Origin: Pirellula staleyi DSM 6068 | GTDB taxonomy: Bacteria > Planctomycetota > Planctomycetia > Pirellulales > Pirellulaceae | Direction of reading: 5' to 3' | NCBI GenBank assembly: GCA_945900945.1 | Contig: CAMDKL010000034.1 | Location: 1 to 42,552, forward strand | Length of the DNA: 42,552 bases | Shown: piece by piece, positions 1 to 42,552 of the stretch | How positions within the stretch are numbered: position 1 is the first letter of the stretch | How the letters are laid out: each line of letters opens with the position of its first letter | Position numbers and translations under genes: made by a program | Notes under the pieces: model-generated | The model's database searches: none | The model's input: the letters and a program-made list of their open reading frames with translations, nothing else | What the model was told of the DNA's origin: nothing

Positions 1-510
1 GGAAATCAAGGATCTTGAGTCAGAAGGCATCGCAGACGAACAGCTTCAATGAGGCCACGATCTTTCGATCGCGGAAATCCAACGAAAACGCAGGGAAAGC
101 CTACAACATCGACGCGCTTCAATGAGGCCACGATCTTTCGATCGCGGAAATCTAACGTAATCTCGGGCTTCTGCGAGCGTAGCGAAGCTTCAATGAGGCC
201 ACGATCTTTCGATCGCGGAAATAACGAAAACCTAATCGATCAAATTAAAGGCAACGAGCTTCAATGAGGCCACGATCTTTCGATCGCGGAAATACTGGAT
301 TGGAAAAGGCAGGTACATGCGCGTCACTGGCTTCAATGAGGCCACGATCTTTCGATCGCGGAAATTAATGCAGCGGTAATCGTACCTGCCGTGAAGTTAC
401 CCGCTTCAATGAGGCCACGATCTTTCGATCGCGGAAATTCTTCGCTTAAGTGGCAATCTAACGCCATCTAAATCGCTTCAATGAGGCCACGATCTTTCGA
501 TCGCGGAAAT
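1..510 (-). CRISPR. CRISPR array, type I-G associated, leader-proximal end
   Basis: Seven full, identical 36-bp repeats lie at 43-78, 116-151, 187-222, 258-293, 330-365, 403-438 and 475-510. The last 6 bases of an eighth repeat occupy 1-6, so the array continues beyond the window. The seven spacers are 35-37 bp and all different. Read on the minus strand, the repeat ends in ATTGAAGC, the usual form of a crRNA 5' handle. Its centre folds as CCGCGATC-GAAA-GATCGTGG: eight pairs (one G-U) closed by a GNRA tetraloop. On the plus strand the same pair is an A-C mismatch, which supports minus-strand transcription. The leader is then at 511 upward, next to the cas genes, and spacer 439-474 is the newest. 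Processing would be by the Cas6 domain of Csb2. Absence of repeat decay suggests the leader end. Confidence 0.97.
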
Positions 511-633
511 CGTGCCTGCGTAAGTCCTTTTATCAAAAGGGGTAAAACGTCGTTTTGCGAGCACCTGAGAAATTATAACCGGGTCGCCCAGTTGAATTGT
601 ACTCGTATCGTGCATTTATGGCCCTATTTCCGC
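511..633 (-). promoter_or_regulatory. CRISPR leader with candidate array promoter
   Basis: This non-coding stretch lies between the cas operon terminator and the first repeat. On the minus strand it carries a perfect TATAAT at 577-572, about 60 bp before the first repeat. The best -35 candidate (ACAATT at 600-595, 17-bp spacing) is weak. A/T-rich tracts near 517-555 are typical of leaders. Position and orientation agree with the repeat polarity; the promoter itself is inferred. Confidence 0.6.
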
Positions 634-655
634 AAAAAAAGACCCGCGAGCGGTC
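634..655 (-). terminator. Rho-independent terminator after cas4-cas1
   Basis: On the minus strand, a GC-rich hairpin (GACCG...GGGTC, 655-641, with a short loop and one possible bulge) is followed at once by seven T residues (640-634). It lies about 55 bp after the cas4-cas1 stop. It would separate cas mRNA from the array transcript that starts downstream at the TATAAT box. Confidence 0.7.
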
Positions 656-709
656 CCCGGCTTTTCCGAGTCACCTAACCGCTCGCACGACCGTTTCCCA
701 CTTTTAGCC

Positions 710-2611
710 CTACCGCGTCACAAACGAAGGGTAATCCCAAATCTCACCCGTTAAACACCTCGCTAACAACCGCGTTTGTATTTCTAAAATACGACGATAA
801 CTTACTCGATAATCGAATAGCGGATGCGTAATCAACTGATCCATCCGCTGTTCATAAGCACGGAAAAATGCTTTACGTCCGTCTGCCGTTAGCGCCACTG
901 CGTCGCCCGCCGATACAAAGTGCTCCGGCGTAACCATGCGGTTATTGATGGCCGTAACCACTGTGCTATCCACCACCAGCGGTCGGAATGGTTCCATCAA
1001 GTCCAACGCCAATGACGGTCGGCCAAACCGAGGTTGATGGTAGAAGCCTAAATAGGGGTCTAAACCGACCCCAGCACAGATGATCGTCAGATCCTTGGAC
1101 AACAGGCTATAACCCAACGATAACAACGCATTGATTGGATCTCGCGGTGGACGACGATTGCGGCCATCGAAATTGAATTGCAGCCATTTGTCTCCTGTTC
1201 CGTTGCTTGTCTCTTGAGCCTGTTTGCTATGCCCCACTGAATCGCGCTCGGTTTTGATCATCCCATCAAAATGCTGAAAATAGATTCTAGCTGCGAGTCC
1301 CTCGATACCTAGCAGCGATGGCAATGACTCCGCACGTTCCGATTCCCATTTCAACGTCTTGATAAACTGAATAGCATCCGTCGGTGGCTCGATATGATTT
1401 CGCATCAGAAACGTGCGTTGGTTTTGAATCTTGGCAGATACTAGTTTTCGAGCGAGTCGGAGACAAAATTCCGGCCGATCTGCACAGCGAAACTGCTCAC
1501 GGCGCCACAGGATGTTCTTCAACCCAACACCCTGCGTCATGCCATGAAACCAGCCACCGTAACTGAAGTAAACCAGCGGCACCTCCGCTTGCAACAGCGA
1601 TTGAATCGCTTGAGTGGTAACCTGGATATTGCCCATCACATTGACTTGAGAAACATCATTCATGCGAAACTCTTGAATCAGTTTGCCTTTTTCTTTGGCT
1701 TGAAGGACGTCACCGGACTTTCCAAGCGACAGGCCTTGGGTGTTCAAATAAAGTGGTTTTCGCTCATCGCGGGACGTTACCAACTGTCGCACACGATTGA
1801 CGGGCATCGATGAACTTTCGTTCCGCGACGCCATTCGCATGGCTCCGATATCAAACAAAAGCGGCTGAATGAACGTACCGTAGGAATGCGAACTCTGACA
1901 GTAACTCGTTTCGTCTGGCAGACAGATGCTGACCAACGAACATCGCGGACACTTCGGGCTATCGATCAGGGGCGGCGGTGCTATCTCGGACTGCCGTAAT
2001 TCCCGAGCACCGATGATTACAGACTCGGTCAACTCGATCAGTTCATTGTCCATTGCAATACGAACACGCTGCCTTGTCTCCCAAAAAAACAGTACGCCTT
2101 CGTCACACTTGAAGCCATTTTCGCGAAGCACCAGGGCTTGAACACACAATTGAACACGCTCAGGATCCCACGCTCCGAGCGAACCGTCCTCCAGTTTCTT
2201 TGGCGAACCTCGTTTGTAATCGACAGGTGTGGCCATGGTTCCGTCTGACTCTACCAGATCGAGTTTGGCGAGTACTCCATATCGATCGCTTGAAAGTGTG
2301 ACACTGCGGGCATGGACAATCTCGCGTTCGCTGCTTTCTGGCGAGTCACTCGGCGCATCGGCGCTGCCCTCGTCGGCCTGATCTGCCTTTTGGGTTTTGG
2401 CCAATTTTCGTTTACTGGCTGGCAGGGGAGTTGTTTTTGCGTCGACGCGAGTGTGTTTAGCGACTCCATCGATCGTATCCACATTATGGGCAAACAATCC
2501 GTCGACATATTCCAGATAGAACAATCGCGGGCAATAGGCATATTCGTTGAGCATACGGGCGGGCAAGTATTCCGATTCGTCTGCGTCCGGTTGGTGTTGT
2601 GGCGAGATCAT
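710..2611 (-). CDS. cas4-cas1: Cas4-Cas1 fusion, spacer acquisition integrase/nuclease
   Basis: A 633-residue fusion. The N-terminal ~235 residues are Cas4, a RecB-like nuclease with an iron-sulphur cluster that trims prespacers: Cys27 (YCPR), D118 (KLDLVE), D131-x-K133 (DYKRG) and Cys221/224/230 are visible. A variable Ser/Asp/Lys-rich insert fills residues ~55-95. The C-terminal ~350 residues are Cas1, the integrase, with the expected metal ligands at about E437 (GIEG), H525 (FYHQPRFG) and D537 or E540. Cas4-Cas1 fusion is characteristic of type I-G and some I-B loci. Cas2, its partner, is encoded 7 bp upstream, so both are probably translated from one mRNA. Length and motifs look intact, so adaptation is likely functional. 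Confidence 0.96.
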   Translation of the reverse strand: MISPQHQPDADESEYLPARMLNEYAYCPRLFYLEYVDGLFAHNVDTIDGVAKHTRVDAKTTPLPASKRKLAKTQKADQADEGSADAPSDSPESSEREIVHARSVTLSSDRYGVLAKLDLVESDGTMATPVDYKRGSPKKLEDGSLGAWDPERVQLCVQALVLRENGFKCDEGVLFFWETRQRVRIAMDNELIELTESVIIGARELRQSEIAPPPLIDSPKCPRCSLVSICLPDETSYCQSSHSYGTFIQPLLFDIGAMRMASRNESSSMPVNRVRQLVTSRDERKPLYLNTQGLSLGKSGDVLQAKEKGKLIQEFRMNDVSQVNVMGNIQVTTQAIQSLLQAEVPLVYFSYGGWFHGMTQGVGLKNILWRREQFRCADRPEFCLRLARKLVSAKIQNQRTFLMRNHIEPPTDAIQFIKTLKWESERAESLPSLLGIEGLAARIYFQHFDGMIKTERDSVGHSKQAQETSNGTGDKWLQFNFDGRNRRPPRDPINALLSLGYSLLSKDLTIICAGVGLDPYLGFYHQPRFGRPSLALDLMEPFRPLVVDSTVVTAINNRMVTPEHFVSAGDAVALTADGRKAFFRAYEQRMDQLITHPLFDYRVSYRRILEIQTRLLARCLTGEIWDYPSFVTR

Positions 2612-2618
2612 GGCGAGA

Positions 2619-2909
2619 TTAAACGATCATGCAGGCGGAATCGAAAGGCTGATAGGCTTGACCGAGAGCAGCGATAACCCGTTCACCGCGCCCCTCCGAG
2701 GGGCCAAGATCGATGAATAGAACTTGATCGTGTGCATGATTGATGATTTCGGTCAATCGCTGCCGGCATTGGATCAGGTCGCTCTTGGACAATTGACACT
2801 CGAAGACGCTGTATTGAAGATGGTCACCATAGGCCTTCATGATTTTGAAGACTTTGCGGAGACGTTTATCGTCGGCAATGTCGTAACAAACAATGTAAGT
2901 TGATCGCAT
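2619..2909 (-). CDS. cas2: Cas2, spacer acquisition partner of Cas1
   Basis: A 96-residue protein, normal for Cas2. It opens with beta strand STYIVCYDIADDKRLRKVF, which contains the conserved Asp after YD at residue ~10. A ferredoxin-like fold is expected, forming the dimer that bridges two Cas1 dimers. VFECQLSK near residues 36-43 is the usual second strand. It starts the adaptation pair cas2/cas4-cas1. About 190 bp upstream lie two REP palindromes and the transposase gene, so this pair is cut off from the interference operon and may need its own promoter, which I could not locate with confidence. Confidence 0.95.
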   Translation of the reverse strand: MRSTYIVCYDIADDKRLRKVFKIMKAYGDHLQYSVFECQLSKSDLIQCRQRLTEIINHAHDQVLFIDLGPSEGRGERVIAALGQAYQPFDSACMIV

Positions 2910-2982
2910 CCATTGAAACTAGTTGGAGTTTCAGCGAGAAGCAAGAAAAAAGAAACCAACCGTTTTACCAAGGAGCAGACTA

Positions 2983-3082
2983 GTGTAGCACGGCACTCCG
3001 TGCCGTGATCTGCACACGATCGCAAAGGCGCTGAGTCCTGCCTCTTTTATCGATCGCGACGGCAGGGAGTGCCGTTTTACAC
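2983..3082. repeat. REP palindrome pair downstream of the RAYT gene
   Basis: REP copy 1 (2983-3008) is GTGTAG followed by CACGGCAC-TCC-GTGCCGTG, a perfect 8-bp stem. Copy 2 (about 3058-3082) is inverted and slightly degenerate (stem spoiled by one base) and ends in TTTTACAC. Head-to-tail inverted pairing makes a BIME-like unit. The pair lies just past the 3' end of the transposase gene at 3099-3761 and shares its GTGTAG/CTACAC tail with the other copies in this island. Confidence 0.8.
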
Positions 3083-3098
3083 TGGTTGCCGTTCTCTG

Positions 3099-3761
3099 CT
3101 AGGCTTTCTTGAACAAATAGTCAGACGCCGGTCGTTTTGCGGCGACTCCATTTTGGGCAATGTAGTCGCGGAGATAGAGAAACTGTTCTGAACTGCGGAT
3201 CAGGTGATCAAACGGTTCGCCTTGCCAAAAGCAGCCTTTTTGGCCGATCCGAATATTGATTTCCTTTGCAGTAAATCGTTGCCAGTTCGTACATTGTCCA
3301 CGGCATGTAGTTGGCAGATAGAACATCGCGATCAGGTGCACGTGGTTTGGCATTACGATGGCGCAGTCGATCTCGTAACGAGAACCATTGAAATGCCAAA
3401 GTGATTCTAAGACGCATTCCGCTAATTCGCGATTGCGTAAATGGCACGCTCCATGGCAAGCGTCTAAATGCCAATGAAAAAGACGATCACGCATTTTTCG
3501 GAATGAAGTCTGTAGGTTAGCTGGCAATTGTTTCCAAGGCGGCAATTCATGGTCTGCTTCGATTGTGAATCCTTGGCGGAGCAACCAATCACGTTGTTGC
3601 CTATCCCATAGTTCGATTCCATCGCAAGGCATTGAGTCGAGGGTTCGTATGGTTATAAAAACAGCGACACCTGGCTGGAACCAATGGGGCAGATTGCGAG
3701 CGGAGACATCAACCTCAGCCTCTGGGTCAAAGGCGCCAAACTGCGAAAACTTCTCGGACAT
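3099..3761 (-). CDS. REP-associated tyrosine transposase (RAYT, Y1_Tnp/TnpA_REP family)
   Basis: A 220-residue single-strand DNA transposase of the HUH class. Residues 135-143 contain the metal-binding H140-V-H142 motif in VMPNHVHLI. The downstream helix (FDHLIRSSEQFLYLRDYIAQNG region, residues ~184-204) carries Tyr200, the likely nucleophile. FWQGEPFDH is typical of the family. RAYTs are domesticated relatives of IS200/IS605 transposases that bind and cut REP hairpins. Here the gene is flanked on both sides by the matching palindromes (2983-4319), so the gene plus repeats form a self-contained REP unit. Length and motifs are intact. It sits between cas2 and csb2 and interrupts an otherwise contiguous I-G operon. 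No role in CRISPR immunity is shown. Confidence 0.9.
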   Translation of the reverse strand: MSEKFSQFGAFDPEAEVDVSARNLPHWFQPGVAVFITIRTLDSMPCDGIELWDRQQRDWLLRQGFTIEADHELPPWKQLPANLQTSFRKMRDRLFHWHLDACHGACHLRNRELAECVLESLWHFNGSRYEIDCAIVMPNHVHLIAMFYLPTTCRGQCTNWQRFTAKEINIRIGQKGCFWQGEPFDHLIRSSEQFLYLRDYIAQNGVAAKRPASDYLFKKA

Positions 3762-3794
3762 AGATTAGGTCCCCAAAAGTATTGCACGAGCTCT

Positions 3795-4001
3795 GTGTAG
3801 CACGGCACTCCGTGCCGTGACCGCAAACTGCAACGACTCCGCGCCGTGATAAACGCGACTGAGCTCGCAAAAAACTCATTCTAGCGGCGTCAAAATATTA
3901 AGTCAAAATGCATAGTCACTAGTCTTCGCTTGGTTGCTGGGCGATAGTGCTGCCGTGGAGCGAGGTTGGCCCAGAAAACGGCACGGAGTGCCGTTCTACA
4001 C
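3795..4001. repeat. REP palindrome pair upstream of the RAYT gene
   Basis: REP copy 3 (3795-3820) is identical in its core to copy 1: GTGTAG then CACGGCACTCCGTGCCGTG. Copy 4 (3978-4001) is inverted, core ACGGCACGGAGTGCCGT then TCTACAC. About 155 bp of sequence with no recognisable gene lies between them, including a partial match (CTCCGCGCCGTG near 3837). Together they form the upstream border of the RAYT unit. Confidence 0.82.
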
Positions 4002-4014
4002 TATCGCACCTCGC

Positions 4015-4143
4015 CTATACCTCGAACAATCTTTCCCATGGCACTGTGGCACGCAGCGCATCAAGCTTTTGCTTTGCCTCCCGCTCTTCCGCCCATTTTT
4101 TAACTTGCTCTTCTGAATCCGGAATATAACGTTCACTTGGCAT
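4015..4143 (-). CDS. Small charged protein, 42 residues, unknown
   Basis: I do not recognise this ORF. Starting at the ATG at 4143 gives MPSERYIPDSEEQVKKWAEE and continues to VPWERLFEV. It is strongly charged and probably one amphipathic helix followed by a short tail. The longer frame back to 4227 runs through REP copy 5 and is probably not the true start. It is flanked by REP copies 4 and 5, so it may be a passenger gene or the relic of a longer one. The Shine-Dalgarno site is poor (AAAGAAATCAAC). A proline-rich C-terminus ending in WERLFEV resembles antitoxin-sized proteins only in size. Confidence 0.4.
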   Translation of the reverse strand: MPSERYIPDSEEQVKKWAEEREAKQKLDALRATVPWERLFEV

Positions 4144-4180
4144 GTTGATTTCTTTCTCGGTGTTCGAGGGCCATGGACCA

Positions 4181-4319
4181 GTGTAGCACGGCTCTCCGAG
4201 CCGTGACCTCCGCGCAGACGCAAACAATACGAAGTACGCAATTCCCCTGCAATCAGCGAGGGCGGACGCAATTCAGCGATTATACGGGCCGGGAAACGGT
4301 TCGGAGAACCGTTCTACAC
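4181..4319. repeat. REP palindrome pair with compensatory stem changes
   Basis: REP copy 5 (4181-4206) reads GTGTAG then CACGGCTCTCCGAGCCGTG. Copy 6 (4294-4319) is inverted: ACGGTTCGGAGAACCGT then TCTACAC. Against copies 1 and 3, both arms have changed together (GGCAC/GTGCC, GGCTC/GAGCC, GGTTC/GAACC), so stem pairing is kept while sequence drifts. The second ends 15 bp before the 118-codon plus-strand gene and may affect its 5' end. Confidence 0.82.
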
Positions 4320-4334
4320 TAATCAGGTACCAAC

Positions 4335-4691
4335 ATGGGAATGTTCAATTCGATCATCGCTGATTTACCTTGCGTTGCAAACAAGGTGACCGCTCGCGGC
4401 GAAATTCAAATCAAATGGCAATCGCCCGAGATGCGATCAGGAGAAGCATTCTATCTTGGCGATACGATGGATGGCATCATGCCCGATTACGACAACGTTT
4501 GGATCAAAACAGACTTCATATGCGAAGCCTGTTCGCCACGCACCAAAGCTCGCGACGACACGAGCTTCATCAAGGTGATGGACCAACACCGACACATCAT
4601 CTTCGTACGCATTGAGAACGGCAGAATTTTGCAAATCATCAGCGAAGACGATTTTAAAACCCTAAAAACCGCCGGTTATGCGGTTGGCTAG
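4335..4691 (+). CDS. Hypothetical protein, 118 residues
   Basis: The only plus-strand gene of the island. It opens MGMFNSIIADLPC, resembling the MGMFD-type small proteins often found on phages and plasmids, to which I cannot assign a function. The rest (WQSPEMRSGEAFYLGD, CEACSP, HIIFVRIENGRILQI) suggests a compact mixed alpha/beta fold without signal peptide or membrane segment. Three cysteines are present, two in the C-x2-C pattern near residue 60, too few for a classical zinc site. The start at 4335 follows AGG 12 bases upstream. Convergent with the CcbP-like gene at 4739-5101. Orientation opposite to cas genes suggests that it arrived independently. Confidence 0.6.
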   Translation: MGMFNSIIADLPCVANKVTARGEIQIKWQSPEMRSGEAFYLGDTMDGIMPDYDNVWIKTDFICEACSPRTKARDDTSFIKVMDQHRHIIFVRIENGRILQIISEDDFKTLKTAGYAVG

Positions 4692-4738
4692 TGCCAGCCG
4701 GCCGCGACAGCGATTCGTATGGAATCAATTATTCTAAA

Positions 4739-5101
4739 TTACATACGTCGCTTCCAATCGAGATACGCAGCGAGAAAGAGATGTCCGTCTGGAAGCGGGC
4801 TCACCAGTTCGACAGATCGTGCTTCGATGCGATGCTGTTGGCCGTTTTGTTCGCAGATTAAGTCGATCCCAAAATCGTCGTTTTCAGGCCATTCTGCCGA
4901 AACCACCTCTACGTCCTCGCCCAGTACTTTGGCCGCAAAAGGGAATTGCATTTCCTCTGCAATCGCATAAAAGAGACCGCTATGCTGTTCGGACGCGTCT
5001 TTTGCATCAACCGTCGCCTCATCGAGTGCCTCACTCACCGCGACCTCATCAAGCTCCTTGTACCACGTCACGTCACTTTTCTTCTTGTTCGTTTTGACCA
5101 T
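4739..5101 (-). CDS. CcbP-like small acidic protein (calcium-binding family candidate)
   Basis: A 120-residue acidic protein. Residues ~45-115 resemble the CcbP (Calci_bind_CcbP) family: an aromatic helix (FYAIAEEMQFPFAAKVLGE) leading into VEVV, an acidic turn (PENDD), a strand with GIDLIC and a closing AAYLDWKRR helix. In cyanobacterial CcbP this fold binds calcium through acidic surface patches. The N-terminal ~40 residues are extra, Lys/Glu/Asp-rich and probably helical. A good ribosome site, AGGAG, lies 11 bases before the ATG. It may be co-transcribed with the 192-residue gene upstream at 5322-5900. Family assignment is from remembered pattern, so moderate. Confidence 0.55.
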   Translation of the reverse strand: MVKTNKKKSDVTWYKELDEVAVSEALDEATVDAKDASEQHSGLFYAIAEEMQFPFAAKVLGEDVEVVSAEWPENDDFGIDLICEQNGQQHRIEARSVELVSPLPDGHLFLAAYLDWKRRM

Positions 5102-5191
5102 GCGGTATGCTCCTATAACCTGAAAAGTACGTCACAATGGCATCGAAACGCCGAGCCGATTCTATACCGCACGCGGTGAACGTTGAACCAG

Positions 5192-5267
5192 GTAGCTGAA
5201 TTCCCAAGAATTCAGACGACCAACGATTGATATGGCGTAGCCTCTGAATTCTTGGGAATTCAGCTAC
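5192..5267. repeat. Perfect 24-bp inverted repeat around EcoRI-like sites
   Basis: Two perfect 24-bp arms at 5192-5215 (GTAGCTGAATTCCCAAG...) and 5244-5267 (its reverse complement) are separated by 28 bp. Each arm itself contains a near palindrome, CTGAATTCCCAAGAATTCAG. It lies between the 120- and 192-residue genes and belongs to a family distinct from the GTGTAG REPs. It could act as a hairpin in the intergenic transcript or be a non-autonomous palindromic element. Confidence 0.8.
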
Positions 5268-5321
5268 GGGTAACATGGGTCATGGACCACCGCGAGCGGG
5301 ATATCTGCCAAACATTGGCCG

Positions 5322-5900
5322 CTACTTCTGGCTAGCTTTTTGTAATGAGCTAAGCTCAGAATCGCAAATAAATCCGACGCAATCGTTTTTGGACATGTCG
5401 CCGCACCATTTTACAACCTGAGATTTTGGCAAGTCGGATTTTTTCAAGGATGCAATGACGACTTTCAAACAATCTGCTATTTCATCGGTCATCATGCCTT
5501 CGTCGCTCATTTCAACTTGACGACTCCCTAGCCGCATCAACTCGAGCGACATCTGCATCACCTCAGCCAGATGCCCGTCCTGGATCAACCTTTGAAAATT
5601 GCGTTCGATTGCGTCATAAGCTACGCTGTCGTAGTCAAAATTGCAGTTGGATTCACGTTCATCGAAGTCCGTCGCCGCGACGATTGCTTTTTTCGTTTCC
5701 TCGATTAACCCCTGCTCCGACAACTGCACGTCGAACCGCCGCATCAAGCTGCGTAGCGTAGTTTGATTATCCTTTGCCAGTTCCAAAATCACATCAACCA
5801 AGGCCACTTTTTCACTTTTCTTTAGTGCTTTGGCAAGTGCATCGAGCGTCTCGCTCGCACCTTTAAGTTTCGGTACAGCCAATTTCCGTTTCGTCGCCAT
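5322..5900 (-). CDS. Hypothetical helical protein, 192 residues
   Basis: Unrecognised. The N-terminus is basic (MATKRKLAVPKLKG) and is followed by predicted helices (ALAKALKKSEKVALVDVILE; TTLRSLMRRFD; AYDAIERNFQRLIQDGHLAE; EVMQMSLELMRLGSRQVE; IADCLKVVIASLKKS). The pattern is that of an all-helical repeat protein, perhaps TPR/HEAT-like, of the kind seen in DUF-type proteins near SWIM-domain proteins. No catalytic motif, signal or membrane segment is visible. The start at 5900 has a strong site, AAGGAG, eight bases upstream. It reads in the same direction as cas genes and could share a transcript with the CcbP-like gene. No function is claimed. Confidence 0.7.
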   Translation of the reverse strand: MATKRKLAVPKLKGASETLDALAKALKKSEKVALVDVILELAKDNQTTLRSLMRRFDVQLSEQGLIEETKKAIVAATDFDERESNCNFDYDSVAYDAIERNFQRLIQDGHLAEVMQMSLELMRLGSRQVEMSDEGMMTDEIADCLKVVIASLKKSDLPKSQVVKWCGDMSKNDCVGFICDSELSSLQKASQK

Positions 5901-6263
5901 GATTTGATCTCCTTTTCAGATTTATTTTATTTGAAGGGGTACAACGACCGCGTCAACTCTCATCATCTGCTTTCGCCCGCAGCAAGGCTGAAGGGCGAGA
6001 GCCATGATAACACGACTCAATTGCAAATAGTTGTCGATCAATTTCTTAAAGAGTGCGATCGTTGTAAGCCACCTGGCAATGAATTGAATTCCGTTTCAGC
6101 AGAATCACGGTTCGGAGAACCGTGCGACACTAAGCTATAAGCCACTTACCGATCAATTGGTCCCAATTCTTTCGTAACTACGGCAGCGATGTCGAAATGT
6201 TTTTCTAGTGTTGCTCGACGGGAAGTAGTTCTTCGAGATGATCTTTGATTTGTTATTGGATTT
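5901..6263. other. Non-coding gap after csb2 with a seventh REP copy
   Basis: No credible gene. A REP copy at 6105-6130 has core CACGGTTCGGAGAACCGTG and tail CGACAC, a variant of the family at 2983-4319 and 1.8 kb from the rest, which suggests that the REP island once extended or was imported in pieces. On the minus strand, 6150-6250 gives open stretches such as IKDHLEELLPVEQH that are broken by stops; they may be remains of a gene between csb2 and the island. The upstream region of the 192-residue gene at 5901-6000 should hold its promoter, but I see no convincing boxes. Confidence 0.5.
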
Positions 6264-7880
6264 TCATTGGTGAGATTGGGCAGCTCCAAAAAGTCCCAAC
6301 CCAAAGTGGCTTGCGTATCCGATCGCAACGGGGCGGTCTGGCATTAGCGGTTCAGTGAAATGAATGCGAATCGCGTATCCGACGTCGATGGGTGGCGGTG
6401 TTTTGGCCCTGCGGACACGAATAAAATGTCGCATTGCCAATGTCGAATCAACCCAAGGAAGAACTTCAATTCGGTCCGGAATCGGAAATCGTCGCGATTC
6501 CAATTCGTTCGTTATTTGACCATCTAGGCAATTGCTTCCCTTTCGCTTGAGATAGCGAGGTGGAACAAACGGTGTGACACTGGCCCATGTCGTGGCCCCT
6601 TGGATTGGACCGAGTAAGCGTTCAAGTTGGCGCATAAGTGGTTCCGGTAAACCTCGAAGTGAATCGAGTGCGCCGCTTCCCGCGAGGGCAAGTTGCATCT
6701 CTCCAACGCCACCTTTGGTCCAGGTGCGACGAAGTGTAGTGATTGCTTGTTGCGCAGCGTCGCCCAATCCCATGGGCGCGTGAATGATGATGTGATCGAG
6801 ATGTCCATCGCAGTCCAAGTCCACGGGAAAGACATGGGCGTGTTCGTGGCAGCCTTTAAGTGGTTCTCCATGATTGTCTTTTCCCGTCAGCTCTGGACAA
6901 AACACACGTCCTCCCTTGGCAACGCGACCAACGATCGCGCGATGCAATAATTCTGCCTGTGGCAGTGTCCTTGCTACTGGTGGCAATGCCGATTTATTAC
7001 CGCTTGGTGTCGTGATCGCCAATAGCATCGTGGTCACGGAGCGAGCCACCGGACGGACTGTTCGTTGCGGAACCCCAACTTCGAGGGAATCACTACGTCG
7101 CCAGTAGACCACACGTTGTGAACCTGGCGGTTGGCTCCAGCGGTGCTGTTTCCACCACGCTGTGTCTTTTTGCAGACAATCAAGCATATCGGTGGGGTAC
7201 GGAGCGACGACTCGAGCGCGGTCTTTGAGCAACTTGGGGGTAGGTTTCTTTTTGCCCTCCGGTAACGGAAACTCCAAAAGAAGTTTATCTGTGATCCCAG
7301 ATCGCCAAGATTGGTATTCGGCAACGTTTGTCGCAGCCATCAGGGTGATTTGTTCCCAGTTTCGATCTAGACTGTGACCATTCGCATTTGGGAAAGCATT
7401 GAACTCGATGTCTTCGATTGCGGAATCAGCGAGCAATTCCGCTTCGACCCAACTTTCGCTTCGTCCTAGGTATCCGAGACACTCGATGAGCCGCTTAAGA
7501 AGTTCCGATTCATCACTTTCTAACGCACAATCCCAACGAACGATCAGATCTTCGTCGCTGACATTCGCCCATGTATCGAAAACGAGTGTCGTTTTCTCGC
7601 GACCCTTATCCAATGTCCCGACAGGCATGTAGTGCCGACTGTGGGCGGCACTTGCCGAAGGTAAACGATAAGATGGCAAGCATTGCGACAACTTCTCAAT
7701 CATGGATCGTGCGACCTCAGGCAACTCGACCCATTGCTGCGTGTTATATCCACAAGCGATCAGTGCCCGCAGCAATCGCCAAGGACTGGGCGGCCATTCG
7801 ACCTGGCCCTCATTAACATGGTGTCCCCAAGGGGTTGCATGATAACGTCCTCCGGGGAATCGCATTTTGACGGTCGGCAT
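6264..7880 (-). CDS. csb2: Csb2, Cas5-Cas6 fusion of type I-G
   Basis: A 538-residue protein of the GSU0054/Csb2 family. The N-terminal part (MPTVKMRFPGGRYHATPWG, then VEWPPSPWRLLRALIACG) is the signature of the Cas5-like domain. The C-terminal ~200 residues (HLDHIIIHAPMGL onward) form a RAMP fold and end in the glycine-rich Cas6-type motif AIGYASHFGLGLFG near residues 521-533. It should process the precursor crRNA within the 36-base repeat and cap the crRNA 5' handle in the effector. It starts three bases after the csb1 stop and is the last gene of the interference operon before the island. No lesion seen. Confidence 0.93.
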   Translation of the reverse strand: MPTVKMRFPGGRYHATPWGHHVNEGQVEWPPSPWRLLRALIACGYNTQQWVELPEVARSMIEKLSQCLPSYRLPSASAAHSRHYMPVGTLDKGREKTTLVFDTWANVSDEDLIVRWDCALESDESELLKRLIECLGYLGRSESWVEAELLADSAIEDIEFNAFPNANGHSLDRNWEQITLMAATNVAEYQSWRSGITDKLLLEFPLPEGKKKPTPKLLKDRARVVAPYPTDMLDCLQKDTAWWKQHRWSQPPGSQRVVYWRRSDSLEVGVPQRTVRPVARSVTTMLLAITTPSGNKSALPPVARTLPQAELLHRAIVGRVAKGGRVFCPELTGKDNHGEPLKGCHEHAHVFPVDLDCDGHLDHIIIHAPMGLGDAAQQAITTLRRTWTKGGVGEMQLALAGSGALDSLRGLPEPLMRQLERLLGPIQGATTWASVTPFVPPRYLKRKGSNCLDGQITNELESRRFPIPDRIEVLPWVDSTLAMRHFIRVRRAKTPPPIDVGYAIRIHFTEPLMPDRPVAIGYASHFGLGLFGAAQSHQ

Positions 7881-7883
7881 CGT

Positions 7884-11312
<3,429 letters not shown>

Positions 11313-11316
<4 letters not shown>

Positions 11317-12209
11317 TTTGATGTGTCCTGAATCAACATGTCGTTCATGGTTTCGATTTTCTCGCCGAGTGAGTTGTTGAAGCGTCGTCGAATGAGGCTG
11401 TTTGGTGAAGCTCGAATTCGGCTTCGATCTCTTCGATGCTTGGTAAGCTGCTTTTTAGCGGTTCGGGCAGAGAATCTACCAACTATGTGCATCTGCTGGC
11501 CGACGAATGCGAAACCAGCTCCCATTTCTAGAAGGAACTTGCGAATGTGATCGACCAGACCGCTTTCAAGATCACGCTCGATGGCCTCGGTATGAAGTGT
11601 CAGGAAGTCGAAGATGTATGGGTCTTTTAATGTATGTTGGACAAGGTCTGATTGAGGAGACGGAAGCGTGTTCGTGAAATTGCTGATCGCCTTCCCCTGG
11701 CGACCGTAAAGATCGCTTTCGATTTGGATCGTAAGGATCGCGCGGCTCCAACCGTGCTCAAGGGTGGGCTGATGGAAATACAAGCCCGACGCGCAAGCGA
11801 GGGGTCGGAACCATCCCTCGCTTGCGCGTCGGGCTTGTATTGAAACCGTTAGTTCAACTATTGGCTGCGATTTCATCCAACCGTGCTCAAGGGTTCTCGT
11901 CGCGTACCAGAGACGCTGGACTGGAACTTTAAGCTTCTCGAAGATGAGGACGTTGTGATACCAAGGAATTCCTGACACAGCCTGTGGTAGAATCGAATCA
12001 TTCAATTCCGTCACAGCTTGTGACAGATTTGTTGCAAGCAATTCTCGCGCAGGCTGCGCGAGAATTTGTGCTCCTGTTCGATACTTTAGGAAAAACGCCC
12101 GCATTCGCCAGAGATTCCCAGGTGAAAACCCTTTGATTCCCGGGAAATTTATCTGAATGTCGGCCGCCAGCCGATCAACAACACTCTTGCCCCAGCCCTC
12201 GCGATCCAT
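11313..12209 (-). pseudogene. Decayed DUF1016/YhcG-type PDDEXK nuclease inside the cas operon
   Basis: A 298-codon open frame that matches the YhcG/DUF1016 family. Recognisable blocks are EGWGKSVVDRLAADIQ, GFSPGNLWRMRAFF, ISGIPWYHNVLIFEKL (here VSGIPWYHNVLIFE), LEHGWSRAILTIQIES, GRQGKAISNF, LPSPQSDLVQHTLKDPYIFDF and HIRKFLLEMGAGFAFVGQQ. Four lesions are visible. The N-terminus lacks ~45 residues and begins exactly at the cas3 stop (TGATG). A 43-codon insertion splits the LEHGW motif. The catalytic core after GFAFVGQQMHIVG (family pattern FYIDLLFYH...VIELK) is gone. An extra A in a run (11452-11456) shifts the frame; the other frame reads SSLPSIEEIEAEF, the expected family end. Nuclease activity is therefore improbable, but the ORF still couples cas3 to csx17. 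Confidence 0.85.
11777..11841. repeat. 27-bp perfect inverted repeat, palindromic element in the DUF1016 relic
   Basis: Arms 11777-11803 and 11815-11841 are perfect reverse complements (outer part AATACAAGCCCGACGCGCAA) with an 11-base loop. In the minus frame it is translated as QARRASEG...LACASGL, a peptide produced by this palindrome wherever it lies in frame. I recall similar palindromes in Rhodopirellula-type genomes. A 19-bp direct repeat, TCCAACCGTGCTCAAGGGT, flanks it at 11747-11765 and 11876-11894, 129 bp apart, so the insertion kept the reading frame. Confidence 0.88.
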
Positions 12210-14902
12210 CAGGTCACCACTTTCAATGCTTCGCTTAAAGTTGGATCGTTGGTTTTTAAACGCGAAGCTCGAACGTCAGCGGCTCTCAAGATTGATTCCA
12301 AGAATGCAAGCGTCGTTGGTCCATGCCGATCAAGTAGACCCAAACACCGTTCTCGCCAGCTTGCACCGGTTCGTAAGGAAAGCCCAAGGGTCGCGGGTTC
12401 GAGCGTCAAGTAGAGCTCTGGGAATCGCTCGGCTGAATCGTCGATGCAGAAGGAAGGCAGGCGATCCCCTTCACGAACACCGCGAATGGGCAAACCACGA
12501 TGGTCGTTGTCGCGATATTGCTGATCTTTGGTGGATGCATGCAAGGCCGCGCGGACTTTACCGTGATGCGATGCAATCAGATAGACCAGCAAGTCAAACG
12601 ATTCGGCAGAACAATCTAGAATCTCTTGCACAGCCAAGGGAACAGAGCTTGCGTCCGTTGCAGGCTTTGCCGTGTGGCCCGCAGGCTTTGCCGTGTGGCC
12701 CATAGCGGCGAACGCTTCCGACCAGCTTCCTAATAAAGCGGGATGGTCGGGATGGTAGGTTTCGAGCAACGCAAACATGGCCAACGCACTGGCCAACTCA
12801 TGGCGAAAACCTGGGCGATCCTCGCTGTCATCTTCAAATCGATAGGTTCCGCGTGGCTTGAGCCACGATCCGTTAGGGCCCTTTGCTAAGTCATGGCGCG
12901 GCGGACGGTCGTTGTTACGGATGGCTCCTTGAAATGCCGGATGGGACTTGCCGATGTCATGCCAGATCGCGGCCAATTTAAGTAACGAGCGAAGTTCAAT
13001 CGGCAGTGCGATGCCGTCCGCAATCTCCTTCACTTCCTGCACAACCTCGTTGCTATGACAAGCGATCGTCTTCCAGGGACTAAAGCTCAGCTCTTCGCCG
13101 TCTTCGCAATTGTCCGCCAGCGATGATTTATTTACTAGCGTTTCCGTGCTAACATCGACGGGAGGCACGATCTTCTTAACGTCCGGTGCGAATCCGCTTT
13201 CGAGATCATAACCGCCGCATGCAGAGTCAATACAAATTACACGACCGGGCAATAAATTTTCACGTCTCGGTGCTAACCACTTGCCATCGATCCAATCCCA
13301 AATCCATGCTCGCATGCCACTACGGAGCTTTGGCTTGCGGTTTGTCTTTGTTTCTGCTCCGCAAAGCCAGCCTCGCGCTTTTAGAAACGGCACGCTGCAC
13401 AGTTCACGCCGATGAGGCTGAAGTTCGTCAGACGGGATTTCGTCTTTAGCCAGTGATCTCCAAAAAATCTGAACGTCCCGTTCATCACCGGTGCGTATGA
13501 AGCGGCTGATATCCAAATCCGCTCCGGTCAGGTCCGGCGTCGTGTCGAAGAGCTCGTCAAACTCATTACGCAATAACAAATGTGCAGGAACGTAGGGATA
13601 GAGAGTAGCTCTCGCCTCCGCTGTCAATGAATCCTCAAACTCTTCAATCGCCTTAACTCCAACTCCAACATCCTTGAGAAGTTGCAAACTACTCCATGCA
13701 CTTTCCAATTCTTCCGGTGAATAGGGCGGACTGGTCTTCTCGTCATGGCCTCGATCTACCACGATGACTCGTCCCTCGCCGCCATAGCGGGCGCAGCGTC
13801 CGAATCGCTGAACAAGACTGGGCCAGGGAGCCAACTCGGTAACAAGACAAGTTGCTGAAATGTCGACTCCTGCTTCCACGACTTGGGTTGCCACGATAAC
13901 TCGATCGCTATGGGATTTACATGATTCTCGCGTCAAAAATCGCTCGCGCCATGATTCCCGTTCCGCTGGACGAAAACGACTGTGAACCAACTCGATGCCG
14001 TCGGTTCGTCCTGCCATCCTGAGTTCGGTAAATGTCTCGGACGCACGATCGACAGTATTGCAAACAACCAAAGTGATTTTCCCGTGGTCTCCAGCAGTTG
14101 ACTCGTCGTGTGCAGTAAGTATCCGTTTGGCGAATTCGCTCGCTTTTTTTGCCTCAATGGCATCGGTCTCACAGATCTTATGGATTTCCCACAAGCCACC
14201 CGACCTCTGCGGTGCAGGAATCGAACATATGTCGTTCGTCCACTGAACGTAGTAGGATTCGGTATCCACGCTTTTCAGCCAATCGGGCTGAAGCGTTGCG
14301 CTCATCCACCAGGTAACACAGGGGCGTATGGATTTGTCTCGGTCTTGATCGCGGAAGGCTTGGAGTTGCGCTGATGTTGCCAAGCCGACGTCCATTAGTT
14401 GCACTTCGTCCATGACCCACAATGCGTCGTGATTTAACAATCCATACTCGACCGGCCATCGCGCGCGGCTGCATGCAAATCCTCGATTGAGTGCTCGCGA
14501 CAGCAACATGTCTTGCGTCCCGATCAGAATTGCAGGTCGTTCCGGACAAACATGCCAATCCGATTGCTCAACTCCACCCATGAGCATGTGGGCGTCGACC
14601 TCTAAGGCGAGGCCAGCCTGGGAGATGATTCTATTTGCTTCAGCATGTGTTTGTTCTACAAGCGTTCGCGTCGGTAAACACCAAACCAGACGAGTTGGCC
14701 ATGATTTGTCCGCTCGGTTTATGCGATGGTAGGTCCAGGCCAACAGAACACCCAGCGTTTTTCCCATGCCGGTTGGAATACGGATGAGGCGGTTCTTGCA
14801 TTGCAAGCTCGATGCCAAATCTGCTTGCCATGAATGCGGCGCATGTCCAGCGTGGACAACCGACGCATTACCAGTTTGGAACCAAGTCGTAAAATCATTC
14901 AT
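12209..14902 (-). CDS. cas3: Cas3, helicase with C-terminal HD nuclease, type I-G
   Basis: An 897-residue interference helicase-nuclease. SF2 helicase motifs are Walker A PTGMGKT (43-49), DEVQ (165-168), SAT (201-203), ATQVVEAGVD (338-347) and QRFGRCAR (365-372). The HD nuclease follows instead of leading: WHDIGK (H648, D649), FRHE (H701) and SHHGK (H779, H780). Helicase-then-HD order is the type I-G arrangement. A duplicated GHTAKPA pair at residues ~735-747 comes from a 21-bp tandem repeat at 12660-12701, in a loop between HD helices. The ATG at 14902 follows an AGGGAGG site. It is the first gene of the interference operon; its stop overlaps the next start (TGATG). Confidence 0.95.
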   Translation of the reverse strand: MNDFTTWFQTGNASVVHAGHAPHSWQADLASSLQCKNRLIRIPTGMGKTLGVLLAWTYHRINRADKSWPTRLVWCLPTRTLVEQTHAEANRIISQAGLALEVDAHMLMGGVEQSDWHVCPERPAILIGTQDMLLSRALNRGFACSRARWPVEYGLLNHDALWVMDEVQLMDVGLATSAQLQAFRDQDRDKSIRPCVTWWMSATLQPDWLKSVDTESYYVQWTNDICSIPAPQRSGGLWEIHKICETDAIEAKKASEFAKRILTAHDESTAGDHGKITLVVCNTVDRASETFTELRMAGRTDGIELVHSRFRPAERESWRERFLTRESCKSHSDRVIVATQVVEAGVDISATCLVTELAPWPSLVQRFGRCARYGGEGRVIVVDRGHDEKTSPPYSPEELESAWSSLQLLKDVGVGVKAIEEFEDSLTAEARATLYPYVPAHLLLRNEFDELFDTTPDLTGADLDISRFIRTGDERDVQIFWRSLAKDEIPSDELQPHRRELCSVPFLKARGWLCGAETKTNRKPKLRSGMRAWIWDWIDGKWLAPRRENLLPGRVICIDSACGGYDLESGFAPDVKKIVPPVDVSTETLVNKSSLADNCEDGEELSFSPWKTIACHSNEVVQEVKEIADGIALPIELRSLLKLAAIWHDIGKSHPAFQGAIRNNDRPPRHDLAKGPNGSWLKPRGTYRFEDDSEDRPGFRHELASALAMFALLETYHPDHPALLGSWSEAFAAMGHTAKPAGHTAKPATDASSVPLAVQEILDCSAESFDLLVYLIASHHGKVRAALHASTKDQQYRDNDHRGLPIRGVREGDRLPSFCIDDSAERFPELYLTLEPATLGLSLRTGASWRERCLGLLDRHGPTTLAFLESILRAADVRASRLKTNDPTLSEALKVVT

Positions 14903-15049
14903 TTATGGGAGCCCTCCCTAAACTTTTTTGTGACAATTGCTTTGCTATGATTTCTTCATCGATTCAATGTAGCGTAATGGTTGACTGTGACACCTCTGGT
15001 CACTCTCGGAATAATTCGTCCGCATTATTCCGGCTCTCCTTTTCGCAAC
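14903..15049 (-). promoter_or_regulatory. cas3 upstream region with a 9-bp stem hairpin
   Basis: The 147 bp before cas3 contain a perfect inverted repeat, CGGAATAAT (15007-15015) and ATTATTCCG (15024-15032), with an 8-base loop. It has no following T-run, so it is not a canonical terminator; it could be an operator or an mRNA hairpin. The interference-operon promoter should be here. On the minus strand TTGAAT near 14965 is a possible -35, but no well-spaced -10 is evident. An SD (AGGGAGG) precedes the ATG. Confidence 0.5.
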
Positions 15050-15331
15050 CTAGATGTCAACGCTATGATCGAGATACTCGAGAGTCGTGTGAGCGTTCCA
15101 ACTGCTCTGAAGACTCAGGGCGTTGAGTGCTTGCGCGTCTTTTGCAAAATGGGCTAAAAGTTTTTCGTTCAAATCAGTCAGTTTTCGAACTGTCTCTCGA
15201 AATTGAGAAGTTCGCAATTTAGATTGGCAGTCGATCCATTCTGACAATTCGCTGGTATGTTCAATCGCTTGGTGCTCGACTTTTCAATGCTCAAAAAGCA
15301 AATCAAACTTTGGTTTATCCTGTGTTTTCAT
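15050..15331 (-). pseudogene. Small ORF upstream of cas3 interrupted by an in-frame TGA
   Basis: On the minus strand an ATG at 15331 follows a good AAAGGAG site and encodes MKTQDKPKFDLLFEH, then a TGA (15286-15284). The same frame stays open for another 78 codons (KVEHQAIEHTSELSEWIDCQ... to LEYLDHSVDI) and stops at 15050. The two parts look like one protein of ~93 residues: helical, charged, with Glu/His/Leu spacing. A TTG start at 15247 could give a 65-residue fragment. I cannot name the family. Location 150 bp upstream of cas3 and in the same orientation suggest an old member or neighbour of the operon. Confidence 0.45.
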
Positions 15332-15536
15332 GTTGTTTCCCGACTCCTTTTGGCCCTGCGATCTTGCCTCCAATTCGAAGAATGGATGTCGAAGGAGTTA
15401 AAGATGCAATTCGGGTGCCAATTCAATTCAAACGGACGGATCGACATAAATCTATATGGAATAGACTTTTTTCAACTTTGCTCGAGCCACTGTTGAGCCA
15501 AAAACGGACTGCGGTGTGACGCAATGGCACGTTGGC
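15332..15536. other. Intergenic, no gene recognised
   Basis: About 205 bp between the interrupted ORF and the 3' end of the pseudouridine synthase gene. Plus-strand frames here are short and unlike known proteins. On the minus strand TTGAAA at about 15480-15475 and AT-rich TATAGA at about 15461-15456 could be part of a promoter for the ORF at 15331, but the 13-bp spacing is wrong. No terminator is evident after the synthase gene. Confidence 0.4.
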
Positions 15537-16493
15537 CTAGGTGTCGCCGCCGGTTTGTGTGTGCTTTTTCTGATGGCGAATGAAGTCGCGGAACTCTTGG
15601 GGCCACTGCGTTTCCATTTGAATGGGTGAGCCAGTTCGCGGATGAGTAAAGCCGAGTGTTTCCGCATGCAAAGCTAAACGCTGATAGGGCCAAGCCCAAT
15701 GTTCGGCTTGCCGAGGTTTGTAGCGTGGATCACCGAGGATTGGGTAGCCAGCTTCTGCCAATTGAACGCGAATCTGATTGCGACGCCCGGTTTCCAATCT
15801 CACTTCTAAAAAAGAAGCATCCCTCCAAACGTGGCGAGTTATGTAATGCGTAATGGCAAGTTCGCCATGTTCCGCATTCGGAACTGAATATCGATTGAGG
15901 TTTTCGTCGGTTGCCAAATAGCTTCGCAGTTCATGGCTCGCTGGTCTAGGTATGCCAGCTACGATCGCGATGTACTTGCGTTGTGGTTTGCGCATAGCGA
16001 ATTGGTTTCGAATTGCCTCGGCCATTTCGAGCGATTTGGCCACGACCAGTACACCCGATACGCCCCGATCCAAACGGTGTACGCAGAAGGCCCGAGCACC
16101 GGCAACGGATTTTTGAAACTGACGTTCGACTAGCGACATCAAGGTATGAGGTTCGCGATGTCTAGTCGGCACAGTTAGAAGGTTGGCTGGTTTATTGACA
16201 ATCGCCAGATCGTCATCGTCGTAGAGAAAATCAACGGACCGGTTGGAGTGCTTGTTTTTGGAATGAGCAGGGGCAGCAATCGGTTGTGGGACAATGTCCA
16301 CGCTGATTTTGTCTCCGACTTCAACAACGAGGAAAGCCTGTCGTTTGACACGTCCATTGACGGTTACGAAGCCTTCTTCGATCAGCGGATAAATCTGAGC
16401 ACGAGGAATCTTAAACAGATTTTGCAGGACGTTGGAGAGTTGGCGAGCAGGTTGAGGTATGTTCGCAGGTACATCAGCAGATTTTTGGGACAT
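15537..16493 (-). CDS. RluA-family RNA pseudouridine synthase
   Basis: A 318-residue enzyme converting uridine to pseudouridine in rRNA or tRNA. An N-terminal S4 RNA-binding domain (residues ~18-70, VTVNGRVKR) is followed by the catalytic domain, with the signature HRLDRGVSGV and nucleophile Asp142. Later RluA/RluD motifs are present: RKYIAIV, RLETGRRNQIRVQLAEAGYPILGD and RLALHAETLGFTHP. S4 plus catalytic domain is the RluC/RluD arrangement; the exact target site cannot be assigned. It ends some 200 bp from the cas region; a 33-bp gap separates it from the glycosyltransferase gene, in the same direction. Confidence 0.93.
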   Translation of the reverse strand: MSQKSADVPANIPQPARQLSNVLQNLFKIPRAQIYPLIEEGFVTVNGRVKRQAFLVVEVGDKISVDIVPQPIAAPAHSKNKHSNRSVDFLYDDDDLAIVNKPANLLTVPTRHREPHTLMSLVERQFQKSVAGARAFCVHRLDRGVSGVLVVAKSLEMAEAIRNQFAMRKPQRKYIAIVAGIPRPASHELRSYLATDENLNRYSVPNAEHGELAITHYITRHVWRDASFLEVRLETGRRNQIRVQLAEAGYPILGDPRYKPRQAEHWAWPYQRLALHAETLGFTHPRTGSPIQMETQWPQEFRDFIRHQKKHTQTGGDT

Positions 16494-16526
16494 AGACCGC
16501 TATTGGAGTCGCTCCGCCTGTCGAAT

Positions 16527-17705
16527 TCAAGGCTTTTTAGCGATTCGCACCAAGAGTTGGCTAATACTGTCGATCCAGGCCTGCAAACAGTGATGTGATT
16601 CGACGTATTCGCGTGCGGCATCGATTTTTTCCAGCCAGGGACCAGGTCTTAAAAAGCGATCTTGAATCGCATCTGCCATTTCGACCGCGTTTGCTTTTGA
16701 AACGAGTTTTCCCAGAGGATGATTGCGCAGCAACTCACCTGCCCCTTGAGCGGTATTTGTCGCGAGAACGGGTACTCGGCAAACCATCGCCTCAAGCAAA
16801 GCGTTGGGCATCCCCTCATAAAGCGAGGGTAAGACCAGCAAATCGCATTGCTTGAGAAGCGAAAATGGGCTGTGTACTTGGCCGTGGAAAAAGACACAAT
16901 CTGCAATATTGAGACTGGCTGTGAGACTTTGCAGCTCTTTTCTTAAGACGCCATCACCAACCAAATGCAAGTCTGCCGCAGGAGCCTGGTCCATTTTGAC
17001 TGCGTTCATGTACTTCGCAAAGGCTTGTAATAAGTAGCGATGTCCTTTTTCGTCGCTCAACCGACCTATGGAAATGATCTGATTGCGGTTTTGCCTGAGA
17101 GCAGGACCAGTCCACTCTAATGAACTCTCCGAATCAATCCGTTCGATGTCGATCGGGCTAAGCATTACTTGAAATGCTTCTCGGGGGATTTTGTAGTATT
17201 TGGCAGCGTTGTCTGCGGTACCTGCGCCTACCGAAAGCAATGCCGTCGCAGTCGAATATGCCTTGCGCAAAGCAATTTTCTTCATCGAAATCCATCTCTT
17301 TTCCGAACGAGCAAGGTCGAATTGAGGTGGAGATACGATCGTCGATATGCGAGGAGTTTGAGTACGTTCCGTGGCTGGCCCGGTAATAAGCGTCATATGA
17401 AAAAGACGATCGTAGACCACGTCGATTTGTTCTCGCCGGAGCAGCTTTGCTAAATGCTGAACTTGCAAACTGTGAATTCGACCCGGCCAATTCCATCGCG
17501 GAATTGAGTTTTCCGACCAGAAAGCGAATCGCTTGATATCGTCAGGAACGTCGTCGAGCAAAGCCCCGGATTCGTATAGCAGATAGAGAACGGGCTCAAA
17601 CCTATCGCGATCGAGCCCATTGAGCAAATTCAACAGTTGCCTTTCGCTCCCCCCCCCGTCCATTGACGAGGAACACAGAAGAACGCGAATACGGTTAGAG
17701 GCCAT
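16527..17705 (-). CDS. Family 4 (GT-B) glycosyltransferase
   Basis: A 392-residue retaining glycosyltransferase from the ATG at 17705 (MASNRIRVLLCSSSMDGGGSE). The acceptor-domain start is MDGGGSERQLLNLLNGL; the donor domain contains SIGRLSDEKGHRYLLQAF, DLHLVGDG and the E-x7-E motif in YEGMPNALLEAM. It should transfer a sugar to a lipid- or polysaccharide-linked acceptor at the cytoplasmic face; the substrate is unknown. A nine-base G run (minus strand, 17649-17657) encodes the Gly-Gly-Gly of the nucleotide-binding loop and is prone to slippage; it is in frame here. A longer start at 17759 adds 18 residues with no family similarity. Confidence 0.9.
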   Translation of the reverse strand: MASNRIRVLLCSSSMDGGGSERQLLNLLNGLDRDRFEPVLYLLYESGALLDDVPDDIKRFAFWSENSIPRWNWPGRIHSLQVQHLAKLLRREQIDVVYDRLFHMTLITGPATERTQTPRISTIVSPPQFDLARSEKRWISMKKIALRKAYSTATALLSVGAGTADNAAKYYKIPREAFQVMLSPIDIERIDSESSLEWTGPALRQNRNQIISIGRLSDEKGHRYLLQAFAKYMNAVKMDQAPAADLHLVGDGVLRKELQSLTASLNIADCVFFHGQVHSPFSLLKQCDLLVLPSLYEGMPNALLEAMVCRVPVLATNTAQGAGELLRNHPLGKLVSKANAVEMADAIQDRFLRPGPWLEKIDAAREYVESHHCLQAWIDSISQLLVRIAKKP

Positions 17706-17769
17706 GGAGCACCCTGCACAGAACAAGTCAATTGAGGACGGCTTACACAGTGTAGTCAATCAAGAAGAT

Positions 17770-18450
17770 TTAGGCTGTTCGACTTCGATAACTTCGGTCG
17801 GAAAATTGCTTCACTTTTCGACTTGCCATGTTTACGGCACGTTCAACCATTTTGAGCTTATGGTAAACAACTGGCCGATTTCGGAATCGCGAAAGAGAAC
17901 GACGGTACTTTAAGTAGAACATAAAAGTTTCAGCAAAGTCCTCGCTCGAATTGGTCGAAGCGTAATCCGTGATGAATTGTTGAAACAAGCAACCATAAAA
18001 GTACTTCAGTTTCCCATGGTCGCTACGACAACGCTGTTTGGCTGCTTGGTAATTTGCATCTCGTTTCAGATGGCGGCGCCATGTTTGGTACGGAGTCGCT
18101 GTGCAATTGCTGTACGCTTCTCCAAACGTACGGGGAAACCAGTCTTGTCGAAAGAAACTTGGGTCGATGCAATACCAGGCGTGTGCGTATTCGTGACGAA
18201 TCGTATCGCTGAGAGTCATCCCTGGCTTGTAGGGCTGGTGCGGCAAATCGCGGGGCAAATAGATAACGCCTGGTCGATAGCCTCGTTTGCCATAATGACC
18301 GACCTGTTCGAAGACATATCCCCGCTCACCCGCGCTCTTCGCGTTTGATATGCATAGCTCAACGGTATCTAGGTAAACACCATCGGCTAACAGTCCAAGC
18401 TCAGCAAGCTCGTGACGAACAGAGTTGTATGCACGGTCAACATTGGCCAT
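17770..18450 (-). CDS. Putative HExxH zinc metallopeptidase
   Basis: A 226-residue protein with the zinc-binding motif H86-E-Y-A-H90 in SDTIRHEYAHAWY, preceded by a beta strand (PGVIYLPRD) as in the gluzincin/minigluzincin fold. A downstream SSEDFAETFMFYL (residues 168-180) offers the third ligand, E170 or E174. It resembles the putative zinc-binding metallopeptidases of the basic-secretory/DUF-type groups rather than ImmA. It has no signal peptide or membrane helix in this frame. The basic C-terminus (SRKVKQFSDRSYRSR) is unusual. It is the first gene of a minus-strand run with the glycosyltransferase, 65 bp apart. Confidence 0.75.
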   Translation of the reverse strand: MANVDRAYNSVRHELAELGLLADGVYLDTVELCISNAKSAGERGYVFEQVGHYGKRGYRPGVIYLPRDLPHQPYKPGMTLSDTIRHEYAHAWYCIDPSFFRQDWFPRTFGEAYSNCTATPYQTWRRHLKRDANYQAAKQRCRSDHGKLKYFYGCLFQQFITDYASTNSSEDFAETFMFYLKYRRSLSRFRNRPVVYHKLKMVERAVNMASRKVKQFSDRSYRSRTA

Positions 18451-18999
18451 GATTGGTACGCGATCTTGGTTCTACGTTTTGGAGGGTTTGGGCCATGCCA
18501 TCCGTGTTCCAACTGTGGCTAGCCTTTGTCTGGGTTCGCGTCCCTGCTCTAACAAGTCTGCTTGGAAGTCCGGTTCCCTTCAAATCGAATTTGAAAAAAA
18601 GGCCACTCCTTCCCCATTAGGGGGGGGTGCGAAGGGTCGCTTTTGAGGAAAAGGACTTTGATCAATGCAGTCGAACTGATTCTTGGAGGCCGAAAATCCT
18701 GCGGCAAATCCTCCATAAGGGGGGGTGATGACTAAGTTGCCAGCCAGTCGGCAGTTGCGTCTAGAAAAGAAATTTTTGATTCGGCGACATGCTGATTTGT
18801 CCAACCGAGCCGTTGTCAAAACCCACAAAAACGTTGTTAAATTAAGCGCAATAGTGCGGATAGGTGTGGCGAGGTTTGCAGGACGGTATACTTATAGGAT
18901 GCCTGTATGACTGAGCTGCGGGCGTTAGCCGAGTTCCATCATCGTCTTGATTGCGGGCGTGGCTTGTGTTGTTCAAACCAACGACTGCAGGATTTACAC
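18451..18999. other. Divergent intergenic region with twin G-tract motifs
   Basis: Nearly 550 bp without a credible gene, between divergent genes. Two related motifs occur 100 bp apart: CCCCATTAGGGGGGGGTG (8 G, ending ~18629) and CCTCCATAAGGGGGGGTG (7 G, ending ~18727). Sequence between them also looks repetitive (GGAGGCCGAAAATCCT). These may be two copies of a degenerate intergenic element. The promoter of the exported protein at 19000 is likely in the AT-rich part around 18830-18900 (TATACTTATAGGAT at ~18885). Confidence 0.45.
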
Positions 19000-20064
19000 A
19001 TGTTTAGAAACCTAGCTGCATGCTGGATCATTCTGTCGTATTTGACGGCAATGGGTTCAGACCCACAGTTGCTCAAGAAACAGTCGAGTTGGAACTGGCC
19101 CGAAACCGAAAAAGTTGTCCAGCAGCTCAATAGCTATCTGCAAAGTCGGGAGCCTGGAACGGCGCCTGGCAAAATCAAAGTCGATTCGTCTGACACAGCT
19201 GCACTGCGAGGCGTTGGGCTCCTCGACTACGTTTTGGCGTCCACTGCAAAGAACGAGCTCGCGGTCGCATCACTCAAGGAGACACTCGAAGCACCCTTCG
19301 CATCGGGAAATTATGCCAAGTTGGACGCCCAACTTAGTTCGATTTTGGCAAACGGTAGTATCCCAAGTTGGCTACGTGCGGATCTACAATTGATTTGCTG
19401 CCGCTACATGGTTCATCATGGACTCTATGACGAAGCCCTCCAACGACTATTGCCACTCGCACAAGAATCCACCTCCGATCCAGCAACGTGGCTTTTCTGT
19501 ACGGGAATTTGCCAGCACCATTTGATGCAAAGATCCGCCTGTTTGGAGACTCTTGAAAAGTTGCTGGAAAGGGAAATCGAGCTCCCGACTCGCTACGCCA
19601 TCACCGCGCGCTTGATGCAAGCGGATATCAAACCTTTCAAAGAAGATTCCCTGGACGAAATCGCCCGAATGATGAACGATGTCGAACGAAGACTGGCTTT
19701 GGGGAGGGCTGGCAAAACTGTTCAAGAAAAAGAGCAAGCGATCGTAGACAAGCTTGACAAGATGATCGAAAAACTTGAGGAGCAACAGCAACAACAGCAG
19801 CAGAAACAACAACAGAAAAACGGAGGCAACGCCAAAGGTCAGAAACCGAACCAAGGTAACAAGCCGATGGATGATAGCCAACTTGCTGAACAGAAAGGTG
19901 CTGGCGATGTTGACCAAAAGGACATCGGTGACGGCAGCGGGTGGGGGAATCTGCCGCCTGCCCAGCGCCAAGAAGCGTTGCAAAACATAACCAAGGATTT
20001 GCCAAGCCACTTCCGCGAAGTCATCGAGGCGTACTTCAAACGCCTAGCAAGCAACAAGCCATAA
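19000..20064 (+). CDS. Exported helical protein with poly-Gln segment
   Basis: A 354-residue protein from the ATG at 19000, where MFRNLAACWIILSYLTAMGS forms a signal peptide. An upstream start at 18907 adds 31 residues before the signal and is unlikely. Residues ~30-230 form TPR-like helices (LRADLQLICCRYMVHHGLYD, ALQRLLPLAQES, LETLEKLLEREIELP). Then a charged helix leads to KLEEQQQQQQQKQQQKNGG (near residues 258-276), and the C-terminus has LPPAQRQEALQNITKDLP followed by SHFREVIEAYFKRLA. That last block is familiar from planctomycete proteins of unknown function. Probably periplasmic or anchored; no enzyme motif. No operon partner on the same strand closer than 118 bp. Confidence 0.75.
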   Translation: MFRNLAACWIILSYLTAMGSDPQLLKKQSSWNWPETEKVVQQLNSYLQSREPGTAPGKIKVDSSDTAALRGVGLLDYVLASTAKNELAVASLKETLEAPFASGNYAKLDAQLSSILANGSIPSWLRADLQLICCRYMVHHGLYDEALQRLLPLAQESTSDPATWLFCTGICQHHLMQRSACLETLEKLLEREIELPTRYAITARLMQADIKPFKEDSLDEIARMMNDVERRLALGRAGKTVQEKEQAIVDKLDKMIEKLEEQQQQQQQKQQQKNGGNAKGQKPNQGNKPMDDSQLAEQKGAGDVDQKDIGDGSGWGNLPPAQRQEALQNITKDLPSHFREVIEAYFKRLASNKP

Positions 20065-20182
20065 AAACAACTAAATTGGAGCTGGATACGAGCTTGCGTC
20101 GTTGCTGGACTACTGGGAATCGCTCCCATGTTGCAAGCGAAAATAATTTGATGGTAGTTGCAAGGCAGGGAGATAAGTCACG

Positions 20183-20905
20183 ATGAGTATTGCGTCCATT
20201 TCAGAATCGATCGAATATCCAGAGTCAGACGGCGAACCTATGGGAGAAACAGATCTGCATCGGGACTGGATGGTCCGAATCCTCGAAATTCTGCGGCAAC
20301 GGTATCGCAGCCAAAGAGTCTACATTGCTAGCGACTTGCTGGTTTATTACGAAGAAGGGAACCCAGCCAAATTTATAATTCCGGACGATTTCATCGTGCT
20401 TGATTGCGATCCAGGTCGGCGACGGATTTTTAAGACATGGGAGGAAAAACGCATCCCTGACGTAATATTCGAAGTCACGTCACATAGTTCCCGCCGCATT
20501 GATACCATGAAGAAACCGGTTATCTACGAGCAGATGGGAGTCCAAGAGTACTACGTCTACGATCCTACCTGTGACTATTTGGATCCTCCCCTTCAAGGTT
20601 TTCGAATGACCAATGGCTCCCTCAAGCAGATTGTTCCCGTGAACGGAGTCCTTCGCTGTGAGACGCTGCAGCTTGGTCTTCGGTTAGTCGATGGGGATCT
20701 CGAATTTTTCGATCTGCGGACAGGCGGACTCGCAGTCGACGAAGCCGAATACGAACGTGAGGCCAAGGAGGTGGAACGTGAAGCCAGGGAGGTGGAACGT
20801 GAGGCCAAGGAGGTGGAACGCGAAGCCAGGGAGCGGGCTGAGGCAAGGAATCTCGAACTGCTGTTGGAGATTGAGGAACTCAAAAGGCGACTTGGCGAGG
20901 AGTAA
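20183..20905 (+). CDS. Uma2-family PD-(D/E)XK nuclease-like protein with coiled-coil tail
   Basis: A 240-residue Uma2-family (DUF820) protein. Its restriction-endonuclease-like core shows PDDFIVLD (67-74), IPDVIFEVTS (91-100, with the PD...E-x-T catalytic pattern) and K111 at the following helix, then YEQMGVQEYYVYDP. Uma2 proteins are abundant in cyanobacteria and planctomycetes and their function is unsettled. Residues ~186-240 are a coiled coil built of a repeated heptad, EREAKEV/EREAREV (four copies), encoded by near-identical 21-bp repeats at about 20754-20837. The repeat number may vary between strains. It converges on ftsK, 18 bp away. Confidence 0.88.
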   Translation: MSIASISESIEYPESDGEPMGETDLHRDWMVRILEILRQRYRSQRVYIASDLLVYYEEGNPAKFIIPDDFIVLDCDPGRRRIFKTWEEKRIPDVIFEVTSHSSRRIDTMKKPVIYEQMGVQEYYVYDPTCDYLDPPLQGFRMTNGSLKQIVPVNGVLRCETLQLGLRLVDGDLEFFDLRTGGLAVDEAEYEREAKEVEREAREVEREAKEVEREARERAEARNLELLLEIEELKRRLGEE

Positions 20906-20923
20906 TGACTTAGTGGATTTGTC

Positions 20924-23900
20924 CTAATCCTCGTCGTCGGTCCACTGATTTTCTTCATCGGAATGATCAACGTCAGTTGCGGCAACGAAAGCTCGCTCGT
21001 CCTCGGATCGTTGCTTCTTCTTGCCCTTGGGAGCCTTGGGCGTTTCTTCCCAACTATCATCGCGGCGTATCTTGTTGGAACGACTCTTGGACTTGTTCGG
21101 GGCTGGCTCGGCGATATCTTCTGCATTGGAACGCATGGCTTCCCATTGTGCCAAATTAATGGCTACCTCGCGAGCTTGTGAACCGTTGTATTGGCCCACG
21201 ATTCCATCCTCGGACATAAAGTCGATTAACCTCGCGGCTCTTCCGTAACCAATGCCAAGCGCGCGTTGAAGCAAAGAACAGCTACCGCGTCCCTCACGAA
21301 CGACAATATCAACTGCCGCTTCGTACAAGTCATCCCGTTTCTTGAATGAGCCTAACTTTACGGATTCATCGTCATCTTTTGTGACTTTGAGCTGCACCAG
21401 TTCCTGGACGAAGTTCTGTTCGCCCAAACTGCAATGGTCTACAACGGAGTTGATCTCGTCGTCGCTCAAGTAGGTGCCTTGACCACGAACCAGCGCACTT
21501 GTCCCAGGCCACAGAAAGAGCATGTCACCGTTACCGAGCAGTTTGTCAGCACCCATGGCATCCAGTACAACACGTGAGTCGGTCTTGCTTGCAACTTGAA
21601 AACTGATTCGAGCTGGCAAATTGCTCTTGATCAGGCCCGTGATCACGTCCACGGTCGGCTTCTGAGTTGCAAGAATCAAGTGAATACCAACGGCTCGGCT
21701 CTTCTGTGCAAGTCGAATGATGTGGGCCTCAACTTCTTTGCCCGACGTCATCATCAAGTCCGCCATTTCGTCCACCACGATCACGATGAATGGTAGATGA
21801 TCAGGAATCAAATCCGCTTCTTCATCGTTCTCTGGCTTAAGCCGATCCAGCAACTCCTCGCGTCCAAGCTGATTGTAGTTTGTCAAATGGCGCACTCCGG
21901 CTCGTGCTAGCAGTGCGTACCGCTCCTCCATCTTGTCGACGGCCCAGGCTAGGATCGCTTCCGCTTTTCGCATGTCGATCACAACGGGGTGCATCAAATG
22001 CGGCAAGCGAGCATAGCAACTGAGCTCCACCATCTTCGGGTCGATCATCAGCATTCGGACTTCATCTGGGCGCCTGGTCATCAAAATAGAGGAGATGATC
22101 GAGTTCAAGCAAACGCTCTTACCGGTACCGGTTCGACCCGCGATGAGCAAGTGGGGAAGGCTCGCGAGATCCACCGTGAGCGCCTTGCCCGACACGTCCT
22201 TGCCTAAGAACAAAGGGATCTTTTGTTTGCGGATTTGAGCACCGCTTTCCTCGATCACCTCTCGCATGCGAACGATCTGACGTTGTTCATTCGGGACTTC
22301 GATTCCAACGCTATTCTTGCCTGGAATGGGGGCCACGATTCGGACACTCGGAACTCGTAGCGCAATCGCCAAATCGTCGGCGAGGCCAGCGATCTTGCTG
22401 AGTCGAAGACCTGCTTCGAGTTCGATTTCGTACTGGGCGATCACCGGGCCGGTTTCAATCTCAACCACCTTGATGTTAAAGCCGAAATTGGCAAACGTTT
22501 GTTCCAGTACTTTAGCCTTCTTTTTCACTTCCTCAGTCTGCTCGTCGTACGAAATCTCGTCTGACTCCGTCAACAAATCGAGTCCGGGAAGAACGTACTC
22601 CTCGCTCCCCTCGGGTAGCTTGGTATCGTCGAGATGGGCCAGCGAGTCTTCGGGAAGTGGTTGGGGCGCTTGCTCGACCGCTTCGTGCTTGGATTTGCGG
22701 GTTTGAACGCGCGGCCCTTTGTCTTCTTCGATGTTCGGGGCATCGGATCTGACGGTGGTTGAGCGACCGTTCGTTCGTTTCTTGGGTTTTTCAGCAACAA
22801 TCTCTTGGACTTCCTCAGCGGCGTGGATATCGTCGTCCTCTTCGTCATAGCGAGAATCCATGGCTTCATCGCTATCCGAATGGTAGGAGTCCTCCGTCTC
22901 CTCGTCGTACTCCTCGTCGGGGAGGGACTCTCTTGGCTTTGCCGGCTTGCGCATGTTCACTGAGGATATTGCCGCATGGACTTCATTTCCGCTCGCGGTA
23001 TCCAGCAAAGCGTCGCCGACTTCGTCATGTGCTTTCTTGGAACCAAAGAGTGCACCCGCGATGGATGCAAGTGTCGACGGATGCTTGGCTTTGGGGAAGG
23101 TGAGGTCTGTTCGCCCAACAGACTTAGACTGGGACGCCAAATCCTCCGCCGTCAGACTTGTTTCCGCTCGACGTCCGATTCGTATGGCTGGCCCCGAACC
23201 GTTACAATTGTCTGATGAGCCTTCGTGCGCCGAGGATCCAGACAATGGAGCCGCGTGTAGCACAGACGACGGATAGGCCGTTTGCGGATTGGATTGGCCG
23301 TTGCTGCTAGTGGTAATGGATGTTGGGTTTTGCCGAAGCGTTACGCTTTTAGGTAAATCGGATCGGGATGGCGAAAACGTACCGGAAATTATTTCCGCAT
23401 GCCGCTTGAAAGACCAAGTCGGAATTTGAAAGTATCTCAACGCCATCAATCCGCCCGTCGCTGCAAAGCCAAAGTACCGGACCAATGCGTATTCCGTACT
23501 CAATAGGAGCCCACCAACGAACACGCTCAAGACCAGGATAGTGGCCCCTAAATGCGCCAAATGTTGATCCATCCAAATATTGCAAAGGGCTCCCAAATAG
23601 CCACCGCTGCCAATTGGAACTGGGATTCTTGGAGACATGCCAAACCGAGTTGGAATACAACAGACTGCGACCAAGATCAATGACCAACCGACACTTCGCC
23701 CCATGGGAGAAGCCCAAGGTTGTTGTCTGAGCATTACGATTCCCGAAAGGCACAACAGCATAGCAATCAAGTAACTTCCAACTCCAGTCGCCTGTAAAAG
23801 AATATCGCTGGCCAATGCACCAAGGTAGCCACAAGAATTCTGAATTTTTTCATTCAATGGATAGGCAGCATTCATCGGCGAGTAAATCGATGCAACCGCA

Positions 23901-24025
23901 CCCGAGAAATCGCCTAAATTGTCAGCAGCATCGTGGGTTAATAGAGACAGCCAAAGCAATGCCGCGCCAGCGAACATTACGACTGCGGCTACATCCCATC
24001 TAACGGACCGTTGATTTTCCATCAC
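20924..24025 (-). CDS. ftsK: FtsK/SpoIIIE DNA translocase
   Basis: A 1033-residue chromosome-segregation motor. The N-terminus has about four to five membrane segments (residues ~11-30, 82-99, 111-124, 159-178, perhaps 186-200), anchoring it at the division site. A long low-complexity acidic linker (~240-490, with DEEYDEETEDSYHSDSDEAM) follows. The motor begins near residue 495: Walker A GRTGTGKS (630-637), Walker B IVIVVDEMADLM (747-758), and TQKPTVDVITGLIK (787-800). The C-terminal winged-helix gamma domain (residues ~895-960, LLQRALGIGYGRAARLIDFM) should read the orienting DNA sequences. A basic/acidic tail (APNKSKSRSNKIRRDDSWEE) ends it. Divergent from truB. Confidence 0.96.
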   Translation of the reverse strand: MMENQRSVRWDVAAVVMFAGAALLWLSLLTHDAADNLGDFSGAVASIYSPMNAAYPLNEKIQNSCGYLGALASDILLQATGVGSYLIAMLLCLSGIVMLRQQPWASPMGRSVGWSLILVAVCCIPTRFGMSPRIPVPIGSGGYLGALCNIWMDQHLAHLGATILVLSVFVGGLLLSTEYALVRYFGFAATGGLMALRYFQIPTWSFKRHAEIISGTFSPSRSDLPKSVTLRQNPTSITTSSNGQSNPQTAYPSSVLHAAPLSGSSAHEGSSDNCNGSGPAIRIGRRAETSLTAEDLASQSKSVGRTDLTFPKAKHPSTLASIAGALFGSKKAHDEVGDALLDTASGNEVHAAISSVNMRKPAKPRESLPDEEYDEETEDSYHSDSDEAMDSRYDEEDDDIHAAEEVQEIVAEKPKKRTNGRSTTVRSDAPNIEEDKGPRVQTRKSKHEAVEQAPQPLPEDSLAHLDDTKLPEGSEEYVLPGLDLLTESDEISYDEQTEEVKKKAKVLEQTFANFGFNIKVVEIETGPVIAQYEIELEAGLRLSKIAGLADDLAIALRVPSVRIVAPIPGKNSVGIEVPNEQRQIVRMREVIEESGAQIRKQKIPLFLGKDVSGKALTVDLASLPHLLIAGRTGTGKSVCLNSIISSILMTRRPDEVRMLMIDPKMVELSCYARLPHLMHPVVIDMRKAEAILAWAVDKMEERYALLARAGVRHLTNYNQLGREELLDRLKPENDEEADLIPDHLPFIVIVVDEMADLMMTSGKEVEAHIIRLAQKSRAVGIHLILATQKPTVDVITGLIKSNLPARISFQVASKTDSRVVLDAMGADKLLGNGDMLFLWPGTSALVRGQGTYLSDDEINSVVDHCSLGEQNFVQELVQLKVTKDDDESVKLGSFKKRDDLYEAAVDIVVREGRGSCSLLQRALGIGYGRAARLIDFMSEDGIVGQYNGSQAREVAINLAQWEAMRSNAEDIAEPAPNKSKSRSNKIRRDDSWEETPKAPKGKKKQRSEDERAFVAATDVDHSDEENQWTDDED

Positions 24026-24155
24026 TCGCTACCCTTAAAGACTATGGCTACAATGCTCCACCGCTCATCTTCGGCAAAAAGGCAGTAAAACCGCCGGGAA
24101 GATTTCGGGAGCACTCCATAGACAACACAATCCGCAAACTCAACGCAGCCTCCTC

Positions 24156-25091
24156 ATGTTCGGACTTTTGAATTTGCGCAAGCCTTCGGGGCCGACTAGT
24201 CGCGATTGCGTCAACTCCATTCAAAAACTGATGCGTCCGGAGAAGGTGGGACACGCCGGCACCCTCGATCCCCTCGCTAGCGGTGTGTTACTAGTACTAG
24301 TTGGCCAAGCGGTTCGACTGACCGACGCCGTACATACTTTATCCAAAGAGTACATCGGGACGTTTCAACTAGGCGTAACTAGCGAGTCGACGGACTGCGA
24401 AACTCCGCTTGTGGCACTCGAATCAGCGCAGCTTTTGGATCGCGAGGACATCGAGGCACAACTGCCATCGTTCCTTGGAACTATCGAGCAATCCCCGCCA
24501 AAATACTCGGCGGTTTGGATTGGTGGAAAACGAGCCCATGAACTTGCTCGCGCCGGAAAGGAATTTGAAATGCCATCCCGGCAAGTTGTGATCGCGTCGT
24601 TGGAAGTAACTTACTTTTGTTATCCGTATTTCGAACTGAAAATGACGTGTGGAACTGGGACTTACGTTCGATCTCTCGGAAGGGATATTGCACGAAATCT
24701 TGGCTCAGATGCCGTCATGACAAAGCTGGTACGGACTGCCATTGGTCCATTCAAACTAGAGAGCAGTTGCAACTTGGAGACGCTGACGAGTCGACAGAGC
24801 ATCGAAGAAAACCTTGCTCCGGCTCGAGATGGAGTCAAGCATTGGCCGCAGACGTTTCCGAGCGAAGAAACCCTTTTGCTCCTCGAGCAAGGCAAGCAAG
24901 TGAACGAGTCGGATTTGAACAGCGCCGTGGAGATCGCAAGCGACTTTGCGGCTGCAATCGATTCAGAGGGGCGATTGCGAGCATTGATTAAACGCATTGC
25001 GAAAAGCTCTTGGCGTGCCGACAAGTGCTTTCTTATCAAGGAACAAGCTGGCGTCGATCAAGAGCCGCCTCACCGCAGCTCGTTTGCTTGA
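24156..25091 (+). CDS. truB: TruB, tRNA pseudouridine-55 synthase
   Basis: A 311-residue TruB. The first residues MFGLLNLRKPSGPTSRD and the catalytic block KVGHAGTLDPLASGVL (Asp38) are diagnostic. Further motifs are KEYIGTFQLGVTSESTDCE, PPKYSAVWIGGKRAHELARAG and GTGTYVRSLGRDIA. It modifies U55 in the T-psi-C loop of most tRNAs. In many bacteria truB sits by rbfA and infB; here it stands alone, divergent from ftsK and convergent with msrA, 41 bp away. The C-terminal ~40 residues (KRIAKSSWRADKCF...) are a PUA-like extension of normal length. Start at 24156 chosen from the fully conserved N-terminus. Confidence 0.96.
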   Translation: MFGLLNLRKPSGPTSRDCVNSIQKLMRPEKVGHAGTLDPLASGVLLVLVGQAVRLTDAVHTLSKEYIGTFQLGVTSESTDCETPLVALESAQLLDREDIEAQLPSFLGTIEQSPPKYSAVWIGGKRAHELARAGKEFEMPSRQVVIASLEVTYFCYPYFELKMTCGTGTYVRSLGRDIARNLGSDAVMTKLVRTAIGPFKLESSCNLETLTSRQSIEENLAPARDGVKHWPQTFPSEETLLLLEQGKQVNESDLNSAVEIASDFAAAIDSEGRLRALIKRIAKSSWRADKCFLIKEQAGVDQEPPHRSSFA

Positions 25092-25132
25092 TACTTGACG
25101 ATCGTTTCACCGGCTGTCCCTATTTCTTGTCC

Positions 25133-25624
25133 CTATTTCCCCAGAACCCAATTGGTTCTTGGAAAATGGCATGTGTAGCCATTTGGAAAATGCAATAGAT
25201 AATCCTGGTGCTCAGGTTCGGCCTCCCAGAAATCACCCACCGGTTCCAACTCGGTGACTAACTTGCCTGGCCACATTCCGGATGCATTCACGTCCGTAAT
25301 TGTCTCAATGGCTACCTGCTTTTGCTGTCCGTTTGTATAGTAAATTGCCGATCGATAGGCGCTGCCTCGGTCGTTGCCCTGGCGATTGGCTGTCGTTGGA
25401 TCATGGATCTGGAAGAAGAACTCCAGTAACTGCCGATATGAGATTTTTTCTGGATCAAAAACGATCTCAATACCTTCAGCGTGAGAGCCGTGGTTTCGGT
25501 AGGTAGCGTTGGCGACATCTCCGCCAGTATAGCCCACCCGAGTTTTGTCGACGCCATGCAATTTACGAATCAAGTCCTGCATTCCCCAGAAGCAGCCACC
25601 TGCCAATACAGCCCGTTCCATCAT
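25133..25624 (-). CDS. msrA: MsrA, peptide-methionine (S)-S-oxide reductase
   Basis: A 163-residue enzyme that repairs S-form methionine sulfoxide in proteins. The active-site GGCFWGM has the nucleophile Cys11. [43 protein letters not shown] and the EPEHQDYL block follow. Cys152 near the C-terminus (YTCHFPR) can act as resolving cysteine. Two adjacent start codons (MM) give nearly the same product. Thioredoxin would regenerate it. Single gene, convergent with truB. Its upstream region holds tandem repeats (25740-25835). Confidence 0.96.
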
Positions 25625-26063
25625 CCGTTTTTCTCCTCAAATCTCGTAACGTATTGCTCGCAAGAAGGAATTTCGAAGTTTTTTTCAACCGACGGCCTAT
25701 TGTATATGGGAGGCAACTCAACTGGTGTGGCAGCAAGGCGTTTACCGAAGGTACGGGCAGTGTATGCCTGGCGGGCAGTGTAGGCAGTGTATGCCTGGCA
25801 CCTACCAGCTGGCAAGCACCTACCAGCTGGCAAGCTGTTTCTGTCCACGCAAGATTTGAATGCGATTGTCAAAGACGATAATAGCGATTGGTATAAACTA
25901 CTCGCAGGTTTTCTCGAAAGCCAGCAAACGAATGAATAAGGATAAGAAAACAAAGTAGCGAGGATGTCAGCCTGAGGACAGGCTGACCTACGTGAGTGCT
26001 TGCTAATGAATGCATCAAAAACAGAAGCTTGGTTGGATTCAATGTAGGAAGCGGGACCATCGC
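25625..26063. repeat. Repeat-rich intergenic region upstream of msrA
   Basis: No convincing gene. An 18-bp tandem duplication occupies 25798-25815 and 25816-25833 (unit starts GCACCTACCAGCTGGCAA). Just before it, GGCAGTGTATGCCTGGC occurs twice (about 25757 and 25783), with a partial third copy between. Near 25970-25990, AGCCTGAGGACAGGCT forms a short palindrome. The 110-codon minus-strand frame across this area owes most of its length to these repeats. Promoters for msrA presumably lie at the left end but are not obvious. Confidence 0.6.
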
Positions 26064-27380
26064 CTAAACGAGCGGGTGAACGACCAGCCCTGATACGAGC
26101 TTAGGATAGAAATAGGTGCTCTTGGCTGGCATCCGTTCCTGGTGCAGCGAGACGGCTCGAATATGCTCGATCGTTGCGGGCATCACCATGGCAGCTAGCG
26201 GATAATCCAGCTTACCTTCGAGCTTTCCGTTGAGGCCATCAATAACTTCCTGAACGAGGTGGACATAGGTGGGCTTGGGCATGTCCTTGAGGTCGAGGAG
26301 GTCTTCGAAAACCAATCGATGCAGGACCGCAACACCGAGCCCCTGCCAATCTTCGGATTGTTCCGAGGCGATCGCAGCCATTCGGTCGGCTGCTTCTTGT
26401 CGTGCCGAAATTCGCGTCCACTCATTAGACGCTTTGGAATAGATCGCCATGATGAGCTGCTCATCCAATCGATCCATTTCAGCCCAAACGGCGCCAGCAT
26501 TTTCGGGGCCTGTCCCAACGATTTCACAATCAAAGCAATGCGATAGCCTTTCGTGCAACTGACTGGTCGTCATAGCTGGCACACCGCTGAGTAGACGATG
26601 AGTTGGGAGCACGACGAGTCCTGGATCGCTCATGCTGACGAGCATGGTCAACACGTAATTGGCAGGATGGGCATCGGGCAATGGAGACTGAGCATTCAAC
26701 TCATCGCGATAGTTGCAAGCGGTTTCGTATCGGTGGTGCCCGTCGGCGACGAACATATCCTTGTCGCCGATCAAGGCCATGACTTGCTGAATCGTCTTAA
26801 CGTCGCTCATTGGCCACATCCGATGGACAACTCCTAGATGGTCGGTCGCCTCGATGCCGTGAACACCTACTAGTTTTTTCTCCAAAAGATCTTGGATGGC
26901 GTTTTCTGGATCGGGGTACAAACCGAAGATTTGGGACAAGTTAGCCTGAGTGGCTCTGGTTAAACGCAAGCGGTCGTCTTTGGCTTTTGCATGAGTCTGC
27001 TCGTGCGGGTAGATGTTCCCCTCGCCAAAACGTATGAGGCGAACTCTTGCCATGAACCCTCGGCGAGTCCGTTTCTTTCCAGCAATTTCGAACTCTTGAT
27101 GGTAGACATAGATCGCTGGATCGGGTTCCGTTTGCAAAATACCCTCGCTGCGCCAAGATCGGTAAATGCGGGCGGCGCGCTGGTAGATTGCGTTTTCGTC
27201 CAAATCCTGATCTTCGCGTCTGTTGAGCTCCAATCGAAGAAAATTGAATGGAGAAAGCCCGTAGAGGTGGTCCTGAAGCTGTGAGTCGACTACATCGTAT
27301 GGAGGTGCTATGCAACTCGAAAGCGAGCCCACCTGGGCTAAATTGTAACGTAGACCGCGGAAAGCCTGGATTTCTGGCAT
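26064..27380 (-). CDS. DUF1015 family protein
   Basis: A 438-residue protein of the DUF1015 family (often annotated as putative HTH or SerC-like-associated protein; function unsettled). The start at the ATG at 27380 gives MPEIQAFRGLRYNLAQVG, the conserved opening, followed by APPYDVVD. The frame back to 27401 begins with a TTG inside the T-run of the upstream terminator and is rejected. Family motifs are LELNR, YVYHQEF, EQTHAKAKDDRL and FVADGHHRYETA (residues ~217-228). No signal peptide. The family often neighbours serine/cofactor biosynthesis genes; here it follows tRNA-Gln, but a terminator separates them. Confidence 0.9.
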   Translation of the reverse strand: MPEIQAFRGLRYNLAQVGSLSSCIAPPYDVVDSQLQDHLYGLSPFNFLRLELNRREDQDLDENAIYQRAARIYRSWRSEGILQTEPDPAIYVYHQEFEIAGKKRTRRGFMARVRLIRFGEGNIYPHEQTHAKAKDDRLRLTRATQANLSQIFGLYPDPENAIQDLLEKKLVGVHGIEATDHLGVVHRMWPMSDVKTIQQVMALIGDKDMFVADGHHRYETACNYRDELNAQSPLPDAHPANYVLTMLVSMSDPGLVVLPTHRLLSGVPAMTTSQLHERLSHCFDCEIVGTGPENAGAVWAEMDRLDEQLIMAIYSKASNEWTRISARQEAADRMAAIASEQSEDWQGLGVAVLHRLVFEDLLDLKDMPKPTYVHLVQEVIDGLNGKLEGKLDYPLAAMVMPATIEHIRAVSLHQERMPAKSTYFYPKLVSGLVVHPLV

Positions 27381-27403
27381 GATGTTCTTTGGAAATGGCA
27401 ATG

Positions 27404-27428
27404 AAAAAAGCCCGGCTGGTACCGGGCT
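27404..27428 (-). terminator. Rho-independent terminator of tRNA-Gln
   Basis: On the minus strand AGCCCGG (27428-27422), a six-base loop and CCGGGCT (27415-27409) form a 7-bp GC stem running straight into a T-run to 27404. It lies 16 bp past the tRNA 3' end and just before the DUF1015 start, so it ends the tRNA transcript. The last T-run base overlaps the DUF1015 upstream region. Confidence 0.85.
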
Positions 27429-27443
27429 GGAGTTGTTTGAAAG

Positions 27444-27515
27444 CTACCCCGCTAGGACTCGAACCTAGAATAAAGGAACCAAAATCCCTTGTGTTGCCAA
27501 TTACACCACGGAGCA
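27444..27515 (-). tRNA. tRNA-Gln (anticodon TTG)
   Basis: 72 bases on the minus strand fold as a full cloverleaf. Acceptor TGCTCCG pairs with CGGGGTA (two G-T pairs), discriminator G. The D-arm holds GTGTAATTGGCAACAC. The anticodon stem AGGGA/TCCTT closes the loop TTTTGGT with anticodon TTG. The T-arm CTAGG-TTCGAGT-CCTAG is perfect. No CCA is encoded. A UUG anticodon with G discriminator matches bacterial tRNA-Gln. It decodes CAA and, by wobble, CAG. Confidence 0.96.
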
Positions 27516-27561
27516 ATCATTTTTCTACCAAATTAGACAAATTGTCCAACAAGATATTCGA

Positions 27562-27590
27562 AGTGTATACACTCTCCACAAGCTTGACAA
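27562..27590 (-). promoter_or_regulatory. Candidate sigma-70 promoter for tRNA-Gln
   Basis: Minus-strand TTGTCA (27590-27585) and TACACT (27567-27562) are separated by 17 bp. Transcription would start near 27555, about 40 bases before the mature tRNA. A second, weaker pair (TTGGAC / TAGAAA) lies closer. Confidence 0.5.
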
Positions 27591-27684
27591 CAGGAGTTTT
27601 GCCAATGATTTTGGAGGCAATTTGCATGAGCTGACGCTCGATTTTGAACGTTCCAACATCAGTAACCGTTCATCCGCCATTCAT

Positions 27685-28962
27685 TTATCGGGCGGGCGTC
27701 GGCAGCTGGATGTCCAGCCAAACAAGATGGTGGTCCGAAGCGTCAGCAAGATGGGGGGCAAACTCCTTGAGTTGCTCCGCTGTTGGCCAGAAAACTCCAC
27801 CGTTTAAAACCTCGCAATTGTGCGAGGGCAGCACGAAGTCGACCCGCAAATTGCCTGGCTCATTGTCATTGAAATCACCCGTGTCGTTGGCTGCTTTTCC
27901 TTTGTGCCTTTGATTTGCTTTGGCCTGCGACCTCGAAGCTTCGGCAGCGCCATCACTAACGGGAACAAACGTAGAGTAAACTCGCGGTGAACCTAGCAAA
28001 TCAATTATTCCTTGAGATATGCCGCTGCCATCCAATGGATCCGAATTCAAATCACCCAAAATGACAAAATGCGAATCAGCTGAGAGTGGCCCGGATTTAC
28101 CTGCGTCGTCCAGGATGTAATTGCCATCGACCCCGCCACTAACATAGTCCCGAATAAGTCGGATCTCATCGTGATTCCTACAACCATTGCGATCTTCGAG
28201 TCCATCGAAAACCGGCGGTGTTGGGTGCGATGCGATCAAGTGTAGCTTAATACTGCCAATCTGGATTGGCACATCCCAATGCGACTTAGAACTCAGTCGT
28301 AGCTTCGCCCAGACCTCATCCGAGTGAAAGAATTTTTCGGTACCGGTTTCCTTGTCGATCCATTTTGGACGCTTCGCATTCGGCATTTGACTCCAGCGGA
28401 ACATTTGAAAACTCCTCACCTCCTTTTCCGAGATCGGAAATCGACTGTAGATCGCCATTCCATATTGCCCTGGGAATGCACCGTAACCCCAAGCGTCATC
28501 ACTATCCGAAAAACGACCGTTCAAGTTAAGATCCAGTCCTGAATTCACTCCCGTGTTGACTGGAGCTGTGAACACATGGACCAACGAACTCGTCTGCGAT
28601 TTCAAATCGCTGGACTGGGCTTTCAGAAAATATTTTTCTTGAAGCAACTTTGCGGCTTCACCATCCGAGTAATCCACTTCGTTTGCAAGCAAAATATCAG
28701 GGGCTACCAATTGAACTACCGTGGCAATTTTTTTCGCTTGCTCGTCGCCTGCTTTAAGGTCACGAACCAATTGACCATTTTCTTTACGGTTTAATGCAAC
28801 ATTAAACGTGGCAATCCGTATGCACCCCTTTGCAGGTGGAGGAGGGGCGATGCCGGCTTGCATTGCATACCCGTCGCGGCTTTCCATAAAACAAGCGCAG
28901 AGTAAGAGAACTCGAGTTATCCAACGCGATTTTTTGTTGTGAAATCCGAGAAAAAGTTTCAT
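27685..28962 (-). CDS. Exported endonuclease/exonuclease/phosphatase family protein
   Basis: A 425-residue EEP-fold protein. The N-terminus MKLFLGFHNKKSRWITRVLLLCACFM is a basic-hydrophobic signal, so the enzyme is probably exported. Catalytic elements of the DNase I-like fold occur in order: IATFNVALNR (Asn), LANEVDYSDG (Glu), IASHPTPP (His), ILGDLNSDPLDGSG (Asp/Asn) and SDHHLVWLD (Asp/His). Substrate could be nucleic acid, a phosphodiester lipid or a sugar phosphate; the family gives no answer. It starts 18 bp after the adk stop in the same direction, so it may be expressed from the ribosomal operon by read-through. Confidence 0.88.
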   Translation of the reverse strand: MKLFLGFHNKKSRWITRVLLLCACFMESRDGYAMQAGIAPPPPAKGCIRIATFNVALNRKENGQLVRDLKAGDEQAKKIATVVQLVAPDILLANEVDYSDGEAAKLLQEKYFLKAQSSDLKSQTSSLVHVFTAPVNTGVNSGLDLNLNGRFSDSDDAWGYGAFPGQYGMAIYSRFPISEKEVRSFQMFRWSQMPNAKRPKWIDKETGTEKFFHSDEVWAKLRLSSKSHWDVPIQIGSIKLHLIASHPTPPVFDGLEDRNGCRNHDEIRLIRDYVSGGVDGNYILDDAGKSGPLSADSHFVILGDLNSDPLDGSGISQGIIDLLGSPRVYSTFVPVSDGAAEASRSQAKANQRHKGKAANDTGDFNDNEPGNLRVDFVLPSHNCEVLNGGVFWPTAEQLKEFAPHLADASDHHLVWLDIQLPTPAR

Positions 28963-28980
28963 AAAAGCGGGCCCATCCTG

Positions 28981-29559
28981 CTAATTGTTTGGCTGATGCC
29001 TGTCGACGCACAACCTGATGGCGTTAAAGACCAATTCTTCCGATTGCATTCCGTCAACTTGTTCAAGCTTGCCCTGGGATGCATAGTATTCCGTTAGCGG
29101 AGCCGTCTGGGTATTAAAGACATGTAGCCTCTCCCGAATCGTTTCGTAATTGTCGTCGGCTCGTCCGTCCACTTGAGCACGTTTGAGTAGCCTCTGGATC
29201 AGCTCGTCCTCTACGGCCTTCAACTCCAAAGCCATGTCCAATTGGATTCCTTGCTCCTCTAAATAATCGTCGAGCAATTGGGCTTGAATAATCGTTCGGG
29301 GAAACCCGTCAAAGAGGGCTCCATTGACACACTCTTCGCTTTGCAGTCGCTGAGCAACGATACGCATCACGAGATGATCGGGCGCAAGTTTACCAGCATC
29401 AATGTAAGATGCTACCCAACGGGATAACGCCGTTTCCTGACGTTTTACAGTACGAAGCATTTCACCTGTCGAAAGGTGGGGTATTTTAAGCAACTCGACT
29501 AAGCGCTTACACTGAGTCCCTTTGCCCGCCCCAGGCGGGCCGATGAACACCAATCGCAT
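28981..29559 (-). CDS. adk: Adenylate kinase
   Basis: A 192-residue adenylate kinase catalysing 2 ADP = ATP + AMP. The P-loop GPPGAGKGTQ (7-16) starts a MRLVFIGPP opening; HLSTGEMLR and FDGFPRT bind AMP; RADDN closes the LID. The LID is short, without a zinc Cys set. I chose the ATG at 29559, because the upstream ATG at 29577 lies within GGGAGGG, which is the Shine-Dalgarno for 29559. It follows secY by 48 bp, the usual secY-adk pairing; map, infA and rpmJ, which often come next, are missing. Confidence 0.95.
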   Translation of the reverse strand: MRLVFIGPPGAGKGTQCKRLVELLKIPHLSTGEMLRTVKRQETALSRWVASYIDAGKLAPDHLVMRIVAQRLQSEECVNGALFDGFPRTIIQAQLLDDYLEEQGIQLDMALELKAVEDELIQRLLKRAQVDGRADDNYETIRERLHVFNTQTAPLTEYYASQGKLEQVDGMQSEELVFNAIRLCVDRHQPNN

Positions 29560-29607
29560 TGCAGCGGGCCCTCCCATGCTGGCTGTAGAGTTTCGACGAG
29601 TCAGCGA

Positions 29608-30984
29608 CTACTGCTCAAGTAGACCTTTGTAATTTCGCATTAACAAGTGGCTATCGATTTTTTGAATCAAATCGAACGCAACGCTGACGGCGATCAAAAG
29701 CCCTGTTCCACCGTAAAAAGCCGCAACACTGAACGATACCCCAAACTGCGAAGTGATGATCGTTGGGACGATGGCAACCACCGCGAGGAAAGCGGCCCCA
29801 ACGTAGGTGATTCGAACCATCACTTTTTCTAAGTAATCTGCAGTTCTCTTGCCTGGTCGGTAACCAGGGATGAACGCGCCTGAATCCTGCAGGTTTTGAG
29901 ACATCTCCTTTGGATTGAACATGATCGAGGTCCAAAAGAAACAGAAGAAGAAAATGAAGATGATGTAGAGTACGTTGTACGAGAACGACGATCCACTCGT
30001 GAACATGCTAGACAACGATTGGAACATGCTCGCGACAATACCCCTCCAACCGCCGGCCTCTTCCCCGGATGCGAATGACTTCGCAAGCACACCAAAAACC
30101 AAGCCCGGAATCATAAGCATACTACTTGCGAAAATGATTGGCATCACACCGGATTGATTGATCTTAAGAGGTAAAAACTGCTTTGTTCCACCAAATACCC
30201 GCCGTCCCCGAACGTGCTTTGCACTCTGCATTTGAATGCGGCGCTGTGCCATCGTGATGAACACCACCGCAAACACAACACCAATGAACAAGAACGCAAG
30301 AACGATAAGAACGTCTGGCCCAATCGTGTTTGCAGACATCCCACTCAAAGACCCGGACATGTTTTGACGCAAGTCCCAAAGCGCTTTGGGCATCTGAGCC
30401 AATATCCCAGCCATGATCAATAGAGATACACCGTTGCCAATCCCATACTCATCAATCTGCTCACCAAGCCACATCAGGAACAACGAACCCGCCGTCATGA
30501 TCGCGACCGTCGTTACCGTCCAGCCAAATGAAAGCTGAGTTCCACCAAGAAAAACCGTGGAAACCGGAGAGTTCTCTACCGTTACCACTTGGAACTGTAA
30601 ATAAGCCCAACTCTGCACCAAACAGATAACAACCGTCAAATAACGAGTGTATTCGTTGATCTTTTTTCGTCCGACCGCCCCTTCCTTTCGCAACTGCTCG
30701 ATAGGAGCCCAAACCGTCCCGAGTAGTTGAAAGATAATCGACGCCGAAATATAGGGTGCGATCCCCAACCCAAAAATCGTAAGCGAGCGAAGGTCGGTCG
30801 CCGAAAACAAAGCAACTTTGTCTAAAAAAGACTTCATGTCCCCCGACATAGCCATTTCGACGTCCATCAATATCGGAAGCCGAACGTGATAGCCGATTCG
30901 GTACACGGCCAACAAGAACAGCGTCAGGAAAATCTTCTGACGCAGTTCAGGGATCGAGAAAACTACTCTGAGCTTTTCAAACAT
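29608..30984 (-). CDS. secY: SecY, preprotein translocase channel subunit
   Basis: A 458-residue membrane channel with about ten transmembrane helices. Recognisable parts are IFLTLFLLAVYRIGYHVRLP (TM1), LFSATDLRSLTIFGLGIAPYISASII (plug and TM2), the INEYTRYLTV loop and GTGLLIAVSVAFDLIQKID near the end. It forms the Sec pore with SecE and SecG for export and membrane insertion of proteins. It follows rplO by ~160 bp with an intergenic hairpin and precedes adk. The C-terminus SHLLMRNYKGLLEQ is normal. Confidence 0.97.
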   Translation of the reverse strand: MFEKLRVVFSIPELRQKIFLTLFLLAVYRIGYHVRLPILMDVEMAMSGDMKSFLDKVALFSATDLRSLTIFGLGIAPYISASIIFQLLGTVWAPIEQLRKEGAVGRKKINEYTRYLTVVICLVQSWAYLQFQVVTVENSPVSTVFLGGTQLSFGWTVTTVAIMTAGSLFLMWLGEQIDEYGIGNGVSLLIMAGILAQMPKALWDLRQNMSGSLSGMSANTIGPDVLIVLAFLFIGVVFAVVFITMAQRRIQMQSAKHVRGRRVFGGTKQFLPLKINQSGVMPIIFASSMLMIPGLVFGVLAKSFASGEEAGGWRGIVASMFQSLSSMFTSGSSFSYNVLYIIFIFFFCFFWTSIMFNPKEMSQNLQDSGAFIPGYRPGKRTADYLEKVMVRITYVGAAFLAVVAIVPTIITSQFGVSFSVAAFYGGTGLLIAVSVAFDLIQKIDSHLLMRNYKGLLEQ

Positions 30985-31030
30985 GTCGACATGTTCCTAC
31001 GAGAGATACGAGGCAATTGCCTCAAAAGTA

Positions 31031-31065
31031 ATGGCCGACGTTGATCATGTGTCAACGCCGGCCAT
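31031..31065 (-). promoter_or_regulatory. Long hairpin between rplO and secY
   Basis: Plus-strand ATGGCCGACGTTGA (31031-31044) pairs with TCAACGCCGGCCAT (31052-31065) over 14 positions with one mismatch that becomes G-U in the transcript. Seven bases form the loop. On the minus strand it is followed by TACTTTTGAGG: only four T, so a partial terminator/attenuator or mRNA-stabilising hairpin is more likely than a full stop. Confidence 0.6.
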
Positions 31066-31143
31066 CACATTGTTTCGGATATTCGTTTTTGTTGCTAGCC
31101 TAATTCGATGCAAACAACTTTGCGGTGGCTTTTTAGAGGACTA

Positions 31144-31644
31144 TTAGCTAACAGCCTCAATCTTCAAAGCCGCAACGCGTTCCTTTGGCGTACGCTTTGC
31201 AGCAATAATCTCGATACTGCCACCAGATTTCACAATCTTTTCCTTAGCCGATTCACTCGCCCTGGTTACCGTGAACTTCAAGCATTTGGTCAGCTCGCCG
31301 TTGCCAAGAATTTTGATCTCGTCACAACGAACCTTTACCAACCCCTTCTCTCGAAGTGTCGTGGCAGTCACCTCCTCGCCTACTGCGAAAACTGCATCAA
31401 TGTCTTCGAGATTCACTCCGAAAACAATTTCCGCCCAGCGATTATGGAAACCGCGCTTTGGAATTCTGCGTACCAGCGGCAAATCGCCACCATTGAACAT
31501 GGGATGACGAGAATAACCAGACCGCGATTTGTGACCGTTATGGCCTCGACCCGACGTTTTGCCGGTTTTACTTCCTATACCGCGACCAATTCGCTTTCGC
31601 GACTTGTTGGTGACGATGTCTCTGTTAATTTCTTCTAGATTCAT
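31144..31644 (-). CDS. rplO: Ribosomal protein L15
   Basis: A 166-residue L15, slightly longer than the usual ~145. [44 protein letters not shown] and [16 protein letters not shown] are conserved. L15 helps late assembly of the 50S subunit. Its start overlaps the rpsE stop by 4 bases, leaving no space for rpmD (L30), normally located between them. Confidence 0.97.
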
Positions 31645-32138
31645 GACAGTTTAACGCCTCGGAGTCGTTCTACATCTTCGCGCGTTCTAAGTTGCGACAA
31701 CGCGTCAAAGGTCGCTTTAATCAGTACGGTTGGATTGTTGGAGCGAAAGCTCTTGGTCAAAATATCTTGGATTCCTACAGCTTCGCATACGGCACGCACC
31801 GCTTGCCCGGCAATGATACCAGTACCAGGGCTCGCGGGCATCAACAAGACATGCGCGGCACCAAAATGCCCAGAAACCACGTGTGGGATAGTTCCATTCA
31901 AAAGCGGAACGTTGATCATCGCACGGTTGGCACCCTTTTGAGCCTTTGCAACGCTAGGAGGAACTTCGTTTGCTTTTCCGTAACCGTAACCAACGCGACC
32001 CTTGCCATCTCCGACAACCACTAGGGCCGCGAAGCTAAAACGCCGACCGCCTTTAACCACAGCGGCGCAACGCTTTATCTTAAGTACGCGATCAATAAGA
32101 TCGCCTTGTCCGCCACCACCTGATGAATTATTTGCCAC
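31641..32138 (-). CDS. rpsE: Ribosomal protein S5
   Basis: A 165-residue S5. The double-stranded RNA-binding core ([20 protein letters not shown]) and [18 protein letters not shown] are diagnostic, followed by [20 protein letters not shown]5 lies at the mRNA entry and contributes to decoding accuracy; mutations here can give spectinomycin resistance or ram phenotypes. The short N-terminal extension is Gly/Ser-rich ([14 protein letters not shown]). Confidence 0.97.
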
Positions 32139-32156
32139 TTTTTCGATCGCTCCGAA

Positions 32157-32525
32157 TTAAAACTCTAAACCAGCTTCGCGGGCCGCATCGGCGAACGCCG
32201 CTACGCGACCATGGTACTTGCATGAACCTCGGTCCAATGCAACTTGTTTGATCCCTGCTTTAATTGCGCGTTCAGCCACAATCTTTCCAAGTTTCGTTGC
32301 AGCGGCACAGTTGCCGCCGTATCCGATAGACGTCCGCAGCTCTTTGTCTCGGGACGAAGCCGAAACCAAGGTCTGTCCAGTCGTGTCATCGATTACCTGG
32401 CAAGCAAAATTCTGCAACGAACGAGTGACGCTCAATCGAGGACGCAATGTTGTACCGCGAACTCGCTTACGCACGCGAAACGCACGTCGCTCACGTTGCC
32501 CGTCCACCACTTTTCGAATATCCAC
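32157..32525 (-). CDS. rplR: Ribosomal protein L18
   Basis: A 122-residue L18 that binds 5S rRNA with L5. [31 protein letters not shown] and [26 protein letters not shown] (here [13 protein letters not shown]) fit the family. 100 bp separates it from rplF, and 18 bp from rpsE. Normal length; no special features. Confidence 0.97.
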
Positions 32526-32626
32526 TTCAAACCTCTATGCATCTCGACGCGATCTACTTGCGTCCCGAAAAATCCAAAAATTGTACAGTACTGTTTGACT
32601 AAACCCTGCCTGTCAGGCGAGACCTA

Positions 32627-33169
32627 CTAGGTTGCACTCTTTCCAGCCTTGAGCTTGACCTGCTCACCAACATACCGAACACCCTTACCTTTGTAAGGTT
32701 CTGGTTTGCGGAGCGAGCGAATATAAGCTGCGAACTGGCCAACGGCTTGCTTATCGCAACCCTTAATGTTGATGTGTGTCTGATCTGGACATTTCACGTC
32801 GAGAACCTCAGGAATCGGGAGATGCAATTCATTCGCAAAACCAACCCGCAACTGCAAAATTTTGCCCTTGATTGCCGCTAAATATCCAACGCCAATTACT
32901 TCGAGCTTTTTCTCGTATCCGCTTTTAACGCCCAAAATCATGTTGTTGATCAACGCTCGCGTCAAACCATGATACGCTCTGGACTCGCGCTCATCGTCAT
33001 GCCGAGTTACGTCGATCGATTTCCCATCGCCACTCAGGGCAACATGGATTTCCTCTCGATGGGTAAAAGTCAATTTACCCAATGGACCTTCGACATCAAC
33101 CTTTCGATCGGCGATCGCAACTTTTACCCCATCGACGATGGGGATTGGTTTCTTACCTACACGGGACAT
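32627..33169 (-). CDS. rplF: Ribosomal protein L6
   Basis: A 180-residue L6 with two duplicated alpha/beta domains. MSRVGKKPIPI, RAYHGLTRALINNMILGV and the C-terminal PEPYKGKGVRYVGEQVKLKA are family signatures. It lies at the base of the L7/L12 stalk near the factor-binding site. Spaced 101 bp from rpsH. Normal. Confidence 0.97.
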   Translation of the reverse strand: MSRVGKKPIPIVDGVKVAIADRKVDVEGPLGKLTFTHREEIHVALSGDGKSIDVTRHDDERESRAYHGLTRALINNMILGVKSGYEKKLEVIGVGYLAAIKGKILQLRVGFANELHLPIPEVLDVKCPDQTHINIKGCDKQAVGQFAAYIRSLRKPEPYKGKGVRYVGEQVKLKAGKSAT

Positions 33170-33270
33170 TACGTTTTACTCTCATTGTCTTGGAATGTAT
33201 TGCACAAGCGAATCGCTTGCCGTCTTCCTAAATTTGGATCCACTGTGTTCTGGCAGGCCGGCAAAACCGT

Positions 33271-33666
33271 CTAGCAAACTTCACAGAGCACTTCGCCACC
33301 GAGCTTTTGTTGCCTTGCTTCACGGTCACTGACAACACCCTTCGATGTGCTAACAATCGAAATACCAAGCCCATTCAGAACCGGTTTCAATTCTTCGCAC
33401 TTTTTATATATCCGACGACCAGGCTTGCTCACCCGCTTGACGGTCTGAATTACCTTCTCTCCGTTGGGGCCATACTTCAACTCGATGCGGAGCATCTTCG
33501 CCGGTACAGCTTCGACCTCGGAATAGTCCCAAATGTACCCTTCTCGCTTTAAAACGTCCGCGACACCCACTCGAAAACGAGAGAGTGGTACGTCGACAAA
33601 CGGTCGTTCAATTCGAACGGCGTTGCGAATTCGAGTAATCATGTCTGAAATTGGGTCACTGATCAT
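33271..33666 (-). CDS. rpsH: Ribosomal protein S8
   Basis: A 131-residue S8 that nucleates the central domain of 16S rRNA. MISDPISDMITRIRNAV and the C-terminal block GISIVSTSKGVVSDREARQQ followed by GGEVLCEVC are clear. In E. coli S8 represses the spc operon through a hairpin near rplE; no such hairpin was identified here. Confidence 0.97.
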   Translation of the reverse strand: MISDPISDMITRIRNAVRIERPFVDVPLSRFRVGVADVLKREGYIWDYSEVEAVPAKMLRIELKYGPNGEKVIQTVKRVSKPGRRIYKKCEELKPVLNGLGISIVSTSKGVVSDREARQQKLGGEVLCEVC

Positions 33667-33687
33667 AATGTGGATACCCCCGTAACC

Positions 33688-33873
33688 TTACCAGCTTGCT
33701 TTTCGAACACCAGGAATGAGCCCCTTGTCTGCCAATTGTCGGAAACATATCCGACAAATGCCAAACTTGCGATACACCGCACGTGGGCGACCACACAATT
33801 TGCAACGGTTCTCACGGCGAGACGAAAATTTTGGCTCGCGATTGGCTTTGGCAATTTTACTTTTGCTGGCCAC
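33688..33873 (-). CDS. rpsN: Ribosomal protein S14, zinc-binding (type Z)
   Basis: A 61-residue S14 of the short, zinc-ribbon type. Four cysteines at 24, 27, 40 and 43 (C-x2-C...C-x2-C) bind zinc. [19 protein letters not shown] is conserved. The short form is used by Gram-positives and many other phyla, whereas zinc-free long forms appear as paralogs. It sits between rplE and rpsH. Confidence 0.97.
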
Positions 33874-34024
33874 AGGTGGGTTTTCCGGTAATTCAAGGTA
33901 AATGGTAAGTAACTATTTCTTGCAGTCATAGGCTTCGGCCTCAGACTTCGTCTTGCCACCGACAAGCGTCGGTGACTCGTTCGATTAGACGCAACGCGGG
34001 AGCGTGCGGCTTTCGCTTCAGCCC

Positions 34025-34585
34025 TTAGGCTGTCTTCTTTTTAGGTGCTCGGAACGGCATTCCAAACATCTCAAGTAATCTACGTGATACGTCGTTATCC
34101 CCAGCCGTCGTCACGATCGCAATGTTCATTCCTTGCGGACGTGCAAACTTGTCCGGATTCAACTCTGGGAACACCAGCCACTCGGCTAATCCCATCGAGT
34201 AATTTCCTTTTCCATCGAATGCTGTTCGGCTAATGCCACGGAAGTCACGAACCCGCGGCAAAACGATACTGATCAAGCGGTCGAGGAACTCATACATTTT
34301 GTCACGACGCAGAGTAACCTTGCATCCGATCGGCACGCCCTCTCTTAATTTGAATCCAGCAATCGAATTCCGCGCGATCGTCAGAACTGGCCGTTGGCCA
34401 GCGATGTCGCCCATAGCTTCGGCTGCAAGCTCAAGGTACTTCTTGTCTTGCATCGCTTCGCCAACTCCCATATTGATGGAGATCTTATCCAACCTAGGAA
34501 TGGCGAAAACGTTGGTGAATCCAAACTCTTGCTGAAGAGCCGGACGGATCGTTTCGTTGTAGTGGTGTTGAAGTCGAGGGGCCAT
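34025..34585 (-). CDS. rplE: Ribosomal protein L5
   Basis: A 186-residue L5. MAPRLQHHYNETIRPALQQE, the IPRLDKISINMGVGEA block and MYEFLDRLISIVLPRVRDFRG are typical. It binds 5S rRNA and contacts the 30S head and P-site tRNA. A 150-bp gap to rpsN contains no additional gene. The C-terminus (LEMFGMPFRAPKKKTA) is slightly extended and basic. Confidence 0.97.
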   Translation of the reverse strand: MAPRLQHHYNETIRPALQQEFGFTNVFAIPRLDKISINMGVGEAMQDKKYLELAAEAMGDIAGQRPVLTIARNSIAGFKLREGVPIGCKVTLRRDKMYEFLDRLISIVLPRVRDFRGISRTAFDGKGNYSMGLAEWLVFPELNPDKFARPQGMNIAIVTTAGDNDVSRRLLEMFGMPFRAPKKKTA

Positions 34586-34641
34586 AATTCTTAAACTCGG
34601 TATAAACTTTTTTATCTTGCTTCTTAACTTAAATTGCTTAA

Positions 34642-34992
34642 CTATGCCTTCTTAGCATGTAACGCACTCGCTGGCGAAACCACACTGATGCTCTCTCCAC
34701 TTTTCTTGCTATATCGCTCCTTTGAACCGTCGGCTAGATATCGAACTCCCATCCGGGTCGGTTTTCCAGTTGTCGGACAAACAATCATAACTTTGGACAC
34801 GTCGATAAACGCTTCCTTTGAAAGTCGCCCTCCCTGAGGATTACGTTGAGAGCGTTTGACGTGCTTGTAAACACGGTTCAGACCCTCAACAACGACTTTG
34901 CCCTTGGTTCTGTCAACCTTAAGGATCTTACCCCTTTGGCCTTTGTCTCGTCCAGAAATGACTTCAACGGTGTCGCTAACTTTGATCAACAT
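34642..34992 (-). CDS. rplX: Ribosomal protein L24
   Basis: A 116-residue L24 with an N-terminal KOW motif ([20 protein letters not shown]). It initiates assembly of the 50S subunit by binding 23S domain I. The start ATG directly follows the rplN stop (TAGATG), indicating coupled translation. Ordinary length with a short C-terminal extension. Confidence 0.97.
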
Positions 34993-35361
34993 CTACACCA
35001 CCTCACTAGCCAACGAAACAATTTTTGTGAAACTTTTTTCGCGCAACTCACGGGCCACAGCACCGAAAATGCGAGTGCCACGAGGATTGTCGTCTTTGTC
35101 GACTAATACTGCAGCATTGCTATCGAAACGTACATAACTACCATCGACTCGGCGGGTCGGATGCGAAACGCGGACGATCACAGCGCGAACAACAGCTTTC
35201 TTTTTGACTTCGCTCCCTGGAATCACGCTCTTTACAGAGCAGATGATCACATCGCCGAGCCCGGCATAGCGTCGACGTGTGCCACCTAACACTTTGATGC
35301 ACATAATCTCGCGTGCACCTGTGTTGTCGGCAACTTGCAGTCGGCTTTCTTGCTGAATCAT
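34993..35361 (-). CDS. rplN: Ribosomal protein L14
   Basis: A 122-residue L14. [20 protein letters not shown] and the ADNTGA motif are diagnostic, as is [20 protein letters not shown] near the C-terminus. L14 contacts the 30S subunit in bridge B8. It abuts rplX without a gap. Confidence 0.98.
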
Positions 35362-35425
35362 GATGGACTATGTTTCAAAAACGAATTGAGAATGTTTTAA
35401 ATGGGATAAAGTTAACGAAAATCTA

Positions 35426-35725
35426 TCAAACCGCAGCGTTTGCCGCCGCCTGCTCAGCTTTCAAACTCGCTACATCAACTATCTTGGATTTTTCAACTAC
35501 ACGAATCAAGTTCCAACGCTTCAACTTAGACAACGGTCTCGATTCCTCGATCTCAACCTTGTCGCCTAAATGAGAATCGTTGTTTTCATCGTGCACATGG
35601 CAGATCGTCTTCTTGCGAATAATCTTCGAATAGCGAGGATGGCGAACCAACCGCTCGATTTCAACTCGACGTGTCTTTGCAGCTTTGTCGCTGGTTACAA
35701 AACCGACTAGGATTCGACGTGGCAT
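35426..35725 (-). CDS. rpsQ: Ribosomal protein S17
   Basis: A 99-residue S17, OB-fold, binding 16S rRNA helix 11. LVGFVTSDKAAKTRRVEIER, RHPRYSKIIRK and HLGDKVEIEESRPLSKLKRW are conserved. The C-terminal ~15 residues (SLKAEQAAANAAV) are an Ala-rich extension beyond the usual 85-residue form. 64 bp separates it from rplN. Confidence 0.96.
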   Translation of the reverse strand: MPRRILVGFVTSDKAAKTRRVEIERLVRHPRYSKIIRKKTICHVHDENNDSHLGDKVEIEESRPLSKLKRWNLIRVVEKSKIVDVASLKAEQAAANAAV

Positions 35726-35780
35726 AATGAAAACTTTGTAACGGATTCTCTGGAATGGATTCTACTGCGGAGCAAAAACA

Positions 35781-35975
35781 CTACGCTTTGGTTAGCCGCT
35801 GGGTTTGAATGGTTCGTACTTTTGCAATCATTCGTCTGTTAAGACGCATCTGGCTTGGGACGTCCACTCGATCGGTTTGCGCTTGCAGACGAAATCGGAA
35901 CATGTTTTCTGCAGCTTCGACTGCAGTCAATTCCAATTGCTCGTCGCTCATTTCGCGAAGTTCGGAGGCTTTCAT
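35781..35975 (-). CDS. rpmC: Ribosomal protein L29
   Basis: A 64-residue L29, a two-helix protein at the exit tunnel near L23, where it contributes to the docking site for trigger factor and SRP. MKASELREMSDEQLELTAVE and the final RRMIAKVRTIQTQRLTKA are in register with the family. Located between rplP and rpsQ as expected. Confidence 0.96.
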   Translation of the reverse strand: MKASELREMSDEQLELTAVEAAENMFRFRLQAQTDRVDVPSQMRLNRRMIAKVRTIQTQRLTKA

Positions 35976-36008
35976 TTTCGACTCGATAACCTTAATTAAA
36001 TGACAACA

Positions 36009-36425
36009 CTAAGCTGGACGACGACGAACCAGTCGGACAGGAATCGGCATCTTGGCTGCTAGACGTGCAAAGCACACCTTGGCTTGCTGCTCCGTCACGC
36101 CAGCAAGTTCATAAAGAACCGTACCTGGCCTGACCACAGCTACCCAGTATTCCGGCTCCCCTTTGCCTTTACCCATTCGGGTTTCCAAAGGCTTGGAGGA
36201 AACTGGCTTATCTGGAAAAATTCGGATGTAAAGTCGACCTTCACCACGAACGTATTGATTGGCCGCAATGCGCCCCGCTTCGATTGTTTGGGCTCGGATC
36301 CAGCCACCTTGAAGGCACTGAAGTCCGAAGTCACCAAAGACAACCTTGTTACCGCGGGTCGCGTTACCTTTTATACGTCCTCTTTGGCTTTTTCGGTGCT
36401 TGACCCGTTTGGGCATCAGCGCCAT
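36009..36425 (-). CDS. rplP: Ribosomal protein L16
   Basis: A 138-residue L16. [50 protein letters not shown] and [17 protein letters not shown] are conserved. It positions A-site tRNA at the peptidyl transferase centre. The ATG at 36425 fits the family; a second ATG is at 36416. Either start lies inside the rpsC frame, so the genes overlap by 53-62 bases. Confidence 0.97.
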
Positions 36426-37077
36426 CGTTAGCGTCTCCCGCGTAAGAACCTTGATTTACCCAGACTTGAATTCCGATATTCCCCTGTGGAGTAGCGGCTT
36501 CAGCAAGTCCATAGCTAATTTTCGCTTGGATCGTGCTAAGCGGTAGAGATCCGGCGTTGCCCTTTTCGCAACGTGCCATTTCCGCACCACCTAAACGACC
36601 CGACATTTGAATCTTAATACCCTTGGCACCCGCATCCATCGCTGTTTCGATGGAACGCTTCATCGTTCGACGGAAACTCGACCGCTTAGCAAGTTGCTTA
36701 GCGATGTCTTCCGCGATCAATTGTGCTTGTATCTCAGGGCGATAAACTTCCTCGACTTTGAGATTCACACGACGTCCGATTAAGTTCTGTAGCTCCTCCT
36801 GCAGAATCTCGATCTCTGTCCCCTTCTTCCCAATCATCAAACCAGGTTTCGCAACAAAAACCATAAGCCGTACTTCATCGCGAGTTCGCTCGATTTCGAT
36901 TCGATCGATACCCGCGTCCCGGTATGCCGGTTTCGTTGGATGAAACTTGATAAACTTCCTGATCTTCTGATCTTCGACGAGCAGTTCAGCGAATTCCTTC
37001 TTGCTGGCATACCATCGGCTTTTCCAGCCCATGACGATACCGGTACGGAAACCTATTGGATTGACCTTTTGTCCCAT
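36364..37077 (-). CDS. rpsC: Ribosomal protein S3
   Basis: A 237-residue S3 with an N-terminal KH domain (FVAKPGLMIGKKGTEIEILQEEL, here VFVAKPGLMIGKKG) and the C-terminal half with RSSFRRTMKRSIETAMDAGA and GAEMARCEKG. It forms part of the mRNA entry helicase. The last ~20 residues ([19 protein letters not shown]) are encoded within the start of rplP in another frame. This tail has no close counterpart in the family core, so the overlap may have arisen by loss of an older stop. Confidence 0.97.
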   Translation of the reverse strand: MGQKVNPIGFRTGIVMGWKSRWYASKKEFAELLVEDQKIRKFIKFHPTKPAYRDAGIDRIEIERTRDEVRLMVFVAKPGLMIGKKGTEIEILQEELQNLIGRRVNLKVEEVYRPEIQAQLIAEDIAKQLAKRSSFRRTMKRSIETAMDAGAKGIKIQMSGRLGGAEMARCEKGNAGSLPLSTIQAKISYGLAEAATPQGNIGIQVWVNQGSYAGDANDGADAQTGQAPKKPKRTYKR

Positions 37078-37089
37078 AATGCAAGTTTC

Positions 37090-37446
37090 CTACAGCTCTT
37101 CGATTCTCTTGAGTTCTACCGAAATGTGACTCGATCGCTTCAGGATCGTAAACGCCTGCCCACGCGACATTGGCCTGAATCGCTTCATGATCGGGCCACC
37201 ATCAATTCGGGCGTCGACGACAACCAATTCCTCGGCGTTGTACGAACGTCCACCATTTTGGTCTGTATCTCCAGCGCTACCAATAGCACTTTTGATCACC
37301 TTTTCCAACATCCGTGCTCCACGGTTAGGTTGGTATCGGAGCATCTCTAGTGCTTCGTCCGCAAATTTCCCTCGCACTAAATCGGCCAGAGGTCTGACCT
37401 TTCTAGCACTGATGCGTGCGTATCGATGTACGGCTCGGTAAGCCAT
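37090..37446 (-). CDS. rplV: Ribosomal protein L22
   Basis: A 118-residue L22 lining the exit tunnel. MAYRAVHRYARISARKVRPL, ALEMLRYQPNRGARMLEKVI and AFTILKRSSHISVEL correspond to family blocks, and its beta hairpin is at the usual macrolide-interaction site. 12 bp separates it from rpsC. Confidence 0.97.
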   Translation of the reverse strand: MAYRAVHRYARISARKVRPLADLVRGKFADEALEMLRYQPNRGARMLEKVIKSAIGSAGDTDQNGGRSYNAEELVVVDARIDGGPIMKRFRPMSRGQAFTILKRSSHISVELKRIEEL

Positions 37447-37470
37447 GATTGATTCCTGTTCCCTAAAAAA

Positions 37471-37743
37471 TTACTTTTTACCACCCTTACCGCCGTGGCC
37501 GCGGAAGGTTCGCGTCGGCGAAAACTCGCCAAGCTTGTGCCCGACCATGTCTTCCGTCACAAATACCTTAATGTGTGCTTTTCCGTTATGAACCATGAAA
37601 GTCGCTCCGACAAACTCAGGAACGATTGTGCATCGTCGAGCCCAAGTGGTAATCGGCATGTTGTCGTTTTTTTCGCGGGCCTTTAAAAGCTTCGCATACA
37701 ATTTTGGGTCTACAAACGGACCCTTTTTTGTCGAACGTCCCAT
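37471..37743 (-). CDS. rpsS: Ribosomal protein S19
   Basis: A 90-residue S19. [39 protein letters not shown] and [19 protein letters not shown] are diagnostic. It sits in the 30S head with S13 (not encoded here). A lysine-rich tail KGGKK ends it. 21 bp upstream is rplB. Confidence 0.98.
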
Positions 37744-37764
37744 GTGTCAGAACTCTTCCCTTAA

Positions 37765-38622
37765 CTATCTCAGTTTCAGTTGACCGTAACGAACCGACTT
37801 GCGTCGACGAATAATTGCGGAGTTGCTTGGTTTGCGAGGTCGGCGTGTGTAACCACCCTTTGCCAGTTTACCCGTCGGGCTTACCGGATGGCGACCACCC
37901 TTGGTGCGTCCTTCACCACCACCGTGCGGGTGATCCACAGGATTCATAGCCGTACCGCGAACGTGAGGCCTCCAACCCTTCCAACGATTTCGACCGGCCT
38001 TGCCGATTCGAATCGCTCCATGGTCTGGATTGCTTACCTTCCCGATTGTTGCTCGGCATTGACTGGGTACTCGTCGGATCTCACCGCTTGGCAGCTGCAG
38101 CTGCGCCCAGCCGGACTCGCGTGCCATTAAAACGGCCGACGAACCAGCAGAACGACAAAGTGCGGCTCCACGTCCAAGCGTCATTTCCACACAACAAACT
38201 TCCGTTCCCGGCGGAATGTTCTTCATTGGCAAACAGTTACCCAAAGTCGGAGGCGCATCTGCTCCATTGAGCAAAGTTGCACCCGCTTTAAGCCCATCTG
38301 GAGCCACAATGTAGGACTTTTCGCCATCTGCATAATGCAACAAAGCTATTCGTCCCGATCGGTTTGGATCGTATTGAATCGAATCTACCTTTGCGGGTAC
38401 GCCATCTTTCTTTCGTTTGAAGTCGATGATTCGATACATTTGCTTGTGTCCACCACCACGATGTCTCGAAGTGATGAAGCCTTGATTATTTCTCCCACCA
38501 TGTCGCTTTAGACGTATGAGCAGCGCCTTTTCTGGCACCGCACCCGGTGTTAGCTCAGCAAAGTCACTGACCGACGAATTTCGACGACCTGCTGATGTTG
38601 GTTTGTATACTCGAATACCCAT
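37765..38622 (-). CDS. rplB: Ribosomal protein L2
   Basis: A 285-residue L2. [39 protein letters not shown] (containing the conserved histidine near the peptidyl transferase centre) and [13 protein letters not shown] are unmistakable. Length is that of the standard family (~275) with a slightly longer N-terminus. Essential for subunit association and peptidyl transferase. Confidence 0.98.
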
Positions 38623-38657
38623 GAACGTGTCCTGCGGTTTCCTAAAGAAGGTACTTC

Positions 38658-38969
38658 CTAAAAGAAGTCGATCTTGTGTTCGCTGCTAAGTTTGACGATC
38701 GCCTTTTTCCAAGCCTTCGTTACACCAAGACGAGCACGATAACGTCGCGACTTGCCTTGGCGGTTTTGTGTTGCTACAGCCACAACCTTGACATTAAACA
38801 GCTCCTCGATCGCAGCCTTGATGACGGTTTTATCCGCCAAAGGATTGACCTCAAACGCGTAACGGTTTTGACGGGTTGCTTTGTGAACGCCCTTTTCCGT
38901 GACGAGCGTACGCAACACCACCTGATGCGGAGTCAGTACGATTTTGCTTTTTGGTTGCTGCTTTGCCAT
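38658..38969 (-). CDS. rplW: Ribosomal protein L23
   Basis: A 103-residue L23. [40 protein letters not shown] and [20 protein letters not shown] are family blocks. It forms the docking site for trigger factor and SRP at the tunnel exit beside L29. 35 bp from rplB. Confidence 0.97.
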
Positions 38970-39028
38970 GATTGTTTTCTGAGTTGTTTTACGATTGAAA
39001 TCGTCTAAAGTGCTTGTTCAGACGAACA

Positions 39029-39658
39029 CTACGCACTCGCTCTAGCCTTGATCCAGTCTAAAGCGTCTCTCGTCATGACCAGTTTGCGAGGTCGCAACAC
39101 GATCAGAGCGTTGAGGTCCGCTACTGGGCTAATGGTAAGTCCCTCAATGTTCCTGCCACTTAGATAGACGTTTCTATCCAAACCGCTAATCGCCAAAGTC
39201 TTGGTTTGACCCTCTAGCCCCAACGCCTTTAAAGCAGATGCCAACAGTTTTGTCTTAGGGAAATCCATTTTAAGTTGCTCTACGACAACCACGGAGCCAG
39301 CGGCGATTTTGGAAGCGATAGCCATTCGCGTAGCCGCTTGAATCGCTTTGCGAGGCAATCGGTAATAATAAGAACGGGGTTGACGAGCGTGGGCATGTCC
39401 ACCGCCACGACGAATCGGGCTTCGCTTGGAACCCATACGAGCGTTTCCAGTCCCCTTTTGCTTGTACATTTTCTTTGTCGACCCGGAAACTTCACCGCGG
39501 GCTTTCGTCTTATTACTTCCCTGGCGTTGATTCGCCAAGTACATAACAACGACGTCGTGCAGCAATTGCTTGCTGATCTTCGGAGCGAGCAAGAGCGGGT
39601 CGATTTCGTAATCGCCTACTTTCGCGCCCGACATGTCATAAACTGGAAGTGTTATCAT
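39029..39658 (-). CDS. rplD: Ribosomal protein L4
   Basis: A 209-residue L4. TKARGEVSGSTKKMYKQKGT and RMGSKRSPIRRGGGHAHARQ belong to the extended tunnel loop; IQAATRMAIASKIA follows. In E. coli L4 represses the S10 operon by acting on the rpsJ leader; the 85-base leader here has no evident copy of that structure. Confidence 0.97.
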   Translation of the reverse strand: MITLPVYDMSGAKVGDYEIDPLLLAPKISKQLLHDVVVMYLANQRQGSNKTKARGEVSGSTKKMYKQKGTGNARMGSKRSPIRRGGGHAHARQPRSYYYRLPRKAIQAATRMAIASKIAAGSVVVVEQLKMDFPKTKLLASALKALGLEGQTKTLAISGLDRNVYLSGRNIEGLTISPVADLNALIVLRPRKLVMTRDALDWIKARASA

Positions 39659-39678
39659 TTCATTACGCCTAATATTCC

Positions 39679-40365
39679 CTAGCCGACTTTGTTTGTTTCG
39701 CGAATGATCACGTAGCCGCCATTTGGACCAGGAACAGCACCCCGAACCAGCAGGAGATTGTTCTCGCCATCAATGCGAACGACTAAAAGGTTCCGCATCG
39801 TAATTTGATCGTTGCCGTACTGCCCAGCTCCCTTTTTTCCTTTACGCACTCGACCTGGATAGGTTCCAGCACCAGTACCACCGGGATGGCGGTGAGCCTT
39901 TTTCACACCGTGAGTCGCACGTTGGCCGGCATAGTTATGCCGTTTCATCCAACCTGAAAAACCGCAACCTTTGCTGATACCCGTAACGTCAACCGATTTA
40001 ATTCCGTCAAGAACCGTTACCTTAACCTCGGCACCGACATCCACAGACGCTGGACCGCGAAACTCACGGATAAATCGCTTTGGCTCGCAATCGGCTTTTA
40101 CTGCGACTGCCCCACCGGCAGCTTTGATTTTTTCGGAACGCTTGCTGGAGATACCGGCTACCTGGCCTCTCGCGGCGCGACTAGCGAGTCGGCGAGGCTT
40201 GTCCAGAAAACCCATCTGGATCGCTTCGTAACCATCTCGATCTACGGTTCTGACTTGAAGAACATGGCAAGGCCCAGCTTCGATGACCGTGACGGGCACA
40301 GCGCGACCGTCTTTCTCAAATATCTGCGTCATTCCGACCTTTCGGCCGAGGATTCCTTTGCTCAT
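39679..40365 (-). CDS. rplC: Ribosomal protein L3
   Basis: A 228-residue L3 from the ATG at 40365 (MSKGILGRKVGMTQIFEKDG). The longer frame from 40416 adds 17 residues (MGSSVCPSKQTIYGIRR) not seen in the family; GGAATAAGACGA provides a ribosome site for 40365. THGVKKAHRHPGGTGAGTYP and the terminal RGAVPGPNGGYVIIRE are conserved. One of the two initiators of 50S assembly. Confidence 0.97.
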   Translation of the reverse strand: MSKGILGRKVGMTQIFEKDGRAVPVTVIEAGPCHVLQVRTVDRDGYEAIQMGFLDKPRRLASRAARGQVAGISSKRSEKIKAAGGAVAVKADCEPKRFIREFRGPASVDVGAEVKVTVLDGIKSVDVTGISKGCGFSGWMKRHNYAGQRATHGVKKAHRHPGGTGAGTYPGRVRKGKKGAGQYGNDQITMRNLLVVRIDGENNLLLVRGAVPGPNGGYVIIRETNKVG

Positions 40366-40545
40366 TCGTCTTATTCCGTAAATCGTTTGCTTCGAAGGAC
40401 ACACCGACGAGCCCACCCGTTTTGCAGAGCAGACCTTGCGAAAGAGGCGGTAAACCGCAGTTCCTGTCGCTAAATCGATGGTTACCTTCAGAGCTTCCGT
40501 TTCATATTGGGAAAACCTGATGGATGCCGTTTAAGCGTAAATTTC

Positions 40546-40869
40546 CTACCGAGTCGTTGCTTTGATTTTAATGTCAACGCCAGCGGGCAAGCTCAACTTG
40601 TTTAGAGCTTCGATCGTTCGGGCAGTGGCTTGCTTGATATCGATCAGTCGTTTGTGCGTTCTGATTTCAAATTGCTGACGCGCTTTCTTGTCGATATTTG
40701 GACCCGAAAGGACCGTGTATCGTTCGATGCGTGTAGGAAGTGGAATCGGGCCGTGTACTTCGGAGTGGGTCCGCTTGGCGGTCTCCACTATTTCCAGAGC
40801 ACTTTGGTCCAAAACGGCATGGTCATAAGCTTCCATTCGAATTCTGATGACTTCGTGCGATCCGGACAC
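40546..40869 (-). CDS. rpsJ: Ribosomal protein S10
   Basis: A 107-residue S10 and first gene of the operon. [40 protein letters not shown] and [12 protein letters not shown] are conserved. S10 (NusE) also works in transcription antitermination with NusB, useful for a long operon such as this. The usual upstream str operon (rpsL, rpsG, fusA, tuf) is not present; pseudogenes occupy the upstream side. Confidence 0.98.
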
Positions 40870-40960
40870 AGCTGATTTCTACCTCTAAAAACGTCAGTTT
40901 GTCAGCGATTTTTGGGTCGCCAACGATCTTGTAAGCCCTGCGTTGAACGCGGGACGCAAG

Positions 40961-40989
40961 AAGATAGGAATGCAACCCGAAGTCGTCAA
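40961..40989 (-). promoter_or_regulatory. Sigma-70 promoter of the S10-spc operon
   Basis: Minus-strand TTGACG (40989-40984) and TATCTT (40966-40961) are 17 bp apart, five of six and four of six consensus matches. Start would be near 40954, leaving a leader of ~85 bases before rpsJ. The T-run further upstream (41005-40998 region, TTTTTT on plus) does not interfere. No other good promoter was seen in 40870-41100. Confidence 0.72.
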
Positions 40990-41162
40990 CTGCAAAAGTG
41001 TTTTTTTGAGGGGCATGGACGGCAAATGCGTTGAATTCCAGGGTTGCGAAGCTAATTTATTCATTTCATTTCCGATAGAACTGTTGTTTTTTTGACACGA
41101 GCGTGTGCGTTGAAACTTACAACTCCATCGGGGCCGACTCAAATAGTGCCGTCCTAGAAAAA

Positions 41163-41397
41163 TCAATTAGGCAGCTCCAAGAGACTTTGTCGCAGTTTGC
41201 GCAATACTCGAGTTCTCGCTTGTTAGACGCATGCGGGGAAATGCCAAGTCGCTCCGCTACCACGTTTGTGGATACGTTATCGAGGGTCGTCAGCCAAAAC
41301 GCGAGCCACGTTCTTTGGTTCAAACTCGATACGAACGATCTCCATCGCGCGCTTGGCCAACGGCGACTCCCTAAACACGGAACAAATACGTGCTGCG
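41163..41397 (-). pseudogene. ECF sigma factor relic (C-terminal region)
   Basis: Three consecutive minus-strand pieces in different frames read as one ECF sigma factor: RESPLAKRAMEIVRIEFEP, then RTWLAFWLTTLDNVSTNVVA-ERLGIS, then QARTRVLRKLRQSLLELPN and a stop at 41165-41163. The junctions are a +1 shift in an A-run (plus 41314-41316) and another shift near 41228; a TAA (41225-41223) stands where Tyr is expected in the region 4 motif. The order matches the region 2-4 linker and region 4 of planctomycete ECF factors (EPRTWxAFW...ELGISxxAVYQAxxRVLRKLR). It cannot give a working factor. N-terminal region 2 is not recognisable. The overlapping plus-strand frame at 41103-41633 is not credible. Confidence 0.7.
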
Positions 41398-41500
41398 GTT
41401 CGTGTTCTAGAGAATCGATGAAAAACTACTCTGAGCCATCAAGTTTGCGATCCATCGTGTCGTTCGCCTCGCTGGTAAACGGCTTTGTGCCAGCCAACGA

Positions 41501-41710
41501 TCATGGGGTCGAGCTGGCCGATGCGTTCCGTTGGCTCTTGTCCAGCATCGCATCACGAAGGATCGCTGCACCCTCTGCAGTCACTCCTGTCATGATGGCT
41601 TCAAGTGCTTTTGCCAACGCTCCGATATCATGAGGAGGGGTGGAGTCGACGACATCTTTACACCGCAGCAATTTTTGCCTCCTGCGCTGCCGCAATCGCT
41701 TGTCCGACAA
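41501..41710 (-). CDS. Hypothetical short ORF, 69 residues or fewer
   Basis: Begins at a TTG within the end of the next gene upstream: a basic stretch (KRLRQRRRQKLLR), then DIGALAKALEAIMTGVTAEG and ILRDAMLDKSQRNA. Resemblance to helical DNA-associated proteins is only in composition. It may start later (ATG at about 41585) or be a fragment, given the surrounding debris. Confidence 0.3.
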   Translation of the reverse strand: MSDKRLRQRRRQKLLRCKDVVDSTPPHDIGALAKALEAIMTGVTAEGAAILRDAMLDKSQRNASASSTP

Positions 41711-41876
41711 CGAATTGCTCGATGCCTGATTCTGTAAGGCTGGGAGAGATATCGCCTTGCGATACCTGTCGAGTCAATGGGATGTTGCCCTTGGGATTAC
41801 TCTTCGTTAGCTTCTTCTGGGCAGGGGACTGTTTCGGTTTTTTTCCTGCTACCGAGAAGGACTCTTGGTCTGCCAT
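41658..41876 (-). CDS. Hypothetical small protein, 72 residues
   Basis: From the ATG at 41876 with GGGAAG 10 bases upstream: MADQESFSVAGKKPKQSPAQ, then a Lys/Pro/Ser-rich middle and GIEQFVVGQAIAAAQEAKIA at the end. Unknown. The start lies 24 bp from the IS66-type end at 41900, so its original promoter has probably been displaced by the element. Confidence 0.4.
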   Translation of the reverse strand: MADQESFSVAGKKPKQSPAQKKLTKSNPKGNIPLTRQVSQGDISPSLTESGIEQFVVGQAIAAAQEAKIAAV

Positions 41877-41899
41877 ATAATCTTCCCGTGAAGAAAACG

Positions 41900-42552
41900 G
41901 TAACCGTTCACGGTTTTTGATTGGGTAGTGCGTTAGCTTACCAGGGTTTGGTACTGTCCAGCGATGGACAGTAAAGACAGGCAAATTGAAGAGCTGAAAG
42001 CACTCGTTGCCGCATTGACAAAGCGGGTCGCGGAGCTTGAATTGGCGTTAGCCAAAGCGACGAAAGATTCGTCGACTTCGTCCAAGCCTCCTTCAAGTGA
42101 TCTGGTCAAACCGAAGCCTAAAAAAGGTCCAGGTCGGCCCAAAAGAACAAAACTTGGTGCTCAGCCTGGTCACCAAAGGAACCTGCGTGAACCGTTGCCT
42201 CCAGAGCGCGTCGACGAGACAATTATCCAAGAAATCGACAGTAAAGAAATCCAGCGATTAGGACTGAGTCCGACAGGCGACTAGGATGTCATTCAGCATA
42301 TCGAACTGCCAATCACAGCGAACAACAAAGACGGTATTGCGTGATCGACCGCAAAATCACCCAAGGTACGCGTGGAGAGTTAGGCCAGAAAGATGGCAGC
42401 CATTCGAATCGATGCCAACGCATGGAAAAATTGGAGATCCAAAATATTCCTGTCCCTAATTTTTCTGTCAAAACAGAGAGAACGAGATCAGGCTGATTGA
42501 AAAGAGTGCAACAAGAACAACCGTCTTGATGTCCAGGCTACACGCGATCTCG
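41900..42552 (+). mobile_element. IS66-family element, truncated/decayed
   Basis: Likely left end at GTAACCGTTCACGG (41900-41913), which looks like the GTAA-type ends of this family. The transposase start follows at 41964. The coding part is broken after ~107 codons and nothing like the DDE core is visible by the end of the window; the element may continue beyond 42552. Confidence 0.6.
41964..42284 (+). pseudogene. IS66 transposase N-terminal fragment
   Basis: 106 codons open MDSKDRQIEELKALVAALTK, a leucine-zipper-like coiled coil, then the IS66 signature KDSSTSSKPPSSDL and a basic GRPKRTKLGAQPGHQ linker. After LSPTGD a TAG stop is met; the following bases resume with DVIQHIELP, as expected for the family, so the stop is a nonsense mutation. 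A further shift follows, with EQQRRYC in another frame. The zinc-finger and catalytic DDE domains cannot be traced. Not functional. Confidence 0.85.

Follow-up and report, generated by a model that had tools for sequence, protein, structure and literature searches.

A broken DUF1016 (YhcG) nuclease gene at the cas3/csx17 junction of a type I-G CRISPR-Cas operon, probably the relic of an acquired companion

Between cas3 and csx17 of a type I-G CRISPR-Cas operon lies an open reading frame of 298 codons (positions 11313-12209, minus strand, of the 42,552-nucleotide stretch of Pirellula staleyi DNA that was analysed, hereafter the window) which, judged by sequence comparison, is probably a recently broken DUF1016 (YhcG) PD-(D/E)XK nuclease gene that the operon had acquired as a companion at this junction. 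We favour this reading because the relic forms a clade with an intact gene from another genome of the family, G427 (support 100/94 in a 57-row tree), because that intact gene ends with an ATGA on a remnant of csx17, because a second DUF1016 lineage (clade B) occurs in type I-G loci only, and because the relic's own lineage (type A) is kin to genes that sit upstream of hsdR in restriction operons. While intact, the nuclease would have been translated together with Cas3 and Csx17 from one message, with stop-start coupling where the genes overlap, and may have cut invader DNA as the companion of a helicase-nuclease machine, which would be Cas3 here and HsdR in restriction operons. Loss of the N-terminus, in-frame insertion of an element and deletion of the catalytic core have abolished the nuclease of the window. 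What remains is at most an ORF that is translated but catalytically dead, and ribosomes could still pass through it to csx17.

The ORF between cas3 and csx17 belongs to the DUF1016/YhcG family

The type I-G gene set of the window is complete. On the minus strand it comprises cas3 (Cas3g, 12209-14902; TIGR02621, E 1.2e-223), csx17 (Cas8g, 8890-11316; TIGR04113, E 6.7e-194), csb1 (Cas7g, 7884-8924; TIGR02570 and PF09617), csb2 (Cas5-Cas6, 6264-7880; TIGR02165), cas2 (2619-2909; PF09827), which is separated from csb2 by a gap, and a cas4-cas1 fusion (710-2611; NF049935); a CRISPR array with seven repeats is located at 43-526. The operon is thus like type I-G systems in having Cas3g, Csx17/Cas8g, Csb1, Csb2, Cas4-Cas1, Cas2 and an array, and unlike them in the additional ORF that separates cas3 from csx17. 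The resulting cas3-csx17 distance of 893 nt departs from the usual order, in which csx17 directly follows cas3 (117 of the 123 loci surveyed).

As the initial annotation had described, the ORF starts at the cas3 stop and overlaps both of its neighbours, with a TGATG that joins the cas3 stop to its own start (12207-12211, minus strand) and an ATGA that joins its own stop to the csx17 start (11313-11316, minus strand). The family assignment made at the time also stands, given that Pfam DUF1016_N (E 2.9e-24, profile positions 40-124 of 137) and YhcG_C (E 1.1e-17, positions 2-52 of 157, about the first third of the profile) both match above the Pfam cut-off, if incompletely; the PADLOC model PDC-S02 matches with an E value of 2.6e-66. 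The relic is therefore like the DUF1016/YhcG family (PF17761 plus PF06250; PD-(D/E)XK superfamily; PDC-S02) in that both domains are recognised, and unlike it in lacking the catalytic core and the N-terminus and in carrying an insert. Within its own draft genome (313 contigs), the relic ORF is the only match to PF06250. None of the 16 window proteins scanned has an hsd domain (hsdM, hsdS or hsdR), and the neighbours of the relic are cas genes. Sequence searches against solved structures returned no match for the relic (E up to 0.001) or for the intact G427 protein (E up to 0.1), and a search of the relic against viral contigs likewise gave none.

Two features of the surrounding operon deserve mention. 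The cas3 gene carries a perfect, in-frame tandem duplication of 21 nt (12660-12701), doubling a GHTAKPA-like unit. The gap between cas2 and csb2 contains, at 2983-6133, scattered short palindromic repeats of 26-27 nt that belong to two families, D3 and D4; the two ORFs in this gap (3099-3761 and 5322-5900) had no match in a Pfam search.

The relic carries three kinds of damage

The intact G427 gene (438 aa) served as the reference for locating lesions by blastn and tblastn. Alignment with it bears out the missing N-terminus, the lost catalytic core and the frame shift that had been noticed from the window sequence. The relic lacks the first 60 residues of the G427 gene, its DUF1016 homology beginning right at the cas3 stop with the equivalent of residue 61, and the C-terminus of the window cas3 is about as long as in relatives. 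Also absent are G427 residues 270-360, which include the catalytic IDLLFYH...VIDLK segment, i.e. the catalytic segment of the PD-(D/E)XK fold. This core deletion, with its junction at 11472-11500 (minus strand; placed where one of the two blastn pieces against G427 stops and the other starts), removes about 272 nt net and changes the frame. What remains of the DUF1016 C-terminus (11351-11488, minus strand; a tblastn piece with 50% identity) is in another frame than the ORF. The displaced C-terminal frame would end about 30 nt before csx17, whereas the frame that is actually read stays open up to the ATGA.

A third kind of damage, not named in the initial annotation, is an in-frame insertion of 129 nt by a dispersed palindromic element. 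The element (11766-11875, with arms at 11781-11802 and 11816-11837) lies between two identical 19-bp direct repeats that are 129 nt apart, the first in plus-strand order at 11747-11765 and the second at 11876-11894. Its arm has 46 matches in the draft genome (24 forward, 22 reverse, no more than one mismatch allowed), compared with 0 for the same sequence written backwards, and the minus-strand RNA of 11747-11894 is predicted to fold into a strong hairpin (-73.2 kcal/mol vs. -44.0 kcal/mol for shuffles, z -7.2). We considered misassembly at a palindromic repeat and regard it as unlikely, given the identity of the two 19-bp repeats on either side and the agreement of the element with its other genomic copies. 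As a separate observation, the dispersed element is about 120 nt long, contains a long palindrome, has the ends TGGGCTGATG and CATCAGCCCA, and occurs at other genomic sites besides the relic. Several copies seem to be flanked by short direct repeats, which gives the element the look of a small non-autonomous transposon.

The cas3/csx17 slot is rarely filled, and intact DUF1016 genes are among its occupants

The slot was surveyed in overlapping genome samples, in which csx17 is present in 2 of 27 genomes for the genus, 30 of 241 for the family, 56 of 397 for the class and 26 of 392 for the phylum. Up to 30 csx17 loci per search were examined, together with the best 80 of 475 from a scan of named genome contigs, and merging of duplicates gave 123 distinct readable csx17 starts. 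A cas3 ORF ends within 250 nt of csx17 in 117 of these loci, and two have no visible cas3. Among the 117 empty slots, cas3 ends within 12 nt of csx17 or overlaps it in 104, and 12 of the 117 loci have a long C-terminal extension of Cas3. DUF1016 occupies the slot in four of the 123 loci: the window, G087:C23, G438:C170 and G427:C267. In the class sample, 21 further csx17 loci were examined, and in none of them does DUF1016 precede csx17.

The slot genes of G087 and G438 are intact and are placed between cas3 and csx17 with an ATGA at both ends. The G427 gene is intact as well, has both domains (PF06250 positions 1-156 of 157) and ends with an ATGA on a csx17 remnant of 43 codons, with 33 of the 43 residues identical to the window csx17. 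Since csx17 is only a remnant there, the G427 slot lies outside a working operon of this kind, which counts against the companion reading. A different cas3 follows behind the csx17 remnant, and a second DUF1016 fragment without a nuclease domain precedes the intact gene. Over a longer stretch of this contig (L169:5800-16400), the type I-G remnant with its two DUF1016 genes and 43 csx17 codons directly adjoins a second, different operon of I-G-like type, which gives the impression that one system took the place of the other.

The initial annotation had proposed that relatives with csx17 directly behind cas3 would mark the relic as a one-off insertion. The direct order is indeed what 117 of the 123 loci have, including that of G428, whose csx17 is the nearest to that of the window, but a one-off insertion does not follow from it, since intact genes fill the slot elsewhere. 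The empty slot of G428 would suit the landing of a single DUF1016 fragment without any history in type I-G operons, and together with the low number of filled slots it speaks against an acquired companion. In our view, the intact sister gene that precedes csx17 in G427 and the clade B genes that fill the slots of G087 and G438 in intact form make such a solitary landing highly improbable, and they support the other suggestion made in the initial annotation, namely that an accessory nuclease was once part of the operon and then decayed. The closeness of G428 to the window is seen in the first 43 csx17 residues, of which 37 are identical in G428 and 33 in G427; at the nucleotide level the order is reversed, with 95 of 129 for G428 vs. 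100 for G427. In a csx17 tree (FastTree, 118 rows), the window, G087 and G438, whose filled slots are followed by a full csx17, are apart from each other, and three changes are needed. The 53 csx17-positive genomes contain 45 PF06250 matches in 25 genomes, or 43 genes after merging two split ones. Five of the 43 are within 10 kb of csx17, four without the window, compared to a random expectation of 0.12 that ignores the clustering of defence genes, a point against the companion reading.

Two DUF1016 lineages are found in type I-G loci

In the tree that joins the relic to the type A gene of G427, the next genes are those of G420 and G484. The G420 gene is located downstream of csb2 in a type I-G operon, at a contig end. 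The G484 gene has no cas or hsd match in the surrounding 19.5 kb, and having a non-CRISPR gene within the clade that adjoins the relic's pair is a point against the companion reading. Clade B (support 100/100) has six rows, all six of which are in type I-G loci. Two are the slot genes of G087:C23 and G438:C170; the row from G434:C9 lies between csb2-like and cas3-like genes of a type I-G variant where no csx17 was found; those from G480:C148 and G427:C267 are fragments; and L055 is just before cas3 and cut by the contig start. Clade B was considered as the source of the relic and is ruled out by the tree, which places the relic with the type A gene of G427, outside clade B. The catalytic motif (IDLLFYH...VIDLK or similar) is intact in the genes from G427, G087, G438, G434 and L055. 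Clade B is rare, with matches in 3 of 241 family genomes at E 1e-60 (the G427 fragment falls below this threshold) and in 1 of 392 genomes of the phylum sample at 1e-70. Type A genes give 39 matches in 34 of the 241 family genomes, in settings that include restriction operons.

Remnants of a pair of cas3 and clade B DUF1016 are present at L052:1900-3036 (G087:C23) and L192 (G480:C148), and the two have a similar inserted stretch. In the G087 remnant, an ORF of 371 codons is open across the insert and overlaps cas genes at both ends; the G480 frames contain stops. A toxin-antitoxin module was considered as the identity of the antisense insert in the G087 remnant; a Pfam search of the opposite strand gave no match.

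The type A lineage is shared with Type I restriction operons

The type I-G genes of type A have a sister clade of seven rows, whose own support is weak (92/68). In six of the seven, hsdR is downstream on the same strand, about 1 kb away in G607 and adjacent in G432, G555, G545, G423 and G429; for the seventh row, G437, the sequence ends 76 nt past the gene. In the two loci that were scanned, G423 and G545, the Pfam matches show the DUF1016 gene to be surrounded by hsdM, hsdS and hsdR. Three restriction junctions were read, and these have a 1-nt overlap upstream (TGATG in two, TAATG in one) and an ATGA downstream. More distant type A genes (L274, L275 and L283) are between hsdM-like and hsdS-like genes, and for many other type A loci a search of 1.5 kb on either side, which detects only close hsd relatives, gave neither an hsd nor a cas match. 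The hsdS-DUF1016-hsdR operons therefore resemble the type I-G slot in the DUF1016 lineage, the 1-nt upstream overlap and the downstream ATGA, and differ from the window in the partners, which are hsdM, hsdS and hsdR rather than cas genes. As the type A lineage is often seated in operons of ATP-driven DNA-cutting systems, the type I-G slot looks like another such seat.

These varied settings also bear on a different account, in which the intact DUF1016 gene acts against phages independently, docks in operons at stop-start overlaps for its expression and does nothing for Cas3. Such a passenger gene would explain why type A is present in other settings, restriction operons among them, why the relic and the intact genes match a stand-alone defence candidate, PDC-S02, and why just four of 123 slots are filled; a passage in PMC4316617 moreover reports DUF1016 as known cargo of mobile elements. 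A free passenger would not be expected to give a lineage like clade B, which is found in type I-G loci only and beside unrelated csx17 lineages. We consider this account a serious possibility, though on balance we doubt it, and continue to favour a companion acquired by the operon. With intact cousins in the type I-G slot and close cousins in restriction operons, the comparison hints at a helper nuclease that moves between defence systems. Put more generally, and only tentatively, DUF1016 might be a companion nuclease that can be passed between ATP-driven machines for DNA targeting, with one lineage common to hsdS/hsdR and cas3/csx17 slots, a second that became an accessory gene of type I-G only, translation via overlapping codons in both settings, and a dead ORF that can persist after decay as a translational bridge, as it would in the window.

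The break appears young

Relative to ten intact relatives, the relic changes only one of 77 invariant columns. When the intact rows were left out in turn as a control, 0 to 3 of the invariant columns were changed, except for G303 with 8. Because so few invariant columns have changed and the 19-bp repeats are still identical, the break is likely to be young, and the relic reads as a gene with a long functional history followed by recent breakage. Counts of private amino-acid changes in the relic vs. G427 show an excess in the relic when the outgroup is one of the nearest (G420, 16 vs. 5; G484, 19 vs. 5) and a weaker lean with G437 (14 vs. 6), G607 (12 vs. 6), G432 (13 vs. 5) and G545 (11 vs. 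6). With G423 (8 vs. 9), G429 (10 vs. 10) and G303 (7 vs. 7) as outgroups there is no excess, and this dependence on near outgroups weighs against the companion reading.

Continued constraint on the retained part of the relic is possible, and would be expected if that part were a useful nuclease-dead protein, e.g. a DNA-binding or inhibitory one, under purifying selection. The single changed column, within the range of the intact relatives, is in line with this, as are the dN of 0.144 and dS of 1.28 between the relic and G427 over 164 shared codons (pairwise). However, a pairwise dN/dS mostly reflects the time before the break, and the DUF1016_N domain is interrupted by the insert and has no counterpart of profile positions 1-39, so that we find a retained function of this kind quite improbable.

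The state of the reading frame raises a further alternative. Of the three frames, only one is open in the insert and only one in the tail, and both are the frames used by the relic. This could be the result of selection that keeps the dead ORF open, allowing ribosomes to run from cas3 into the relic, melt the inserted hairpin and start csx17 efficiently. That close coupling of cas3 and csx17 is the rule, as judged from the 104 empty slots mentioned above, favours this possibility, and a passage in PMC3510504 gives a 1-nt overlap as a coupling site in EcoKI. On the other hand, both frames would be open by chance with a frequency of about 1/9 by frame count (0.18 x 0.05 = 0.01 from shuffled sequence), a young break has left little time for stops to arise, and the similar clade B remnant of G480, which is also in a cas context, does contain stop codons. 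Given that the lesions look young, the open frame through the relic needs little explaining, and selection for a translational bridge seems unlikely to us.

Relation to known systems

The DUF1016 gene family is not new, since PDC-S02 is catalogued as a defence candidate and a generic model for CAS-associated PD_DExK proteins matches. The statement in the initial annotation that a YhcG-type nuclease is unheard of near cas genes was too strong: the PADLOC model 'PD_DExK, CAS-I to CAS-VI, associated' (PDLC01464) matches the relic (9.1e-21) as well as the genes from G427 (8.7e-36) and G438 (3.4e-28), and its existence means that such genes near cas loci had been noticed before. Unlike the case described here, where the seat is the type I-G cas3/csx17 junction, that model names no subtype or slot. 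DUF1016 has long been placed among the PD-(D/E)XK nucleases (in a section of PMC1913061), and the PDC-S02 label is in use in part of PMC11719660. The DUF1016 passage of PMC8547009 concerns something other than cas genes. Passages of a paper on the type I-G effector (PMC9638904) have DNA degraded by the HD nuclease of Cas3 and do not contain the word 'accessory', and a term search in the main text of a large clustering survey (PMC10910872) found neither DUF1016 nor type I-G. A literature search, mostly outside subscription journals, returned nothing on a recurrent type I-G slot or on a lineage common with restriction operons, which is weak evidence.

The comparisons suggest that, at a single exact junction, a few type I-G operons gained an additional nuclease, and that Type I restriction operons have one of the lineages involved as well. 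Should the intact genes help Cas3, type I-G interference would have a helper, and relatives that gained or lost it could be compared; otherwise, the junction would be a docking site for passenger defence genes.

Finally, one further locus of G087 (L042:11517-12366, G087:C77) has a csx17 that is 68% identical to that of the window, with palindromic repeats and an ORF in place of the upstream cas3, up to the contig end. This ORF resembles a small REP-type transposase.
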